Source: Acidobacteriota bacterium (GTDB lineage Bacteria > Acidobacteriota > Terriglobia > Terriglobales > Acidobacteriaceae). Taken from it: DNA of 64,000 nucleotides. Positions 1-64,000 of the stretch are shown piece after piece. The stretch spans positions 62,001 through 126,000 of the forward strand of contig JABCZL010000008.1 in NCBI GenBank assembly GCA_013289685.1, read 5' to 3'. The number at the start of each line of letters is the position of its first letter. Position 1 is the stretch's first letter. The position numbers and the translations under genes were made by a program. Under the pieces are notes generated by a model. It did no database searches. It saw only the letters and a list, made by a program, of their open reading frames with translations, and was not told where the DNA came from.

Positions 1-93
1 ACTTCTAATACGAGAAAACCCAACGTTGCCGATATCTCCTTCAGCCACCGCGCCGACGGGGAAGAACTCCGCGCCAGTCTGCTCGGTGGTTGA
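1..93 (+). CDS. C-terminal end of an unidentified protein (partial)
   Basis: Frame 1 is open from the first base and ends at TGA 91-93. It gives 30 residues beginning TSNTRKPNVADISF and ending ASLLGG. The gene starts outside the window. The fragment is too short to assign to a family, and it is supported only by the open frame and by its position on the same strand as the next gene. Confidence 0.35.
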   Translation, partial: TSNTRKPNVADISFSHRADGEELRASLLGG

Positions 94-132
94 TCCGGAG
101 TTGGTGTCTGGGAGGACGATACGTCAGGGTGG

Positions 133-1839
133 ATGATGCTTTACAGAAATTACGAAAACATAGTGGTTTTGGCATTGGTGGCGATCGCGGTCCTCGCCGT
201 CGTCCTGTTCACTCTCCGCGGCGTGGGGAAGCTGGTCGGAAGGTTGTTCCCGGCGCTCGGAAATCGGGCATCTGCGCTGGCGATCAAGGACAACAATCCC
301 TGCGACGACGATGCCCGCTTCCGCACCGTGGCCGAGGCTATCCCTCAGATTATCTGGACTGCGTTTTCTGATCGGGGCGTGGACTACTGCAACCGGCGCT
401 GGTACGAACTGACTGGGTTCAGCGAAGAGCAGACCATGGGAGGAGGCTGGGTCAGCGGTCTCCATCCCGACGACCAGCCCGTTGCTGTGCAGAACTGGGA
501 GAACGTTCGAAGTAGCGGCGAGCCTTTTGAAATGGACTTTCGCTTGCGCAGTGCGGCTGGGGGTTTTCGCTGGCACCTGGTCCGCGCCACCGCCACGCGA
601 AATTCCGCGGGGGCTGTCTTGAAGTGGTTCGGGACTTGCACCGACATTGACGATCAGATGCGCAACCAGCAGTTGCTGGAGGAGCAACTCAAAAAGCACA
701 CGGCCGCGCTCATGGACGCCAATACGCGCCTGGAAATGGAGATGCGCGAGCGGGCCCTGGCACAACAGGAACTGAATCAGCAGACCGAGCTCATGGTGAG
801 CGAACTGACCAAACGCTCGAACCGGTCTGCCAATCTGGCAAAGATGGCTGAACTGCTGCAGACTTGCGCGGAAGTGAAAGACCTCTTATCGGTCGTAGCC
901 GGCATGGCTCCGAAGGTTTTTCCGGAACTGCGCGGCGCTCTCTTGTTGTTCAACGCTGCGCGCGACCTGCTCGACGTCGCTGCCCTCTGGGGGGATTGCG
1001 AACTGGCTGCGGATGGCTTTGGACCGCAAGATTGCTGGGCTCTGCGCACCGGGCACCTGCATGTTGTCGTGGCCGGCGATCCCACAGCCGAGTGCCGGCA
1101 CGCGGCTTCTGGCCAGCACTCTTACTGCTGCCTGCCGCTGATGGCGCATGGCGAAGCCATCGGGATCTTGCACTTCCAAATGATCGAACCCGGCGAACTA
1201 CCCCAGCCCGTCTTGTTGACGGTCAACATGTTCACCGAACACGTGGGACTCTCCGTGGCCAACATCCGCCTGCGGGAGGCCTTGCGCAGCCAGTCGATCC
1301 GCGATCCGCTGACCGGCCTCTACAACCGTCGCTACCTGGAAGAGATGCTGGAACGGGAAACCCGGCGGGCCGTGCGCGCCGAGCATGGACTCGGCGTCCT
1401 CATGCTGGATCTCGACCATTTCAAAAGTTTCAACGATACTTACGGCCACGACGCCGGCGACACCGTGTTGCGCGAGACCGCTGCGTTTCTATTGAAGAGC
1501 GTGCGTGCCGAGGACATTGTGTGCCGCTTTGGGGGAGAGGAATTCATCGTCATCCTCCCGCTGGCGGACTTGAGCGTCACCCAGGCCCGCGCTGAACGCA
1601 TTCGCTCCAAGATACGCGAGTTGCAGGTGCTGCATCAGGGGCTGTCGCTCGGAATGGTCACCGTATCGGTGGGTGTTGCCGAACTTCCTCAGCATGGTAC
1701 GTCGCCCAAAGTACTGATCGAAGCCGCCGACGCCGCACTCTATCGTGCCAAGAAAGCAGGCCGGGACAGGGTAGCCGTTGCTGACCCGGCGCCTGAGGCC
1801 GAATCGCAGCCCAATTCGATTGCCATGGGAAAACCTTGA
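133..1839 (+). CDS. PAS-GAF-GGDEF diguanylate cyclase
   Basis: A 568-residue membrane-attached signalling enzyme predicted to make cyclic di-GMP from two GTP. A hydrophobic segment at about residues 10-30 (NIVVLALVAIAVLAVV) anchors it. A PAS domain follows (about 60-175, with the W-x-GTCTDIDDQ end typical of PAS/PAC), then a coiled-coil-like linker (about 180-235), a GAF-like domain (about 240-390) and a C-terminal GGDEF domain. The catalytic signature is intact as GGEEF at about residue 467. The product-inhibition I-site RxxD (RAED) lies exactly five residues before it, so both activity and feedback control look preserved. No EAL domain is present. The start is ATG 133; a second ATG follows immediately. 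The gene stands alone, with about 250 bp before the next one. Confidence 0.92.
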   Translation: MMLYRNYENIVVLALVAIAVLAVVLFTLRGVGKLVGRLFPALGNRASALAIKDNNPCDDDARFRTVAEAIPQIIWTAFSDRGVDYCNRRWYELTGFSEEQTMGGGWVSGLHPDDQPVAVQNWENVRSSGEPFEMDFRLRSAAGGFRWHLVRATATRNSAGAVLKWFGTCTDIDDQMRNQQLLEEQLKKHTAALMDANTRLEMEMRERALAQQELNQQTELMVSELTKRSNRSANLAKMAELLQTCAEVKDLLSVVAGMAPKVFPELRGALLLFNAARDLLDVAALWGDCELAADGFGPQDCWALRTGHLHVVVAGDPTAECRHAASGQHSYCCLPLMAHGEAIGILHFQMIEPGELPQPVLLTVNMFTEHVGLSVANIRLREALRSQSIRDPLTGLYNRRYLEEMLERETRRAVRAEHGLGVLMLDLDHFKSFNDTYGHDAGDTVLRETAAFLLKSVRAEDIVCRFGGEEFIVILPLADLSVTQARAERIRSKIRELQVLHQGLSLGMVTVSVGVAELPQHGTSPKVLIEAADAALYRAKKAGRDRVAVADPAPEAESQPNSIAMGKP

Positions 1840-2007
1840 GCGCCCATCCGCCAATCCAGCAATCCCCGCCCAAGCCACGCTAGTAAAGCCTTTAGTTTCA
1901 GTTTCATGTCTCTTCATTGTTGGCTAGACCGCGACACTTGCCTGGGCGAGTTCCCGACCCAATCTCCTTCCCGCCAAAAGAAAATCAAAAAAGAGCTTGC
2001 ATATTTC

Positions 2008-2035
2008 ATAGTGATATAGTTAACTATATCAGTAT
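2008..2035. promoter_or_regulatory. Large near-perfect palindrome, probable operator
   Basis: TGATATAGTTAACTATATCA (2012-2031) is a perfect 20-bp palindrome. Three further matching pairs outside a single G/G mismatch extend it to 2008-2035. It lies about 60 bp upstream of the secreted-protein gene that heads the GntR/ABC operon, in an AT-rich stretch after a possible -35 (TTGCAT, 1997-2002). The symmetry fits binding by a dimeric repressor. The GntR-type regulator encoded at 2718 is the nearest candidate, but that link is inference. Confidence 0.6.
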
Positions 2036-2091
2036 ATGCCAGAGGTTAGCTCGTGCATAAAGATCCAGAAGCGAATAAGGAGAATTGAACC

Positions 2092-2616
2092 ATGAAATCG
2101 CATCGTTTGCTGCTGTCTGTTGTTCTGATGTCGCTGTCGCTGTCCACCGTGGCTTTCGCGCAGTCCGACGCGCAGAAGTCATTCGACCAACTGAAAACAC
2201 TGGCGGGTTCCTGGGAAGGTCACATCACAACGTTCCCGCCGCAAGCCGAGATCGAAGGCAAGCACATGCAGGTCTCGCTGCGCGTGACTTCCATGGGTAA
2301 CGCTATGGTGCATGAGATGACGGGAGAGGGAAGGCCTGACGATCCGATCACCATGCTTTATCTGGACGGGGACCGCCTGCTTCTGACGCATTATTGCGAT
2401 GCCGGAAATAGGCCGCGCATGACGGGAAAGATGTCGCCGGACGGAAAAACGGTGGAATTCGATTTTCTTGACGTCGCGGGCAGCACAGAGTACGGACACA
2501 TGCACCATGCGGTCTTCACCGCGATCGACGCGAACCATCACACTGAGGAATGGACTTACATGCAGCCCGGGGACAAGCCGGTGCGCGCGCACGTCGACCT
2601 GCAGCGGGCAAAATGA
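2092..2616 (+). CDS. Small secreted protein, DUF1579-like
   Basis: A 174-residue protein with a clear Sec signal peptide (about residues 1-23, ending AFAQ). The mature part resembles the small lipocalin-like DUF1579 proteins: a LAGSWEG motif near the start, then strand-rich sequence with MVHEMTGEGRPDDPITMLYLDGDRLLLTHYC-type elements. The function of this family is not established. The start is ATG 2092, preceded by AAGGAGAA at good spacing. The gene sits between the palindromic operator and the GntR regulator and may be the first gene of that operon, with a 101-bp gap before the regulator. Confidence 0.8.
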   Translation: MKSHRLLLSVVLMSLSLSTVAFAQSDAQKSFDQLKTLAGSWEGHITTFPPQAEIEGKHMQVSLRVTSMGNAMVHEMTGEGRPDDPITMLYLDGDRLLLTHYCDAGNRPRMTGKMSPDGKTVEFDFLDVAGSTEYGHMHHAVFTAIDANHHTEEWTYMQPGDKPVRAHVDLQRAK

Positions 2617-2717
2617 CGTCAGGCGTATCTTGGTTAGCAGTCAATGTTCAGTAACCAATGTTTTCAAGCAACGTTCAGCCATCGGTTAACGCAATTGGCT
2701 AAAGCAATCTGGAACCC

Positions 2718-3122
2718 ATGATGGACCGTGAGTGGAACGACAATCAGCCGATTTACCGCCAGCTTCGCGACCGCGTGGTCGCGATGATACTCGACGGAGT
2801 TCTGAAGGAAGGCGATCCGCTGCCCTCGGTGCGCAGTGTCGCGGCCGAATATCGCGTCAATCACCTCACGGTCCTGAAAGGATATCAACAACTAGTCGAC
2901 GAGCAACTGGTGCAGAGCAGGAGAGGACTCGGTATGTTCATCAACGCCGGCGCGCGCAATCTGCTGCTGCGGGGCGAACGCCAGAAGTTTCTTGCGGAAG
3001 AATGGCCCCGGGTGTACGCGACCATTCAGCGGCTCGGATTGAAAGCCGATGAACTCTTGAATGGGGACGGCGCTCGCCGGACGCCGGATAAAACCACAGA
3101 AGAAAAGGAAGAGGAGCGCTGA
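2718..3122 (+). CDS. GntR-family transcriptional regulator (YtrA type)
   Basis: A 134-residue regulator. The N-terminal 70 residues form a GntR winged helix (QPIYRQLRDRVVAMILDGVLKEGDPLPSVRSVAAEY, then NHLTVLKGYQQLVDEQLV). Only a short C-terminal extension follows, as in the YtrA subfamily, with no large ligand-binding domain. YtrA regulators are usually encoded with, and repress, ABC transporter genes. That fits the ATPase starting 4 bp after the stop and the permease after it. ATG 2718 is used; an in-frame ATG 2721 is equally possible. The last residues are highly charged (KTTEEKEEER). Confidence 0.88.
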   Translation: MMDREWNDNQPIYRQLRDRVVAMILDGVLKEGDPLPSVRSVAAEYRVNHLTVLKGYQQLVDEQLVQSRRGLGMFINAGARNLLLRGERQKFLAEEWPRVYATIQRLGLKADELLNGDGARRTPDKTTEEKEEER

Positions 3123-3125
3123 GCC

Positions 3126-4001
3126 ATGGCATGCATCGAAGCGCGCGGTCTCCGCAAGTCTTTCGGCACTACCGTCGCTCTGGATGGCGTCGATTTGCGT
3201 GTCGAAGAGGGCCGCATCCTCGGAATCATCGGACCGAACGGTGCAGGCAAGACCACCGCGCTCAACGCGATTCTCGGCCTCACCCCCTATCAGGGAGAAC
3301 TTCGGGTACTCGGGCGCGATCCCTGGACCGAGCGTGAGCGGTTGATGTGTGATGTGTCGTTCATGGCCGATGTGGCCGTGCTGCCACGCTGGATACGGGT
3401 TTCGCAAGTACTCGAGTATGTCGGAGGAGTGCATCCGCGATTTGACCGCGCCAAGGCGGAAGGTTTTCTGGCAAAGACCTCGATTCACCGCCACAGCAAG
3501 GTCCGGGAATTGTCGAAGGGCATGGTGACGCAGCTTCACCTCGCTCTGGTGATGGCCATTGACGCGAAATTGCTGGTGCTGGACGAGCCCACCCTGGGCC
3601 TCGACATTCTCTATCGCAAGCAGTTTTACGATTCGCTGCTGAACGACTACTACGATCGCAGCCGCACCATCGTCGTGACCACCCATCAGATTGACGAGAT
3701 CCAGGACGTGCTCACCGACCTGATGTTTATTGACCGCGGAAAGATTGTGTTCAGTTGCAGCATGGAAGAGTTTGAGTCGCGGTATGTGGAAGTGATGGTG
3801 AATCCGGAGCGCGTCGCCGCGGCCCGGGCGCTCAAGCCCATGCACGAGAGGCAGACGCTGGGCCGCAGCATTTTCCTGTTTGATCATGTCGAGCGGCAGC
3901 AACTGGTTGCGCTCGGCGATGTGCGGACACCGACGATTGCCGATGTGTTCGTAGCTGTGATCGGCAATCATGCCGGACCGATGCAAGGAGGGGCTCGATG
4001 A
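3126..4001 (+). CDS. ABC transporter ATP-binding protein
   Basis: A 291-residue ATPase subunit. It has Walker A GPNGAGKTT (about residue 38), an unusual signature ELSKGM in place of LSGGQ, Walker B LLVLDEP and a downstream switch histidine (TTHQIDEI). The C-terminal 70 residues diverge, as in CcmA/YtrB-like exporter ATPases. The gene begins 4 bp after the regulator stop and overlaps the permease start by 4 bp (ATGA), so it is translationally coupled. The substrate cannot be told from the sequence. Confidence 0.92.
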   Translation: MACIEARGLRKSFGTTVALDGVDLRVEEGRILGIIGPNGAGKTTALNAILGLTPYQGELRVLGRDPWTERERLMCDVSFMADVAVLPRWIRVSQVLEYVGGVHPRFDRAKAEGFLAKTSIHRHSKVRELSKGMVTQLHLALVMAIDAKLLVLDEPTLGLDILYRKQFYDSLLNDYYDRSRTIVVTTHQIDEIQDVLTDLMFIDRGKIVFSCSMEEFESRYVEVMVNPERVAAARALKPMHERQTLGRSIFLFDHVERQQLVALGDVRTPTIADVFVAVIGNHAGPMQGGAR

Positions 4002-4924
4002 ACACGCAAGCGGATGCGGTGAATGGAATGCCGATGGGCTCGTCGCGCCCGGAGCCGTCAGTGTTGTCGACACTGCGGCCTTACTACTGGTCGGTGCGGC
4101 GCGAGTTGTGGGAGAACCGTGCGGTTTACATTGCGCCTCTGGCGGCGGCCACGGTGTTTCTGTTCGGGTTCGTGGTCAAATCCGTTCTTCAACCGATTCA
4201 TGCCCGAGCCACAATGATGCCCGATGGGCATACGCACGATCAGATCGCGCAGCCGTATGACTACGCCGCCGGGTTGATCATGATGGCGACTCTCGTGGTG
4301 GGGCTGTACTACTCGGTGGAAGCGCTGCAGAGTGAGCGGAGGGACCGCAGCATCCTGTTCTGGAAGTCGTTGCCGGTTTCCGATCGCACCACGATTCTGG
4401 CGAAGGCGAGCATTCCCTTCATGATCGTGCCCGTGCTGGGGTGGAGCATCACGACGGTCACACAGTTTCTGATGCTGCTGGTGCAGAGCGCAGTGCTGGC
4501 TGCGTCGGGCGGGAGCGTGGCGGCGCTGTGGAATCACCTTTCGCCGTTCACCATGTCGTTTTTGCTGCTCTATCACCTGATCACGGTACACACGCTATGG
4601 CAGGCGCCGATCTACGGCTGGCTGATGTTTATCTCCGCGTGGGCGCGGCGGGCGGCCATCGTGTGGGCGACGGTGCCTCTGCTGGCGATTGGGATTGGCG
4701 AGCGCATGGTGTTCGGCACATCGTATTTCGGCAGCCTGATTGGGAACCGTTTTACTGGCGGGCCGGAAGCAGTGCCGATGTCGGAGAGCTTTCCGACGAA
4801 TCCGATGATGCACCTCACGCCAGGACATTTTCTGATGAGCGCAGGATTGTGGGTCGGGTTGGCGGTGACGGCGGTGTTTCTGGCGGCCTCGGTGCGGCTG
4901 CGGCGGCAGCGCGGACCGCTGTGA
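3998..4924 (+). CDS. ABC transporter permease, ABC-2-like
   Basis: A 308-residue inner-membrane protein with about six hydrophobic segments: one near residue 45, a LIMMATLVVGLYYSVEAL segment, a MIVPVLGWSITTVTQFLML segment, and three in the second half including a C-terminal VGLAVTAVFLAASVRLRR. The sequence ERRDRSILFWKSLPVSDRTTILAK between two segments is typical of ABC-2-type permeases. It overlaps the ATPase gene by 4 bp, so the two should form one transporter. Confidence 0.88.
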   Translation: MNTQADAVNGMPMGSSRPEPSVLSTLRPYYWSVRRELWENRAVYIAPLAAATVFLFGFVVKSVLQPIHARATMMPDGHTHDQIAQPYDYAAGLIMMATLVVGLYYSVEALQSERRDRSILFWKSLPVSDRTTILAKASIPFMIVPVLGWSITTVTQFLMLLVQSAVLAASGGSVAALWNHLSPFTMSFLLLYHLITVHTLWQAPIYGWLMFISAWARRAAIVWATVPLLAIGIGERMVFGTSYFGSLIGNRFTGGPEAVPMSESFPTNPMMHLTPGHFLMSAGLWVGLAVTAVFLAASVRLRRQRGPL

Positions 4925-4968
4925 TGTGAATTCGGTGAGTTCAGCAGTTCGCAGAAGGAGTAACGATT

Positions 4969-5247
4969 ATGAGCACGATTGAGATCACGAAACGGATGGC
5001 GGAAGCATCGCCGGCCCCTCGGACCAAGGTTGTCCTTGCCTACTACTTGCTGTCGGTCGCAACCGGCGTGTTCTTTTTCTTCGTGCATGGCAGGTGGGGA
5101 TTTGCCGGAGATCTGGTCGCAGCGGTTATCTACCTGACGGCGACGGCTCTCTTTTGCGGGTTATCTGTTTATGGGTTATCTGTTTATGGCTTATCTGTGG
5201 GAACGGTTTCTCGGTACGACAACCCGCGAGCGCGGCGGGATCCGTAA
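4969..5247 (+). CDS. Small membrane protein with a GLSVY tandem repeat
   Basis: A 92-residue protein with two or three hydrophobic segments (TKVVLAYYLLSVATGVFFFF, LVAAVIYLTATALFCGL). It is not recognised as a member of a named family. Residues from the end of the last segment read GLSVY-GLSVY-GLSVG because of a 15-bp tandem repeat at 5158-5198. GGAG 10 bp upstream supports ATG 4969. It lies 44 bp after the permease in the same direction and is probably co-transcribed. Confidence 0.65.
   Translation: MSTIEITKRMAEASPAPRTKVVLAYYLLSVATGVFFFFVHGRWGFAGDLVAAVIYLTATALFCGLSVYGLSVYGLSVGTVSRYDNPRARRDP
5158..5198. repeat. 15-bp tandem repeat inside a coding region
   Basis: Units GGGTTATCTGTTTAT at 5158-5172 and 5173-5187 are identical. 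A partial third unit, GGCTTATCTGT, lies at 5188-5198. The period is a multiple of three, so the frame is kept and GLSVY is repeated at the end of a membrane segment. Confidence 0.9.
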
Positions 5248-5338
5248 ACAAACAGGGGATCGCTAACAAATAAGCTCGTTGAAGCCTTAGGGAAGCCGCG
5301 GGATACGTGTGCCCAGGGCTTCACGAAAGGAGTGGACT

Positions 5339-6544
5339 ATGAGTAGCGCTGTTTTGCCGGAAGTAGTGTCCAGTCGCTGGGAACTGGGTTCGGTTGCCGA
5401 CACTGCTCTGAAGGCTTCCGCGCGGTTCTGGTTTGGCGTGACGCTCATCGGACAACTGGCGTTCGGGTTCGCGGTGACGTCGTTCTATGCACTTACTGCT
5501 TTGCGTGGCGACTATCACGCATGGAATTTTACGCATGGCTACGTCCCGGGCGTGACCAAAGGCAATTTTGCGGTTGCGACGCATTTGATCTCGGCGGCCA
5601 TCATCATGCTCGCCGGGGCGGTTCAGCTCATTCCGCAAGTGCGTAACCGCTTGCCTGCATTTCATCGGTGGAACGGGCGAATCTACATGCTGACCGCGGG
5701 CGCGCTCAGCCTGGCCGGACTTTACATGCACTGGATCCGGGGGAGCGTTGGGGATCTTCCGCAGCACATTGGCGGAACGGTGAATGCAGTGCTGATCTGG
5801 ATCTGCGGCGGCATGGCGTTGCGCTACGCGCTGGCCCGCGATTTCAAGACGCATCGCCGCTGGGCCTTGCGTCTATTTCTGGTGGTGAGCGCTTCGTGGT
5901 TTATCCGCATCATGCTGTTTTTGTGGTTCATGATTTTTCGGGCGCCGGTCGGGCTTGATCCGACGACGTTTACGGGGCCGCTGCCGACCACTCTTTCGTA
6001 CGCGCAGTACCTGATTCCGCTCGCGGTGCTGGAGATCTATCTGCGTGCACAGGACCGGCCTGGGACCCTGCGCCGCATGGCTGCGGCAGCCATGCTTTTT
6101 GTGGTCACGCTGTTGATGGCCGCTGGACTTCTCGCCGCCACGATGGCGATCTGGGTGCCGCAGGTCAGAGCTGCGTTTGACTTCCGCAAGTCGACCGCGG
6201 AAACGCTGTCGGCCACCATTCAATCGAGCGGAATCGATCGGGCGGTTCAGCAGTATCACGACCTGAAGTCCGCCCAGGTCTCCGTCTACAACTTCAACGA
6301 AGAGCAGCTCAACGCTCTGGGCTACCGGCTGATTCGCGCTGAAAAGTTCAGCGAGGGCATACGGATTTTTCAGCTCAATGTTGAGAACTTTCCGCGATCG
6401 AGTAACGCCTACGACAGTCTCGCCGAAGGGTACCTGCGGGCCGGCGACAAGGCGCAGGCTATCGCCAACTATGAGAGGGCACTGCAATGGAACCCGAAAA
6501 ATCTCAACTCCAAGGTGATGCTGCAGAAGCTCAACCGGCCTTGA
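5339..6544 (+). CDS. DUF2306-type membrane protein with C-terminal TPR-like tail
   Basis: A 401-residue protein. Residues 1 to about 265 hold seven or so hydrophobic segments and DUF2306-like features: HLISAAIIMLAGAVQLIPQVRNRLPAFHRWNGRIYMLTA and FKTHRRWALRLFLVVSASWFIRI, with conserved His/Arg pairs. After a further membrane segment, the last 120 residues include a TPR-like repeat (AYDSLAEGYLRAGDKAQAIANYERALQWNPKN). The start is ATG 5339, preceded by GAAAGGAG at ideal spacing; an upstream ATG at 5309 lacks such a site. The family's function is unknown. The TPR tail outside the membrane domain suggests a protein partner. Confidence 0.8.
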   Translation: MSSAVLPEVVSSRWELGSVADTALKASARFWFGVTLIGQLAFGFAVTSFYALTALRGDYHAWNFTHGYVPGVTKGNFAVATHLISAAIIMLAGAVQLIPQVRNRLPAFHRWNGRIYMLTAGALSLAGLYMHWIRGSVGDLPQHIGGTVNAVLIWICGGMALRYALARDFKTHRRWALRLFLVVSASWFIRIMLFLWFMIFRAPVGLDPTTFTGPLPTTLSYAQYLIPLAVLEIYLRAQDRPGTLRRMAAAAMLFVVTLLMAAGLLAATMAIWVPQVRAAFDFRKSTAETLSATIQSSGIDRAVQQYHDLKSAQVSVYNFNEEQLNALGYRLIRAEKFSEGIRIFQLNVENFPRSSNAYDSLAEGYLRAGDKAQAIANYERALQWNPKNLNSKVMLQKLNRP

Positions 6545-6560
6545 ACGAAGGAGAGGAACT

Positions 6561-7268
6561 ATGCAATCGCCAATTTTGGATCTTCATATTGTTGCGGGGA
6601 CGCTGGGAATGTTGTCTGGATTTGTGACCGTGTTTCTGCGTAAGGGATCGCGAAGGCACGGCATCGCGGGAAACGTGTTTGTCGTAACCATGCTCTGCCT
6701 GTCGTCGAGCGGGGTGTTTCTGGCGATCATGAAGCACCAAACCGGCAACATCCTCGGAGGAGCCCTCACGTTCTATCTGGTGGCGACGGCATGGCTGACC
6801 GCCCGGCGCAGGGATGGGGAACCCGGCATTTTTGATTGGGGTGCGCTTCTGATTGTTTTGGCGGTCGCCGTTGTCGAGGTGACATTGGGATTAGAAGCGG
6901 CAATCAGTCCGACGGGATTGAAGTATGACTATCCTCCTGGACCTTATTTCTTCATGGGTTCCGTGGCTTGGCTGGCCGTTATAGGCGATGTTCGCATGCT
7001 CGTGCGCCGCGGCATTACTGGCTCACACCGCATCGCGCGGCACCTGTGGCGCATGTGCTTTGCGCTGTTCATCGCCGCGGCGTCTATATTCCTGGCGCGG
7101 CAGCATCTGTTCCCGGCATTCATGCGCAAGACAGGCATGCTGGTTTTCCTGAGTTTTCTGCCACTGCTGTTGATGATCTTCTGGCTGATAAGAGTTCGAT
7201 TCACGAACGCAGACAAGAAAAAGCGGCCAGTGATGGGCGGTTTAGAGCCGTCACTGTCCGCTCGTTGA
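6561..7268 (+). CDS. DUF2306-like membrane protein
   Basis: A 235-residue membrane protein with about seven hydrophobic segments. The N-terminal motif LHIVAGTLGMLSGFVTVFLRKGSRRHGIAGNVFV and the later GSHRIARHLWRMCFALFIA echo the HRxxG / HRxxR pattern of its upstream neighbour, so the two may be distant relatives. GGAGAGG precedes ATG 6561 at good spacing. It is the last gene of the plus-strand block and converges on the ATPase gene 58 bp away. Confidence 0.75.
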   Translation: MQSPILDLHIVAGTLGMLSGFVTVFLRKGSRRHGIAGNVFVVTMLCLSSSGVFLAIMKHQTGNILGGALTFYLVATAWLTARRRDGEPGIFDWGALLIVLAVAVVEVTLGLEAAISPTGLKYDYPPGPYFFMGSVAWLAVIGDVRMLVRRGITGSHRIARHLWRMCFALFIAAASIFLARQHLFPAFMRKTGMLVFLSFLPLLLMIFWLIRVRFTNADKKKRPVMGGLEPSLSAR

Positions 7269-7326
7269 AATCCAAATCGGGGACAGAAGAAACGAAAATG
7301 AACTCGTGGCGAACAGCGCGCCCCGG

Positions 7327-8085
7327 TTAGCTGCGCTGTCCAGGCCCCTTACTTTCGTCGCTCGCGATGACGCCGTCCTTGATGTGGATGACCCGGTGCG
7401 CGTACTCCGCGATATCGCCTTCGTGGGTGACCAGAATGATGGTGTTGCCCTCGGCGTGCAGCCGGTCAAACAGCGCCATGATTTCAATGCCGGTCTGTGA
7501 ATCCAGGTTGCCGGTGGGTTCGTCCGCCAGAATGATCGAAGGCTTGTTCACCAGGGCGCGGGCAATGGCCACCCGCTGCCGCTGACCACCGGAGAGTTCA
7601 TTCGGTTTGTGGCTCATGCGGGCTTCCATGCCAACGGCCGCCAGCGAGGCCTTGGCGCGGTCCATCCGCTCGTCCGTCGGAATGCCAGCGTAGATCAGCG
7701 GCAGTTCCACATTGTGCAGGGCGGTGGCGCGGGCCAGCAGGTTGAAGGTCTGGAATACGAATCCGATTTCCTTGTTCCGGATGCGGGCCAGTTCATCGTC
7801 GTCGAGCTCGCTCACCAGCTGGCTGTTGAGCCAGTACTTGCCCTGCGATGGCGTGTCGAGGCAGCCAATCAGGTTCATCAGCGTCGACTTGCCCGAACCC
7901 GACGGCCCCATGATGGCAACGTATTCATTGCGCTGGATGCGCAGATTGACGCCACGCAACGCATGCACCTGCTGCTCCGATCCCATGTCGTAGGTCTTCC
8001 AGAGATCTTCGGCTGCAATCATGCACGACTCGGGCGGCGCGAGGTTCGCGGTGGTGGGCATACTGATGACTTCTGCGGTTGCCAT
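7327..8085 (-). CDS. MacB-type ABC exporter ATP-binding protein
   Basis: A 252-residue ATPase of the LolD/MacB class. It has Walker [10 protein letters not shown], signature [15 protein letters not shown], Walker [14 protein letters not shown] and the switch LVTHE. The start is taken at 8085, where AGGAGA lies 6-8 bp upstream on the minus strand; a longer frame opens at 8121 but has no such site. It lies downstream of the HlyD-type adaptor, 152 bp apart, and is probably co-transcribed. In tripartite MacAB-like systems a permease gene follows. Here none does: the next gene converges from the other strand 58 bp away. Confidence 0.93.
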
Positions 8086-8237
8086 TTTTCTCTCCTGGTT
8101 TTCGACTCTGTCCGGTGCCACTGACCTCTCCGATCGTTTGGGTTCAGTACGCTCTAGACTACAGGCTCCGTTTTCTGAGACGCCGTATTGCGAGACCTCT
8201 GCCGGCTTCCCCTTTGGACGTACCAGCCCGGCTAAGG

Positions 8238-9632
8238 TTATGACTCATCTTCTGCTTTCTTGGGCACCGTATTGTCGATCTTCACGCTGCTCCCGGGACG
8301 CAGCGTACGCAGCACCTTGTAGCTCCCGGTGATGACCTCGTCCCCCTCTTTCAGGCCGTCGAGCACCTCGATATCGGTGGTGCCCGTAATTCCTGTGCTC
8401 ACCGGAACGAACAGCGCTTTCTTGCTGCGGAGGACGAAAACCCCCTGCACGTCATCCTCTTTTTTCGACTTGGATGCGACTTCCTTGGCTGCAGGTGCCG
8501 CGGCGTGTACCGAACCCGGCGGATTATTCTGCTGGTCGATCTGATCCTTGCTGCGCAGGGTCAGCGCCTGTATCGGGATAGCCAGCGCATTGCTGCGGGT
8601 GGCCGTCGTGATCTTCGCCGTTGTCGAAAGCCCTGGACGCAAGTCCAGTGGCGCATCCGACAGGTTCACCACCACTTTGAAATCTTTGGCTTCCTCGCTG
8701 GCGGTCGCCTGCTGCGAGGTGGACACCCCGCTCGAGCGCACGATCGCGTTATCCCCGATCTCGGACACCGTGCCATGAAAAATCTTCTTTGGAATGGCGT
8801 CGATGGTCACCTCGGCGGGCTGTCCCAGATGCACATTCACAATGTCGGTTTCATCCACCTTCACTTCGGCCGTAATGATCGACATGTCGGCAATTGTCAT
8901 CAGCGTGCTGCCCGGCGCATTCTGGATGCCCATGACCACGGTCTCGCCCTCACGCACCGGCAGGTTCGTGACCACGCCGTCGTAGGGCGCGTTGTAGCTG
9001 GTCTTCTGCAATACGTCGTTGACGCGAGTTAAGTTCGCGCGGTTCAAGGTCACGTGCTTGTCGGCGGAGTCCATCTGCGCCTTGGCCTGCGCTACTTTCG
9101 CTTGCGCCTGCACCAGACCCGAGTCGGCGGTGGCCCATGCGTTTTTTCGGCTGTCGAAATCCGACTTCGCGATCAGCCCATCTTTGTACAGGCTCTGCGC
9201 CCGATCCCAGTCCAGCTTGTTGCGGTCGTAGTCAGCCTGGGCACGCTGCAGGTCGGCCTGCGAAGTCTTGAGCGCGGCATCCGCCGCCATTGCGTCCGTC
9301 TGCGCCGCCTGCACGGAGGCTTCGGTGGCATTCACGTCCGCCGAGGACTGCACGTTCTCCAGTTGCGCCAGCAATTGCCCCTTCTTTACGCGATCGCCCT
9401 CCTTCACATAAAGGCGGGTAATCTTGCCCATCGCGTTGGCGCCGACGTTGACGTAAGTCTTCGGTTTAATCTCACCCGAAGCGCTCACCACCGTGGCCAG
9501 ATCTTGCCGCTGCGCTTTGCCGGTTTGTACCGTCACTACGTTCTTGCTGCTTTGGTTAACGGTGAAACCGACAATGATTGCGAGCACAACCGCGATGCCG
9601 ATGCCAATTGCAACTTTTTTCCAAGTCTTCAT
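8238..9632 (-). CDS. HlyD/MacA-type periplasmic adaptor protein
   Basis: A 464-residue periplasmic adaptor that would link an inner-membrane exporter to an outer-membrane channel. An N-terminal membrane anchor ([19 protein letters not shown]) is followed by a lipoyl half-motif ([45 protein letters not shown]), a long alpha-helical hairpin rich in Ala/Gln/Asp (about residues 75-200) and the second lipoyl half ([20 protein letters not shown]). Beta-barrel and membrane-proximal domains complete it. The C-terminus has an extra Lys/Asp-rich insert near [11 protein letters not shown]. It is first in the minus-strand pair with the MacB-type ATPase. Confidence 0.92.
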
Positions 9633-10075
9633 GGTTTGCCGTCACGGTCCGGGTTATTTATCCGTAAGTAACGCCGAGCCTTGCCATAACGCTATTCTTA
9701 CGCAAAAGACCCCCGCTGCTTCGCTCAGAGTGACGGGCACACACCACCTGTTACGATCCTGGCGCCGAGAAAGTTCCCGATCAGGATTTAGAGGTAGAAA
9801 GAAGTGGCCGAGACCCGTTACGACTGGGGAGTGATAGCGACTGCCCCGGAGCCCAACATTATAGCCCGGGCCGACATCCCCCGGCCACCCCCTTTTGGCA
9901 CCCCTGTGACACGATTTGGCACCCGGCGCAGGCAACTCGGGGCAACCTCGCCCGCTTCTAAACCAAACGGCGGTAGTTTCGTTTAGTTGTTCTCGGGGCA
10001 CGACTTAACCTTGCTTTCACACGACGAACGGGCCTAAAATAGGCAGACGACTGTTGTCTGGCAGGAGTCCCTCTC
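9633..10075. other. Divergent intergenic region with one clear promoter
   Basis: A 443-bp gap between the adaptor gene (minus) and the GWxTD gene (plus). Open frames on either strand here lack family similarity and recognisable start sites. A sigma70-like promoter for the plus-strand gene is visible: TTGCTT 10011-10016, 18-bp spacer, TAAAAT 10035-10040. The stretch near 9710-9735 contains a CTTCGCTCAGAGTGACGG sequence that looks non-coding. I see no RNA gene. Confidence 0.6.
10011..10040 (+). promoter_or_regulatory. Sigma70-like promoter of the GWxTD gene
   Basis: TTGCTT at 10011-10016 and TAAAAT at 10035-10040 are separated by 18 bp. The expected start of transcription is about 30 bp before ATG 10076. 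Confidence 0.5.
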
Positions 10076-11845
10076 ATGTTCCGGGTTTCTTCGTATCAAG
10101 CCGTTCCGCGAATTTTGCTCGTATTTGCAGGTCTTTCATTTGCAAGTCTATTGGTCTGCGGCGCTGTTGCCCAGGACCAAGCGAGCCCGAAGTCCACCGA
10201 TAAGCCCGCCCAGGATACCGCCGGCGCTGCGCAAGCCCAGCCGGCCGATGCCGTAGATCCCATGAAGCGTCCTGTCACCGAGAAGCAGAAGAAAAAGAAT
10301 GAGCGCGCCTTCAAGCAGGAAGTGAGCAAGACCTACAAGAAGTGGCTTGAGGAGGACGTTGTCTGGATCATTACCGACGAGGAACGCGCGGCCTTCAAGC
10401 AGCTCTCGAACGACGAAGAGCGCGACAACTTCATCGAAGCATTCTGGCAACGACGCGACCCTACCCCTGATACCGAAGAGAACGAATACAAGGAAGAGCA
10501 CTACCAGCGCATTGCCTACGCCAACGAGCATTTCGCTGCGGGTGTGCCCGGCTGGAGAACGGATCGCGGCCGCATTTGGATCGTGTACGGCAAGCCCGAT
10601 GAGGTCGAATCCCATCCCTCGGGTGGAACTTACGAGCGCCCCATGGAAGAGGGTGGCGGCGAGACCTCAACCTTCCCGTTTGAAGACTGGCGGTATCGCT
10701 ACATTGACGGCATTGGCCAGGAAGTGATCATCGAATTCGTCGACCCCTGCATGTGCGGCGAATACCACATGACCCTGGACCGCTCCGAAAAAGATGCTCT
10801 GCTTATGACGCCGAACGCCGGCCTGACGCTCTATGAGCAGATGGGGAGGTCGTCCAAAGCGCAGCGCTTCAACTCAAGTGGCATTGAACGCCTGGGCGCA
10901 GGTCCAGACAGCGCGATGGTGGCTTCGAAGGAATTTGATCGGCTCGAGACGTTCGCCAAGCTACAGGCGGCTCCGAAAATCAAGTTCTCGGACCTCACCG
11001 AGGAAGTTAACTCCAAGGTTATCCTCAACCCGATGCCGTTCGATGTGCGTACCGACTTCGTGAAAGTCACCAGCGACACCGTGCTGGTGCCGGTCACGAT
11101 CCAGATGAGGAATCGCGATATCACCTTCGTCAACAAAGACGGCATTCAGCGCGGGACCGTCAATATCTACGCGCGGCTTTCGACCCTGACCGGCAAGATC
11201 GTCCAGACCTTCGAAGACACGGTGCAGGTCGACGTGCCCGCCGAACTGCTGCCCCGCACGGCGGAGAATGCCTCGGTTTACTGGAAGGCTCTGCCGCTGC
11301 GTGCCGGCCGCTACAAACTGTACGTTGCGGTGAAAGACGTGAACGGCGACCGCAAGGGTATATGGAGCCGCAGCGTCAACGTCCCCGAATTCTCCGAAGA
11401 CAAACTGGCAACCTCGACTCTGATTGTGGCCGACGACATGGAACCGGTTCCCACCAAGGCTATCGGTACCGGAATGTTCGTCATCGGCACCATGAAAGTC
11501 CGGCCTCGCGTGGCCCCGGCCGACGGCAAGCCGGCTCTGTTCAAGAAGGACAAAGACCAGAAACTGAATTTCTGGATGCAGGTCTACAATCTCGGCGTGG
11601 ATGAGAAGACGCACAAGCCTTCCGCCACTTTTGAATACAACATCACCAACCTCGCGACCAATAAATCCGTGGTGCAGAAAACCGAAACTACCGACACCAT
11701 GGGCAATTTGGGCGAGCAGGTAACGTTGCAGAAGTCGATTAAGGCCGACAACCTGTTGCCCGGTACCTACAAGATCGAAATTAAGGTGAACGACAACATT
11801 TCCAAGCAGACCATTGATCCGTCGGCGGTGTTTGCAGTAGAGTAA
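10076..11845 (+). CDS. GWxTD domain-containing protein
   Basis: A 589-residue exported protein. A signal peptide (residues 1 to about 33, ending GAVAQ) is followed by an Ala/Gln-rich low-complexity segment and a charged helix (KQKKKNERAFKQEVSKTYKKWLEEDV). The GWxTD domain then spans about residues 100-250, with the defining motif as GWRTDRGRIWIVYGKPDE. The rest is beta-rich, with an Ig-like look. GWxTD proteins are common in Acidobacteriota and Bacteroidota, but their biochemical role is not settled. A carboxypeptidase-like/TonB-associated protein starts 35 bp downstream and may be co-expressed. Confidence 0.88.
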   Translation: MFRVSSYQAVPRILLVFAGLSFASLLVCGAVAQDQASPKSTDKPAQDTAGAAQAQPADAVDPMKRPVTEKQKKKNERAFKQEVSKTYKKWLEEDVVWIITDEERAAFKQLSNDEERDNFIEAFWQRRDPTPDTEENEYKEEHYQRIAYANEHFAAGVPGWRTDRGRIWIVYGKPDEVESHPSGGTYERPMEEGGGETSTFPFEDWRYRYIDGIGQEVIIEFVDPCMCGEYHMTLDRSEKDALLMTPNAGLTLYEQMGRSSKAQRFNSSGIERLGAGPDSAMVASKEFDRLETFAKLQAAPKIKFSDLTEEVNSKVILNPMPFDVRTDFVKVTSDTVLVPVTIQMRNRDITFVNKDGIQRGTVNIYARLSTLTGKIVQTFEDTVQVDVPAELLPRTAENASVYWKALPLRAGRYKLYVAVKDVNGDRKGIWSRSVNVPEFSEDKLATSTLIVADDMEPVPTKAIGTGMFVIGTMKVRPRVAPADGKPALFKKDKDQKLNFWMQVYNLGVDEKTHKPSATFEYNITNLATNKSVVQKTETTDTMGNLGEQVTLQKSIKADNLLPGTYKIEIKVNDNISKQTIDPSAVFAVE

Positions 11846-11880
11846 CTCCCTGCGTTTCCCCCCCCAGGGGGTGGGGTGGA

Positions 11881-13596
11881 GTGAGACTGGGTAAGCTCGG
11901 GACTAAGCTCGGAATCTCGGCCATTGTTTTAGGGCTATCGCTTCCCGTTTGGGCTGGAGAGCAGCCGGGAGCGATCTCGGGATACGTTCGCAATATCTCC
12001 GGCGCGCCGCAGATGGGCGCCGTGGTGCAGATTCTCGGCTCAGCCAATCGCACCTTCACCGTATTCACCGATGGAGCGGGATTCTACAGCGCCACCGGCT
12101 TGTTGCCTGGTCTATACACACTGAAAGTTACGGCCCCGTCTTTCCTCCCGGCATTGCGCGAGAAAGTGGGCCTGCGCCCCGGCGCCAGCCTTAATGTCAA
12201 CGTCACCTTGAGCACGCTGCTGGGCGTGATGCAACTTGGCCCCATCCGCTCCGTTCCGGATGACGACGACTGGAAGTGGACTCTTCGTTCGGTCGCGAAT
12301 CGCCCCGTTCTGCGCGTCTTCGACGATCCCGACCCGCTTATCCTTGGGACGAGTGCTGATGGGACGACTGCCGAGAACGCGAAGCAAGGCCACCCGCTAA
12401 CCGGGAGCCTCTCGTTCCTCGCCGGTTCCGCTGCTGCCGGTTACGGCAGCGGATCGGATATGAGCACCGCCTTCAACCTTGAGCGCTCCGTCTTTTCCGA
12501 CGGACACCTGGCCTTCAGCGGCAACGTAGCCTACGGTGTGGGTCTTCCCGCCGCCGTGCTGCGCACTAGTTATTCGCATCGTCTAGTGGACGGTTCGACG
12601 CCCACGATGGCTTTGACCGTGCGCCGTTTCGCTCCTTCCGATCCCAGCCTGCATAACGCCGCATTACAGGCGCTCGCGATTTCCGCGGCCGACGACATTG
12701 CCCTTGACGACGTTTTGGAATTGAAGTTCGGCAGTGAGCTTCAGACCATCCAGTTCCTGGGCCACGTTTCTGCATTTCGCCCCTACGGTTCCGCCGACGT
12801 TCATCTCTCGCCCGACACCGTTCTGGAATACGCGTATGCGACTTCCCGGCCTGATCTGCGCACGGAGAAGGGTTTCGACTCCGCGCCGGCCGATCTGAGC
12901 GAATCGAACCCTCGAGTCAGCCTGCTCAACTTTGCTCCCCAAGTGGAGAGTGCTCATCATCAGGAAGTGAGCGTGTCGCACCGGGCCGGCAAGAACAAGG
13001 TTCAGGTTGCCCTGTTCACCGACCGGGTGGCCGATCCCGCGCTTACCGGCACCGGCCAAACCACAGCCGCCGGCGGATTCCTTTTGCCCGACGTTTCCTC
13101 CGGCACGTTCAGCTATACCGGCAAAACGCTGGACACCAATGGCCTGCGCGTCGTCCTGCAACGCAAGTTCTCCGACGATCTCACTGGTACCATCGACTAC
13201 GCTTTCGGCGGCGTTCTTAATCTCACGACGCCCGACGTTGCTTTGCAAAACGCTCTACCCTCAATCGCTACACAGCGCCGCCACGCCCTCGCCGCCAAGT
13301 TCAGCGGCATCATGCCGCGCACCCACACCCGCTGGATCGCCTCCTACCGCTGGGTGAATGGATCGGCGATCACTCCCGTTGATATGTTCAACGCTTCTCC
13401 CGGACAGAGCGATCCCTTCCTGAACGTCTTTATCCGCCAGCCGATTCCTATCATGGGTGGCCACATGGAAGCCCTCATCGACCTGCGCAACCTCCTGGCG
13501 CAGGGCTACGTTCCCGTGCTCGGCCAGGACGGCCAGACGGTCTACCTGGTCCAGGCCGCGCGCTCGGTCCGCGGCGGCGTATCGTTTACCTTCTGA
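11881..13596 (+). CDS. Carboxypeptidase-regulatory-like outer-membrane protein
   Basis: A 571-residue protein with a signal peptide (about 1-28, ending VWAGEQ). A carboxypeptidase-regulatory-like beta-sandwich follows (GAISGYVRNISGAPQMGAVVQILG, then FYSATGLLPGLYTLKVTAPSF), then a long beta-strand-rich region ending in VRGGVSFTF. That C-terminal aromatic residue is typical of outer-membrane barrels. It is about half the length of the Oar-type receptors elsewhere in the window and no plug domain was recognised, so it may be a shortened relative. GTG 11881 is used, with GGGGTGGA just upstream. Confidence 0.75.
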   Translation: MRLGKLGTKLGISAIVLGLSLPVWAGEQPGAISGYVRNISGAPQMGAVVQILGSANRTFTVFTDGAGFYSATGLLPGLYTLKVTAPSFLPALREKVGLRPGASLNVNVTLSTLLGVMQLGPIRSVPDDDDWKWTLRSVANRPVLRVFDDPDPLILGTSADGTTAENAKQGHPLTGSLSFLAGSAAAGYGSGSDMSTAFNLERSVFSDGHLAFSGNVAYGVGLPAAVLRTSYSHRLVDGSTPTMALTVRRFAPSDPSLHNAALQALAISAADDIALDDVLELKFGSELQTIQFLGHVSAFRPYGSADVHLSPDTVLEYAYATSRPDLRTEKGFDSAPADLSESNPRVSLLNFAPQVESAHHQEVSVSHRAGKNKVQVALFTDRVADPALTGTGQTTAAGGFLLPDVSSGTFSYTGKTLDTNGLRVVLQRKFSDDLTGTIDYAFGGVLNLTTPDVALQNALPSIATQRRHALAAKFSGIMPRTHTRWIASYRWVNGSAITPVDMFNASPGQSDPFLNVFIRQPIPIMGGHMEALIDLRNLLAQGYVPVLGQDGQTVYLVQAARSVRGGVSFTF

Positions 13597-14086
13597 GTTA
13601 GTATCCGCGCCATTGCCATCAATGTCTCCCAGAAACATCGGTTTCTCCGCTAAATACTTGCGCCAGCGGATTCGAAAAACAAATCGCAAAAACTGTTAAC
13701 CCGCTGATTTGTGTGGATTGTGCCTTAGGCATGAACTGCCGGACCAACAGCCACAAATGTTTTGGTTGACGATGGTCCTTCAGTTTGGATAGAGTCTGAT
13801 TCCACTCAAAGTCGAACTGGTCTGGCCAGAAGCCAGAAATGAGCCCCGTCGCTCCGCTTTTGTCTTTTCATATCGTTTTTCATATCTATTTTTTTATAAT
13901 TCTTAGCTAATGCTGCATTCTTGCAATTTACTTATTGCTAAGTGATTGCAAACAGGGACCCGGCGGCTGTCGCCCGTTTTGGAGCATGACTTGCTGCCGT
14001 CGTTCAAACCACATCCGCTTCGGTGTAGGGTCGAACGCAAGAGGCGGGAATTGAGGCTTCTGAGAGAGCCGGGAATGGAGATTTAT
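13597..14086. other. AT-rich promoter and leader region of the Oar-type receptor
   Basis: A 490-bp non-coding stretch. Two promoter candidates face the receptor: TTGACG 13766-13771 with TAGAGT 13790-13795 (18-bp spacer), and a TATAAT at 13895-13900 with no good -35. An inverted repeat CTTAGC (13902-13907) / GCTAAG (13937-13942) lies in the probable leader. No gene is supported here. Confidence 0.5.
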
Positions 14087-17000
14087 ATGAGACGTTGGTT
14101 GGGTAGCGTTGCAGTATTGGTAGTGCTTGGGGCAGCAGCGTACGGACAGACATTTCGGGGTGCGATCAATGGTACGGTTACCGATCCGTCGGGAGCGGTG
14201 GTCGCCGGCGCCGCCGTCAAGGCCACCAACGTGGCCACAGCAGTCGTCCTCACTGGTTCGACGACCAGTGACGGCCAGTTCGCTTTCCAAGATTTGCCGC
14301 TGGGTACCTACAAGGTCTCAGTGTCGGCCGCCGGGTTCCAGACGGAGACGGTCGACAACGTAACGGTGGTCGCTGGAGGCGCCTACACCCTTCCCGTCAA
14401 GCTCAAGGTCGGAGCAACCGGTACCACTGCTGTGGAGGTCTCTGCCGCGGCCCTGACCCTCGATACCACGACCGCCGCGCAGGACAATATCTTACCCACC
14501 GAATCAGTGCAGGACGTCCCTATGAATGGCCGCGACTTCACTCAGTTCGCCGCGGTCCAGCCCGGTTACGGCGGATACTCGGTCGGCGGCTTCGGATCCC
14601 TCAACGGTACCCGCGCCAACCAGATGAACTGGCAGATTGACGGTGTCGACAACAACGACTTCTGGCACAACATTCCCGCAGTTAATCAGGGTGGAGTCTC
14701 CGGCATCGCCGGCGTCATCATGCCGCTGGACGCCATCGACGAATTCGCTGCCCAGACAAATTCCAACGCTGAGGGCGGCCGTAACGCGGGCGGAATCGTT
14801 AATGTCGTTCTCAAGTCGGGCAGCAACCAGATTCACGGCAGTGCCTACTATTTCAACCGCAACACGGCCTTTGGCGCAGCCACGCCATTCTTCAACCCCA
14901 GCACTCTACCGGCCGGAGTCTCGCACGCCAAGCCTCCGCTGCGCAACGAGAACTTTGGTTTTTCGATCGGCGGACCAATCATCAAAGACAAGACGTTCTG
15001 GTTCATTACCTTCGAAAAGCAGAAGTATACGATCGGCCTTTCCGGACTGAATACGGAGCCATCGAGTGCCTATCTGGCGGATGCGGGGACATTGCTGACT
15101 GCCGAAGAGATCGCACCGAGCACGATCTCGCAGAAGATGGCAGCCAACTTCTGGCCGAGCTACATCGCCAATTTGCCGGCGCAGCCCAGCAATTATTTCG
15201 CCACCAACCCCTCGATTGGCTACAGCTACAATGGCCTGGTCAAACTCGACCACAACTTCAACGAGAAGAATCACTTCAGCATCCGCTGGTACGGTGGTCA
15301 AGGAGACCAGATCGCGCCGCTCGGCGGAAGCGCGGCTCTGGCGACCGCAAGTTCCAACCTGTCGTACTACTTCGAGAAGGCCCCGATCCATGTCTACAAT
15401 TACGCAACCACGCTGAATTCGGTTCTCACTCCGCGCATGACCAACCAGATTCTGTTTGGCGTGAACTATTTCAACCAGGTCTTCAACGACGCCAATCACA
15501 GCTTCGACACGACTTCTTATGGCCTCAACCTCAGCCCGGATGCTCTCATTAACGGCAAACCGATTCTGGGCGCGCCCAACCTTGTGATCGCTCCAAGTGC
15601 GACCTTGACCACGGCCTTTCCCGGCTTCGCCGGTTTTGAGCAGGTCGGCATCACGCCGCCGGAAGGCCGCAACGACATCACCGGTATGCTGGCGGATATT
15701 GTTTCCTACAACGTCGGCAAGCACCAGTTCCGCTTCGGAGGTGAATTCCGCCAGGGGCATGTGGACGAGTTTTATTACCGTCACTCCCTCGGTAAATTCA
15801 CGTTCGACGGCTCCCAAGGACCTTGGGCGGCGTACTGTGGCACGAATGCAAGCACGGCGCCGGCGGGATGCACGAACGCACTGGGCGCGATCGATCCGAA
15901 CATCTTCGCCCTCGCCGATTTCATGGCTGGCTTTATTCAGTCAGGCGGGATCGCGGTGGGCGATGCCGAGCGAAAAGTCGTGGTCAACGGGATCGATTTC
16001 TTTGGGCAGGACGCATGGCAGGTCACCCGCAGACTCAACATCAACTGGGGCTTGCGCTGGGACTACTTCGGCCCTCTCCACAGTAGCAGCACAAAGGACT
16101 TGGCCGTTTTTATTCCATCCGCCGGCGGAATCAAGATTCAGGGCAACGGTATCGGGAGCATCTTTCCGTCCGACAAGAACAATTTTGCCCCACGAGTTGG
16201 GTTCTCCTTTCAGCCGACCAGCCGGGAAGACCTGGTCGTGCGCGGCGGGATCGGTGTGTTCTACGACCAGATCAATATGAACCCTTTCCTGGACTTCCGC
16301 CCGCCAAACAATGCTGACGGTCTGGAGGATAACCCGGCTGGTCCGCACCCGGTTTCCACCTATAGTTTGGGCAGCGCGGTCTGGCAGCCCGGTGTGCCGA
16401 TTTTTCCCGGCGTGTCTACCTGCGTAACCGGTAACCAGGCAACGGATCCAAACTGTACGGGTTCTGTGTTCGATGTGTTCTCCGTAAGCCAGAACTTTCG
16501 CACGCCGTACTTCTTTAACTACAACCTGAATGTGCAAAAGAGCTTCGGCAACGGGATGGCAGTCGTGCAACTGGGTTACGTGGGCAGCGTAGGCCACAAG
16601 CTGTCCGTTATGTTGAACATCAACCAGCTTCCGGGTGGGGCGACCGTCGTCAGCCCAATCACGGCCCAACCTACCACGAACGGCAAGTATATTGGCCAGT
16701 TCCCGAACTACGGGGGTATCAACCAGCTCAACAGCATCGGCAACTCGAACTACAATGCCTTGCAGGCTACGTTGCGTCTGAGAGCATGGCACGGCTTGGG
16801 TGCATCGTTCGCTTATACCTGGGCTCACCAGTTGGATGACATCTCAGCCTACCGTGGTGCCATTCCCTACGACAGCAACAACCTCGCCGCGGAGTACGGG
16901 AACGGCGACTTCGATACTCGCCAAAATCTGTCCGGTACCCTGACCTGGGACATCCCCGGTTCAGAACATGGTCCGAGGTGGCTTTCTCATGGCTGGTCAG

Positions 17001-17503
17001 TTAACAGTCTGATGACATTCCACGGCGGGCAGCCTCTCGATCAGACCCGTACGGGATATGACATCATCGCTAGCCCGTTCGCCGGTGTGTCGCATAGCTT
17101 CCAGAAGAGCGCCAGCTTCACTGGCGTGACCTGGATCAACGCAGGCCAGATCACGGGTTTAGCGAGCGCATTCTGTCTGCCTGGGATCGACGGCGGGACC
17201 GCCCCGTGTTCGGGCCCGAATATCTTCGGCGGCAACCTGCGCCGGAACCAGATTTACGGACCTGGCTTCGCGGACCTTGATCTGTCCGTGCTCAAGAGCA
17301 TCCCGATCACAGAGCGGGTGAAGGCTCAGTTCCGTGTCGAGTTGTTCAACACTTTCAACCGAATCAACTTCGCCTCGGGAGTCGGTGCGACAAGTCCCGG
17401 CAATGGCAACATCACCGACACCATTGGCGACTTCAACGGGGCCCCCGGGATTGGTCCCGGTGAAGCCTTCAATATGCAGCTGGGGCTGAAGATTCTGTTC
17501 TAG
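14087..17503 (+). CDS. Oar-type TonB-dependent receptor
   Basis: An outer-membrane receptor of 1138 residues. It has a signal peptide (MRRWLGSVAVLVVLGAAAYGQ), an N-terminal carboxypeptidase-regulatory-like domain (GAINGTVTDPSGAVVAGAAVKATN), a plug region (PMNGRDFTQFAAVQPGY, QIDGVDNNDFWHN) and a beta-barrel ending in LKILF. Receptors of this type are expanded in Acidobacteriota and are thought to import glycans or large substrates with TonB energy. ATG 14087 is preferred because GGAG lies 6 bp upstream and the signal peptide begins there; the frame is open further upstream to 13946. A strong terminator follows at once. Confidence 0.93.
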   Translation: MRRWLGSVAVLVVLGAAAYGQTFRGAINGTVTDPSGAVVAGAAVKATNVATAVVLTGSTTSDGQFAFQDLPLGTYKVSVSAAGFQTETVDNVTVVAGGAYTLPVKLKVGATGTTAVEVSAAALTLDTTTAAQDNILPTESVQDVPMNGRDFTQFAAVQPGYGGYSVGGFGSLNGTRANQMNWQIDGVDNNDFWHNIPAVNQGGVSGIAGVIMPLDAIDEFAAQTNSNAEGGRNAGGIVNVVLKSGSNQIHGSAYYFNRNTAFGAATPFFNPSTLPAGVSHAKPPLRNENFGFSIGGPIIKDKTFWFITFEKQKYTIGLSGLNTEPSSAYLADAGTLLTAEEIAPSTISQKMAANFWPSYIANLPAQPSNYFATNPSIGYSYNGLVKLDHNFNEKNHFSIRWYGGQGDQIAPLGGSAALATASSNLSYYFEKAPIHVYNYATTLNSVLTPRMTNQILFGVNYFNQVFNDANHSFDTTSYGLNLSPDALINGKPILGAPNLVIAPSATLTTAFPGFAGFEQVGITPPEGRNDITGMLADIVSYNVGKHQFRFGGEFRQGHVDEFYYRHSLGKFTFDGSQGPWAAYCGTNASTAPAGCTNALGAIDPNIFALADFMAGFIQSGGIAVGDAERKVVVNGIDFFGQDAWQVTRRLNINWGLRWDYFGPLHSSSTKDLAVFIPSAGGIKIQGNGIGSIFPSDKNNFAPRVGFSFQPTSREDLVVRGGIGVFYDQINMNPFLDFRPPNNADGLEDNPAGPHPVSTYSLGSAVWQPGVPIFPGVSTCVTGNQATDPNCTGSVFDVFSVSQNFRTPYFFNYNLNVQKSFGNGMAVVQLGYVGSVGHKLSVMLNINQLPGGATVVSPITAQPTTNGKYIGQFPNYGGINQLNSIGNSNYNALQATLRLRAWHGLGASFAYTWAHQLDDISAYRGAIPYDSNNLAAEYGNGDFDTRQNLSGTLTWDIPGSEHGPRWLSHGWSVNSLMTFHGGQPLDQTRTGYDIIASPFAGVSHSFQKSASFTGVTWINAGQITGLASAFCLPGIDGGTAPCSGPNIFGGNLRRNQIYGPGFADLDLSVLKSIPITERVKAQFRVELFNTFNRINFASGVGATSPGNGNITDTIGDFNGAPGIGPGEAFNMQLGLKILF

Positions 17504-17520
17504 TCTCCGACGTCTCCTCG

Positions 17521-17550
17521 GCCCCTGCCGCCCGCGGCAGGGGCTTTTTT
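17521..17550 (+). terminator. Rho-independent terminator after the receptor gene
   Basis: An 11-bp perfect GC stem (17521-17531 with 17534-17544) is followed by six T residues at 17545-17550. It begins 17 bp after the receptor stop codon. This is the clearest intrinsic terminator in the window. Confidence 0.93.
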
Positions 17551-17707
17551 ATGGCTGAATCCGTAACCTTGGCCCGATCTCCAAGCGGTGGGCAGATCCG
17601 CGTCCCGCATCCGTCCTACGTCTTTCGTCACCTCGTCCCCAGGTTACGCCGATGTTACCCTTTTCTCGTAATCCTCCCCATTAAAAAGCTCTGTTCCGGA
17701 GATCTCG

Positions 17708-19174
17708 ATGCCTCGCTCGTTTTCTATGAAGAGCTGTGTCGTTTTCGCTCTCGCACTATCTCTCGCCGCGCCTCTCTACGCGCACCATCTCAAGAAGGCT
17801 GAAACTTCCACCCTGCCAGTCACGACCTCGTCCTCCAAGGCCCGCGAGCTTTACGACAAAGGCATTGCCGACTACGAGAATCTTTATCTGGAGCGCTGCA
17901 ACGAGGATTGGCGCGCGGCCGTGAAGGAAGATCCCAAGCTCGCCCTGGCCTGGGCCTGGATCGCCTTTAACAGCGGCAATCCCCAGGAAGTGAGTGACGC
18001 TCGGGCCAAAGCCAAGGCGCTTGCGCCCCAGCTGACGCCCGGCGAGCAATTGATGGTTGCATGGATTTCCAAGGTGCAGGAAGGCGACTTCCTCGGCGGC
18101 ATCACTGCCATGAACGACATGCTCGAGATGTATCCCCACGACAAGCACCTGCTTTATCTTGCCGGCAACTGGCTGATGGGCGAGAACGGCAATGATCAGG
18201 CGCAGCGCTTCATGGAGAAGGCTCTTGTCATCGACAAGAACTATCCCGCCGCGTTGAACGATCTGGCGTATGTGGATGCCCGTAACCGGAAATTTGACAA
18301 GGCATTTGCGGCCATGGACCGCTACGTCGCTCTGCTTCCGAAAGAGCCCAACCCGCAGGATTCCTACGGAGAGCTCCTCCGCATGTCGGGGAACTTCGAA
18401 GGCGCTCTGACTCACTATCGCGCCGCGCTCAAGATTGACCCAGACTTCGTGTCGTCGCAACTCGGTCTAGGCGATACCAATGCGCTGATGGGCAATCAAG
18501 AGCAGGCCCGCGCGGAATACGACAAGGCCATTCGCTTCGCGCACACGGAAGCCGACCGCCTCACTTACGGGATGCAGAGGGCGATGACGTTTGTTCGAGA
18601 AGGCAATTTCGCCGAAGCCGACAAGAACCTTCAGGAAATCGCCGAAACGGCGCACGCCAAGGAACAGGATCTGCAGGAGGCGCAGGCGCTCCGCCAGATG
18701 GCCGAGTACCAGGCCGACGACAGCGCCGCCCTGAAGCATCTGAAGCTGGCTGAGGAATCTCTCAGCCATCGCTCGACTATCTCCACCTCGGACCGCGATG
18801 AAGAGATGTCGCGTATCCTCCGCATCCGCGCCGTGCGGGCAGCCCGCGCGGGCAACCAGACGATCGCCGACCAGGCCCTCCACCAGCTCGAGGTTCTGGC
18901 CAACGGCAGCCGCAACCGCGTGATTCAGAGTTCGTATCACGGTGCCGCGGGCGCTCTGTTAATGGACCAGAAGAAATACGAAGACGCCATCGCGCACCTG
19001 GAAGAGGATCAGGACAATCCCTTCACCATGGAGTTGCTGGTGCAGGCCTACTACCAGACCTTCCAGCCCGATAAGCTGCACGACGTCGAGGTGAGACTCC
19101 GAGGCACCAACGTGCCTACCATGGAGCAGGCCCTGGTCGTCCCCGCAGCCCGCGCTCGACGGCCGACCAGCTAG
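17708..19174 (+). CDS. Secreted TPR-repeat protein
   Basis: A 488-residue protein with a signal peptide (about residues 1-25, SMKSCVVFALALSLAAPLYA). Roughly ten TPR-like helical pairs follow, for example ARELYDKGIADYENLYLERCNEDWRAAVKEDPKLALAWAW, PAALNDLAYVDARNRKFDKAFAAMDRYVALLP and ALTHYRAALKIDPDFVSSQLGLGDTNALMGNQEQARAEYDKAI. TPR proteins act as protein-binding scaffolds; no catalytic domain is visible. ATG 17708 is preceded by GGAG; an in-frame ATG at 17726 is possible. Confidence 0.85.
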   Translation: MPRSFSMKSCVVFALALSLAAPLYAHHLKKAETSTLPVTTSSSKARELYDKGIADYENLYLERCNEDWRAAVKEDPKLALAWAWIAFNSGNPQEVSDARAKAKALAPQLTPGEQLMVAWISKVQEGDFLGGITAMNDMLEMYPHDKHLLYLAGNWLMGENGNDQAQRFMEKALVIDKNYPAALNDLAYVDARNRKFDKAFAAMDRYVALLPKEPNPQDSYGELLRMSGNFEGALTHYRAALKIDPDFVSSQLGLGDTNALMGNQEQARAEYDKAIRFAHTEADRLTYGMQRAMTFVREGNFAEADKNLQEIAETAHAKEQDLQEAQALRQMAEYQADDSAALKHLKLAEESLSHRSTISTSDRDEEMSRILRIRAVRAARAGNQTIADQALHQLEVLANGSRNRVIQSSYHGAAGALLMDQKKYEDAIAHLEEDQDNPFTMELLVQAYYQTFQPDKLHDVEVRLRGTNVPTMEQALVVPAARARRPTS

Positions 19175-19190
19175 TCCCAATCTGGATTGC

Positions 19191-19210
19191 GGGCTCCCCG
19201 ACGGGAGCCC
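19191..19210 (+). terminator. Hairpin after the TPR gene
   Basis: GGGCTCCC (19191-19198) pairs perfectly with GGGAGCCC (19203-19210) around a CGAC loop, 17 bp after the TPR stop. There is no T-run, so it may stabilise the 3' end rather than terminate transcription alone. Confidence 0.5.
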
Positions 19211-19265
19211 GAACTCCTCGCCCAATTCACGGCCTTGGTGTACAGTAGGTGGGCACTTTGCCCCT

Positions 19266-19586
19266 ATGAAGGCTGACACCGAGCGCCGCTCCGGAAACCG
19301 AATCTCCACGCGCGTGCTCACGCGCGTGCGCACCGCCCAGGGAGCGGACCATACCGCGCAGACGCGCGATGTCAGCGCTAACGGAGTCTTCCTCTACTCC
19401 AAGTCCCGCATGGAAAAAGGCGCCGAGGTCGAACTGGTGCTGATCCTCCCCCCCGAGCTCACCTCGGGCGAGAAATGCTGGGTATGCTGCCAGGCCACCA
19501 TTGTGAGGGTCGAAGAAGAGGGCTCGGAGTTCGGTGTGGCGGCCCAGATCCGCCGCATGGATATCCTGCCCGAAGCGTCGGTCTGA
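19266..19586 (+). CDS. PilZ-domain protein
   Basis: A 106-residue single-domain PilZ protein, a probable receptor for cyclic di-GMP. It has the N-terminal arginine motif (ERRSGNRISTRV) and the second motif DVSANGVFL, matching (D/N)xSxxG. The rest of the small beta-barrel follows (EVELVLILPPELTSGEKCWVCCQATIVRVEEEGSEFGVAAQI). Its output partner is not visible. The window also encodes a diguanylate cyclase, but nothing links the two beyond the shared messenger. Confidence 0.87.
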   Translation: MKADTERRSGNRISTRVLTRVRTAQGADHTAQTRDVSANGVFLYSKSRMEKGAEVELVLILPPELTSGEKCWVCCQATIVRVEEEGSEFGVAAQIRRMDILPEASV

Positions 19587-19821
19587 GCTTGACTGATGGG
19601 CTTGATTAAGAAGCACTGAGGTTGTTCCGATTCAGGATCGGTTTCCCGGAAAACTTTCCCAAAACTACACCGTGCGGGAGTCCGTTTTCACGATCCGGCG
19701 CAAGTTCTTTCAATTTCCCCGGGGTTCTGTGAAAAAAAGCTTCCCATTGCATTAGTCGTGGTGCAATAATGGCGGCCCTAGAATTGCTCTGGCCAATTTC
19801 AGGTTCCAGGTGGGCCCACGT

Positions 19822-20166
19822 ATGTTGATCGAAAAGCTCGCGGCGGGAGTGGTGCAGGTTCAAACACCGATCGGTCCGCGATATGTAATGCCATCATTCC
19901 TGCAGCGGATTTATTTGCTGTGGATGTTCCGCAATTTTCCTATTCTTCCTCACGCCGTGCTCAACGGACGGCAGCAGCGCATGATCGATCAAATGTGCAG
20001 CGAGCAGCGTTTCGCGTCGATGGCATACGCCGACGGCATGGATGAAGCGCCGGTGATCGGCACGGTCGAGCATCGTCCTCCAATCGCAGCCGATCAGTTG
20101 CCTCCGCGCCGTCCGGTGACGAGCGAGGCGCCCGGCCTGGCGGCGGAAGCTCGCCAGCGTTCCTAG
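19822..20166 (+). CDS. Hypothetical protein
   Basis: A 114-residue protein I do not recognise. The first 60 residues are compact and mildly hydrophobic (MLIEKLAAGVVQVQTPIGPRYVMPSFLQRIYLLWMFRNF, LNGRQQRMIDQMC). The tail is Pro/Arg-rich and probably disordered. No signal peptide or membrane segment is seen. ATG 19822 has AGGTGG 9 bp upstream; GTG 19810 is an alternative start. It stands alone between the PilZ gene and the tRNA. Confidence 0.55.
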   Translation: MLIEKLAAGVVQVQTPIGPRYVMPSFLQRIYLLWMFRNFPILPHAVLNGRQQRMIDQMCSEQRFASMAYADGMDEAPVIGTVEHRPPIAADQLPPRRPVTSEAPGLAAEARQRS

Positions 20167-20390
20167 CTTCTCGTTCCGTTGCGGCGCGCGGCCAACTGCC
20201 GTTGCGCTTCGGCGTCGGAGAGTGCCTGCGCGTCATCGCGCGCGCAATCCTTCGTGCGGACCGCGACCGACCTCGATGTTTTTTCCCCCTTTGGTGCTGG
20301 CGTGTCACACGCGCCTGTCCACTCGCCCGAGAAATGCAGAAACGATAAGTGCCGTTGCGGTTTCGCCAGCGAGAAAGAGGGCGTGAATGC

Positions 20391-20396
20391 TATAAT
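20391..20396 (+). promoter_or_regulatory. -10 element of the tRNA-Lys promoter
   Basis: A perfect TATAAT lies 35 bp before the first base of the tRNA, giving a short leader of about 28 nt. No convincing -35 is seen at 16-18 bp. Confidence 0.5.
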
Positions 20397-20430
20397 TTTC
20401 GTTCGTCCTACCAGCCAAAATCCCCACCGT

Positions 20431-20506
<76 letters not shown>

Positions 20507-20587
20507 TCTTTTCAAGCACCTGCCATCCTTTGTCTTCTGTTTACTTACTCGTAACTGTGGCCGTTTTCGTGGGTTTTGCTACATCAC

Positions 20588-20704
20588 CTACTTCTGCTGA
20601 TTCAGCCCGTCGACGACGACTTTGATCTGCGCCGTTTCCGGATGCAGATAGCCCATCGTCGTCGAGAGACTCTCACGCCCCATGACCCGGGTGTTGGACA
20701 CTCT
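20588..20704 (-). pseudogene. C-terminal remnant of a phage-type tyrosine recombinase
   Basis: The minus strand encodes [20 protein letters not shown], then about 17 residues to a stop at 20588. This is the characteristic C-terminal end of XerC/phage-integrase proteins: LGH-x-SLSTT-x-x-YLHP, with the catalytic tyrosine present (GYLHPE) and the preceding histidine changed to Arg (MGRES). Upstream of about 20704 the frame stays open but similarity stops and it runs antisense into the cytochrome gene. Only about 38 codons survive. Together with the tRNA-Lys this marks an old integration event at a tRNA. Confidence 0.72.
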
Positions 20705-20771
20705 TGATATGATCTGTGAACCGAATCCAGGGATTGGAACGGAAGCAGAAGCCAGAGAGGCTATAGACGCA

Positions 20772-22100
20772 ATGAATCGCACGGTTCTTACTTTTCTGTT
20801 CGCGGCTTGTTCGGCAGCATATCTCTCTGCCCAGATGGGAAACATGAACGCCCCGACATTTACGAAGGATGTCGCGCCGATCCTGCAGAAAAACTGCCAA
20901 AGTTGCCACCGGCCGGGCGAGGCTGCACCCTTCTCAATGCTCACGTACGATGAGACGCGACCCTGGACCGGAGCCATGAAACTGGACGTGAAGCAGAAAC
21001 GAATGCCGCCATGGTTTGCCGACCCTCAGGTTGGACATTTCGCGAATGACAGGTCCCTCTCCCAAAAAGAGATCGACACAATCGTGGCGTGGGTGACCGC
21101 CGGCGCGCCGAAGGGCGATCCCAAGGACATGCCTGCATCCGTGAACTTTGTGGAAGGATGGGGCATTCCAAAGCCGGACGTGATTTTTCAGTTGCCCAAA
21201 GAATTCCCTGTGCCGGAATCGGGCATGGTCGAGTACCAATATGTGATTGTGCCCACCGGCTTCACGGAAGATAAATGGGTGCAGGCCGTCGAAGTTCGAC
21301 CTACGGAGCGCTCTGTGGTTCACCACATCATCGCGTACGTTCGCGAACCCGGATCGAATTACTTCAAAGATCAAAAGCCGGGAGTTTTCTTCGAAGCTCC
21401 TCCGGCCAAGACGGATGAGAACGTTGACACCAGCGCTCTGCCCAGCGATTTTCTGGTTGGCTATGCTCCCGGCCAGCCCGCGGAAGTCTTGCCGGTGGGC
21501 GAGGCGAAACTGGTGAAGGCCGGATCCGACATCGTATTCGAGGTGCACTACACGCCCAATGGAAAAGCGGTGATGGACCGAACCAAGCTGGGCCTGGTTT
21601 TCGCCAAAGAACCGCCAAAGAAAAGAGTGCAGACGTTGTCGGCGGTCAATGGCACGTTCAAAATTCCTCCCGGCGATCCCAACTACCGCGTGGATGCTTT
21701 CTTTGAAATTCGCAAGGAGGTGATCCTGGCCTCGATTCATCCCCATATGCACGCCAGGGGAAAGGATTTTGAATATCGCATCGTATTTCCGGGCGGTGAG
21801 ACGCGGATCATCCTGCGCGTGCCGCAATACAACTGGCACTGGCAGCTTTGGTACAACCTCGACGAGCCGATTGTGCTGCCCCCCGGGGCGCGAATTGAAT
21901 GCACAGCGCATTTCGACAACTCGCCGGACAATCCGGAGAATCCAGACCCCACAAAAACCGTGATCTGGGGGCAGCAGAGCTGGGACGAGATGATGGTTGG
22001 CTTCTTCAACCTGGTTTACGATCCGCGAATCTCTCCCAAAGACTTGCAGCCGGAAAAGAAAAATGTTGCCAACAGCAAGGCTTCAATCGCTGATCATTGA
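20772..22100 (+). CDS. Cytochrome c fused to a PHM-like copper monooxygenase domain
   Basis: A 442-residue exported protein. A signal peptide ([21 protein letters not shown]) is followed by a small cytochrome c domain with haem motif CQSCH (residues 42-46). Then comes a domain like the C-terminal half of type II ascorbate-dependent copper monooxygenases: VVHHIIAYV with a His pair, and HPHMHARGK supplying further His ligands in the second half. Electron transfer from haem to copper is plausible; the substrate is unknown. ATG 20772 is chosen because the signal peptide starts there; the frame is open upstream. ThuA, an isomerase-like protein and a double redoxin follow on the same strand. Confidence 0.82.
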
Positions 22101-22130
22101 CGCGGATTATAGACGCGGATCATTGACGCC
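22092..22130. repeat. 13-bp tandem repeat across a stop codon
   Basis: Three adjacent 13-bp units (GATCATTGACGCG, GATTATAGACGCG, GATCATTGACGCC) run from 22092 to 22130. The first contains the TGA of the cytochrome/PHM gene. Confidence 0.85.
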
Positions 22131-22165
22131 GAAGGCTGAACATTAGGACCACCGACAACTCCAAT

Positions 22166-22987
22166 ATGAAGATTGCTCCTCGCGCCCTGATCATCCCCAT
22201 TCTTGCCGTGCTCTCTGCATTTTCCACGGCTCAGTCTGGTCCGCCACCAAAGAAACACCTCCTTGTCATCGGAGAGGAAAAAGGATACCGGCACGACTCC
22301 GTGTCGCATGCCATGGCGACCATCGAGCGACTGGGACGGGAAACCGGGCTGTGGGACACCACCCTGCGCACTGACACCGAGGTGCTAACCAAGAAGAAGC
22401 TGGAATATAACGCAAAGAACTTGAACGACTTTGATGCCGTGCTTTTCTTTACCGGGGGCGACCTCGAAATGAATGCCCAACAGAAGGCCGACTTCCTGTC
22501 GTTCATCCATGACGACGGCAAGGGATTCATTGGCGTGCACAGCGCTGCTATCACTTTCGTCGACTGGCCCGAATTTGTGGAGATGGTTGGCGGGACTTAC
22601 GACGAGCACCCGTGGACTACTTTCGATGCGCCCATCCTTGTGGAGGACCCAGGCTTCCCGGGCATGCAACAATTCCCGCATTCGTTTACGTTGCGCGACG
22701 AAATTTACCAGATGAAAGACTACTCACGCGACAAGGTGCGAGTGCTGATGCGGCTCGATGTCAGCAAACTCGACATGAAGAACAAGAATGTCCATCGCAC
22801 CGACGGCGATTTTGCTGTGACTTGGGCAAAGATGTATGGCAAAGGGCGTGTCTATTACACGACATTAGGGCACGTGGACACGAACTGGGACAAACCGGAG
22901 TTCCAACAAATGATTACCGAGGCCATCAAATGGGCGATGGGGTTGGAAAATGCAGATGTGACATCCCGTCCGCTGCCCGCAAACTAG
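22166..22987 (+). CDS. Secreted ThuA-like protein
   Basis: A 273-residue protein with a signal peptide (about 1-24) and a ThuA domain, a class I glutamine-amidotransferase-like fold. Features are HLLVIGEEKGYRHDSVSHAMATIERLG, DAVLFFTGGDLEMNAQQKADFLSFIHDDGKGFIGVHSA, GGTYDEHPW and VTWAKMYGKGRVYYTTLGH. Members are associated with sugar (trehalose-type) metabolism, but their chemistry is unclear. The export signal and neighbours suggest periplasmic sugar processing. Confidence 0.88.
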   Translation: MKIAPRALIIPILAVLSAFSTAQSGPPPKKHLLVIGEEKGYRHDSVSHAMATIERLGRETGLWDTTLRTDTEVLTKKKLEYNAKNLNDFDAVLFFTGGDLEMNAQQKADFLSFIHDDGKGFIGVHSAAITFVDWPEFVEMVGGTYDEHPWTTFDAPILVEDPGFPGMQQFPHSFTLRDEIYQMKDYSRDKVRVLMRLDVSKLDMKNKNVHRTDGDFAVTWAKMYGKGRVYYTTLGHVDTNWDKPEFQQMITEAIKWAMGLENADVTSRPLPAN

Positions 22988-23019
22988 CCTGGCGAAAAAG
23001 CAAGACAGCGAGGGGTTCA

Positions 23020-23835
23020 TTGATTCGGGAAGAAGCAATCACGAGAAGATGTTTTGTGAAGACGGTGGCCGGCTGCCTGGCTGCAACCGCACTTCCCTTG
23101 CGCGCCGCGACGAAGTTGAACGTTGGCATTGGCACCTATAGCTATCACAATCTCTCGATGGACGAAATGATTGTTCAACTGAAAGCGCTGCGAGTTGGGG
23201 AAATCGAAATGTCGCGCGGGGAGTTCATGCTGATGAACCACCCCACCGAGGAACTGTTTCGTTCGGCTCGAACGAAACTTGACCGAGCGGGAATCCGCTG
23301 CGTGTCCTACTACACGGCAACCATTAAAGAAGATCAGGATCTAGAAAACGCGGTGCGGTTTGCCAGGCTGCTGGGCTCCAGCAATGTCACAGGCGATGCT
23401 ACTGGCAGCATTCTGAATCGAATCGATCGGCGCTTTACGAAGGAACGGTTGACCTTCGGAATCCATAATCATTACTTCAAGGGCGAGAAGTTCGCCTACG
23501 AGAGCCCAGAGGATGTGCTGAGTGCTCTCGCTGGACTTTCCAAAACCGTCGGAGCTACGGCCGATGTGGGACATTTTGCATCTTGCGGCCATGATCCCGT
23601 CGACGCCGTGCGCAAATTGGGACCTCGTCTGATACTGGTGCACCTCAAAGATATTCAGGCCGTGGACGGCGAAGTGAACGTGCTCCTCGGAACAGGAATC
23701 TCCAAAATTCCTGCGGTCATGCAGGAGCTGCATCGGCAGAATTTTGCCGGACTGGTGGCTGTGGAATACGAAAAAGACGGCGACGTGAACGACGACATGC
23801 GGCAAGACATGGAATTTGCACGCAGACTCGCCTAG
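23020..23835 (+). CDS. Tat-exported sugar phosphate isomerase/epimerase-like TIM-barrel protein
   Basis: A 271-residue protein of the xylose-isomerase-like TIM-barrel family. Features are VGIGTYSYHNLSMDEMIVQLKALRVGEIEM, FGIHNHYFKGEKF, TADVGHFASCGHDPVDAVRKLGPRLILVHLKD and LVAVEYEKDGD, with the Glu/His/Asp metal-site pattern of the family. The N-terminus TRRCFVKTVAGCLAATALPLRAA matches the twin-arginine export motif (S/T-R-R-x-F-x-K). The start is taken as TTG 23020, just after GAGGGG, because it gives a complete Tat signal; the frame is open far upstream as an overlap with the ThuA gene. The substrate is unknown. Confidence 0.82.
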   Translation: MIREEAITRRCFVKTVAGCLAATALPLRAATKLNVGIGTYSYHNLSMDEMIVQLKALRVGEIEMSRGEFMLMNHPTEELFRSARTKLDRAGIRCVSYYTATIKEDQDLENAVRFARLLGSSNVTGDATGSILNRIDRRFTKERLTFGIHNHYFKGEKFAYESPEDVLSALAGLSKTVGATADVGHFASCGHDPVDAVRKLGPRLILVHLKDIQAVDGEVNVLLGTGISKIPAVMQELHRQNFAGLVAVEYEKDGDVNDDMRQDMEFARRLA

Positions 23836-23861
23836 CGGCTTGGCATAGGGGACAGAAGCAA

Positions 23862-24995
23862 ATGTGGAGAATTTGTCTATTCTTATTCTTATCGATTTCT
23901 ATCAGCGCCTGGACACAAGACGCGCACCCGATCCTCGCACTTGGTTCGCCCGCGCCTGACTTCGAACTATCCGGCGTGGATGGAAAGACACACAAGATCA
24001 GCGATTATGCGGCAAGTCCAATCCTGGTTGTGGTCTTCACTTGTAATCATTGCCCGATCGCGCAGATGTATGAAGAGCGTATCGGGAGGCTGGCCGCGGA
24101 CTACAAGGACCGGGGCGTGGCCGTGGTGGCGATTCAGCCCAACGATCCGAAGGCGATCCGGATCGATGAACTGGACTCCTCGGATATCAGCGACAGCCTG
24201 GCCGAGATGAAAATCCGCGTCGAATACAAGCACCTGCAATATCCCTATCTTTACGATGGCGACACGCAAGCGGTGACCAGGGCGTATGGTCCGCAGGCAA
24301 CGCCGCACGCCTTTATCTTTGATCAGGAACGTCGTCTGCGCTACGAAGGCCGCCTTGACAACAGCTACCGAATAGAGCTGGTGAAGACGCAAGATGCGCG
24401 CAATGCGATCGACGCGATACTGGCGCATCAGGAAGTCGCCGTGAAACACACCGGAGTTTTCGGTTGCTCGACGAAGTGGCAGGAGAAGGCGTCTTCGCGG
24501 ATCGAGGGCTTGCGGAAGATTGAGGCGCAGCCCGTACAACTGGAGATGGCGACTGCCGCCGACTTGAAGACGCTGCGCGCCAATCCCAGCAAGCAAATGC
24601 TCCTGGTCAGTTTTTGGGCGACCTGGTGCGGTTCGTGCATAGCCGAGTTCACCGATCTCGAAGACACTTACCGGATGTACAGCGTCCGCGATCTGGGATT
24701 GGTCACGGTATCGACCAACATGCCTGACGAGACAAAAAGCGTTATGAAATTGCTGGAGAAGATGCACGCCACCAGCCGCAATCTGCTTTTTGCCTCGGAC
24801 GACACCGCGTCGCTGCAGGCGGCATTCGATCCCAAGTGGGAATCAGCCGTGCCCTACACCGTGTTGCTGGCTCCTGGCGGCAAGGTGCTTTATCAGAAGC
24901 AGGGATCCGTCGACATTCTAGAACTGCGCCGGAAGATCCTTGCCTACCTGGATTCTGACTATATCGGCTTCAACAAGTATTGGTCGGACGAGTGA
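23862..24995 (+). CDS. Secreted double thioredoxin-fold redoxin
   Basis: A 377-residue protein with a signal peptide (about 1-20) and two thioredoxin folds in one chain. The first (about residues 28-190) is AhpC/TSA-like, with CxxC as FTCNHCPIAQMYEERI and a later cis-Pro region (GPQATPHAFIFD). The second (about 235-370) is TlpA-like, with FWATWCGSCIAEF and cis-Pro AVPYTVLL. Both have a redox-active cysteine pair, so the protein could pass electrons internally or act on two partners. It is the last gene of the cytochrome/ThuA/isomerase module, 26 bp after the isomerase. Confidence 0.85.
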   Translation: MWRICLFLFLSISISAWTQDAHPILALGSPAPDFELSGVDGKTHKISDYAASPILVVVFTCNHCPIAQMYEERIGRLAADYKDRGVAVVAIQPNDPKAIRIDELDSSDISDSLAEMKIRVEYKHLQYPYLYDGDTQAVTRAYGPQATPHAFIFDQERRLRYEGRLDNSYRIELVKTQDARNAIDAILAHQEVAVKHTGVFGCSTKWQEKASSRIEGLRKIEAQPVQLEMATAADLKTLRANPSKQMLLVSFWATWCGSCIAEFTDLEDTYRMYSVRDLGLVTVSTNMPDETKSVMKLLEKMHATSRNLLFASDDTASLQAAFDPKWESAVPYTVLLAPGGKVLYQKQGSVDILELRRKILAYLDSDYIGFNKYWSDE

Positions 24996-25087
24996 CGCTT
25001 TGCAAGCCGATCCACTCAGCTGCTGGCGTGCGCAAACGCGACGGCAAAGTACAAAAAAGACCAAACGGTCCTCCCACCTGCACGCCC

Positions 25088-25093
25088 TATAAT
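25088..25093 (+). promoter_or_regulatory. -10 element before the FAD-dependent enzyme
   Basis: A perfect TATAAT lies about 60 bp before the predicted start at 25155. No clear -35 is seen at the usual distance. GAAGGAG at 25134-25140 is the nearest ribosome-binding sequence. Confidence 0.4.
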
Positions 25094-25154
25094 ACTTCCG
25101 GGCCGTCGGCCGTCCCGATGGAATCCACTTCTACGAAGGAGCGAGGACGAAGCG

Positions 25155-26513
25155 TTGGTTCTTACGAAACCGGATTTCGATGTCGCGATTATTGGCGGAG
25201 GGCCGGCGGGATCGTCCATGGGCGCCTATCTGGCCAAGGCGGGCGTCAGTTGTGTCGTGTTTGAGCGCGAGCTGTTTCCGCGCCCCCATGTCGGCGAGTC
25301 GTTGGTACCTTCTTCGACGCGCGTGTTCCGAGACCTCGATTTTCTTCCCCAGATGGAGGAGGCCAAGTTTCCGCACAAGTTCGGCGCGGTCTGGACCGCG
25401 GACGACAAGCAAAAAAATCCCTATCAGCTTGGGTGGGAGGGCCTGGCTCCGGATTGCCATGCCGACATTCGCTTTGACGAGCGGGAACAGGCTGGGGTCG
25501 ACAAGAATTACACCTACCATGTGGACCGCGGCAAGTTCGACCTGATGCTGTTACAGCACGCCAACAAGTTAGGCGCGGCGGTGTACGAAGGCGTCAAGGT
25601 GAACGCAGTCGATTTCGGACCGAAGGAACCGGTGGTACGGTTCACGATGGGGCGCAACGGGAAAGAGATGGCCGTCAGCGCGAAAATGGTGGTGGACGCC
25701 AGCGGCCGCAACACTTTCCTCGGCAACCAGCTCAAGCTCAAGGTGCAGGATACCGTGTTCGACCAGTACGCCATCCACTCCTGGTTCGATCACTATGATC
25801 GCAGGGTTTTCTCTAGGAAGGACGAAAACCGCGACTACATCTTCATCCACTTCCTGCCCATTTCCAACACCTGGATCTGGCAGATTCCGATAACGAGTAC
25901 CGTGACCAGCCTAGGCGTGGTCACGCAGAAGAAGAACTTTGCGAAATCGAAAAGCGATCGTGAAAAGTTCTTTTGGGAGTCGGTCGCCTCGCGGCCCATG
26001 CTGGAAGAAACTCTGCGCAAAGCCGACAGGGTCCGCCCTTTCAAGGACGAGGGTGACTATAGCTATGCCATGAAGCAACTCTGTGGCGACCGGTTCGTCC
26101 TGGTCGGCGATGCCGGCCGCTTCGTCGACCCCATCTTTTCCACGGGCGTCAGCATTGCGCTGAACAGTTCCCGCTTCGCGCACCAAGACATCCTGGCCGC
26201 CTTGGATAAGAACGACTTTTCACGGGAAAGTTTCTCCACCTTCGAGAACACACTGCGCGTGGGAACCAAGAATTGGTACGACTTCATCACCGTGTACTAC
26301 CGTCTGAACGTGCTGTTCACCTACTTCATCAACGACCCCAAGTACCGTCTGGATGTGCTGAAATTGTTGCAGGGTGACGTGTACGACGACGCCGCGCCGC
26401 CCGTGTTGCAGCAGATGCGCACCATGGTCGCGGAGGTGGAGCAGAACGAAAACCATCCCTGGCACAAAATGCTGGGCGATCTGACGGCGAACGCATTCCG
26501 TCCCGAGTTCTAA
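25155..26513 (+). CDS. FAD-dependent halogenase-like oxidoreductase
   Basis: A 452-residue flavoprotein of the tryptophan-halogenase/geranylgeranyl-reductase class. The FAD-binding motif is IIGGGPAGSSMGAYLAKAG (residues 12-30). It has the PHVGES motif (44-48), a second FAD motif (FVLVGDAGRFVDPIFSTGVSIAL) and the halogenase-associated W-x-W-x-I-P as WIWQIP (240-245). That last motif favours a halogenase or related monooxygenase over a reductase, but chlorination is not demonstrated. The TTG start at 25155 is uncertain, since GAAGGAG lies 14 bp before it. No dedicated flavin reductase is adjacent. Confidence 0.8.
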   Translation: MVLTKPDFDVAIIGGGPAGSSMGAYLAKAGVSCVVFERELFPRPHVGESLVPSSTRVFRDLDFLPQMEEAKFPHKFGAVWTADDKQKNPYQLGWEGLAPDCHADIRFDEREQAGVDKNYTYHVDRGKFDLMLLQHANKLGAAVYEGVKVNAVDFGPKEPVVRFTMGRNGKEMAVSAKMVVDASGRNTFLGNQLKLKVQDTVFDQYAIHSWFDHYDRRVFSRKDENRDYIFIHFLPISNTWIWQIPITSTVTSLGVVTQKKNFAKSKSDREKFFWESVASRPMLEETLRKADRVRPFKDEGDYSYAMKQLCGDRFVLVGDAGRFVDPIFSTGVSIALNSSRFAHQDILAALDKNDFSRESFSTFENTLRVGTKNWYDFITVYYRLNVLFTYFINDPKYRLDVLKLLQGDVYDDAAPPVLQQMRTMVAEVEQNENHPWHKMLGDLTANAFRPEF

Positions 26514-26628
26514 CCTCGAAAGAAGAAAAGCGCTTTGTCAGAGTGATACAATTCGGGGTCGTTACCCGACTTCCAAAATGCGCTGCTGCAGATTTCTAAC
26601 GCCACAATAAGGAGAAGGGAATCCTTTT

Positions 26629-27138
26629 ATGAAACGCACCGTTGTTATCGCAGTCTGGCTGCTAACCGTAGCTCTGCCAGTACTCCTGATGGCCAAGCAA
26701 AAACTCGCCCCTGTGGACATGAAGGGCATGAACAAAGTTTTTCTCGGATGGGTCAACGTTAGCGCCGACGACTATCATCACCAAGGGTATGCCACCCGCG
26801 AAGAGTATCAAGCCGTGATCAACCACGCGAACACCGCATTTCAGGAAGCCTGCCAATCGAAAGCCCTTTCCGGACGGACGATGACCGCAGCCAAAAACCA
26901 AGGCGACGAAAACACCGCAGGAAACGACGTTTACGTGAAATTTTCCGATGTAACTTATGACCACAAATATCGCCTGCACCTCTCGGTTCATTTCATCGAC
27001 CTGAAAAGCAACGCAGAAATTGGATCGATTCCACTCAAGGCCTACAGCGCGCATATGTGCGGCCTTGAGGGTTGCTTGATCAAGGAACTGGACCAGGTCA
27101 GCGAAGAATTGCAGAAGGAGTTTGCCGCCGGAAAATAG
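26629..27138 (+). CDS. Secreted protein of unknown function, tandem paralogue 1
   Basis: A 169-residue protein with a signal peptide (about 1-22). I do not recognise the family. The mature part shares a clear core with the next gene: NKVFLGWVNVSADDY, then SGRTMTAAKNQGDEN, AGNDVYVKFSDV, LHLSVHFIDLKSNAEIGSIPLKAY. A Cys pair (HMCGLEGC) near the C-terminus is absent from the paralogue. AAGGAGAAGG precedes ATG 26629. The mix of GDEN and AGND motifs with beta-rich sequence suggests a small extracytoplasmic beta domain. Confidence 0.72.
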   Translation: MKRTVVIAVWLLTVALPVLLMAKQKLAPVDMKGMNKVFLGWVNVSADDYHHQGYATREEYQAVINHANTAFQEACQSKALSGRTMTAAKNQGDENTAGNDVYVKFSDVTYDHKYRLHLSVHFIDLKSNAEIGSIPLKAYSAHMCGLEGCLIKELDQVSEELQKEFAAGK

Positions 27139-27225
27139 ATAACGGAGATAGAGACGATCTAGAAACTTCAGTTCGCTAGCGCACGGTTTATCCCGTGCTC
27201 CCCGAATGGCGTTAAGGAGCATTCC

Positions 27226-27765
27226 ATGAAACGGCTGACGACAGCCGCGCTGCTGTTGCTTTGTATTTCCTTCCCGCTCCCCTCTCTGGCGGCGCGCCAT
27301 AAGGTGCCGCGCTTTCTGTCCAAGGAATCGACCGTCGACATGAGTCACATGAACCGCATCTTTGTCGGATGGGTTGACCTGGGCGCCGACGATTGGGCTC
27401 TTTGGGGCTATCAGAGCAAGACCGAGTGGGCCGACATCATAGGTTCCCTGAACTCTTCGTTTTCACGAAACTTAGTGTCCGGTCGAACCATCACCTCCGC
27501 CAAAGACAGAGGGGACGAGAACGCTGCGGGCAACGACCTCTACATCAAGTTTTCCGACGTCCGAGTCGACTACAACAACTATCACTTGATTCTTTCCATA
27601 CACTTCATCGATCCAACCACCAACGCCGAAATTGCAACGATCCCGGTGAGACCCTATTACGGTAACGATTGGGGTTTTAAGAACTACCTGAAAGCGGCGC
27701 TGGACGAAGCGGGCACGAAGATCCAAGTGGAAGTTACGGGCGAGGCGCCAGGGAAGAAGAATTAG
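27226..27765 (+). CDS. Secreted protein of unknown function, tandem paralogue 2
   Basis: A 179-residue protein with a signal peptide (about 1-24). It is homologous along its length to the upstream gene: NRIFVGWVDLGADDW, SGRTITSAKDRGDENAAGND, LYIKFSDVRVD, LILSIHFIDPTTNAEIATIPVRPY. It lacks the C-terminal Cys pair. It starts 87 bp after the first copy with its own AAGGAG site. No function can be assigned. Confidence 0.72.
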   Translation: MKRLTTAALLLLCISFPLPSLAARHKVPRFLSKESTVDMSHMNRIFVGWVDLGADDWALWGYQSKTEWADIIGSLNSSFSRNLVSGRTITSAKDRGDENAAGNDLYIKFSDVRVDYNNYHLILSIHFIDPTTNAEIATIPVRPYYGNDWGFKNYLKAALDEAGTKIQVEVTGEAPGKKN

Positions 27766-27829
27766 AATTGAACGACTAGATCGCCCGCCGCTCCTCCGTC
27801 CTCGACACTACTCCGCAACCACCGCGCGA

Positions 27830-28237
27830 TTAGTCTTCGGTGCGCCGGGTGGCCCCAACGATCACCAAAGCCGCGCCCGCACCGGCCCAGATTGCTCCTG
27901 TAGCCCTCCAGGCGACGTTCACGCAGGTGCCGTTGCTGCAGGCAACCCGGGTGTTCTGGCCGTGGACGATCGCCGCCGTGCCAGCACCTATCAGGCCTAC
28001 GCCCACGATTGTCAGGATCTTTCCGGTCTTGCTCCAGTGCCGGTGTGGTGCAGCCGCGTGGGTGGAGTTGGAGGGGTCGTCCCCCATTTCAAAAGTGGGA
28101 TTTCGGGCGGCGATCCCAGTTCGCAGCACGGACGCTGGGGGCAACAGCTTGGACGAAACCAACTCTTGGGCCGAAGCCTGCAAACACGCGCCGAACATCG
28201 TCACGATCAGTAATGCGGCCCAGCCGCGATGTCTCAT
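27830..28237 (-). CDS. Small secreted or membrane-anchored hypothetical protein
   Basis: A 135-residue protein with a signal peptide (MRHRGWAALLIVTMFGACLQASAQ). It also has two glycine-rich hydrophobic segments in the second half (ILTIVGVGLIGAGTAAIVHG and AIWAGAGAALVIVGAT) flanking a CSNGTC motif that could form a disulphide. GGAGG lies about 9 bp before the start on the minus strand. No named family is recognised. Confidence 0.65.
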   Translation of the reverse strand: MRHRGWAALLIVTMFGACLQASAQELVSSKLLPPASVLRTGIAARNPTFEMGDDPSNSTHAAAPHRHWSKTGKILTIVGVGLIGAGTAAIVHGQNTRVACSNGTCVNVAWRATGAIWAGAGAALVIVGATRRTED

Positions 28238-28393
28238 AGCAGCATATCCTCCGAAGTCACAGAAGAACTGCGAAATCTAATTTTTCTCGCACACTTTGTC
28301 AAGGAATTCGCAGATCATTCCGGCAGAAAGCATGACCGCCAGTGCTAAAATGGCACTCCGACTTCCGCCCGCCTCGGGCCTGGGACAACCGAT

Positions 28394-29206
28394 ATGGCGA
28401 GGACCGCAACTTTTTTCCTGTTGTTTCTTGCGACCAACGCCTCCGTGGCTCTGCTCTATCCCTTCACCCTCACGCGGTTCCTGCTCGCGGCTTTCATCTA
28501 CACGATTGGCACCCTGCTCACGCTCTACCTGCTATTTCATCCGCGCAACCAATGGCTGGTGGCCAACCGCTCCCGCGTGGAACGTCCGGGTGCAATAGCC
28601 CTGACTTTCGACGACGGCCCTGACCCCGTGGATACGCCCAAATTGCTCGACCTGCTTCGGGAGAAAGGTGTGAAGGCCACGTTCTTCGTGGTAGGGAAGC
28701 GCGCCGACCAGTATCCGGAAATCGTGCGCCGGGCCTGGGACGAAGGACACCTGATCGCCAACCACACCTGGTCGCATCGTTTGCTATTTTGTTTTCTCAC
28801 GCCCTCGCGCCTGCGGGCTGAGATCGACCGTGGTGCGGAAAGCGTGCGCCGCATATGTGGTTTCCGTCCGCGCTTGTTTCGCTCGCCGGTGGGCATGCGC
28901 CACGTGCTGCTGCAGTCCTATCTCACGGACGCGGGATTGGAGTATGTCTCCTGGAGCATTCGCACCCGGGATACCCTCACCGCCGATTCTGGCGTTCTTA
29001 CCCGGCGTATCTTGAGACAGGCGGCCAGCGGAGACATTATCCTTCTGCACGATCATCTGCCTCGTGGGGCGCACGTCATGCTGGAGGCCCTGCCGCGGGT
29101 CATCGATGAGCTCAGGAAACGCGGATTAGAATTCGTGCTGGCCGGCCCGCGTGAAGATGCTGCCGCCGGAACTCCGGAACCCGTGGCCTGCGAATCGGCT
29201 CGCTAA
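28394..29206 (+). CDS. Membrane-anchored polysaccharide deacetylase
   Basis: A 270-residue NodB-type carbohydrate esterase. Two N-terminal hydrophobic segments (FFLLFLATNASVALLYPF; FLLAAFIYTIGTLLTLYLLF) precede the catalytic domain. All five NodB motifs are visible: TFDDGPD, NHTWSH (metal-binding histidines), RSPVG, a tryptophan-bearing VSWSIRTRD, and LLHDH. It should remove N- or O-acetyl groups from a cell-envelope polysaccharide at a divalent-metal site. Confidence 0.92.
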   Translation: MARTATFFLLFLATNASVALLYPFTLTRFLLAAFIYTIGTLLTLYLLFHPRNQWLVANRSRVERPGAIALTFDDGPDPVDTPKLLDLLREKGVKATFFVVGKRADQYPEIVRRAWDEGHLIANHTWSHRLLFCFLTPSRLRAEIDRGAESVRRICGFRPRLFRSPVGMRHVLLQSYLTDAGLEYVSWSIRTRDTLTADSGVLTRRILRQAASGDIILLHDHLPRGAHVMLEALPRVIDELRKRGLEFVLAGPREDAAAGTPEPVACESAR

Positions 29207-29331
29207 TCAGTCCGCCTTAACCTCGGTCACAAGTGCTGCATCAAGGAATTTTCCGGGCCATGCGAATTCCCGAATCGACACAGCATCCCGAATTTATTCG
29301 CCTTCCTCCACGATTCGATCCCGCACCCAGC

Positions 29332-29360
29332 TTAGAATTCCTTCCGTGGACAGCGTTTAG
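29332..29360 (+). promoter_or_regulatory. Promoter/leader segment before the allo-tRNA (copy 1)
   Basis: TAGAAT at 29333-29338 fits a -10 box. The following GGACAGCGTTTAG leads directly into the acceptor stem. The segment recurs at 29500-29527 with most bases conserved. No clear -35 was found for this copy. Confidence 0.5.
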
Positions 29361-29446
29361 AGGGTGATGCCAGTGGGTACTGGACGCGGTCCGCGAAACC
29401 GTCGAGTGGCTCATCAGCCATTAGGGTTCGACTCCCTCACCCTCTG
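29359..29446 (+). tRNA. Candidate allo-tRNA with 8/4 acceptor/T-stem, anticodon GCG
   Basis: The RNA folds as an unusual cloverleaf. A perfect 8-bp acceptor pairs 29359-29366 with 29438-29445. The D-stem is 5 bp (CCAGT / ACTGG) with a 4-nt loop GGGT. The anticodon stem is 5 bp (GCGGT / ACCGT, one G-U), with 7-nt loop CCGCGAA. A long variable arm pairs 29405-29411 with 29416-29422. The 4-bp T-stem is AGGG / CCCT with the canonical T-loop TTCGACT. The discriminator is G and CCA is not encoded. The 12-bp branch divided 8/4, long variable arm and G discriminator fit the serine-type allo-tRNAs described from Acidobacteria. Anticodon GCG would read Arg codons CGC/CGU. Position 33 is C instead of U. 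A decayed gene is the main alternative. Confidence 0.75.
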
Positions 29447-29473
29447 TCGTCACTCGACGAAATCAATTCCGCT

Positions 29474-29527
29474 TGACTTCGCCGCCGCCAGAGTTATCCT
29501 AGAATTGTTTCGCGGACAGCGTTCAGT
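29474..29527 (+). promoter_or_regulatory. Second copy of the allo-tRNA promoter/leader
   Basis: CTAGAATT at 29500-29507 and GGACAGCGTTCAG at 29515-29527 repeat the segment before the allo-tRNA. Here a TTGACT (29474-29479) is also present, 16 bp from TATCCT (29496-29501). It points to the hairpin at 29538, so a very short transcript is possible. Confidence 0.45.
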
Positions 29528-29537
29528 ATCAATCCGG

Positions 29538-29570
29538 CCCCGGCTGATAACCGGGGCTTTCGTGTCTTTG
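29538..29570 (+). terminator. Intrinsic-terminator-like hairpin
   Basis: GCCCCGG (29538-29544) pairs with CCGGGGC (29552-29558) around a 7-nt loop, followed by TTTCGTGTCTTT. It could end transcription of the allo-tRNA unit or of a short RNA from the second promoter copy. Confidence 0.6.
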
Positions 29571-29626
29571 CACGCAAGGACGCCCGAGGAACGACAATCC
29601 TTCATTATGAGACCGCTTGGAGTCCA

Positions 29627-30703
29627 TCAGCGAGCTAGTCCCAGAGCTGAGACCACAGACAAGAAGGCGCGGCTTGCAAACCCTACAGGGTCAAGCAAGA
29701 CTCTACGGCCCTCCAGCATGGCGGCCACCGGTTCTCCCTTATAACTGGCAATTTGCCGGTAGCGAGACATGAAAAACAGGACCCGCAAGAAAAGCTTCCA
29801 GTTGAGCGGGGCAAAATAATCGGGCGTCACGAACGGCACCGAACGGCCGTCTTTCACTTCGGCTATAAAATCCCCGAACGTCGCGGCTTGCGACAGGGTG
29901 ACGATGGAACTGGCGACCAGCAGATGGCTATCCCCTCCTCCCACCACTGGCTTGTTCCACTGGCGGGCGAGTTCCAGAACGCGATCATTCTCCTCCCGCC
30001 GCCGCATCCCGTTCACTTCCAATGCATGAATCGCCCAGCCGTAGCGGGTGAGCAAGTCGGTGATGGGAATTGCCGCCGCCCCCGGCGCCCAGGCGACCAG
30101 GGGATGGTTCAGGACCACCAGGCAGCCGCTGGCGGCCAGAGTTTCAAACAATTCGTCGTGCCGTCCACCCCGCGCAGCCGATTGAATTCTACGGTGCGTT
30201 TCGTCGATTCCACTTTCGGGCAGCCCGCTCAGTCCAAGATGAAATAAGTGCCCCTTGTACCACAAGGAGAGCTCTTCGGCGATTGCGATACGGCCGTTGG
30301 TGCAGCCATTGGTGCAGCCATTAAGATCGGGCCGGCCATGCAGCAGAGGCAGGTTGCCGGCGTATTCGTCGTGATCGGTGATGGCCAGGTGGACGCCGTC
30401 GAAGCCCCAATGAGCCGCCGCTGCGGCCTCCATCCGATACACATCTTCGGGTGTGTACGGCGGGTTATAGGTGATCTCTGCGTAGTTCAGGCCTTCGACG
30501 CCGTCGAGGCCGAACGACCTCTGCAGCACTCCACTCAAGGGACGCATGAAGCCCAGCTTGACCACCTGGTTGAGGGCCGCCAGTTTCTCTATGGAATGGC
30601 ACGAGTGATTGTGCAGGGAAACTGCATAACCGAATTCGCGGTCCGGGTGCGGGCACTCGCGGTAGGTATAGTTCTCAATCTTCCAGGCTGACCGGAGTCT
30701 CAT
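29627..30703 (-). CDS. PHP-domain metal-dependent phosphoesterase-like protein
   Basis: A 358-residue protein with the PHP superfamily metal-binding motifs: HNHSCHS (H-x-H), ITDHDEYAG, VVLNHPLVAW and GGGDSHLLVAS. These proteins form a distorted TIM barrel with a di- or trinuclear metal site and usually hydrolyse phosphoesters. The substrate is unknown. It lies beside the radical SAM block on the opposite strand and may belong to the same pathway. A 12-bp duplication at 30299-30322 inserts an extra NGCT between the second motif and the core. Confidence 0.82.
   Translation of the reverse strand: MRLRSAWKIENYTYRECPHPDREFGYAVSLHNHSCHSIEKLAALNQVVKLGFMRPLSGVLQRSFGLDGVEGLNYAEITYNPPYTPEDVYRMEAAAAAHWGFDGVHLAITDHDEYAGNLPLLHGRPDLNGCTNGCTNGRIAIAEELSLWYKGHLFHLGLSGLPESGIDETHRRIQSAARGGRHDELFETLAASGCLVVLNHPLVAWAPGAAAIPITDLLTRYGWAIHALEVNGMRRREENDRVLELARQWNKPVVGGGDSHLLVASSIVTLSQAATFGDFIAEVKDGRSVPFVTPDYFAPLNWKLFLRVLFFMSRYRQIASYKGEPVAAMLEGRRVLLDPVGFASRAFLSVVSALGLAR
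30299..30322. repeat. 12-bp tandem duplication in the PHP gene
   Basis: GGTGCAGCCATT is present twice in direct tandem at 30299-30310 and 30311-30322, giving NGCT-NGCT-NG on the minus-strand protein. Confidence 0.9.
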
Positions 30704-30765
30704 TACGTTCTGAATGGGGTATTCGCAAGTGCAACTTCGCTAGCGGGAAACAATATCTAATGAAG

Positions 30766-30800
30766 CCCTTCGTGATACTTCGTGCCCTTCGTGGTTGAAA
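30766..30800. repeat. CACGAAGG-family dispersed repeat
   Basis: CCCTTCGTGATACTTCGTG followed by CCCTTCGTGGTTGAA is the reverse complement of the CCACGAAGGGCACGAAGG unit found at several other intergenic sites in this window. It lies between the PHP gene and the first radical SAM gene. The remainder of that 291-bp gap shows nothing I can assign. Confidence 0.75.
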
Positions 30801-30994
30801 CCCTTCTCTTTCAGCGCAGTTGAGGATACATAGGAGCTCAAAACAATGCCACAAAAAAACCATGCCCGGTGGCTTCCAGGTCCGCGGGAAGATTGTTGTC
30901 GCGGAAGAATGCGATCTGATAGTCTTCCACAAACTGGGGTGGGGTTTGGATCTCGGCGGGGCTGGCCACCCATCAAACCCCAAGGGGGAAAACT

Positions 30995-32524
30995 GTGCTG
31001 TATTCCATCGATTCGTCAACACCAAAGCCGCAAAGTGACCTCCTGGCGAGGATCTCGAAATGCCGCCGGGTCCTGTTGATCGAGGCCAACGATCAGCGGC
31101 GCTGGGTCGGTGGTCTGGTTACGCCCGAGGTTCACATCCCCCCGATCGGGCTCATGTACGTGGCCAGCAGTGCGCGGATGCACAATCCGGACGCACATAT
31201 CGAGATCCTGGAAACATCGTTGGATGCCCGCTCGGACGAAGAGCTGGTAGCGAAGCTTTTGGACTATCGTCCCGATCTCGTCGGCATACGCAGCATCAGC
31301 CTTTTCGAGGACGAGCTCAAGCGGGTTGCCGAGTTGACCAGGAGTGTTCTGGATATCCCCATCGTGGCCGGCGGCCCGATCGCCACCGCCAGGCGTGGCG
31401 CCGTGCTCAAAGCCATCCCCGCAATCGATCTGTTGGTAGTTGGGGAAGGTGAGTTGACGTTTTCTCGTCTCCTCTCTGGCACCGCAACCAATGGCTTGGT
31501 GTTGCGGCAAGAAAACCAGACCGTCGACCTGGGCGACGGCGATATCGCCGACAATCTCGACGAATTGCCGTTCCCGGATTACGGCTTGGTCGACCTGGGC
31601 CGGTACGAACAGCACTTGAGTTATGCCTACAACCACCGGCGGCAAGGGGTCCTGCTCACCAGCCGGGGTTGTCCGTTCTTGTGCACTTACTGCAATACCT
31701 TTGCCGGCAAGACCGCCCGGTTGCGTTCCGCGGAGAACGTTGTGGCTGAGATGGAACAGATGTCACGCGACCACGCCATCGAGGACTTCTACGTGGTCGA
31801 CGACATATTTAATATGGACCGCAAGCGCACCGAGGCGGTGTTTCGGATGATTATCCGGCTCGGCAAGAATTGGCGCCTTTATTTCGTGAACGGGCTGCGC
31901 GCGGACATCATGACGCGCGAACTGGTGGACCTGATGGCCGATGCTGGAACCGTCTGGGTTACTTATGCGGTCGAATCCGGAAGTCCGCGCATTCAAAAGC
32001 TGGTCAAGAAAAATATGCGGCTGGAAACGGCCGCGGAGATCATTAATTACTCCCAGGACCGCGGGATGGTCGTCAACGTCAACACCATGTACGGTTTTCC
32101 CACGGAAACCGGCGCCGACGCCCGCATGACGCTCGACTACCTGGCCCGGTTGCAGATGCCGTCGCTCCTTCCATACCACTTTTGTCTCCGAGGATACGAC
32201 GGGTGCGAAATCGTCGAGCAGGCGGCGGAAGCCGGCTGGGATACCAGCGCCTTCCTGGCGGATGGTGCGTTGTCCTATCACGACATGCCCCGGGGAACCG
32301 CCACGTTTCCGAAGAGCGAGATGATGAGCCACCTGATCGACTATCATCAACGATTCGGCATGCGCAACCGTCAGCATCTGCGCCGGTCGATCGATGTTCT
32401 AAGGGAAAACGGATACACCGAGCGCGATCTGGTGGATATGTACAGCGTTCTGCAAAATCATTCGTTCCGGCATGTGGACGAGATTGTGGCGGGCTCAACA
32501 CCGAGCGTCAAGGCAAATGCATAA
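30995..32524 (+). CDS. B12-binding-domain radical SAM protein
   Basis: A 509-residue enzyme. The N-terminal 150 residues form a cobalamin-binding-type Rossmann domain (HIPPIGLMYVASSAR, PDLVGIRSISLFEDE, IVAGGPIATARRG, LLVVGEGE). The radical SAM barrel follows, with the cluster motif CPFLCTYC (Cx3Cx2C) and GFPTETGADARMT. Such enzymes make 5'-deoxyadenosyl radicals and often methylate or rearrange unactivated carbons. GTG 30995 is the start because AGGGGGA lies 6 bp upstream. The next gene overlaps its stop by 8 bp, so the two are coupled. Confidence 0.9.
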   Translation: MLYSIDSSTPKPQSDLLARISKCRRVLLIEANDQRRWVGGLVTPEVHIPPIGLMYVASSARMHNPDAHIEILETSLDARSDEELVAKLLDYRPDLVGIRSISLFEDELKRVAELTRSVLDIPIVAGGPIATARRGAVLKAIPAIDLLVVGEGELTFSRLLSGTATNGLVLRQENQTVDLGDGDIADNLDELPFPDYGLVDLGRYEQHLSYAYNHRRQGVLLTSRGCPFLCTYCNTFAGKTARLRSAENVVAEMEQMSRDHAIEDFYVVDDIFNMDRKRTEAVFRMIIRLGKNWRLYFVNGLRADIMTRELVDLMADAGTVWVTYAVESGSPRIQKLVKKNMRLETAAEIINYSQDRGMVVNVNTMYGFPTETGADARMTLDYLARLQMPSLLPYHFCLRGYDGCEIVEQAAEAGWDTSAFLADGALSYHDMPRGTATFPKSEMMSHLIDYHQRFGMRNRQHLRRSIDVLRENGYTERDLVDMYSVLQNHSFRHVDEIVAGSTPSVKANA

Positions 32525-34604
32525 GCTCATCAAATACCTTGAAAAGGCGATGTCTATTACTGCGAATGGGGCGTGGCAGACATTTTGCCTGTGGAACGAC
32601 CTCGTTCCCGAGAATCCGTCCTTCACTCCGAAATGGTCGGACAAGCCGCTGCTGAAGTCCCGTGAAAAGTTGAAGCCGCCCCTGGGCTGGCCGCGGGAAA
32701 CCGATTCGCTCTGCCCCCGCTGTGTGCCCGAGATCCGCAAGCAGATCGTCGACGGCAAACAGGATTACCGCGTCCTATTGACGGAGAAGCCCGGCGAAAT
32801 CAAGGCCCAGATTATTGAGCGCGACGGCAGAATCCTGATGGTCAAGGATTGTCCCCTGCATGGACATTTCGAAGATGTCATCTCCATTGATCCGCAGTTC
32901 TTCCGGCATCTGGAGGAGATGTTCCCCGGCCGCGACATCCGCGCTCATAACGACGAAAAACTACACAACCACGGCAGCAGCACCATCAAGCACGGGCGAG
33001 GGTCGGTTCTGACCATCGACCTGACCAACCGCTGCAACATGATGTGCGACCCCTGTTTCATGGATGCAAACCAGGTGGGCTTCGTCCACGAGCTTACCTG
33101 GGACGACGTTAAGACGCTGCTCGACAACGCATTTTCGATCAAGCCTCGGCGCCAGATGTCGGTGCAGTTCTCCGGGGGCGAGCCGACCATGTCCCCCCAC
33201 TTTCTGGACGCCATTCGCTACGCGCGCCAGCTCGGCTACGACAGCGTGCAGGCCGCTACCAACGGCATTGAGTTCGCCAAGAGCCCGGAGTTCGCGCGGC
33301 AGGCCGCGGAAGCGGGCTTGCGCTATGCCTATCTCCAATTCGATGGTATCGGCAACCCTGCGAACTCCCATCGCAACGTCGGGAATCTGTTCGATGTGAA
33401 GCTGCGCGCTATCGAGAACCTGCATTCCAACGGCGTCGAAATCGTGCTGGTGACGACCGTAGTCAACGGAATCAACAACGAGCAGGTCGGCCGCGTGGTG
33501 CAATTCGCACTCGATAACCCAGACAAGATAGCCATGGTGTCGTTCCAGCCCGTCTCTTTCACCGGCCGCGACGAAGCCGTGACCGACGAACGCCGCCGGG
33601 CGCAACGCTACACCCTCTCGCACCTAGCACACGATGTGAAGAATCAGTTGCATATTGGCGAACCCGTCCGCGACTGGTTCCCACTCTCATTCCTGAGCAC
33701 GTTTTCCGACTGGGCCGACCTGGTCCACGGCCCCGAAGCCGCCTGGGGCCAAGTAGCTTGTGGTTGTCATCCTAACTGTGGGGTGGGGATGGCGATGATG
33801 GTCGACAAGGAGACGCGCGAGGCAATCCCGGTGACCGCGTTCGTGGACGCGGATCAGTTCGCCAAGGACGTCGCGAGAATCAACGATTGGGCTCGCAGCA
33901 AGTGGATGTCAGTTGTGGGGATGGCGCTGGCGCTGGTGCGAAACTACGATGCGTTTCGTGCACCGACACATTTCCGCGCGTTCGATATGTTGAGGAAGCT
34001 CGACAAGGGTTTGGGCGCAACGGGACGTGACTACGGGGACGTCTCTGGAAAGCGGACGCAGGCTGATATTTTGCGGCGCAGGCGCGACCGCTGGAATCTG
34101 CTGTTCGTGGCGGGCATGTGGTTTCAGGATCTGTTCAACTACGATTTCCGAAGGACCGAGCAGTGCATCATCCCGTATGCCACGCAAGAGGGGGAGATTT
34201 CCTTTTGCGCCTATAACACGGGGATGGGCTGGCGGAACATCATCGAGAAGATGCACATGACGGCCACGCTGACCAAGTGGTACGAGGAGCACGGCCGCCA
34301 TGAGATTTTCGCGGGCGGCAAGAGCGTGAAGCTCAGCAGTACGGAACATCATTTGGTCTTGAAGGACGAGATCGTGACCAACGAGGCCCAGCACGACCTG
34401 GAGCAACTGGGCATCGCCAAGAACGCCCGCGAGGAGAAGTTGCAGGCGCGAGCGGAGCGGGATGCAGAGAACGTACGCATGGCCAAGCTTTACCGCGAGT
34501 TTGTGTTGAAAGAACAACCGCTCCCGAACCTTGTGCAGATTGGGTTGCCCGCCGAGGCGCCCTCCCACGCGGACCAGGAAGCGGTGGGACGCAGCGGGGA
34601 TTAG
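32517..34604 (+). CDS. Radical SAM protein with Tes/Mss-like cysteine layout
   Basis: A 695-residue enzyme. Near the N-terminus is a small Cys domain (SLCPRC, then VKDCPLHGHFED). The radical SAM core has CNMMCDPC (Cx3Cx2C), and a further cluster-like group CGCHPNC lies in the middle. The C-terminal third holds extra conserved-looking Trp/Cys elements (NYDFRRTEQCIIPYATQEGEISFCAYNTG). This order matches radical SAM enzymes that couple lipid chains (archaeal Tes, bacterial Mss relatives), which carry auxiliary metal sites beside the SAM cluster. That subfamily call is inference. ATG 32517 overlaps the previous stop and follows AAGG; the frame also opens at 32472. Confidence 0.82.
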   Translation: MHKLIKYLEKAMSITANGAWQTFCLWNDLVPENPSFTPKWSDKPLLKSREKLKPPLGWPRETDSLCPRCVPEIRKQIVDGKQDYRVLLTEKPGEIKAQIIERDGRILMVKDCPLHGHFEDVISIDPQFFRHLEEMFPGRDIRAHNDEKLHNHGSSTIKHGRGSVLTIDLTNRCNMMCDPCFMDANQVGFVHELTWDDVKTLLDNAFSIKPRRQMSVQFSGGEPTMSPHFLDAIRYARQLGYDSVQAATNGIEFAKSPEFARQAAEAGLRYAYLQFDGIGNPANSHRNVGNLFDVKLRAIENLHSNGVEIVLVTTVVNGINNEQVGRVVQFALDNPDKIAMVSFQPVSFTGRDEAVTDERRRAQRYTLSHLAHDVKNQLHIGEPVRDWFPLSFLSTFSDWADLVHGPEAAWGQVACGCHPNCGVGMAMMVDKETREAIPVTAFVDADQFAKDVARINDWARSKWMSVVGMALALVRNYDAFRAPTHFRAFDMLRKLDKGLGATGRDYGDVSGKRTQADILRRRRDRWNLLFVAGMWFQDLFNYDFRRTEQCIIPYATQEGEISFCAYNTGMGWRNIIEKMHMTATLTKWYEEHGRHEIFAGGKSVKLSSTEHHLVLKDEIVTNEAQHDLEQLGIAKNAREEKLQARAERDAENVRMAKLYREFVLKEQPLPNLVQIGLPAEAPSHADQEAVGRSGD

Positions 34605-34662
34605 GTCGAAGTGCGACTGCGGCCCACCCTGGGCTAAAGCCCGCATCTATCATGCACTTTTA

Positions 34663-34758
34663 CGCGGCGCTGAAGCGCCGCTCTTCGACGGTTGTGCACT
34701 CACGGGTCGTACACTCACGAAAAAATCAAGGTCAAAGGCGACGGACAAGAGTGTCCGT
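34663..34758. terminator. Paired hairpins between convergent radical SAM genes
   Basis: Two perfect hairpins occupy the 173-bp convergent gap. GCGGCGC / GCGCCGC with a TGAA loop lies at 34663-34680. An 8-bp stem around AGAG lies at 34739-34758 (GACGGACA / TGTCCGTC). Neither has a long T-run, but being symmetric they could limit read-through from both sides. Confidence 0.5.
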
Positions 34759-34777
34759 CCCACATCATCACTATGAA

Positions 34778-36256
34778 TCAGGCGCCGCGGAGGGCGCCGA
34801 CTCCTTCGGTGGAGGATTCGGAAACTGGCGTCAACCCTCTCGGGGCCAGGAGTTTTGTCTCCTTCAGGTAGGCCTGGGGATCCATCAGGGTTTGAGTGCG
34901 GGCGAGAATCTGGGCCAAGCGGGGAATATCGCGCAGCCTGACCTGTCTGAGCCATTGCCACCACTTCTTTTTTCCCGCGATGTTGAGGACGCTGCGGCGC
35001 CACGATTCACAATAAAGTTCGAAGAAGCGCTCTGGGCCCAGGCGCGGCTGCCAAAGCAGGTGGTGTAGATCGTACTGGGTCCAGTCGAATACTTCGATCT
35101 TCTTCTTGCTTTTTTCGAAGTAGTACGTGCCCGGCAACGGTGTCAGAATGGTAAATCCCACGCGATACAGTTGATGCTCGTCAAGGAAATCCCACAGGCC
35201 TTGAAAATCTGCCTCGGTGAAATCGGGATCGATGATGAAATTTCCGGTGACGCCAAACCCGAGATCGCGGGCGATGCGAACCGCTTCGACAGTCTTGTTA
35301 ATGTCGGCGTCTTTAACCAGCGAGTTGAGGCCGGGGCTGGTGTGGGACTCCAGGCCAAAGAAAATGTCGAAAGATTTCGCGAGCGGACGCCAGAGCTTTA
35401 ACAGGTCGACATTTTCGGTGACCAGATCGGCGCGGGTTTGCACCAGCAGCAAATTCTTACGCTCTTTCGAGCGGAGCAGCGTGTGGCCTAATTCTTCGCT
35501 GCGTGCCCGGTCGGCCCAGAACAAATCGTCAACCATGAAGAGGTTGCGGCCCGTAGCCTCGAAGTCGGCGCGTACTTGTTCGGGCGCATGGCAGCGGTAG
35601 GTGCGCTTGTAGAGTTGCCACACCGAACAGAAGTTGCACCGGTAGGTGCAACCGCGGGCCGTCTCCATGGTCCACATCGGCATGTAATTCAAGCAGCAGT
35701 AGCGCTTCTGATAGCGGGCAACGACGGACCGGTCGGGGAGGGGCATCTGGGCCAAATCGAGCCACCGCCCGGGCTGGACGCCAGTGGCCTGAAAGTGCCC
35801 GTCTCCCTTGGGGAGCAGCAACGATGGAAGCGTGTCGAGCGGGCGACCTTTGGCGATGGCGTCGCACAAAGCGGGCATCAGGGCCTCGCCCTCGCCGACA
35901 CAAATTGCATCCACGGAGCGGTTGAGGTCGACGGCCTTGGGGTAGGCGGAGATGGCGTGGCCGCCGAGGGCGACAAAAATCTTCGGATTGTACGCCTTGA
36001 TCTGGTCGGCCAGCCGGAGCGACGTCGGTGCTTCGAGGATGTGCAGGCAGGAGATCGCTACCAGATCGGGCTGGGACTCGCGCAAAATTTCAGGGATGCT
36101 GCGGCGCTCGAAACGCATGTCCGCCAAAGTGACGGAATGCCCCGCCGGGCGAAGCGCAGCCGCCAGGTACAAGAGACCTAACGGTTCGGTTTGGAAAAAA
36201 GGAGCCAACCCGAACTGATAGGTTTCTTGAGAGGGCCTTAGCAGCAGGATTCGCAC
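34778..36256 (-). CDS. B12-binding-domain radical SAM protein
   Basis: A 492-residue enzyme. It has a cobalamin-binding-type N-terminal domain (LGLLYLAAALRPAGHSVTLADM, DLVAISCLHI, KIFVALGGHAISAYP, DAICVGEGE) and a radical SAM core (ARGCTYRCNFCSVWQLYKRTYR, Cx3Cx2C). Later come GNFIIDPDFTEADFQGLWDF and ILTPLPGTYYF, as in HpnJ/HpnR-like enzymes that modify lipids. It is transcribed in the same direction as the next radical SAM gene, with an 82-bp spacer. The substrate is unknown. Confidence 0.88.
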   Translation of the reverse strand: MRILLLRPSQETYQFGLAPFFQTEPLGLLYLAAALRPAGHSVTLADMRFERRSIPEILRESQPDLVAISCLHILEAPTSLRLADQIKAYNPKIFVALGGHAISAYPKAVDLNRSVDAICVGEGEALMPALCDAIAKGRPLDTLPSLLLPKGDGHFQATGVQPGRWLDLAQMPLPDRSVVARYQKRYCCLNYMPMWTMETARGCTYRCNFCSVWQLYKRTYRCHAPEQVRADFEATGRNLFMVDDLFWADRARSEELGHTLLRSKERKNLLLVQTRADLVTENVDLLKLWRPLAKSFDIFFGLESHTSPGLNSLVKDADINKTVEAVRIARDLGFGVTGNFIIDPDFTEADFQGLWDFLDEHQLYRVGFTILTPLPGTYYFEKSKKKIEVFDWTQYDLHHLLWQPRLGPERFFELYCESWRRSVLNIAGKKKWWQWLRQVRLRDIPRLAQILARTQTLMDPQAYLKETKLLAPRGLTPVSESSTEGVGALRGA

Positions 36257-36338
36257 TGGCTACCTCCCTGGCACCAGCCGAGCCCGACTCCTGCCCGCGT
36301 AAATTCAATCATCACCGATGGACGACCCATTGTCATTC

Positions 36339-38066
36339 TCATTGCATTCGCGGCGATGCAATGCTGACGAGCGGATTCCCGGACCCCGATTGGTCCGCGG
36401 GTTGCTCCTTGGCAAGCAAGGAGGCTGGTACAGCTGATTCAGGGCGACGCCCGGAGCCGCGTGGCATCTCCAGCAGCTTTCGCCAGGAGAAGCGCAAACG
36501 CCTCTTCAGCAGGGAACGGCGCGTGTCGCGAAAGGGATCTTCCGAAGTGCCATAGACCGGATGATAGCTGTCGGTTCGCTCCAGGCCGGGAACTTCGATG
36601 CCGAAATCATTGAGCTTCATGAAGTGCCGCATTTGCAGCTTGTAGCGGCCTTCGATACCGAACAACAGCTCCAGTATGCGCTCGTTGAGCCAAATGATAT
36701 GGCGCAGGCCGAACGCCCATACGTAACTGTAGCCCTTGAAGAATTTCCAGTCGCTCTTCGTGGGCCACCACATTCCGATGACCTCGCGGCGGATTTTCCA
36801 GCGGGCAAAGCTGAGTTCCTCCGGGGATAAAGCGGAAGTGCGGGTGTTGCTGAAGTAGCCGTCATACCAGCGGAAGTCGGAAAGGTTCTGGATCTGACCG
36901 TCGCGGAGCATGTTGTCGCGCAACGGCGTCTTTGGATAGGGAGTCATGATCTGGTCCATGATGCTGGAAACGCGCTGCTCTTTGATGAACTGGTAGTTCT
37001 CCCGCATGCTCTCCGGATCGTCGTCGGGAAGGCCGTTGATGAGGCCCGCAATCACGACGATGTTTTCTTTCTGCAACTCAGCAATCGCCTTCTTGATGGC
37101 GGGGAGCGTGTTGGGCTTTTTCATGGCCCGGAGATTCTTCGTAGAGGCGTTTTCGATGCCCAGGAAGATGGAGACGAAGCCCGCCTTGGGTAATTTCTTA
37201 ATGACGTTCGGGCGTTGGGAAAACCCGATCACAGTCGCCTGCGTCGTAAAGTGCAGATTCTTCAGTTTGAGCGAGATCACCCCATCGATCAGTTGCTCGA
37301 AGCGATCCATGTTCTGGGTGATATTGTCGTCGGTGCAAAAGATGTGGCGGGCGCCGCGGCTATAGGCGTCCTCAATATCGGCCAACACGCGCTCCAGCGG
37401 ATACTGCCGGATCGAGCTGCCATACATTTGATGAATGCTGCAGAAATTACAGTGGTAGAGGCAGCCACGGGAAGTCTCAATTACGTCGGCCTTGCGGAAA
37501 TACATGTGGAAGTTCTTGATGATGCGCTTATCGCGCGCTGGAAGCTTAATCCTGGTTACGTCTTCCAGCGGACGGGGGGCGTTGTGATGAAACTGGCGGT
37601 GTTCGGTTTTGTAGGACACGCCTAACACGTTGTCCAGCCCGCGGCCTTGTGCATCGAGCGAGTCCAGCAGTTCTCCGAAGCTAAAATCGCCCTCGCCGCG
37701 CACGATGAAGTCCCAGTAGTCTGCCCCAGGTGATCCCTCAATGGTGTCATAGGACAGCGTGGCGTGGTAGCCGCCGAGCACGGTTTTTATGCAGGGATCG
37801 AACTGCTTGGTGAGGTACGCCAGACGGAGGTTGCAGTCGTACTGAAAAGCCATCCCGGAAAAGCCCACGACGTCGGGGCGTTCTTGCTGCAATGTCTCCA
37901 TCAGAATTGGAATAGCGCGCTTGCGGGCGGGCGCCAAATCCAGCACTTTTACGTCGTGGTTGTCGATCTGCGCGGCGATGGTGGCCAAGGCCACCGATGG
38001 TGGCTCCCACTGCCTCCTCGGAACCCAGGGGGACGTTGCCGGGCATTGCACGAGCAGTGCTTTCAT
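36339..38066 (-). CDS. B12-binding-domain radical SAM protein
   Basis: A 575-residue enzyme. The cobalamin-binding-type N-terminal region (PPSVALATIAAQIDNHDVKVLDLAPARKR, DVVGFSGMAFQYDCNL, KTVLGGYHATLSYDTI, DFIVRGEGDFSFGELLDSL) precedes the radical SAM core with CLYHCNFCSIHQMYG and GLINGLPDDDPESMRENY. A long C-terminal extension of about 150 residues is Trp/Arg-rich (GMWWPTKSDWKFFKGYSYVWAFGLRHIIWLNERILELLFG), which could sit on a membrane. It is the first gene of the minus-strand pair. Confidence 0.88.
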   Translation of the reverse strand: MKALLVQCPATSPWVPRRQWEPPSVALATIAAQIDNHDVKVLDLAPARKRAIPILMETLQQERPDVVGFSGMAFQYDCNLRLAYLTKQFDPCIKTVLGGYHATLSYDTIEGSPGADYWDFIVRGEGDFSFGELLDSLDAQGRGLDNVLGVSYKTEHRQFHHNAPRPLEDVTRIKLPARDKRIIKNFHMYFRKADVIETSRGCLYHCNFCSIHQMYGSSIRQYPLERVLADIEDAYSRGARHIFCTDDNITQNMDRFEQLIDGVISLKLKNLHFTTQATVIGFSQRPNVIKKLPKAGFVSIFLGIENASTKNLRAMKKPNTLPAIKKAIAELQKENIVVIAGLINGLPDDDPESMRENYQFIKEQRVSSIMDQIMTPYPKTPLRDNMLRDGQIQNLSDFRWYDGYFSNTRTSALSPEELSFARWKIRREVIGMWWPTKSDWKFFKGYSYVWAFGLRHIIWLNERILELLFGIEGRYKLQMRHFMKLNDFGIEVPGLERTDSYHPVYGTSEDPFRDTRRSLLKRRLRFSWRKLLEMPRGSGRRPESAVPASLLAKEQPADQSGSGNPLVSIASPRMQ

Positions 38067-38234
38067 AGTCGCATCCTAGAATCAGTCTTGAGATTGCGTG
38101 AATTTTAGTCGGATTGCGGAAACGCTGGTTGCCAGTATCCCCAATTGCGGCCACAGGTTACTCCACTCCGGGGACGGATTGCAAGACGGAACTGGGATGG
38201 TTGGGTGGGTTTAACGACGGAGAGAGAATCATCG

Positions 38235-38254
38235 ACCACGAAGGTCACGAAGGG
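38235..38254. repeat. CACGAAGG-family dispersed repeat
   Basis: ACCACGAAGGTCACGAAGGG lies in the 289-bp divergent gap between the radical SAM gene and the glycosyltransferase. It matches the other copies of this family in the window. No other element was recognised in the gap. Confidence 0.7.
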
Positions 38255-38355
38255 CTTGCTGGTAGGGCTTCTTGGTGTGGTTCGACGCGTGATACACTCA
38301 CAGCGAATTACAGCGTACTGGCCCGGCGCACCTGCGCTTACGCTGAAACCCTCGT

Positions 38356-39030
38356 ATGCGAACCTGCGCGCTCATTCCGGCTTACAACGAAGTCCCCTAC
38401 ATCGCCGACGTGGTGAAGGGAACTCAACCACATGTGGAAAAAGTCGTTGTGATTGACGATGGTTCTGGCGATGGAACCGGGGAAGTTGCCCGAGATGCGG
38501 GAGCGACTTGCCTGCGGTCACCTCGGAATTGCGGCAAGGCCTCGGCGCTGCGCACCGGCATCGACTTCGCCCGCGCCCAGAACTTTACCCACGTGATTAC
38601 TCTCGATGGCGACGGACAGCATTGGCCGGAAGATATTCCCGGCATGCTTCGGGTGGCGGAAGAAACGGGAGCGGATCTGGTGATTGGGGCGCGCTCGTTC
38701 GATCGCGCCTCGATGCCTCGATCGCGTTATTATTCCAACACAATTGGCAGCCGGGTGGCGTCGTCGCTGGTGGGCCGCGAGATTCGCGACAGCCAGAGCG
38801 GGTTCCGGCTGTTCCGGCTGGATAAACTTCGCGGGACCAAACTGCGGAGCCGATACTACGAACTGGAAATGGAAATGTTGATCAAGATGGCGCGCTCGGG
38901 TTGTACGATCGCGCACGCGCCGGTGCGGACGATCTATCACGACGGCGAGGCGCGCTCCAAGATGAGGCCGGTGCGGGACACGGTGCGGGTTTGCCTGTGG
39001 TCGGTAGCATTTCGATTTCTGGGTGCATGA
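38356..39030 (+). CDS. Family 2 glycosyltransferase
   Basis: A 224-residue GT-A fold glycosyltransferase of the dolichyl-phosphate-mannose synthase-like type: ALIPAYNEVPYIADVV, VVVIDDGSGDGTGEVARDAGA, the metal-binding motif as ITLDGDGQHWPED, and DSQSGFRLF. No C-terminal membrane domain is present. It would add a sugar from a nucleotide-sugar donor to a lipid or polyene acceptor. It opens the long plus-strand block, and the next gene begins inside its last codons. Confidence 0.9.
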   Translation: MRTCALIPAYNEVPYIADVVKGTQPHVEKVVVIDDGSGDGTGEVARDAGATCLRSPRNCGKASALRTGIDFARAQNFTHVITLDGDGQHWPEDIPGMLRVAEETGADLVIGARSFDRASMPRSRYYSNTIGSRVASSLVGREIRDSQSGFRLFRLDKLRGTKLRSRYYELEMEMLIKMARSGCTIAHAPVRTIYHDGEARSKMRPVRDTVRVCLWSVAFRFLGA

Positions 39031-39042
39031 CTGGGTGCATGA
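39019..39042. repeat. 12-bp tandem duplication at a gene junction
   Basis: CTGGGTGCATGA occurs twice in tandem at 39019-39030 and 39031-39042. It spans the stop of the glycosyltransferase and supplies two in-frame GTG codons ahead of the LolA-like gene. Confidence 0.9.
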
Positions 39043-39043
39043 C

Positions 39044-39676
39044 ATGATCCCGCGGATCACACCGCTAGCCGCCCTGCTTGCGCTTCTGATTTTTCAGCGA
39101 GTTTTAGCGGCGGAAGCCGACGATCTGTTGAGCCGGATTTGGGACGGGGTTCAGCAAGCACAGAAGAAATACACCAGCTTCTGCGGGACGATTACCGAAA
39201 CCCGCACCTCCAGCCTGATGGTGAAGCCTCTGGTGCTGCGTGGGAAGTTTTGCGCCGAGGGCACTACCCGATTCGCACTGGAGTACTCCGAACCGGCCAA
39301 GGTACGTATTCGCTTCAACGAGAACTACCTCAACGTTACGAGCGGCGACAAGACAGAAGTCCTGGAAGTCGGAAGCAGCGTTCGCCGCACCCAGTCGTAT
39401 TTCAGTCGGGAGAACTCCATCGGGAACCTGAAAAAGAACTTCACGATCACCGTGCAAGAGGACGCCGGGGATTTCGAAATGAAACTGGTTCCGCGGACGG
39501 ACGCTTTTCGTCGCCGGCTGAATTACCTTGTGGTGAAGCTGAACAAGCGGGACTTCCTGCTGCAGTCGCTGGAAGTGGATGGCAAGAGCGGCGTAAACAG
39601 CGTATTCGTCATCGACGTGAACTCGTTGAACCCGAAGATTCCGGCGGAAACATTTGAGGTATACAAGCCACAGTGA
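39044..39676 (+). CDS. LolA-like outer-membrane lipoprotein carrier protein
   Basis: A 210-residue periplasmic protein with a signal peptide (MIPRITPLAALLALLIFQRVLAA) and a LolA-like open beta-barrel (DGVQQAQKKYTSFCGTITETRTSS, RGKFCAEGTTRFALEYSEPAKVRIRF, ITVQEDAGDFEMKLVP). It probably ferries a hydrophobic product or lipoprotein across the periplasm. LolA paralogues are standard parts of aryl-polyene-type loci. ATG 39044 is preferred; GTG 39023 and 39035 are alternatives made by the 12-bp duplication. It ends overlapping the dehydratase start (TGATG). Confidence 0.78.
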   Translation: MIPRITPLAALLALLIFQRVLAAEADDLLSRIWDGVQQAQKKYTSFCGTITETRTSSLMVKPLVLRGKFCAEGTTRFALEYSEPAKVRIRFNENYLNVTSGDKTEVLEVGSSVRRTQSYFSRENSIGNLKKNFTITVQEDAGDFEMKLVPRTDAFRRRLNYLVVKLNKRDFLLQSLEVDGKSGVNSVFVIDVNSLNPKIPAETFEVYKPQ

Positions 39677-40146
39677 TGGAACGAAAAGTGATCGAACGAA
39701 AAGTGATCGAGCGAAAAATAATCGAGCGCAGTGAAATCGAGGCGATGATTCCGCATCGCGCTCCGTTCTTGTGGATCGACCGGGTGGAAGAGCTGGAGCC
39801 GGGACTGCGTTGCGTAGCCGTGAAGTTCGTCGATCCGGCGGACCCGATTTTTGCCGGGCATTTTCCCGCCGGGCCGATTCTGCCGGGCGTTCTTCTGATC
39901 GAAGCGGTGGCACAGACCGCGGGAGTGATGCTGGGATCGACCACCCCGCAAGTGGCTGGAGAAGGAGTGGCCCTGCTGGCGGCGGTAAACCGCTTCAAGT
40001 TTCTCAAGCCCGTGCGCCCGGGGCAGGAACTGCGGATTGAAACCAAAATGCTGACCGAACTTGGCAAGATGGCGTGCATCGGCGGCACGGTATGGGTGGA
40101 CGGAGAGATGGTTGCGAGCGGTGAATTGTCGGTGGTCGCGGGCTGA
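39676..40146 (+). CDS. FabZ-like 3-hydroxyacyl-ACP dehydratase
   Basis: A 156-residue hot-dog fold dehydratase that should remove water from 3-hydroxyacyl-ACP. The catalytic His is in FAGHFPAGPILPG and the Glu in VLLIEAVAQTAG; the start motif MIPHRAPFLWIDRV is typical. Ahead of it sits a repeat-derived tail reading ERKVI-ERKVI-ERKII-ERSEI, about 20 residues that normal FabZ lacks, caused by a 15-bp repeat. ATG 39676 overlaps the LolA stop (TGATG). Confidence 0.9.
   Translation: MERKVIERKVIERKIIERSEIEAMIPHRAPFLWIDRVEELEPGLRCVAVKFVDPADPIFAGHFPAGPILPGVLLIEAVAQTAGVMLGSTTPQVAGEGVALLAAVNRFKFLKPVRPGQELRIETKMLTELGKMACIGGTVWVDGEMVASGELSVVAG
39679..39732. repeat. 15-bp tandem repeat at the dehydratase start
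   Basis: Units GAACGAAAAGTGATC at 39679-39693 and 39694-39708 are identical. A diverged third follows at 39709-39723 and a partial fourth to about 39732. They encode the charged pentapeptide ERKVI. Confidence 0.92.
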
Positions 40147-40149
40147 ATT

Positions 40150-41298
40150 GTGATCCGGACATTTCAGACTCGGATGCGGGAGTTCGCGACCGTTCTGCTG
40201 AAGGAGGATCTCACGCCCGGCCGCGCCGCCTGCGCGGTGTTCGTGGGGATCTTCATCGGTATCGTGCCGATCTATGGGTTTCAACTGCTGGCGGCATTCG
40301 GTCTGGCCTTGTTGTTCAGGCTGAACAAGCCGCTGACTTTGGCCAGCACTTTCATTAACAATCCGCTGTTGCAGATTCCGATTGTCGCCTGCTCGTTCGA
40401 ACTCGGATATTTTCTCCGCACTGGCTCATTTCGGCCATTTCACGCGCCCGCGCTCACTGGCGAGCACATGAAAGAAGGAATCCTGGCCTGGGTGATGGGC
40501 GCGCACATGAAGGAAGAGATTCTAGCCTGGGTGATGGGCAGCGTGGTGCTGGGGATAATCGTGGGCGGCGCGGGGGCGGCGGTTACGACGGTGGTGGTTC
40601 GGTCGAGGGCGCCGGAGACTGCGGGATTGCGGGATCGCATTGTTTTTGTGAATCGGATGTTCGCCGGATGTGCGCGGGCTGACCGCGGGTTCGTGCGGTG
40701 GAAGCTGCGTCTGGATCGGGTCTTTGTATTGCTTGCGGAGCTGCTGGCCGCCGAAGACCTGGGATCGGGGACAGTCGTGGATCTAGGCTGTGGCTACGGC
40801 ATGGCTCTGGGCTTTGCGGCTTTCGGTGACAGCAGCCGGGGCCTAGTGGGTTGCGATCTGTATGCGCATCGCATCGGGGTCGCGCGCCAAGCCCTGAGCC
40901 AGCTCAATGCGAACCTCAGCGTCGCGGACGTTCGTGCTCTCGATCTTCCACCATCCGGTTTGATTCTTATCCTGGATGTCTTGCAGTACCTGCGCGCCGA
41001 TGAGCAACTGACCTTGCTGCAACGGTGCTGCTCGGCGCTCGTGCCCAACGGAATACTGATCTTCCGGGTCCACGATCGGGAATGCGGTCTGTGGTCCACG
41101 ATTACCATGGCTTTCGACCGGCTCATCTTCTTATGGGGACGCGCCGGGGTGCGGCCCTTGACGCTTCCGGCCGCCGAGTACCGTAACGTTCTGGAGAATG
41201 CGGGTATGCGGGTTGAACAACGCCGGTTTCGAAACCGTCTGCCCCTGGCTCATATCCTGTTCATCGCGAAGAAACCGTTGACGGAAGCCGCAGCGTGA
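40150..41298 (+). CDS. DUF2062 membrane domain fused to a SAM methyltransferase
   Basis: A 382-residue fusion. Residues 1 to about 150 are a DUF2062 domain with hydrophobic segments and its typical FVGIFIGIVPIYGFQLLAA and NNPLLQIPIV motifs. From about residue 190 a class I methyltransferase follows (GTVVDLGCGYGMALGFAAFGDSSRGLVGCDLY, LILILDVLQYL, GILIFRVHD). It could methylate a membrane-bound pathway intermediate. The junction region carries a 13-residue tandem duplication (HMKE-ILAWVMG twice). GTG 40150 lies 3 bp after the dehydratase stop, and the gene overlaps the exporter start (TGATG). Confidence 0.82.
   Translation: MIRTFQTRMREFATVLLKEDLTPGRAACAVFVGIFIGIVPIYGFQLLAAFGLALLFRLNKPLTLASTFINNPLLQIPIVACSFELGYFLRTGSFRPFHAPALTGEHMKEGILAWVMGAHMKEEILAWVMGSVVLGIIVGGAGAAVTTVVVRSRAPETAGLRDRIVFVNRMFAGCARADRGFVRWKLRLDRVFVLLAELLAAEDLGSGTVVDLGCGYGMALGFAAFGDSSRGLVGCDLYAHRIGVARQALSQLNANLSVADVRALDLPPSGLILILDVLQYLRADEQLTLLQRCCSALVPNGILIFRVHDRECGLWSTITMAFDRLIFLWGRAGVRPLTLPAAEYRNVLENAGMRVEQRRFRNRLPLAHILFIAKKPLTEAAA
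40465..40542. repeat. 39-bp imperfect tandem duplication
   Basis: 40465-40503 and 40504-40542 encode HMKEGILAWVMGA and HMKEEILAWVMGS. The two copies differ at a few positions only. The duplication is in frame at the end of the DUF2062 membrane domain. Confidence 0.9.
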
Positions 41299-43847
41299 TG
41301 GTCCGTAGCATGATGGCCCGTTTCATGCGCTGGGTGGGCGGCCTGGTAGTAGGCCATCCGGGGCTGGTCACGGCCCTGAGCCTGGTCGGGACCTTATTGC
41401 TGTATGCGAACATCCACAACCTGCGAACCGGGACCGACCTGACCGACTTGTTTGGGAATCACGATCCGCAATGGCAAGCCGCGAGCCAGATCGGGAAGGA
41501 TCTGGGTTATGGCAACCAGCTATTCGTGCTGATCGAAGCCCCGGACGGAACCGACACCACCAGCGAGATGGAAGAACTGGCCGACCGTCTCACCGCGGAC
41601 ATGGAAGGCAGCGGGTTGTTCCTGCATGCGCGCTGCGGCTTGCAGGAAGAAGAACTGCTCAACATGGTGCGGTACTTTACCTGGAATTTTCCGTCGTTCG
41701 TGGTGCCAGAGCAAAAGGAGGATTTGAAGCGGCGGCTGGATCCGAAGCAAATTCATCAAACCGTCCGCCGCGCCGCCGTCGAACTGGTCTCTCCGTTCTC
41801 GTCTTTAGGCACGAATTATTTCGTTGCCGATCCTTTGGGCCTGATGGAAGTGGAGGCGCGCGACAGCCGGGGCGTTTCGCAGTTTGCAAACTTCGATTTG
41901 AACTGGGGATCGGGGAACCGTTTCTTCAGCAAAGACCACAAGGCGCTGCTCATCATCGCCGAACCACGCCAGTCGGCCATGGATTACAAGTTCGCCGAGC
42001 AAGTGGTGCGCTGGACTCGGGAGCACATCCAGGAGGACATCAAGAAGGCGAGCGCTGTGCCGGATTTGCAGGACACCGGAGTGCGGGCCATTGCGGCGGG
42101 TGCGTATGTTTACGCGGAGCAGGAGCACCAGTTCATCGAGCAAAATATTCGCCGGATTTCTCTGCTTTCGATCGCGGGCAATCTGTTGCTGTGCCTGGTG
42201 ATCTATCCGAGAATTCCACTGCTGCTTTTGTCGCTGCTGCCCGCCGGCCTGGGGATTCTCTGGACAACGGGCATCGCAAGTTTCTATCCGGGAGAAGTAA
42301 ATCTCATCAGCTTATCCTTTATTGCGATTCTGGCGGGACTGGGAGACGACCAGGTCGTACATTTCTTCAACCGGGTGCCGCAGGAATGGGCCAAGGGCGG
42401 GACGCTGGATGACGCTGTGCGGCGCAGCTTCGAAACCACCGGGCTGAGTGTCGTCTTCTGCATCGTAACGGCGGCGACAGCGACGGCCTCACTCGCTTTC
42501 TCCGGTTTCAAGGCATTGGCGGAGTTCGGGTTCGTCCTGACGGTGGGAATGTTCATGATGATGTTCCACACCCTGTTGACCGTTCCTGCGCTGATGAGGC
42601 TATGGTGGCGGTTCTCGAAGCCGCGCGCGCCGGAGACCATTACCTTTCGCTTGCTTCCCTGGATCGCGCGGAAATTCGTCGATTTTGTGGGCCGGCACGC
42701 CCGCCTGGTTGTCGGCTTAGGCTTGGGAATATTCCTGCTGTCGTTATTATTTCTTCCTGCGATCAAAATGCAAGGGCGCTTCGAAATCACTGGCGCCGAT
42801 AATCCAGCGGTCGCCGCGCAGAACCGGCTTTCGGCAAGGTTCGGCATCGAAGGTAGTCCGAACGTGCTCTTGATCGCCGGCGGCCAGGAGGAAGTACTGC
42901 GCCGGGCCGAAGAATTGACGGCCGGTCTGGAAGCCTATCGGCAGCGTGGCGTCATCAAGTCCATCTTCTCTCCGACGGCGCTCCTTCCCTCCGAGCGAAC
43001 GCAAAAGGATCGGGCCAGCTCGCTCACGGGCGTCAATCTGGCTGGTTCCGCGCTCGCGCTTGAGGTTTCTCTCCGCGAGAATGGTTTTCGGCCCGAACCG
43101 TTCCAGCCCTTTATCGACCAACTGAGAAAGCTAGGACAAGGCTACGCTCCGATTACGGTAGAAACGGCTGCCAAGTTCCTGCCGCCAGGACTGCTCGACA
43201 ACAGCATTCGCAAGATCGGGGGCAGTAAGTACGTCGCCGCCATCGCGTTTTATGCCACGAATCCCGATGCGATCGATGTAGTTCCGGACAGTGTTATCGC
43301 GTCGTGGAAGAATCAATACGGTCCGTTCGTGGAGTTCTCCTTCGACAAGATGAACCGCGACATGCAGAGGCAAGTACTGCATGACAGCCGCCGAGCCTTG
43401 CTGTGGACCGCGGCTGGCATCCTGTTGATCGTCTACCTCTGTTTTCGCAACCTGCGTGTGTCGCTCATCGTACTGATCCCCATCGTATTCGGCATTGTTG
43501 TGACGTTCGGGCTGCTGCTGCTGGTGAGGCACCGCTTCAGTTTCATGTCGATTACGGCGATTCCTTTGATCATTGGCATCGGGATCGATAACGGCATCCA
43601 CTTAGTCCGCCGTTACCTGGAAAACGAACGCAACGAGATTCTTACGATCGCGAAGGCCTCAGGCGCGGCACTGATTCAATCGAACCTGACCACGATCATT
43701 GGGTTCGGGGCACTGATGGCTTCCAGTTTCGCGCCGCTTGCCGAAATGGGTCTGGTAACTTCGCTAGGAGTCGCGCTGGCGCTGGTTGGCGGGCTCGGGT
43801 TGGTTCCAGCAGTCATTTTCTTATGGGAACAACGGCGGGCGGTTTGA
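41298..43847 (+). CDS. MMPL/RND-family lipid exporter
   Basis: An 849-residue inner-membrane exporter. It has two repeats, each with one membrane segment, a large periplasmic loop and a cluster of about five more membrane segments. Conserved elements are LSFIAILAGLGDDQVVHFFNRV in the first half and AIPLIIGIGIDNGIHLVRRYL in the second, which carry the charged residues of the proton relay. MMPL proteins export lipids or polyenes. In aryl-polyene-type loci they work with LolA-like carriers, as encoded here. ATG 41298 overlaps the preceding stop (TGATG). Confidence 0.9.
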   Translation: MVRSMMARFMRWVGGLVVGHPGLVTALSLVGTLLLYANIHNLRTGTDLTDLFGNHDPQWQAASQIGKDLGYGNQLFVLIEAPDGTDTTSEMEELADRLTADMEGSGLFLHARCGLQEEELLNMVRYFTWNFPSFVVPEQKEDLKRRLDPKQIHQTVRRAAVELVSPFSSLGTNYFVADPLGLMEVEARDSRGVSQFANFDLNWGSGNRFFSKDHKALLIIAEPRQSAMDYKFAEQVVRWTREHIQEDIKKASAVPDLQDTGVRAIAAGAYVYAEQEHQFIEQNIRRISLLSIAGNLLLCLVIYPRIPLLLLSLLPAGLGILWTTGIASFYPGEVNLISLSFIAILAGLGDDQVVHFFNRVPQEWAKGGTLDDAVRRSFETTGLSVVFCIVTAATATASLAFSGFKALAEFGFVLTVGMFMMMFHTLLTVPALMRLWWRFSKPRAPETITFRLLPWIARKFVDFVGRHARLVVGLGLGIFLLSLLFLPAIKMQGRFEITGADNPAVAAQNRLSARFGIEGSPNVLLIAGGQEEVLRRAEELTAGLEAYRQRGVIKSIFSPTALLPSERTQKDRASSLTGVNLAGSALALEVSLRENGFRPEPFQPFIDQLRKLGQGYAPITVETAAKFLPPGLLDNSIRKIGGSKYVAAIAFYATNPDAIDVVPDSVIASWKNQYGPFVEFSFDKMNRDMQRQVLHDSRRALLWTAAGILLIVYLCFRNLRVSLIVLIPIVFGIVVTFGLLLLVRHRFSFMSITAIPLIIGIGIDNGIHLVRRYLENERNEILTIAKASGAALIQSNLTTIIGFGALMASSFAPLAEMGLVTSLGVALALVGGLGLVPAVIFLWEQRRAV

Positions 43848-44163
43848 CGATGCGGAGAGAAAGGCGTCAACCACGAAGGGCACGAAGGTCCACGAAGGAC
43901 TTCTGTTTAGTTTCTTGCTTCCTGGGCCTCTTGCCTGGCGTGATTCGTGCATCAGAGCACTTGGTAGGGTACGGGTCGGTCCGCAAGTGTTCGTATATAC
44001 TTTCAAACGACTAAGCTTTGATTGATGAAAAGCCGATAAACGAAAGCAGTACGTTCGCAAAGCTGTCATGGGCCCGATCTCGTCGCGATACCCCAGAGCA
44101 CCACCGATTCCTTTCTATGATTGTCGATCAAGTTCAAAATTCTGACTTTCGGATTTGATTTTC
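43848..44163. other. Intergenic region with a dispersed repeat and a weak promoter
   Basis: A 316-bp gap. A CACGAAGG-family repeat lies at 43869-43900 (three units: CCACGAAGGG, CACGAAGGTC, CACGAAGGAC). A TATACT (43996-44001) could be the -10 for the following large gene. Nothing else was recognised. Confidence 0.5.
43869..43900. repeat. CACGAAGG-family dispersed repeat, three units
   Basis: Three CACGAAGG cores spaced 10-11 bp apart follow the exporter stop. The orientation matches 38235 and 62837 and is opposite to 30766 and 62890. Confidence 0.75.
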
Positions 44164-47100
44164 ATGAAATTCTCGCTTCGCTTGGCGACGTCGTTCTTCT
44201 CCCGGTTCTTCTCACCAGTGGCAGGGTTGAGGCAAATTGCAGCTCTTCCATTGTTTTCCGGGCTTCTGCTTTTACCGCTGACGGCGGAAGCTGGTCTGCC
44301 TCGGGCGGCGGTCTCGATTCCAACCGATCAGAGCCTGGCCGCGGGATTAAAGGCCGCCCAACAGTGTGAAAGTCCGGGCAAATTGATCGTGCTGCCGCCG
44401 CTGTCTTTCAGTCTCTCAGGTGACCAAAATTCAGCCAGCTTTTTGGACGAGCAGGCACAAGCCGTTCAGAGCATGCCCGAGGGATCCGAGGTCTGGCTGC
44501 ATGTGGTTATAGGAGTTGGTTCGGTCGCCCGCAACGAGTCGGAGAAGCAGATTACCGAGCGGGTTGACGCGTTCCTCAAACGCATGCCTCTCTCGGCGCC
44601 CGCGCTGCGCGGACTGATTGTGGAAATCGAAGCCAAGGGAATCGAACCGCTGACGGCTCCCGATCTTCTTGAATTCGGGCTGGCACGCATCGCGTTAACT
44701 GCTAAGGCCAGCAACGCCGCCTTGCGCGTGGCATTTGTTTTCGGGTCGGGATTTATCGGCCGGCACGGCGATGTGGTGACGCGGCTCGCCACCTATTCCG
44801 ATCTGCTGGGAACGACCTATTCGGAGGGCTGGCGCCAGGATGCCGCGTGGATTTCCGAACATGCATTGAATAAGCCGCTCATCCTTAAGTTAGACGCTGG
44901 AACGTCGGCTACAACCTCGTCGTTCTTGGCGGCGATGCTCGCGGCGAGCGGCAGTTCCGTGGAAATCGTCTGGTCCGAGCCGCCGGACGCCAGGTCCGCA
45001 GACGCCGTATGCGCGGTCAACAGCTTCATGGCGCGATATATCACGAACAACATGTTCGCGACGGATGCCGCCGCCTCACCGTTCAGTGTCGCGGTAGAAG
45101 GCGTGGGAAACGATCAGCACCGGTGGTTCGGCGGCGGCCCGTCGGATCTGGTGATCGTGGCCCGCGTGAATGGGAGTCCAGACTCGCCGAAGACGGTCAA
45201 GTTGCAGGGCGCCAACGCGGGACCATTCGAGATCTCGTGGTACGACCCCGCCACTGGAGCGCGGCTCCCGGCCGGCGAAGCCACGAAGTTGGACAAGGGC
45301 AAGGGCATGGAGCAGACCTGCGCTTGCACGAGTGAGTATGCAGTGATCTCCATTCACAAGCAGAGCGAGGCCGCTCAGAACATTACTTCGGTGGAGGTGA
45401 AGGGCGGAGTCGACCTGAAGGTCGAGGAAATCATTGCCCGCTGGCAGCAGAACCGGGAGGCGCAGAAACAGAAGCTGGAAAACTACCTGGCCTCGAGTTT
45501 CATGAGCCTGCACTTTGAAGGCACCAATCTGGGGCCGGGGTTCGATGTGTCGATGCAGCTCAAGCAATTTTTCCACCGCGACGGCCAGATGGAAATCGCG
45601 CAAAAGCAGTTATACGTGAATGGGGGGAAATTCGGGAAGAATCATGCTTTTCCGCTGCCGCAAATCGAGCCGGAAAAGGTGCTGACGCAGCCGCTCGAAT
45701 TGAAGCTCAACCAGCGCTATGACTACAAGCTGCTGGGGACGGAAAAAGTTAACGGGGCCCTGTGTTATGTGGTGGGAGTCGAGCCCCGGGCGGGGAACGA
45801 GGCGCTTTACAGCGGTAAGATTTGGATCGACGGCACTACTTTTCGCGAGGTGAAGCAGTACCTGAGCCAACGGGGCGCGAAGAGCAACGTGCTGGTAAAC
45901 GTCGAGACGCAGAATTTCGAATTAGTCCGCGACGACAAAGGAAATCAATACAACTTACTGCGCTCCATCTCAGCCCAGCAGTTGTTGAATGCGGCGGGAC
46001 GCGATTTTGTGCTGCAGAGGACGGTGCAGTTCTCGGACTACGTCATCAATACTCCGCAATTTAGTGGCGCCCTCGCGGCTGAGCATAGTTCGGACGATCC
46101 CATGTACCGCGATACCGACCAGGGACTGCGAACGCTGGCAAAGAAAGGTGGCGAGCGCGTTTTGGTGGAGAAGAACGTGAAGCGCATCGAATCTCTGATT
46201 GCGGGCGCGATGTACGGGGGCACGTTCAATTTTCCGATTCCGTTTCTCGGCATCAGCATTGCGGATTTCGATTTTCACCACACCGGCGCTCAACTTTCGA
46301 CTTTCTTTGCCGGGCCCATCCTGATTTCCGATCTCTCCAAGCAGTACCGGCCGAAGTTCCGCCTGGCGTTGGATTTGGCGCTGAACGGACTCCCCGGCGA
46401 GAACCGCTTGTACAGTGGCAACACGGAAGCGGTGCAAGGGGAGACATGGACGTGGGAGCAAACCATGGGACTGCGGGCCTCGTGGCAACCGGCCACGCAT
46501 CTCAGCCTGACGGCGTTCACCTATTTCGCGTACGACAACTTCCTCCGCACCAGCTCGGCAGCGGAGCAATACGAACTGCCGCGCAACGGCCTGACCGTGC
46601 TTCCCGGCGTCGAAATAAAGTACAACCGCAGAGGTTATGTGTTCGATGCCCACGGGACGCGTGGAGAGCGCATTAACTGGAGGCAGTTTGGATGTACTGC
46701 GCAGGCCCTGCCTCCGGCCGGATGTGGTCCGGTATCGCCAAATTTGTTGACGCAGCCTCAGCAAAATGCATACACGCTTTACGACGCCGATTTGAACAAG
46801 GATTACTACATCGGAAAGTTCACCAAGGGCGGGTGGGACCTCTCTTACTGGGGTGGAAACCAGCTGGACCGCTTCTCACGTTACTTCCCTTCGTTTCTTG
46901 CGTCGCCGCGCCTCCATGGCATTCCTCCCGGCACGGATTCTTTTGACGCCATCGCCATGGCGAACGTGCACTACGGTTTCAACATCATGGACTGGATGAA
47001 AATCGATGGGATGTACGCTTATGCCCGCGCCCGCAACCAGGAGGAGTCGTTCAAGTTCCGCAAATTCGACGGTGTGGAGCTTAACTTCAACGTGCCCGGC

Positions 47101-47211
47101 CCACTGGGTACGCTGGTGCAAGGCACAGTTTCCTACGCGCTGGACGGGAATATCCCGCGCTACAACTCGCGTTGGGCGACTTATATATTGATCTTCAAGC
47201 CGTTGCACTAA
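44164..47211 (+). CDS. Large exported, probably outer-membrane protein of the lipid locus
   Basis: A 1015-residue protein with a signal peptide (about residues 1-45, ending LPLTAEAG). The first 400 residues look like a soluble alpha/beta domain (LRGLIVEIEAKGIEPLTAPDLLEFGLARI, LILKLDAGTSATT). A LolA-like or outer-membrane sorting stretch follows (QKLENYLASSFMSLHFEG, YDYKLLGTEKVNGALCYVVGVEPRAG, GKIWIDGTTFREVKQYLSQRG). The last 350 residues are beta-strand-rich and barrel-like, though the C-terminus ends PLH rather than in Phe. No close named family is recognised. Its position between exporter and reductase suggests a role in placing the product in the outer membrane. ATG 44164 begins the signal peptide. 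Confidence 0.7.
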   Translation: MKFSLRLATSFFSRFFSPVAGLRQIAALPLFSGLLLLPLTAEAGLPRAAVSIPTDQSLAAGLKAAQQCESPGKLIVLPPLSFSLSGDQNSASFLDEQAQAVQSMPEGSEVWLHVVIGVGSVARNESEKQITERVDAFLKRMPLSAPALRGLIVEIEAKGIEPLTAPDLLEFGLARIALTAKASNAALRVAFVFGSGFIGRHGDVVTRLATYSDLLGTTYSEGWRQDAAWISEHALNKPLILKLDAGTSATTSSFLAAMLAASGSSVEIVWSEPPDARSADAVCAVNSFMARYITNNMFATDAAASPFSVAVEGVGNDQHRWFGGGPSDLVIVARVNGSPDSPKTVKLQGANAGPFEISWYDPATGARLPAGEATKLDKGKGMEQTCACTSEYAVISIHKQSEAAQNITSVEVKGGVDLKVEEIIARWQQNREAQKQKLENYLASSFMSLHFEGTNLGPGFDVSMQLKQFFHRDGQMEIAQKQLYVNGGKFGKNHAFPLPQIEPEKVLTQPLELKLNQRYDYKLLGTEKVNGALCYVVGVEPRAGNEALYSGKIWIDGTTFREVKQYLSQRGAKSNVLVNVETQNFELVRDDKGNQYNLLRSISAQQLLNAAGRDFVLQRTVQFSDYVINTPQFSGALAAEHSSDDPMYRDTDQGLRTLAKKGGERVLVEKNVKRIESLIAGAMYGGTFNFPIPFLGISIADFDFHHTGAQLSTFFAGPILISDLSKQYRPKFRLALDLALNGLPGENRLYSGNTEAVQGETWTWEQTMGLRASWQPATHLSLTAFTYFAYDNFLRTSSAAEQYELPRNGLTVLPGVEIKYNRRGYVFDAHGTRGERINWRQFGCTAQALPPAGCGPVSPNLLTQPQQNAYTLYDADLNKDYYIGKFTKGGWDLSYWGGNQLDRFSRYFPSFLASPRLHGIPPGTDSFDAIAMANVHYGFNIMDWMKIDGMYAYARARNQEESFKFRKFDGVELNFNVPGPLGTLVQGTVSYALDGNIPRYNSRWATYILIFKPLH

Positions 47212-47221
47212 ATTCGACAAT

Positions 47222-48034
47222 ATGGCTGAAAGACCGCTGGACGACCAGAAGGACGACGAGAAGGACGACCTGAAGGGCGACCTGAAGGGCGACCGGGAGA
47301 CGGCAGGGAAGACCGCGCTGGTGACGGGCGGCTCGGGGACGATCGGCGCCGCCATTGCGCGAGCGCTGGGAAGCGCGGGGTTCCGCGTGGCCGTGCATTA
47401 TCGCCACGGGAAAGAGTCCGCGGACGGAGTGGTCACAGGCATTGTCGCCGCGGGAGGAGAGGCGCTGGCCGTGGAAGCCGATCTCTCGCAGCAGGCGAGT
47501 GTGGCGCCCATGTTCGATTGCATTGAAGAGCAGTTTGGCGCAGTTGATTACCTGGTCAATAACGCGGGCATCAACCGCGATGTTCTGTTGAGCTTTATGT
47601 CTGAGGAGCAGTGGGATGAAGTGATCGAAACCAATCTGCGCGGCACGTATTTGTGTTCGCGGCTGGCGTTGCCGGGCATGATGCGGCGGGGAAGCGGTGC
47701 TATTTGCAATATCGTGTCGCCCAGCGGAGTTCGTGGCCAAGCCGGCCAGTGCAATTACTCGGCGTCCAAAGGGGGCATTATTGCCTTCACCAAGGCGCTC
47801 TCCCGCGAGGCAGGGCCATTTCATGTCCGAGTCAACGCAATCTGCCCGGGAGTGATTCCGAGCCCGATGTCCGCCAAGTACATTGAAAAAGAGAAGAATC
47901 GCCTGCTTTCCGAAATTCCTCTAGGGCGCTTTGGCAAGCCCGAGGAAGTAGCGCCGCTGGTGGTGTTTCTGGGGTCCCGGGAGGCTAGCTACATCACTGG
48001 ACAGGTGATCGCAGTCGATGGCGGGCTGTTGTAG
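47222..48034 (+). CDS. FabG-like 3-oxoacyl-ACP reductase (SDR)
   Basis: A 270-residue short-chain dehydrogenase. The nucleotide motif is ALVTGGSGTIGAAIARALG. Structural NNAGINRD, catalytic Ser in IVSPSGVRGQ, and Tyr/Lys in NYSASKGG are all present, and the C-terminal SYITGQVIAVDGGLL is typical. It should reduce 3-oxoacyl-ACP with NADPH. About 25 residues before the Rossmann fold are an acidic/basic repeat (DDQK-DDEK-DDLK-GDLK-GDRE) from a 12-bp tandem repeat, absent from ordinary FabG. It starts 10 bp after the preceding stop. Confidence 0.92.
   Translation: MAERPLDDQKDDEKDDLKGDLKGDRETAGKTALVTGGSGTIGAAIARALGSAGFRVAVHYRHGKESADGVVTGIVAAGGEALAVEADLSQQASVAPMFDCIEEQFGAVDYLVNNAGINRDVLLSFMSEEQWDEVIETNLRGTYLCSRLALPGMMRRGSGAICNIVSPSGVRGQAGQCNYSASKGGIIAFTKALSREAGPFHVRVNAICPGVIPSPMSAKYIEKEKNRLLSEIPLGRFGKPEEVAPLVVFLGSREASYITGQVIAVDGGLL
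47240..47299. repeat. 12-bp tandem repeat at the reductase start, five units
   Basis: Five 12-bp units from GACGACCAGAAG to GGCGACCGGGAG encode the charged tetrapeptide series DDQK, DDEK, DDLK, GDLK, GDRE at the N-terminus of the FabG-like protein. Confidence 0.92.
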
Positions 48035-48168
48035 TTGATGACATTACAGTCTCTTTACCACTAAGGACTCGAAGTCACACGAAGGAAGCTCTCCCTCGAA
48101 AACCCATCCCGACAGCGTCTCTTCGTGGCGAGCTTTGTGGTATGCTCTGGGTGCTGTAAACGAACCCT

Positions 48169-48435
48169 ATGGCCAGCGTTAAGGAGCAACTCAAACCCAT
48201 TATATTGAAGAGCTTGCGGATCACCGACATGACCCCGGAGGATCTGCGCGACGATCAGCCGCTGCTGGGCGGGGACTTGGAAATCGATTCCATCGATATT
48301 CTTCAGCTCGTTCTGGAGATTGAGAGGCATTTCGGCATCAAGCTGGTGCAAGCCAATTTCGACCAGAAACACTTCGAGAGTCTCAACACTTTGGCGGCGA
48401 TCATCGAAGCCAAGGTCACGGCAGCAAGGACCTGA
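48169..48435 (+). CDS. Acyl carrier protein
   Basis: An 88-residue ACP. The phosphopantetheine attachment serine is in LEIDSIDILQLVLEIERHFGI, matching the DSx motif; the charge pattern and four-helix length are usual. It carries the growing chain as a thioester for the ketosynthases and for the reductase and dehydratase. It follows the reductase by 134 bp. A degenerate CACGAAGG-type repeat lies in that gap, near 48057-48087. Confidence 0.9.
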   Translation: MASVKEQLKPIILKSLRITDMTPEDLRDDQPLLGGDLEIDSIDILQLVLEIERHFGIKLVQANFDQKHFESLNTLAAIIEAKVTAART

Positions 48436-48536
48436 CACCTAACAAATCCCCCGGCAGGCTATCCCACGTTGTCCAAGCACAATATATACGGCACTCCGCT
48501 CGCGTATCGGGGCGGCATTGGGCGGGCGGGCGGAAA

Positions 48537-49451
48537 GTGACGCGCTGGTACGAGCACCGTTTTCACAACATCACGGCGCTGCGCACCATATTTGCCATCA
48601 TCCCGAGGCTGCCACGATTTCTCCATCCCCCGATCGCAGTGGTCACCGCGCTGATTTTCTTCCTCATACTGAAACGAGAGCGCCGTGCAGTGGCCGACAA
48701 TCTGCGGCATGTCACGGGCAAGCGCGGGCTCGCGCTCCAATGGAAGGTATATTGGGTCTTCTATTCGTTCTGCGACCTCATGGTTTCCTATTGCTACGTC
48801 CCGCAGGCTACACATCCGCAACTCCTCAAGATGCTGGTCGACCCGGAGCGCGGCGGCGCCAAGATCGAGCAAGCTCTTGCGGCCGGCAACGGGCTGATCG
48901 TGTGGACGGCACACGTGGGGAATTGGGAATTTGCTTCGCGCCTGCTGGAAATGCACGGCCGGCCTGTCAATGTGGCGAGGGTGGTGGAGGACAAACCAGC
49001 GGAGATAACGCTGCGAAATCTGATGGCCAGCCAACGGCTCAAGATTGTGGATCTCAGAGGAGGGGCGCAGGCCACCATTGAACTCTTACAGGCCCTGAGT
49101 CGAAACGAGATCGTGGCGATGCAGGGTGACCGCGTCTATCAGCGTCACAGTGCTGATATGGATTTTTTTTCCAAACCGGCGAGCTTTCCTCTCGGGCCCT
49201 TTCTTCTCTCACAGGTCTCGGGCGCTCCGGTGCTTCCCGGCTTCGTGATCCGCCAAGGCTGGCTGCGCTATCGGGCGTTGATGGGCGATCCGATCCCGCC
49301 GGTAGGGCGAGAGGCCGCATCCGGCGACCGCGACGCCGGCCTGCAAGAGGCTTTAGGCCATGCCGTGCGCTTTCTGGAAAAAACGTTGACGACCCATTAC
49401 GATCAGTGGATGAATTTTTTTGATTTTTGGCCGGTTGCCTCCCGTGACTGA
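48537..49451 (+). CDS. LpxL/HtrB-like lysophospholipid acyltransferase
   Basis: A 304-residue membrane-associated acyltransferase. It has an N-terminal hydrophobic segment (HPPIAVVTALIFFLILKRERR) and the catalytic H-x4-E motif as TAHVGNWEFA. Downstream are EIVAMQGDRVYQRHSADMDFF and GAPVLPGFVIRQGWLRYRALMGDPI. It would transfer an acyl or polyene chain from ACP to a lipid head group, the usual role of this gene in aryl-polyene-type loci. The start is GTG 48537. A 15-bp repeat array begins in its last codons. Confidence 0.88.
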   Translation: MTRWYEHRFHNITALRTIFAIIPRLPRFLHPPIAVVTALIFFLILKRERRAVADNLRHVTGKRGLALQWKVYWVFYSFCDLMVSYCYVPQATHPQLLKMLVDPERGGAKIEQALAAGNGLIVWTAHVGNWEFASRLLEMHGRPVNVARVVEDKPAEITLRNLMASQRLKIVDLRGGAQATIELLQALSRNEIVAMQGDRVYQRHSADMDFFSKPASFPLGPFLLSQVSGAPVLPGFVIRQGWLRYRALMGDPIPPVGREAASGDRDAGLQEALGHAVRFLEKTLTTHYDQWMNFFDFWPVASRD

Positions 49452-49517
49452 TCTTCGAATTAAGGATCTTCGCATTAACGACCTTCGAATTAGCGATCTT
49501 CGAATTACGATCTTCGT
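49447..49517 (+). repeat. 15-bp tandem repeat in the acyltransferase-ketosynthase gap
   Basis: Units based on GATCTTCGAATTAAG repeat about four and a half times between the acyltransferase stop and ATG 49518. A frame from GTG 49444 reads DLRIK-DLRIN-DLRIS-DLRIT and then stops at 49516-49518, overlapping the ketosynthase start. It may be a coupled 24-25-codon mini-gene or simply slippage-derived spacer. Confidence 0.85.
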
Positions 49518-50735
49518 ATGAACGACCCTCGGAAAACCATCGTCGTTACTGGTGTCGGCGTGGTCAGCCCTTATGGCATCGGGCTGGATTGCCTGCAGGC
49601 CGGCGTGTTATCGGGCAACTGCTGTCTGGCGCCCACGAAGGATGTGTATCCCGGATTCCAGGGAACCACGGCCCAGGTTTGCGGATTGCCGCATCCGGCA
49701 AACGGCGCCAGTTCCCGATATTCGCGGAGCGATCGACTGGCGATGGTGGCGGCTCGGGACGCGGTAGCGAATCGCGATTGCGAGAGCGTCGCCATTCGCG
49801 AGAGCGCCGGTGTATTTATGGCCAGCACGGTCGCGGGCTTGAGCGAGATCGATCCTGGAATCGCTGAGGATCCGGCGGCCTGGTATCGAAACGACGGCCT
49901 CGCGCGGGCCGCCACCTATCCGCCGGCGCACGTTGCCGACGCCGTGGGCGAACATTTGGGCGTCCACGGACCGCGCTGTGCAGTTTCAGCGGCTTGCGCT
50001 TCGAGCGCGATGGCGATCGCGCTCGCCGCCAATATGCTGCTCGACGGAGCGGCGCCCATGATGTTGGCGGGGGGCAGTGACGCACTGTGTCCGTTCACTC
50101 TGAGCGGGTTCAGTTCCTTGCAGGCGTTGGACCCGGACCCTTGCCGGCCTTTTGACCAGAATCGCAAGGGGCTGAACCTTGGTGAAGGAGCCGCAGTGCT
50201 GGTGCTGGAAACACTTGCCGGCGCCGCGGAGCGCCATGCCGAAGTTCTCGCCGTCTTGCGGGGATGGGCCATGACAAACGATGCCTTTCACACCACCGCG
50301 CCCCAGCAACAGGGGAACGGCTTGGCGGATTGCATGCGCCTTGCCATGGAAATGGCGCAGGTTAGTGGGGATGAGATCGGGTACGTGAATGCCCACGGGA
50401 CGGGCACGCCCTTGAACGATATTGCCGAGACCAGCGCATACGAGACCGCTTTCCGCGGGCGCAGCCGTCCAGTTCCGGTGTCTTCGACAAAATCTTATTT
50501 CGGACACTGTCTGGGCGCGGCCGGAGCGTTGGAGGCGGCTATCACGATCACGGCCATTCGTTGTGGAGCGCTGCTGCCCACGCTGCGGCTGATCGACCCC
50601 ATCGAGAGTTCGGGTGTGGACTGGTTGCGGGGAGAAGTGCGACGTTCGTCCTTGCCACTGGCCATGTCGGTTTCGGCCGGATTTGGAGGCAGCAACACGG
50701 TGCTCATTTTCGGGAACAGGAACAACCGCTCATGA
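49518..50735 (+). CDS. Beta-ketoacyl-ACP synthase (KS-alpha)
   Basis: A 405-residue condensing enzyme of the FabF/KS-alpha type. The active-site cysteine is in CAVSAACASSAMAIALAANM. The two histidines are in NAHGTGTPLND and KSYFGHCLGAAGALEA, so it should be catalytically complete. It extends the acyl chain by decarboxylative condensation with malonyl-ACP. Its stop overlaps the next start (ATGA), and that next gene encodes a Cys-less homologue, so the pair probably forms a KS/chain-length-factor heterodimer. Confidence 0.92.
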   Translation: MNDPRKTIVVTGVGVVSPYGIGLDCLQAGVLSGNCCLAPTKDVYPGFQGTTAQVCGLPHPANGASSRYSRSDRLAMVAARDAVANRDCESVAIRESAGVFMASTVAGLSEIDPGIAEDPAAWYRNDGLARAATYPPAHVADAVGEHLGVHGPRCAVSAACASSAMAIALAANMLLDGAAPMMLAGGSDALCPFTLSGFSSLQALDPDPCRPFDQNRKGLNLGEGAAVLVLETLAGAAERHAEVLAVLRGWAMTNDAFHTTAPQQQGNGLADCMRLAMEMAQVSGDEIGYVNAHGTGTPLNDIAETSAYETAFRGRSRPVPVSSTKSYFGHCLGAAGALEAAITITAIRCGALLPTLRLIDPIESSGVDWLRGEVRRSSLPLAMSVSAGFGGSNTVLIFGNRNNRS

Positions 50736-51796
50736 TTTCAAATCTGGCGGCCATCACCGGTATCGGCTCGGTGAGTCCCTATGGCCCGCTCGCCGGATTA
50801 ATCCCCCCGTGCCTGTTGGAACCCGAATCCCTCACCGCGTGGACCACCGCCGGACCGCGGCGAGCTTTTCTGGTGAAGCCATTTCGCCCCGCCAGCGTGG
50901 TGCCGGGCCTGAAGACCAGGCGCTTGGATCGCCTGTCAGCGTGGGCCCTGGTGGCTTCTTCTCTGGCCATTCAGGATGCTGGGATCGATCTGAGCCAGTT
51001 GGACCGGTCCCGGGTTGCGGTGGTGTTCGGCACTGGCTATGGGTGTGCGGAACTTACAGAGGCTTTTTTCCAAAGCGCTGCCGCCAATGGGTGGCGCGGG
51101 ACAGACCCCAGTCCGTTTCCCGAGGGGCTCGCCAACGCTCCGGCCAGTCATGTGGCTTTGTGGCATAGTCTGCGAGGGCCTAATATCACGGTCGGCAGCA
51201 CGGGCTTTGCCGGCGAGACTGCGTTGATCCAAGCAGCTTCGCTGCTACGCCACCGGCAGGCGGACCTGGCTATAGTGCTTGCAGGCGATACGCTGACGCG
51301 CACCGTCTACGAATGGTACGAGGCCGCGGGCCGGTTGTCGCCAGCCTGCTACAATTCGGAGCCTCTGCCGGAAGGCGGCGGATTTGTGCCCAGCGAAGGG
51401 GTAGCTGCATTGGTTCTGGAGCCGGCGGGCCGCCGGGAAGCGCGTGCCTATGCCCAGTTCAGCTCGGTCCGGTGGGCGGCGGGCGGCGGGGTGGCGGGAG
51501 GATGTGCGGCGGATGCGATCCGCCAAATGCTCGATGGTTCGGTTCCGAGTCTGACGATTTGCGCTGGGAATGGCGCACCTTGCGCTCCCAGCTCAGTAAC
51601 CGCTCTGGCGCGCGAGGTTGGCGGACCCTCCACAGCCATTGTCCCCGCCCAGGCGGTGGCCGCGGGTCTTATCGATGCTGGCGGTCTTCTGCATTTAATC
51701 CTGGCCTTGAGCAGCCGACCGCGCAAGGGACCGGCTCTCTTGCTGGGAACATCCGGCGACGGTGGTTTTGCGGCGGTTCTGCTGGAGCTGCCTTGA
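50732..51796 (+). CDS. Cys-less ketosynthase homologue, chain-length-factor-like
   Basis: A 354-residue thiolase-fold protein aligned with the preceding ketosynthase from start (AAITGIGSVSPYGPL) to end (GTSGDGGFAAVLLELP). The segment matching the active site reads TVGSTGFAGETALIQAASLL: the nucleophile cysteine is replaced by Phe. The NAHGTG histidine is also lost, the corresponding place reading CAGNGAPCAP. It is therefore unlikely to condense substrates itself. Like KS-beta/CLF subunits, it may set chain length with the coupled KS-alpha. It ends in a 20-bp duplicated sequence. Confidence 0.85.
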   Translation: MISNLAAITGIGSVSPYGPLAGLIPPCLLEPESLTAWTTAGPRRAFLVKPFRPASVVPGLKTRRLDRLSAWALVASSLAIQDAGIDLSQLDRSRVAVVFGTGYGCAELTEAFFQSAAANGWRGTDPSPFPEGLANAPASHVALWHSLRGPNITVGSTGFAGETALIQAASLLRHRQADLAIVLAGDTLTRTVYEWYEAAGRLSPACYNSEPLPEGGGFVPSEGVAALVLEPAGRREARAYAQFSSVRWAAGGGVAGGCAADAIRQMLDGSVPSLTICAGNGAPCAPSSVTALAREVGGPSTAIVPAQAVAAGLIDAGGLLHLILALSSRPRKGPALLLGTSGDGGFAAVLLELP

Positions 51797-51820
51797 ATAT
51801 GCTGGAGCTGCCTTGAATAT
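51781..51820 (+). repeat. Perfect 20-bp tandem duplication of stop, RBS and start
   Basis: GCTGGAGCTGCCTTGAATAT occurs twice in direct tandem (51781-51800, 51801-51820). Each copy holds GGAG, a TGA and the AT of a following ATG. The first ATG (51799) opens a five-codon frame MLELP ending at the second TGA; the second ATG (51819) starts the KAS III-like gene. Confidence 0.95.
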
Positions 51821-52817
51821 GACTGTGCGAATCGCAGCCGCGACGTATGCCGTTCCGCCCGACGGTGAGTCCGTGGAAGCGGTCCTGCGGCGGGAAAATG
51901 ATCGAGTGGAGACCACGCTCGCCCCGCTGAGCCCGCAAGCCAGACAAAAGGCGGAGGAAGGTCTTGGACTGAGCCGCGTCCGAGTCTGCAGTGGCAAGCA
52001 GCCCTATGACTTGGTCCTCGAAGCTGCTTCCACAGCGATTGCGGAGGCTGGGATCACGGGGAAAGACATCAATCTCATCCTCGATTACAGTACTTTCCCG
52101 GGAGAAAATTCGCAGCATCTCTCTTTCGCTCACAAACTCAGCGCCGACCTCGGGGCTGAAACTTCGGTGAATCTGAGTTTCAAATCCGGAGGGTGCGGAG
52201 CGCTACACTTGGCGATGAAGACCGCGCTGGGCTGGATGAGTACTGACGAAAGCATTCACACCGCGCTGCTGGTGACGGGCGACGCCGCGCCCGCCGGCAG
52301 CCGCTCACTGCTTCCAGTAACGGTGCAAGGCGACGCCGGGAGTGCGGTTATTCTGCGGCGGGAAGGCGCGGAAGGTCCGCTGCTGCTGGGCATCGAGGTC
52401 ATGACGCTCGGCCATCTGCACGATGCCATTTCCCTGGTCAAGACGAACGGCCATCTCGAAATCAAGGTGGATGCGGCGTGCATGGAAAACGAAGTGATGC
52501 CGGTCTACTATCTGAATTTGTACTGGCTGGTGCAAAAAGTCCTTAATGCGTCTTCCCTGAGGTTGAACAACATTGATCATTTCATTTATTCCAATATCAG
52601 CCAGCGGGATCGCGAGGGTTTCCGCAGAATGGTGGGATTGCCCCCGGGCGGGCTGCCGCCAACCCCCATGGCAGAGTACGGTCACACTTTTGCCAGCGAC
52701 CTTGTCATCAATTATGTGCATCTGCGGCGCGAAGGTCGAATTCGTCCCGGCCAATTGTTGTTATTCGCTTCCGCTGGGATCGGTTTCACCTGGGGGGTGA
52801 CGCTTGCCCGCGCCTGA
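51819..52817 (+). CDS. KAS III-like beta-ketoacyl synthase
   Basis: A 332-residue thiolase-fold enzyme. The nucleophile cysteine is in FKSGGCGALHLAMKTAL. The usual KAS III His and Asn positions appear altered (HFIYSNIS in place of HQAN; EYGHTFASDLVIN in place of GNTSAAS). It may prime chain synthesis or join two chains, as DarB-like members do in flexirubin pathways; which one is open. ATG 51819 follows GGAG in the second repeat copy. Its last codons overlap the ligase start. Confidence 0.82.
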   Translation: MTVRIAAATYAVPPDGESVEAVLRRENDRVETTLAPLSPQARQKAEEGLGLSRVRVCSGKQPYDLVLEAASTAIAEAGITGKDINLILDYSTFPGENSQHLSFAHKLSADLGAETSVNLSFKSGGCGALHLAMKTALGWMSTDESIHTALLVTGDAAPAGSRSLLPVTVQGDAGSAVILRREGAEGPLLLGIEVMTLGHLHDAISLVKTNGHLEIKVDAACMENEVMPVYYLNLYWLVQKVLNASSLRLNNIDHFIYSNISQRDREGFRRMVGLPPGGLPPTPMAEYGHTFASDLVINYVHLRREGRIRPGQLLLFASAGIGFTWGVTLARA

Positions 52818-54435
52818 AAGAACCGCGCCTGCAGGCTTCGCACATGAAAGTGTCCTGCTGTCGGACTGGCTTCGGCGAACGGCGGCGGCCTCGCCTGATG
52901 CGCCGGCCATCGTTGAACAAGATCGAAGTGGAAAAGATCGGGTCACGACTTTCCGTGAGTTGTTCGAGCAAGCTGCCGTGCTGGCCGTGCGGTTCGTCGA
53001 ACACGGCATCCGGAAGCAAGATCGCATCGCCCTGGTGCTGCCGAAAACTACCGAAGCGATTGTCTCAGTGTTCGCGTCGCTGCTTGCTGGAGCCGTCTAT
53101 GTTCCGATCCACCCGCAGTGGCCGAAAGAACGAATCGAAACGACCTTGGCGGATTGCGGGGCGCGGCTGGTGATTGAGGGCGACGAGAATTCGTCGCCGC
53201 GAATTATCGACCGCGAGACCGGCGAAAACATCGTTTGGGACGCGCCGGATATTCGTCGCGACATTTCCGCCGAACACTTCCACTTGCTGCCCCGAGCAGA
53301 CGCCGGCGATCCAGCTTTTATTCTTTTTACCTCGGGATCTACTGGGCGGCCCAAGGGAGTGGTTCTTTCCCACCGCGCGGTAAGCGCTTTCGTGGAATGG
53401 TCCGCGCGTGAGTTTCAGATCAGTTCCGCCGATCGCATCGCGTGCCCCTCGCCTCTCAGTTTCGATCTTTCCACTCTTGACATCTTCAGTATGGCGTTGT
53501 GCGGCGCCACTTGCGTGCTGGTGCCCGGCGATATCGTGTGGATGCCCCGTTTTTTGGTGGAGTTCGTGCGCGAGGCCCGCATCACGTTTTGGTATTCCGT
53601 GCCGTCGATCCTGTCCGGCATGTTAGCCGAGGGAGGGTTGGAGCAGCATGAGTGCCCCGGTCTGCGCGTCATCCTCTTCGCGGGAGAGGTCTTTCGCGGT
53701 CAGGACGTGGCGCGGTTGCAGGCCGCGGTGCCACAGGCGGTTTGCGCGAACCTCTACGGCCCCACCGAGACGAATGTGGTCACATGGTGCCGCGTGCCGA
53801 GCGGTTTCGACGGATCGCAGCCGTTGCCTATCGGCCAGCCCTGTCCCTACGCCACGGTGACCGTAGATGCAACCAGTGGCGAGTTGCTCGCTGGCGGTGA
53901 TTCGCTGATGAGTGGATATTGGAACCGTCCCGAGGATACGCAGCGTGCCTTCGTCACCTTGGAGGGCAAACGGTATTACCGCACCGGGGACCGCGTGTCA
54001 CGCGCGCCCGATGGCAATTATCTTTTCCTGGGACGGCTGGACCGGCAAGTGAAGCGCCGCGGTTTCCGCGTTGAACTGGGGGAAATCGAGACTGCGCTCG
54101 CGGGCCGCGAGGATATACTGGAAGCGGCGGCAGTGGCTGTCGAGAACGGGAATGCGGGAACCGCCATCACTGCTTTTGTCCGGGCCCGTTCCGCCGGCGC
54201 TCTCACCCTGGTCGAAGTGAAGGCCCACTGTGCGCGAACACTGCCTCTGTATATGTTGCCCGATCACATCCTGTTTCTAGATGTTATCCCGAAGGGAAGC
54301 CGGGGCAAGATCGATTACATAGCTTTAGGCAAAATCGCAGATGAACTCGACCAAGCTGCACTGAACCAAGCTTCACTAGACCAGGCTTCACTAAACCATG
54401 GAGATCAAGACCGCAGTCCGGCAGTTCATCGCTGA
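52804..54435 (+). CDS. AMP-binding acyl/aryl-ACP ligase (adenylation enzyme)
   Basis: A 543-residue adenylating enzyme. Motifs in order are FILFTSGSTGRPKGVVLSH, a core YGPTETNVVTW, YYRTGDRV, LDRQVKRRGFRVELGEIE and the C-terminal lysine region PKGSRGKIDY. It would activate a carboxylic acid with ATP and load it on the ACP encoded next to it; the specificity pocket was not decoded. TTG 52804 overlaps the KAS III-like stop and follows GGGGGGTG. The C-terminus is a repeat-derived tail LDQAA-LNQAS-LDQAS-LNHGD. Confidence 0.88.
   Translation: MPAPERTAPAGFAHESVLLSDWLRRTAAASPDAPAIVEQDRSGKDRVTTFRELFEQAAVLAVRFVEHGIRKQDRIALVLPKTTEAIVSVFASLLAGAVYVPIHPQWPKERIETTLADCGARLVIEGDENSSPRIIDRETGENIVWDAPDIRRDISAEHFHLLPRADAGDPAFILFTSGSTGRPKGVVLSHRAVSAFVEWSAREFQISSADRIACPSPLSFDLSTLDIFSMALCGATCVLVPGDIVWMPRFLVEFVREARITFWYSVPSILSGMLAEGGLEQHECPGLRVILFAGEVFRGQDVARLQAAVPQAVCANLYGPTETNVVTWCRVPSGFDGSQPLPIGQPCPYATVTVDATSGELLAGGDSLMSGYWNRPEDTQRAFVTLEGKRYYRTGDRVSRAPDGNYLFLGRLDRQVKRRGFRVELGEIETALAGREDILEAAAVAVENGNAGTAITAFVRARSAGALTLVEVKAHCARTLPLYMLPDHILFLDVIPKGSRGKIDYIALGKIADELDQAALNQASLDQASLNHGDQDRSPAVHR
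54346..54405 (+). repeat. 15-bp tandem repeat at the ligase end carrying the ACP start
   Basis: Four 15-bp units begin at 54346, 54361, 54376 and 54391 (CTNRACCAAGCTTCA type). The fourth contains ATG 54398, the start of the ACP gene in another frame. Confidence 0.9.
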
Positions 54436-54685
54436 AAACGTTCTGCTCGGTGTACACCAGACCGTGATCGAGGATGCCACGCCGCTCGTCACCGGCGGGC
54501 TCATCGACTCGATCGGGATGATCGGCCTCGTGACTTTTCTGGAAGCGCGTTTCAACGTTGAATTTGTGCCGCGAGAAATCAACGTTCACAGCCTGGATAC
54601 GCTGGAGCAGATCGACGAACTGATCCGGAAAAAACTTGCTGGCCAGGGAACTGGCGCGGCCGATAACGGACAGACAACTCGGTGA
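54398..54685 (+). CDS. Acyl carrier protein (second)
   Basis: A 95-residue carrier protein. The phosphopantetheine serine is in TGGLIDSIGMIGLVTFLEARFNVEF. It overlaps the ligase gene by 38 bp, which suggests it is the ligase's dedicated partner, distinct from the ACP at 48169. The last dozen residues (GTGAADNGQTTR) are probably disordered. Confidence 0.88.
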   Translation: MEIKTAVRQFIAENVLLGVHQTVIEDATPLVTGGLIDSIGMIGLVTFLEARFNVEFVPREINVHSLDTLEQIDELIRKKLAGQGTGAADNGQTTR

Positions 54686-54694
54686 GGTGCCGCG

Positions 54695-55609
54695 GTGTGG
54701 AAGCGTTGGAGCCTAAGAGCACTGGCACTGGTAGCGACGTTGTTTCTCACCCTACTGTTTCTGACCGCGTGGTTTCTGTTCGCGTCCCAACGCAAAGAGG
54801 CCTTCGAAAAGGAGCCACTCGCCCGCGGCCAAATCGAAGTGGTGCGCCTCTCGGAACGCACTAACCTCGCAGTGGAACGCGTTCGTTTCTGGTCCAACGA
54901 AATGAACGAGCCCCGCTTTTTCCTGGCTCTGGTACCCAAAACATCCGTTGCTCCCTCGGAAGTTTTCATCTTGAATCACGGTTGGCGCGACCGGCCAGAG
55001 GACCTGTTGAAACATCTCAAAGTGGACCAGGTCTACGACGAGATGCTGGGCCGGCATGAGGTGCGGCCCGCGATCGTGGTCCTGCCCGACGTTCGCTTCG
55101 ACAGCTTTTACCGGGAGTTCTCCGACCGCTTTCCCTACCCTAACTATCTGACGCTGGTGGCGGAGGAGGTGGCGGGAACGGTCTCGCGCCACTACGCCAT
55201 CCCCTTCGAACGGCAGCGTTGGGCGATCGGCGGCTTCTCCTTCGGCGGTTATTTGTCGCTGGATGTGGGAAGGCGCTTTCCCGGCCGGTTCGCCAGCGTT
55301 AGCGTGGTGAGTGGACTTGTGGATAAGGAGTGGAGCTTCTGGCCTTCGCAACCGCCGCCGCCCGGGCCGCTCGATTCCCAGGGCCGTGGCAAGCACACAA
55401 TCGTCGTGCCCGGTCCGGTTCCAAGACTTTTCCTCGCCTGCGGAACGGATGATCATCTTTTTTCTACCATGCGCGATCTGCATGAAAAGCTAACGGAACT
55501 CGGCATCCCTCATGGATGGTCGACGGCACCGGGCGCGCACACCTGGAAATACTGGTCTTCGGTCCTGCCCATGATGTTCAGATTCCACCTGGCGACTGAA
55601 CAAAAGTAA
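54695..55609 (+). CDS. Membrane-anchored esterase, alpha/beta hydrolase (esterase D-like)
   Basis: A 304-residue protein with an N-terminal membrane segment (LRALALVATLFLTLLFLTAWFLF) and an alpha/beta hydrolase domain like esterase D/enterochelin esterase. The nucleophile serine is in IGGFSFGGYLSL, the acid is near CGTDDHLF, and the histidine is in GAHTWKYW. It may release or trim the finished chain outside the cytoplasm. GTG 54695 lies 9 bp after the ACP stop. It is the last gene of the locus. Confidence 0.82.
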   Translation: MWKRWSLRALALVATLFLTLLFLTAWFLFASQRKEAFEKEPLARGQIEVVRLSERTNLAVERVRFWSNEMNEPRFFLALVPKTSVAPSEVFILNHGWRDRPEDLLKHLKVDQVYDEMLGRHEVRPAIVVLPDVRFDSFYREFSDRFPYPNYLTLVAEEVAGTVSRHYAIPFERQRWAIGGFSFGGYLSLDVGRRFPGRFASVSVVSGLVDKEWSFWPSQPPPPGPLDSQGRGKHTIVVPGPVPRLFLACGTDDHLFSTMRDLHEKLTELGIPHGWSTAPGAHTWKYWSSVLPMMFRFHLATEQK

Positions 55610-55668
55610 AAGTAAGGCTGAGCGGCAAAGGGCCCACTGAGAGCCGTGCCCATACTTCTTTCACATTA

Positions 55669-55696
55669 TTGACCTCCTGATATGCGTCCCTATAAT
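55669..55696 (+). promoter_or_regulatory. Sigma70-type promoter of the second Oar-type receptor
   Basis: TTGACC at 55669-55674 and TATAAT at 55691-55696 are separated by 16 bp. This is the best promoter match in the window, about 100 bp before the receptor start. Confidence 0.7.
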
Positions 55697-55797
55697 CACC
55701 GCACTTAATTCTGTGGGTGCGAACTCGATGGCGTTTGTGGAATGCCTGCGAGTCGCAACATGGTTTTCACTTCAGCGTCACTGGCGATTGGTGGGGA

Positions 55798-58700
55798 ATG
55801 GGGACATCTGTGAGTAATTTCAGGAGACTTGCGTTTCTAGTGGTGACCACTCTTGCGGTTCTGACCCTTGCAAGCTTGAACCTGGCTGCGCAGCAGATCA
55901 CCGGAAGCATTCGCGGAACTGTGCTGGATCCGAGCGGGGCGATTGTTCAGGCCGCCACGGTCACTGCAAAGCAGATCGAGACCGGCTTGACTCGTGCTGC
56001 GGTCACGGATCATCAGGGACAGTACGTGCTGGTCGAACTGCCGATCGGGCATTACCAGTTGGAGGTTCAGGCGAAAGGTTTCCAGAAACACTTGCAGCAA
56101 GGGATTTCATTGGATCTCAACGAAACCGCGACGGTCAGCATTCACCTCAAGGTCGGGTCGGAGAGTCAACAAGTCGAAGTGAGCGCGGATGCCGCCCTGG
56201 TGCAGAGCACGGTCAGCAGTCTCGGGCAAACCGTGATGGAGCACGAGATTCTCGACCTGCCACTCGATGGCCGTAACTTCTCTCAGCTAGGAACGCTCCA
56301 ACCGGGTGTCGTGCCTCTGACTCCGGGTCTGCTCGAAGCTGGAGGCCCGGCGAGAGAGGGCCAAGCCTACGCCGTCGATGGCCAACGGCCGGAGTCGAAC
56401 AATTTTCTGATCGACGGAGCTGATAACGTCAACGCGGTAGACGCGGGGTTTGTTCTGAAGCCACCGATCGACGCGATCGCCGAGTTCAGGATTCTTACCC
56501 ACAACGCAAACGCCGAGTTCGGACGCAATACTGGCTCCACGACCAACGTCGTAACCCGCGGAGGGACGAATTCGTTTCACGGCGCCGCCTGGGAATTTCT
56601 GCGCAACGACGCGATGGATTCCTCCGATTACTTCACGCGCAGCGTTCAGCCTCTGAAGCAAAATCAGTTCGGCGCGACCTTCGGAGGTCCGATTGTCAAG
56701 GAGAAGACCTTCTTCTTCGGCTATTACGAGGGCTTCCGCAACCGGCAGGGCGAAACCGTGCCGGCCACCGTGCCTTCCGCAGCGGAGAGCCAGGGCAACT
56801 TCGGCGAGCTGTGCACGTCCATTCCCGGAGCTTCCCTTGACCCGACTACCGGTATGTGCAGCAATCCGCAAGGGCAGCTCACTTTCTTTGGAACACCGGT
56901 ACCATTCAACCAGATGACGATATTCACGCCCATCGATCCTACTGCCGCGAAAGTTGCGCCGTTTTTCCCTCTGCCCAACGTCGGAGAAAATGGATTCATC
57001 GCCACGCAGACCCTGATCGCGAATAACGACCAATTCGGCTTGCGCCTGGATCATTATCTTTCCCGTGCAGACACCCTGAATTTCCGCTACATGTACAGCA
57101 GTGGCCCGACTACAGATCCGCTTTCGCCGGTGGGCGCGAATGTCCCCGGCTTTCCAGTGGGCGAGGATGATCGCGCGCAGAACTTTGTCGCGCAAGAGAC
57201 CCATATCTTTTCGCCCAGCATCATCGGGGTCGCGCGCTTCTCGTATCTCCGCAATAAGTTCCTGCTGGACCAGCACCTGAATCATCAGTCGCCTGCGGAT
57301 CTGGGTTTCCAATACGCTCCTACACTAGCCTCGGCCGCCGGACCCCCGTTTATTCAGGTCGGCGGATACGCCTCGGTGGGCGACCCCATCACCGGACCGC
57401 GCAACACGTTTCAGAATACGTTTGACTTTTCCGGCTCGCTCAGCTGGATCCATGGCCGCCACGAATTCAAATTTGGCGGTGGCTACCGGCGCGACCAGAT
57501 CAATGCCCTGCAGGGCATCGCTACGAATGGATTTTTTGTATTCGCCGGCATCCCCTCATTCGCGAACTTCCTCTACAACGACGGCTTTGCCAACTTTCTT
57601 TCTGGCAACCCCGTGGTGTTTCTACAGGGCGGCGGAGACTTTGCTCGTGAAATCCGCGGTCGCGCTGTGGACGCGTACGGACAGGACAACTACAAGGTCA
57701 ACGAACATCTGACGCTGAACCTGGGAGTTCGTTACGAACTTCCCTTTCCTTTCACCGAGAATCAAAACCGGGTGAATCTCTTCGTTCCCGGAGCGCAATC
57801 GAGAGTACTGCCGAACGCTCCGGCTGGACTTCTCTATCCCGGCGATGCTGGCGTTCCGGCGGGCTTGATTCCAACGCAGAAGACAGCTTTCGCGCCGCGC
57901 TTCGGACTTGCGTGGGATCCGCGCGGCGACGCCAAAACGGTGGTCAGCGCGGCCTATGGGATTTTCTACGAACCGTACTACACCGGCGAAGGCGGTCCGC
58001 TGCAGGATCCAGTCAGTGCTCCTCCATACCTGAAGACTCTGCAGTTGGGATTTCCCATCAACTCATTTTCCAATCCGTTTTATACCCCGAATCCATTCGG
58101 AGTGCCGTTCCCCCAGCCAATGACGTTGCTGGTGGTTTCGCGCAATCTGCATCTGCCCTACGCGCAGGATTGGAATCTGAACATTCAACGTTCATTCGGG
58201 GAGGCCTGGCTGTTGCAGGTGGGATACGTGGGCACGACTGGTGTGAGGCTGCCGCGATTCATCGAAGGGAATCCTGCCGTCTATTATCCCGGCGTGGACA
58301 CTACCAGCCCTGGCTGCTCGAATCCCAATCCGCCATGTCCGATTTCCACTGAGAATAATGTAAACCAGCGACGCCTGTACTCCGGATGCACCCTGGCCCA
58401 GCCGAATAATTGCGTGTACGGTTCGGTCGGCGAGATCGCGAGTATTTCGAACTCCAGTTACAACGCGTTGGAAGCCAGCCTGCGCAAGCGATTCAGCCAC
58501 GGCCTGTCGTTCCTCGCGTCTTATACCTGGTCGCACTCCATCGATGACGTTTCATCTTTCAACATCACGGGATCGGCTTCGCAGCCCGTCGCGGGGGAGA
58601 ACGACCTGGCGCAGAATCCCTTCGATCTCGCTGCGGAGCGAGGGCCATCCATGTTCGATGCCCGCCATCGCCTGGTGCTGAGTTATCAGTGGAGCCTGCC

Positions 58701-59217
58701 CTTCCTGCGACACTCTGCCACCTGGTACGGCAAGGTTCTGGGCAACTGGCAGTTGAACGGGATTTTCACGGCCATGAGCGGCACGCCGTTCACGGTATTC
58801 GACTCGAACGACGTTTCGCTGCAAGGGCAGGCACCCGAGATTTCTGGATTTTCCAGCAATCGGCCGAACGTTGTGGGCAACCCGAATTCCGGGCCACGTA
58901 CGGCCGCACAGTGGTTCAATGTGAAAGCCTTTCAACAAATCGTCCAGGACCCGAATTCTCCGGTCGAGCAGTTTGGGAACGAGGGTCGCAACGCAGTGCT
59001 GGGCCCGCGGTACGTGAACTGGGACTTCTCGGCGTTCAAGAATATTCGTCTGACGGAATCGAAAGAACTGCAATTCCGCGGTGAGTTGTTCAACCTGCTG
59101 AACCACACCAATTACCGTTTGCCGGTCAGCGACATTGAATCGACGACGACGTTCGGGCAAATCCAGTCGGATGTGAGCCCGCGCGTGATCCAGGTCGCCC
59201 TGAAGTTTCTATTCTGA
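55798..59217 (+). CDS. Oar-type TonB-dependent receptor
   Basis: An outer-membrane receptor of 1139 residues. It has a signal peptide (RRLAFLVVTTLAVLTLASLNLAAQ), a carboxypeptidase-regulatory-like domain (GSIRGTVLDPSGAIVQAATVTAKQ), a plug (PLDGRNFSQLGTLQPGVVPL, LIDGADNVNAVDAGF) and a beta-barrel ending in LKFLF. ATG 55798 is used. GTG 55810, with GGGGA just upstream, is an equally good start, and the frame is open to 55717. The stop overlaps ATG 59217 (TGATG), so it is translationally coupled to the deiodinase-like selenoprotein. Confidence 0.92.
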   Translation: MGTSVSNFRRLAFLVVTTLAVLTLASLNLAAQQITGSIRGTVLDPSGAIVQAATVTAKQIETGLTRAAVTDHQGQYVLVELPIGHYQLEVQAKGFQKHLQQGISLDLNETATVSIHLKVGSESQQVEVSADAALVQSTVSSLGQTVMEHEILDLPLDGRNFSQLGTLQPGVVPLTPGLLEAGGPAREGQAYAVDGQRPESNNFLIDGADNVNAVDAGFVLKPPIDAIAEFRILTHNANAEFGRNTGSTTNVVTRGGTNSFHGAAWEFLRNDAMDSSDYFTRSVQPLKQNQFGATFGGPIVKEKTFFFGYYEGFRNRQGETVPATVPSAAESQGNFGELCTSIPGASLDPTTGMCSNPQGQLTFFGTPVPFNQMTIFTPIDPTAAKVAPFFPLPNVGENGFIATQTLIANNDQFGLRLDHYLSRADTLNFRYMYSSGPTTDPLSPVGANVPGFPVGEDDRAQNFVAQETHIFSPSIIGVARFSYLRNKFLLDQHLNHQSPADLGFQYAPTLASAAGPPFIQVGGYASVGDPITGPRNTFQNTFDFSGSLSWIHGRHEFKFGGGYRRDQINALQGIATNGFFVFAGIPSFANFLYNDGFANFLSGNPVVFLQGGGDFAREIRGRAVDAYGQDNYKVNEHLTLNLGVRYELPFPFTENQNRVNLFVPGAQSRVLPNAPAGLLYPGDAGVPAGLIPTQKTAFAPRFGLAWDPRGDAKTVVSAAYGIFYEPYYTGEGGPLQDPVSAPPYLKTLQLGFPINSFSNPFYTPNPFGVPFPQPMTLLVVSRNLHLPYAQDWNLNIQRSFGEAWLLQVGYVGTTGVRLPRFIEGNPAVYYPGVDTTSPGCSNPNPPCPISTENNVNQRRLYSGCTLAQPNNCVYGSVGEIASISNSSYNALEASLRKRFSHGLSFLASYTWSHSIDDVSSFNITGSASQPVAGENDLAQNPFDLAAERGPSMFDARHRLVLSYQWSLPFLRHSATWYGKVLGNWQLNGIFTAMSGTPFTVFDSNDVSLQGQAPEISGFSSNRPNVVGNPNSGPRTAAQWFNVKAFQQIVQDPNSPVEQFGNEGRNAVLGPRYVNWDFSAFKNIRLTESKELQFRGELFNLLNHTNYRLPVSDIESTTTFGQIQSDVSPRVIQVALKFLF

Positions 59218-59963
59218 TGCTGAAGGTGAGTCCCTCAACCCGCAGGCTCCTGAGCAGACTTCTGGTCGGCCTGGCGCTCCTCTACGTTTGTTTCGGAGTT
59301 TACATCGTGTGGGCGATGCGTCAACCTCCAGAAACGTTCGCCCGCGTGATGGCCAGAATGCCGGGCCCGGTCCCTTTCCTGATCTTTCCGTTTGAAACTG
59401 CCTGGACCCACGCTCGCGCGGGTACGCTGCACGTTGGAGATCACGCGCCAGACTTCTCGCTGCTCAAGGTGGATAAGAGCGAGCGGGTTCAGCTCTCCGC
59501 GCTAAACCAGAGGCAACCCGTGGTGCTGGTGTTCGGCAGCTACACTTGACCGCCGTTCCGGCGGGAGGTTCCCGCCCTCAACAAGCTCTACCAGCAGTAT
59601 CGCGATCGAGTTGCGTTTCTGGTGGTCTACATTACCGAGGCCCATCCCAGCGACGTTTGGCAGATGCAGAGCAACATCAAAGACAACGTTGTTTTTGCCA
59701 GCCCGAAAACTGAAGATGATCGAGCCTTCATCGCCGGGGCGTGCGTGCGGAAACTTGGGATCGAGTTTCCGGCCGTCCTCGACGAGTTTGGCAATTCGAC
59801 CGAGCAAGCCTATACCGGCTGGCCCGACCGTATTTATTTGATCGACTCGCAAGGCCGGGTTGCGTACAAGAGCCGGCCGGGGCCGTTTGGATTTAAGCCC
59901 GATCAATTAGGAACCGCGTTGGCGCAGACGCTGAGAACGCAAGCCACGCAAGCCACGAAGTAG
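59217..59963 (+). CDS. Deiodinase-like selenoprotein (in-frame TGA read as Sec)
   Basis: The frame from ATG 59217 meets TGA at 59547-59549 and continues without a stop to TAG 59963, giving 248 residues with Sec at 111. A membrane segment (about residues 11-34) is followed by a thioredoxin-like domain. The sequence around the TGA reads VLVFGSYT-U-PPFRREVPALNKLY, matching the FGS-x-T-U-P-x-F active site of iodothyronine deiodinases. FLVVYITEAHPSDVW downstream is another deiodinase-family signature. A hairpin with a GGU loop at the right distance lies just after the TGA. The product is probably a membrane-tethered thiol/selenol reductase; iodothyronine as substrate is not implied. Reading the TGA as a stop would remove the catalytic residue and everything after it. 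Confidence 0.88.
59547..59576 (+). promoter_or_regulatory. UGA codon with bacterial SECIS-like hairpin
   Basis: After TGA 59547-59549, GGCGGGA (59560-59566) pairs perfectly with TCCCGCC (59570-59576) around the loop GGT. The loop starts 17 nt after the TGA and has G in its first two positions, as expected for bacterial SECIS elements recognised by SelB. A competing small hairpin (CCGCCG / CGGCGG) overlaps its 5' side. Confidence 0.75.
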
Positions 59964-60025
59964 GAAGTGCCGCTCTCTCTCGCACTATCTCTTGACCCGC
60001 TCCTCGAGTACCACGAAGCGAAAGC

Positions 60026-61351
60026 CTATTCGATTCCCAGTTGTTTCTGGATTTGTTCCAGGGGCACACCCTTCGTCTCCGGAACCATCGTCTTTACCCA
60101 GATGAGCTGCAACACCATCATGCCGGTAAAGAAGGAAAAAACGTAACCGGGGGGAAAGGAGGTAACCATTCTGGGGAAGTACGTCGTGAGCAGGGCGGCG
60201 AAGATCCAGTGCGTGGAGCTGCCGAGAGTCTGACCTTCCGCGCGCTGACGATTGGGAAATATCTCGGAAATGAAAACCCAAATGACGGCGCCCTGACCGA
60301 TGGCGTGGGCAGCAATGAAAGCGAAGATGCAGACCGGCACGATGGAAAAATGATTGGTGAAGAAGGCCCAGGCCGCCAGACCGAGCGAAGTGATGTAGCC
60401 GAACGATCCGATGTAGAGCAGCGTGCGGCGGCCCAACCGGTCAATCAGCCACAGGCCGACAAACGTGAAAACCAGATTGGTAACGCCAATTCCAATGGAT
60501 TGCAGCAGGGCGGTTTTCGCGGCGAGGCCGGTCAGCTCAAAAATGCGCGGCGCGAAATACAGAATCGCATTGATGCCCGACATCTGGTTGAAGAAGGCAA
60601 TCAGGATGGCGAGCAGGATTGGTTTGCTGAGCTGTCTCGTCCAGAAATGTCCTGACCTACCTTGCTGCGACGATGCGGCGACAATCGCATCCGCCTGGGC
60701 CGCGATTTCGGCCTTCGCAGCGTCCGGCTCGATTCGTTGCAGAACTTGCAGAGCGGCTTCGCGGTCGCCCTTCCGGCTGAGCAGCCAACGTGGACTCTCC
60801 GGAAGGCCGAAGCAAAACACGGCGTAAAGAAACGATGGAAACGCGGCCACACCCAGCATCCAGCGCCAGGCGTTTTCGCCGATTCCCGCGAGCAGCGCGT
60901 TCGAAACGTAAGCGATCAGGATGCCAAAAACAATGTTGAACTGAAACATGCCGGCCAGACGTCCGCGATGCTTGGGCGGCGCGATCTCCGAGATGTACAT
61001 GGGCGCAACCACGGTCGAAATGCCGATGCCCAACCCGCCGATCACGCGCGCTGCGATGAACGTGGCAACGTTTGGCGCTAACCCTGAACCCACGGCACCG
61101 ACAAAGTAAAGCACGCCGATCCAAAGCAGCGTGGCTTTGCGTCCGAATCGATCAGCGAGCCAGCCACCGACCAGGGAACCGACGACCGTGCCGTAAAGGG
61201 CCGAAGCGATCGCTCTGCCGTGCAGTTCGGGGCTGAGTCCCCACAGCGCCTGAATCGTTTTTTCGGCACCGGAAATCACGACGGTGTCGAAGCCGAAGAG
61301 AAATCCGGCAAGCGCCGACGTCAGCGACCAGAACAGGATGCGAGCATTCAT
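60026..61351 (-). CDS. MFS sugar porter
   Basis: A 441-residue, 12-segment transporter of the major facilitator sugar-porter family. Signatures are GFLFGFDTVVISGAEKTI in segment 1, ADRFGRKATLLWIG in loop 2-3, FGLPESPRWLLSRKGDREAAL before the central loop, DRLGRRTLLYIG in loop 8-9 and VPETKGVPLEQIQ at the C-terminus. It probably imports a hexose or pentose with protons. It converges on the selenoprotein gene 62 bp away. Confidence 0.93.
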   Translation of the reverse strand: MNARILFWSLTSALAGFLFGFDTVVISGAEKTIQALWGLSPELHGRAIASALYGTVVGSLVGGWLADRFGRKATLLWIGVLYFVGAVGSGLAPNVATFIAARVIGGLGIGISTVVAPMYISEIAPPKHRGRLAGMFQFNIVFGILIAYVSNALLAGIGENAWRWMLGVAAFPSFLYAVFCFGLPESPRWLLSRKGDREAALQVLQRIEPDAAKAEIAAQADAIVAASSQQGRSGHFWTRQLSKPILLAILIAFFNQMSGINAILYFAPRIFELTGLAAKTALLQSIGIGVTNLVFTFVGLWLIDRLGRRTLLYIGSFGYITSLGLAAWAFFTNHFSIVPVCIFAFIAAHAIGQGAVIWVFISEIFPNRQRAEGQTLGSSTHWIFAALLTTYFPRMVTSFPPGYVFSFFTGMMVLQLIWVKTMVPETKGVPLEQIQKQLGIE

Positions 61352-61354
61352 AAG

Positions 61355-61459
61355 TGAGTATGGACTTCAGACTTCGGACCTCAGACCTCAGACCTCAGAC
61401 TTCAGACCGCTCGCGCTCACGTTTTGGCTGAGGTCTGACGTCCGACGTCCGGGGTCCAG
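61355..61459. repeat. Heptad-type repeat array with inverted half (array A)
   Basis: GACTTCAGACTTCGGACCTC and three further GACCTCA/GACTTCA units run on the plus strand at about 61361-61408. They are followed after about 20 bp by the reverse orientation (GGCTGAGGTCTGACGTCCG, about 61428-61455). The array lies between the sugar porter and rhodanese genes. Confidence 0.85.
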
Positions 61460-61846
61460 CTATTTTTGCGAACCTGCCTCCAGCGGATAGCCCTTCTCGC
61501 GCCAGTCGCGAATCCCGCCATCCATCGAGATGACATTGGTGTAGCCCATTTTCTGCAAATTGTCCGCGGCCAAAGCGGAGCGGAATCCGCCACCGCAATA
61601 AAGGATCATTTCCGTGCTGAGTTCCGGCACCCGTGCTTCGATGTCGCGCTCAATGATGCCCTTGCCCAGATGAATGGCGCTCGGCAGGTGATCTTTGGCG
61701 AATTCGCTCTCCTCGCGCACGTCGACCAGCAGGAACTTGTCGCCACGATCCATTCTGGTCTTCACGGCGTCGACGTTGGTTTCGCGCACGCGTGTCTTGG
61801 CGTCGTCGACAATCTTCAGAAAGCGCGGCGGATGCTGGTGGGCCAT
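61460..61846 (-). CDS. Rhodanese-like sulfurtransferase
   Basis: A 128-residue single rhodanese domain. The active-site loop is YCGGGFRSALAADNL, with the catalytic Cys followed by GGGFR. It also has LLVDVREESEFAKDHLPSAIHLGKG and the C-terminal MDGGIRDWREKGYPL. It would transfer sulfane sulfur to a thiol acceptor. The start at 61846 is chosen because AGGAG lies 5-6 bp upstream on the minus strand; the frame is open to 61906. Heptad-repeat arrays lie on both sides. Confidence 0.92.
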   Translation of the reverse strand: MAHQHPPRFLKIVDDAKTRVRETNVDAVKTRMDRGDKFLLVDVREESEFAKDHLPSAIHLGKGIIERDIEARVPELSTEMILYCGGGFRSALAADNLQKMGYTNVISMDGGIRDWREKGYPLEAGSQK

Positions 61847-61907
61847 TAGGGCTCCTTTGATTTGTTCAGAGATGAACATCCTACCAAGCGCCGCTCTAAT
61901 ATGCATA

Positions 61908-62045
61908 CGGCAGACCTCGGATGTCGGACCTCGGACCTCAGACCTCGGACCTTCAGCCGCAGAAAGCCCCTCCTCAGGAATTCGAACCTACAGGGTCTGA
62001 GGTTTAAGGTCCGAGGTCTGTGGTCTGAAGTCTGAAGTCTGCCCG
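61908..62045. repeat. Heptad-type repeat array with inverted half (array B)
   Basis: GACCTCGG/GACCTCAG-type units at about 61912-61951 are mirrored by the opposite orientation (GGTCTGAGGTTTAAGGTCCG and further GGTCTGAAGTCTGAAG units) at about 61996-62041. The intervening 45 bp carry nothing I recognise. The whole could form a long imperfect hairpin. Confidence 0.85.
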
Positions 62046-62079
62046 CTTTCCTGCTCGCTTCGATTAGCATGGAACGCGC

Positions 62080-62856
62080 GTGCCTTCGAAGGCGACAACC
62101 CGCAAGATCGGCCTGGCTCGCGCACTGTCGAAGCTGGGATATTGCTCGCGCTCGCAAGCCGCGCAGTTGATTCGCGCCAGCCGGGTGCGGTTGAACGGAG
62201 ATGTGCGGCGCGACCCCGAGACACCGGTTCGCTTGGAGCAGGATCGCATCGTGGTGGACGGGCATGCCATTGATCCACGGCAGAAGATTTATCTCATGAT
62301 GAACAAGCCGCGCGGAGTGGTGACGACGGCGTCCGACGAAAAAGGCCGGGAAACGGTATATGGCGTGTTGGAGAAAGGTGGTGAGTTGCTGCCCTGGGTT
62401 GCTCCCGTCGGACGGCTGGACAAAGCCAGCGAAGGCTTGCTTCTGCTGACCAACGATTCCGAGTGGGGGGCGCGAATCGCCGCGCCCGAGACGCATCTGG
62501 AGAAAACCTACCACGTGCAAATCGGAATGGTCGCCGACGAGATACTCACGCGCGCAATCGAGACCGGCGTGACGAGCGAGGACGGGGATTTTCTTCGCGC
62601 CACACGGGCCCGATTGCTGCGCGCGGGAGAGAAAAACTGCTGGCTTGAGATCACGCTGGATGAAGGCAAGAACCGCCACATTCGGCGCATGCTGGCGGCC
62701 CTCGGCGTCGAAGTGCTCAGGTTGGTGCGCGTGGCCATCGGTCCGTTGCAACTGGGCACCCTGCCGAAGGGAGCCTATCGTCCGCTGACTCCACAAGAAA
62801 AGCTCGCTGTGGATCGGGGCCTAGAAAACCTTTCGGCCACGAAGGGCACGAAGTAA
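62080..62856 (+). CDS. RsuA/RluB-family pseudouridine synthase
   Basis: A 258-residue RNA-modifying enzyme. An N-terminal S4 RNA-binding domain (ARALSKLGYCSRSQAAQLIRASRVRLNG) precedes the synthase domain with LMMNKPRGVVTT, the catalytic aspartate in VGRLDKASEGLLLLTND, and the family motif GKNRHIRRMLAALG. It converts specific uridines of rRNA to pseudouridine; RluB or RsuA specificity cannot be decided. The start is GTG 62080. Its last residues (SATKGTK) are encoded by a copy of the CACGAAGG dispersed repeat. Confidence 0.9.
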   Translation: MPSKATTRKIGLARALSKLGYCSRSQAAQLIRASRVRLNGDVRRDPETPVRLEQDRIVVDGHAIDPRQKIYLMMNKPRGVVTTASDEKGRETVYGVLEKGGELLPWVAPVGRLDKASEGLLLLTNDSEWGARIAAPETHLEKTYHVQIGMVADEILTRAIETGVTSEDGDFLRATRARLLRAGEKNCWLEITLDEGKNRHIRRMLAALGVEVLRLVRVAIGPLQLGTLPKGAYRPLTPQEKLAVDRGLENLSATKGTK

Positions 62857-62917
62857 CCCGAAGGAAACCTTGTTCCGATGTTGATGTTTCCTTCGTGAAC
62901 CTTCGTGCCCTTCGTGG
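62837..62917. repeat. Long palindrome built from two CACGAAGG repeats
   Basis: CCACGAAGGGCACGAAG (62837-62853) and CTTCGTGCCCTTCGTGG (62901-62917) are a perfect 17-bp inverted repeat. Inside them CGAAGGAAAC (62859-62868) pairs with GTTTCCTTCG (62886-62895), giving a long hairpin. The left arm is the last coding sequence of the pseudouridine synthase gene, so the hairpin includes its stop codon and may act as a 3' structure. Confidence 0.88.
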
Positions 62918-63128
62918 TTGTCGGGTTGACTCTGTGAGTCCTGCGAAGAGCGAGGGGTGCAAGACTCGCCTTCCGGAGACGCAAAATCGCATGCGTGCCT
63001 GACCCCTCTGATGCCGCCATAGTATTTTTGTATTATTCCGCCGGTAGTCGCCCCCGTTTAACTTTATCTGCGCGGGATTTCGGCCACTGGGGGCTGACCT
63101 GCTCGCGTAGCTTCCATCTCCGTTGCAC

Positions 63129-64000
63129 ATGCGGCAAATGCCAACATCTGGGGGAATCGTCAATCGGGCCTTGTCTTGGCTCGTTCCTTTCCTGGCGATC
63201 TCTGCCGCTTATCTCTACACGTTTCCTCAGCCGAACATGTTGTACGCGGGGGTGGTCCTGCTGCACGCACTAGGAGGCGTACTGGTCGCGATCCTGCTGA
63301 TTCCCGCCTTCGCGCGCCTGATGAGATCGGGAAGCCTCTCCTCACGGGTGGGATGGCTGCTGATTGCGGCGGGAGCGGTCTTGGGAGTGGTCCTCATCAA
63401 GACCGGAACTCCGCGAACCGAATGGAACAAGCTCTATCTCCACATCGTGATTTCAGCCGCGGGCGTGGGCCTGCTGATCGCGGGATGGCTGGGCAGGCGC
63501 GAGTCGTCCGACCCCGCGCCGCTCGCGTCGAGGATAGCTGCCGGTGCCGTGCGGGCCGCGATCTGCCTGGCGATACTTGCCGGCGTTGGCTACGGCGCGC
63601 GCTACACTCGCGAGAGTTGGCAGACGCGCAACCGCATAGAGAATCCGACGATGCCCCCCGACAACATGAACGGAGAAGGAGACGGCCCAGAGGGCGCGTT
63701 CTTCCCCAGTTCGGCGCAGGTTTACGGCAAGCAGAAAATTCCCAGCAAGTTCTTCATGGAGTCCGACTCCTGCAAGCGCTGTCACGAAGATATCTACAAC
63801 CAGTGGTTCAGTTCGGCGCACCATTTTTCCTCGTTCAACAACCAGTGGTACCGCAAGTCGATCGAGTACATGCAGGATACGATCGGCACCAAGCCGTCGA
63901 AGTGGTGTGGCGGATGCCACGATCCCGCGGTGCTGTACGCGGGATTGATGGACAGCCCGATCAAGCAGATCGTGCACCGGCCCGAAGCGCAGGCCGGGCT
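63129..64000 (+). CDS. Membrane multihaem cytochrome c (5' part, runs off the window)
   Basis: An open frame from ATG 63129 to the window end (290 codons, no stop). Residues 1 to about 160 hold about five hydrophobic segments (LVPFLAISAAYLYTF, LYAGVVLLHALGGVLVAILLI, WLLIAAGAVLGVVLI, LHIVISAAGVGLLIAGWLG, AAICLAILAGVGYGARY). Then comes a periplasmic part with haem motifs CKRCH (residue 215) and CGGCH (residue 260) and the cytochrome c554-like FFMESDSCKRCHEDIYNQWFSSAH. It may be part of a membrane electron-transfer protein. ATG 63138 is an alternative start; neither has a strong ribosome-binding site. Upstream, 62918-63128 holds only AT-rich sequence. Confidence 0.82.
   Translation, partial: MRQMPTSGGIVNRALSWLVPFLAISAAYLYTFPQPNMLYAGVVLLHALGGVLVAILLIPAFARLMRSGSLSSRVGWLLIAAGAVLGVVLIKTGTPRTEWNKLYLHIVISAAGVGLLIAGWLGRRESSDPAPLASRIAAGAVRAAICLAILAGVGYGARYTRESWQTRNRIENPTMPPDNMNGEGDGPEGAFFPSSAQVYGKQKIPSKFFMESDSCKRCHEDIYNQWFSSAHHFSSFNNQWYRKSIEYMQDTIGTKPSKWCGGCHDPAVLYAGLMDSPIKQIVHRPEAQAG

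Follow-up and report, generated by a model that had tools for sequence, protein, structure and literature searches.

A predicted deiodinase-family selenoprotein gene in an acidobacterial genome: in-frame UGA, SECIS-type hairpin and gene neighbourhood

In the 64,000-nucleotide stretch of acidobacterial DNA analysed here (the window), a gene resembling those of the animal thyroid-hormone deiodinases is interrupted by a TGA codon, which raises the question of whether this codon ends a short protein or is read as selenocysteine (Sec), and of what such an enzyme would do in a bacterium. The frame of the gene, here called dio, opens at ATG 59217, reaches TGA 59547-59549, the single in-frame TGA within its 248 codons, and runs on for 137 codons more to TAG 59961-59963, exactly where the first-pass annotation of this DNA had placed it; the motifs which that annotation had picked out on either side of the codon (FGSYT and PPFR) and downstream of it (EAHPSDVW) are all present in the translation. 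It had also expected ordinary gene callers to split the gene, and mechanical ORF listing does return two ORFs, 59217-59549 (110 aa) and 59622-59963 (113 aa); dio is easily missed because plain ORF finding breaks it at the Sec codon. Judging from the comparisons described below, the TGA is almost certainly read as selenocysteine in a functional selenoprotein gene, and its product can be placed among the Sec-containing members of the deiodinase family with all the certainty that sequence affords. The features are collected in Table 1.

Table 1. Features of the dio locus and of the adjoining receptor gene, with positions in the window.
Feature	Positions	Strand	Description	Evidence
TonB/Oar-type outer-membrane receptor gene	55717..59217	+		PF25183, PF13620, PF00593
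dio, predicted deiodinase-like selenoprotein gene	59217..59963	+	248 aa, Sec111	PF00837, phmmer to mouse Dio3, AlphaFold2, Foldseek
N-terminal hydrophobic helix	59232..59318	+	residues 6-34, probable membrane anchor	AlphaFold2 model
Active-site stretch FGSYTUPPFR	59532..59561	+		F106, G107, S108, T110, position 111, P112, F114, R115 invariant (alignment A1, 46 sequences)
UGA codon	59547..59549	+	predicted Sec residue 111	TGA in 55/55 orthologues >55% identity and 80/80 kept named-genome loci
SECIS-type hairpin	59560..59576	+	7 bp, loop GGU 59567-59569	frozen synonymous sites, paired changes, pair counts
EAHPSDVW	59637..59660	+	loop common to animal deiodinases	E141, A142, H143, W148 invariant in A1; aligns with EAHPSDGW of mouse Dio2/Dio3

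Family, predicted fold and active site

The deiodinase assignment holds up on alignment of the read-through protein to PF00837, where the match of 109.2 bits (E 2.5e-31) exceeds the curated cut-off of 27 bits; AhpC-TSA and Redoxin are weaker Pfam matches. A phmmer search of the PDB ranks mouse Dio3 (E 8.8e-22) and Dio2 (1.7e-19) first, followed by ResA (4e-5). The NCBIfam model NF038285, 'deiodinase family protein', is matched by residues 72-239 over positions 177-344 of its 347 positions (E 1.8e-59), at 202 bits, which is below its cut-off of 250. AlphaFold2, given 46 sequences, predicts one domain across the TGA, preceded by a helix at residues 6-34 (mean pLDDT 94.3, pTM 0.89), and Foldseek places this model nearest to Dio2 (9h48, 4.1e-13; TM-score to target 0.81) and Dio3 (4tr3, 2.4e-12; 0.76), then to ResA and, lower, to 1-Cys peroxiredoxins; the predicted model has the fold of a deiodinase. 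The N-terminal side of the helix is Arg-rich by eye, and by the positive-inside rule the catalytic domain probably lies outside the cytoplasm, anchored in the membrane.

Mouse Dio2 and Dio3, the structures of which were solved as Cys mutants, share with the window protein the thioredoxin fold, FGSxTUPPF, the Tyr, EAHPSD.W and GP[FD] near the end; identity in the structural match is about 27-31%. The seven Dio2 core positions 127, 129, 130, 157, 160, 162 and 167, the catalytic roles of which are taken from the available part of PMC11592359, are all matched here, by S108, T110, U111, Y138, E141, H143 and W148. The animal-type set is nonetheless incomplete: the second relay His (Dio2 H182) is replaced by P163, the clamp residue (Dio2 K241, Dio3 R275) by P221 and the strained Phe258 by Pro203, and the proximal Cys of the mouse enzymes is absent (Y109). 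R220 adjoins the clamp position. The window protein is accordingly not classed here with the thyroid-hormone deiodinases. In a tree of 41 sequences, mouse Dio2 and Dio3 fall inside a 31-row group with the window protein (support 100/99), within which the exact sister is not resolved.

The next structural matches, ResA and the 1-Cys peroxiredoxins, speak for another reading, in which dio encodes a true selenoprotein that, like ResA or the peroxiredoxins, acts in the periplasm as a general reductase of thiols or peroxides and is no dehalogenase. ResA has a membrane-anchored topology and a CxxC active site, variants of which occur among the structural matches. In comparison to such thiol-disulfide oxidoreductases, the window protein has the same fold but carries Sec and has no Cys at +3 (F114); further, its EAH..W loop is of the deiodinase type, and the deiodinases stand above ResA in both sequence and fold, all of which argues against a general reductase. 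This reading is somewhat short of probable, and the gene neighbourhood, discussed below, bears on it from both sides.

Decoding of the in-frame UGA

Relatives of dio are found widely in the family. Of 200 family genomes searched (own included), 134 had matches at E<=1e-3, which include many remote thioredoxin-like proteins; the TGA form of dio was found in 58 of the 199 other genomes. TGA stands at the Sec site in all 55 distinct readable orthologues above 55% identity, a set that includes the window's own sequence and leaves out one locus for a run of N, and the motif FGSYT-U-PPFR is nearly invariant across them. Five loci at 41-45% identity divide into three with TGA and two with TGC (FGSFTCPPFR in genome G056 and FGSYTCPNFR in G036); a 34% identical relative in G011 has TGC at this position, and the Cys homologues form one continuous frame. 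Among named genomes, the best 80 of 320 relatives were kept and all 80 carry TGA, in part repeating genomes of the family set. The relatives found in named genomes belong to Acidobacteriota, mostly Terriglobia, and the carriers include Edaphobacter lichenicola X5P2, Acidicapsa dinghuensis 4GSKX and Occallatibacter savannae AB23, which by their names are isolates. In a phylum sample of 396 genomes, PF00837 matches at E<=1e-6 occur in 30; of 23 further loci read there by a script accepting U or C alone, 16 have Sec and 7 Cys, after omission of family-genome duplicates, of three loci with no readable motif and of one that breaks the frame. A plasmid search aimed at other phyla yielded three weak matches, at 25-36% identity.

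Downstream of the TGA, dN is 0.06-0.08 and dS above 1.1 against five relatives, and this part of dio is, by that comparison, under purifying selection. The first-pass annotation had named a finding in close relatives that would count against it, a sense codon unrelated to Cys or Sec together with decay of the downstream frame; neither part was found, the non-TGA codons read being Cys codons. Four more distant drafts have dio copies that look split between frames, which are perhaps assembly errors.

These data bear on three readings in which the codon is not Sec. In the first, two proteins are made, a membrane stub of 110 aa and another product that starts at GTG 59622; a GTG is indeed present there, but the invariant P112, F114 and R115 fall between the TGA and this start, the confidently predicted fold is a single domain across the TGA and the Cys homologues are not divided, which makes separate proteins highly improbable. 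That dio is a pseudogene or carries a sequencing error, a Cys or other codon having mutated to stop, would explain the two ORFs of the mechanical listing and can practically be dismissed given the same TGA in every one of the 55 orthologues and 80 named-genome loci (partly the same genomes) and the selection past it. Decoding as Trp, or leaky readthrough, is scarcely credible at a position occupied by Sec in the animal deiodinases and by Cys in homologues, where loci read with no restriction on the codon showed no Trp, and in a genome that holds a SECIS-type hairpin at this site and the full Sec machinery described next.

The host genome (6.85 Mb in 48 contigs, 98.9% complete) encodes SelA (548.9 bits, cut-off 267.9), SelB (348.8 bits, cut-off 242.25), SelD (363.4 bits, cut-off 125) and a tRNA-Sec with anticodon UCA; absence of SelA, SelB and tRNA-Sec, on which the first-pass annotation had been prepared to fall, is thereby excluded. 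SelD, too, has an in-frame TGA, which lies at residue 11 of the match. Across the family, SelB (E<=1e-60) is present in 49 of the 58 other genomes with the TGA form and in 59 of the remaining 141 (Fisher 2e-8); here and in the receptor and AhpD counts below, the genomes are related and the Fisher values overstate independence. Seven of the nine TGA-form genomes with no SelB at this threshold have SelA above the cut-off, and the two with neither are 68% and 59% complete. Genome G056, which has the TGC form and is 100% complete, likewise has no SelB at E<=1e-60 and no SelA above the cut-off.

The proposed hairpin lies where it had been described, beginning 11 nt past the TGA and with 17 nt from the TGA to the loop, its arms being GGCGGGA (59560-59566) and UCCCGCC (59570-59576); it is placed just past the UGA and has G in a small apical loop, as in bacterial SECIS elements. 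Its stability was a different matter, as the minimum-energy fold of 60 nt is a competing hairpin at -16.9 kcal/mol, against -13.3 for the conserved one alone, which enters the best fold once at least the first 6 nt, starting with the TGA itself, are kept out of it. A ribosome sitting on the UGA would withhold those nucleotides and thus favour the conserved hairpin. Folding of the single sequence was rejected as sufficient proof of a SECIS element, since its energy is not unusual (z -1.34, with 17 of 200 shuffles equally good).

It is comparison that marks the hairpin as more than chance, through the 55 of 55 TGA codons and the frozen codons at +5 to +7. In sequences with the same residue, CGG is used at +5 in 54/54, GAG at +6 in 55/55 and GTT at +7 in 52/52, against backgrounds of 0.21, 0.50 and 0.21; synonymous entropy among the 55 orthologues is zero at these three codons and 0.39 at +4 (background 2.17), rising from +8. 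The seven stem pairs are formed in 82, 83, 97, 96, 98, 98 and 93 of 98 distinct flanks, which include a presumed named-genome copy of the locus left out above, inferred to be a misread row; 92 flanks have the loop GGU and 4 have GGC. A divergent group at 43% identity keeps a hairpin in register with this one; its loop is AGGUG in one member and a close variant of that in two, and pairs are swapped at three of the seven stem positions, where amino acids are changed too. In a covariation test on 16 flanks hand-picked for variety, one row of which was cut three bases late, 0 of 500 shuffles reached the covariation score or the number of cells paired; the three pair changes affecting both sides were reached by 105 of 500 shuffles and, since a single divergent group of three sequences supplies all of them, they amount to one event. 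The TGC sequences have no such hairpin as their best fold. Scanning 58500-60500 against Rfam at E<=5 brought up two weak snoRNA matches and nothing else; they were dismissed as chance. Judged by these comparisons, the hairpin is a SECIS-type element under selection at the RNA level.

Gene neighbourhood in related genomes

The receptor gene directly upstream ends in TGA 59215-59217, overlapping the dio start codon (59217-59219) by one base. At at least 61% identity and E<=1e-250, a strict threshold by which fragments may be lost, 28 homologues of this receptor (own included) occur in the 200 family genomes. At least 14 of the 28, own included, lie within 3 kb of dio (six) or of an AhpD-like gene among the matches listed (eight others), and on the same count 14 have neither gene within 3 kb. 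The TGA form of dio is present in 21 of 27 other receptor genomes and in 37 of 172 with no receptor (p 2e-8); when genomes with SelB alone are considered, 20 of 22 receptor genomes carry it (p 1e-6). A broader view, in which every TonB receptor found next to dio would carry meaning, was discarded, as the others are paralogues of 23-33% identity and only the subfamily at 61% or above recurs.

A second recurrent neighbour is an AhpD-like protein, matching TIGR01926 ('peroxidase-related enzyme'), with its own Sec in a CPYU motif. The genes selB, AhpD(CPYU) and dio stand in a row in eight genomes, on the same strand and with 18-54 bp between the AhpD and dio matches; in six of the eight, selD-selA-selB is complete and tRNA-Sec lies at the locus (SelD, SelA and AhpD were named by NCBIfam for G072 alone, and G102 has a SelB that scores under the cut-off). 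In another genome the AhpD(U)-dio pair stands alone. Counting AhpD(U) genes of at least 61% identity in which the Sec site is covered gives 26 genomes, and the TGA form of dio is present in 22 of them (Fisher 4e-10); within SelB genomes this is 20 of 24 (p 4e-5). Neither an AhpD-like gene nor the receptor subfamily is found at 38 of 55 dio loci, in flanks of up to about 6 kb and at some loci shorter.

The same receptor subfamily and AhpD-like genes also meet in other arrangements. In four genomes an amino-acid permease gene lies between an oppositely oriented receptor and AhpD(U). In G047 and G089, which have no SelB match, three genes with overlapping ends come after the receptor gene and share its strand; they encode an AhpD-like protein with CPYC, a reductive-dehalogenase-like (RDH-like) protein and an MFS transporter. 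The RDH-like proteins found score no more than about 117 bits against an NCBIfam cut-off of 160; those of these two genomes match TIGR02486 (E 1.8e-33 and 5.9e-33) below its cut-off, and in the PDB that of G089 matches PceA 4uqu (E 4.5e-27) and 4ras (7.9e-26). In G040, the receptor and an MFS transporter 88% identical to that of G089 directly precede tRNA-Sec, the sel genes, AhpD(U) and dio(U), and the same type of MFS transporter is present inside the 1.5-kb flanks of 7 of 17 RDH-like loci. Among the 200 genomes, 16 have RDH-like genes, four of these with SelB, and no RDH-like gene adjoins dio; the link between the two runs through shared neighbours, because just one of the 16 has the TGA form of dio, and there it is far from the RDH-like gene.

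Possible role and relation to known systems

In the mechanism proposed, SelD, SelA and tRNA-Sec would make Sec-tRNA, as in the known bacterial pathway, and SelB would bind the hairpin at 59560-59576 and bring this tRNA to the ribosome at UGA 59547, so that translation could run to 59963. The product would be a thioredoxin-fold enzyme of the deiodinase family, held by its N-terminal helix and facing the periplasm, in which the selenolate of Sec111 would act as nucleophile with S108, T110, Y138, E141, H143 and W148, as in the animal deiodinases. The enzyme might be re-reduced by cellular thiols or by a partner, for which the AhpD-like protein is a candidate. No export signal is visible by eye in the AhpD-like proteins, and this speaks against their touching a periplasmic domain directly.

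The neighbours of dio suggest that some compound is taken up and subjected to redox treatment, and they hint, short of proof, that it is halogenated. The role favoured, a guess to be taken as tentative, is reductive dehalogenation of a compound imported by the adjacent TonB-type receptor, dehalogenation being the first guess because that setting includes an RDH-like protein in genomes with no SelB match. The general thiol or peroxide reductase introduced above is about equally probable; it would suit the AhpD-like partners with their TIGR01926 match, and neighbouring Prx-like and AhpD-like selenoprotein genes have been reported (PMC13188914 and PMC2398784, in the portions available). It fits less well with a receptor context that is tied to dehalogenase-like operons. 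Extending the dehalogenation guess, the deiodinase-like selenoproteins of Acidobacteriota may be true selenium-based reductive dehalogenases working with the receptor, an inner-membrane transporter and the AhpD-like protein, such that Sec-using lineages would have Dio(U) with AhpD(CxxU), and lineages with no SelB a short corrinoid-type RDH-like protein with AhpD(CxxC). These propositions taken jointly are rather unlikely to hold in full; if they did, the animal thyroid-hormone deiodinases would descend from a bacterial dehalogenase of the same chemistry.

Deiodinase-like selenoproteins of bacteria have been known since 2005, from the Sargasso Sea (PMC1088965), and were reported again from the GOS data in 2008 (PMC2398784). 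As far as the accessible text of these two papers goes, the known proteins share with dio the PF00837 domain, the in-frame UGA, a bacterial SECIS element downstream and Cys homologues; they differ in coming from marine reads as opposed to soil Acidobacteriota, and the context of sel genes, an AhpD-like selenoprotein and the receptor is seen here. For the acidobacterium Occallatibacter riparius, the part of PMC12013277 available lists three known selenoprotein genes, and a deiodinase-like protein may already be counted among them. In literature outside subscription papers, no report was found in which an acidobacterial gene for a deiodinase-like selenoprotein has AhpD, sel genes or dehalogenases as neighbours. 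The kind of protein is therefore an established one, and what the analysis adds is the acidobacterial UPPF form, how widely it occurs in that phylum and its gene context. In 2005 no function was settled for these proteins, nor is one in a 2026 review, to the extent that these sources could be consulted; the recurrent partner genes now suggest a concrete hypothesis, dehalogenation of an imported compound. In the sections available, the review listings of 2022 and 2026 give the motif as UxxC, in contrast to UPPF here, and the 2008 table gives no motif; among the 16 Sec loci read, UxxC was found in a single one, as UPYC.

Selenoprotein candidates beyond the deiodinase-like gene

The genome holding the window (G000) encodes an AhpD-like protein with CVYU that is a candidate for its third selenoprotein, and it shares only 36% identity with the AhpD-like selenoprotein adjoining the deiodinase-like gene (dio) in other genomes. 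Many relatives hold copies that contain a single in-frame TGA and show similar identity. Judged by its sequence, SelD of G000 is predicted to be a selenoprotein too. Besides the common UPPF form of the deiodinase-like selenoprotein, a divergent Sec form exists whose motif is UPYC (locus L230, genome G426); UPYC fits UxxC, the motif given for bacterial deiodinase-like selenoproteins in reviews.

Neighboring AhpD-like genes and receptor operons

Coordinates place an AhpD-like CxxC gene tail to tail with selB in G006, G190, G123, G143 and others, as in G000. In the receptor operons of G089 and G047, alignment of the reductive-dehalogenase-like protein to the reductive dehalogenase PceA indicated that the equivalents of Tyr246 and Arg305 are kept and that of Asn272 is not, all three being active-site residues of PceA.

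Coordinates of the features discussed
Feature	Location	Remark
AhpD-like CxxC gene	G000:C9:132150-132647 (in L013)	tail to tail with selB
AhpD-like CxxC gene, other than AhpD(U) type	L070:5352-5888 (G160)	directly adjoins dio
AhpD-like CxxC gene, other than AhpD(U) type	L098:4864-5967 (G056)	directly adjoins Cys form of dio
AhpD-like gene with CVYU	G000:C9:268555-268971 (L232)	minus strand
SelD gene	G000:C13:22161-23099 (= L054:1501-2439)	in-frame TGA within AAGUASK
Operon: TonB-type receptor, AhpD-like CPYC protein, short reductive-dehalogenase-like protein, MFS transporter	L234:12-5835 (G089)	
Operon of the same four genes	L235:1433-7869 (G047)	
Compact gene group	window 51762-55609	ketoacyl-ACP-synthase-III-like, AMP-binding ligase, 95-aa protein, esterase gene

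Upstream gene group

The 95-aa protein of the compact group gave no Pfam match and may be an acyl carrier; the group as a whole looks like a small biosynthetic cluster.
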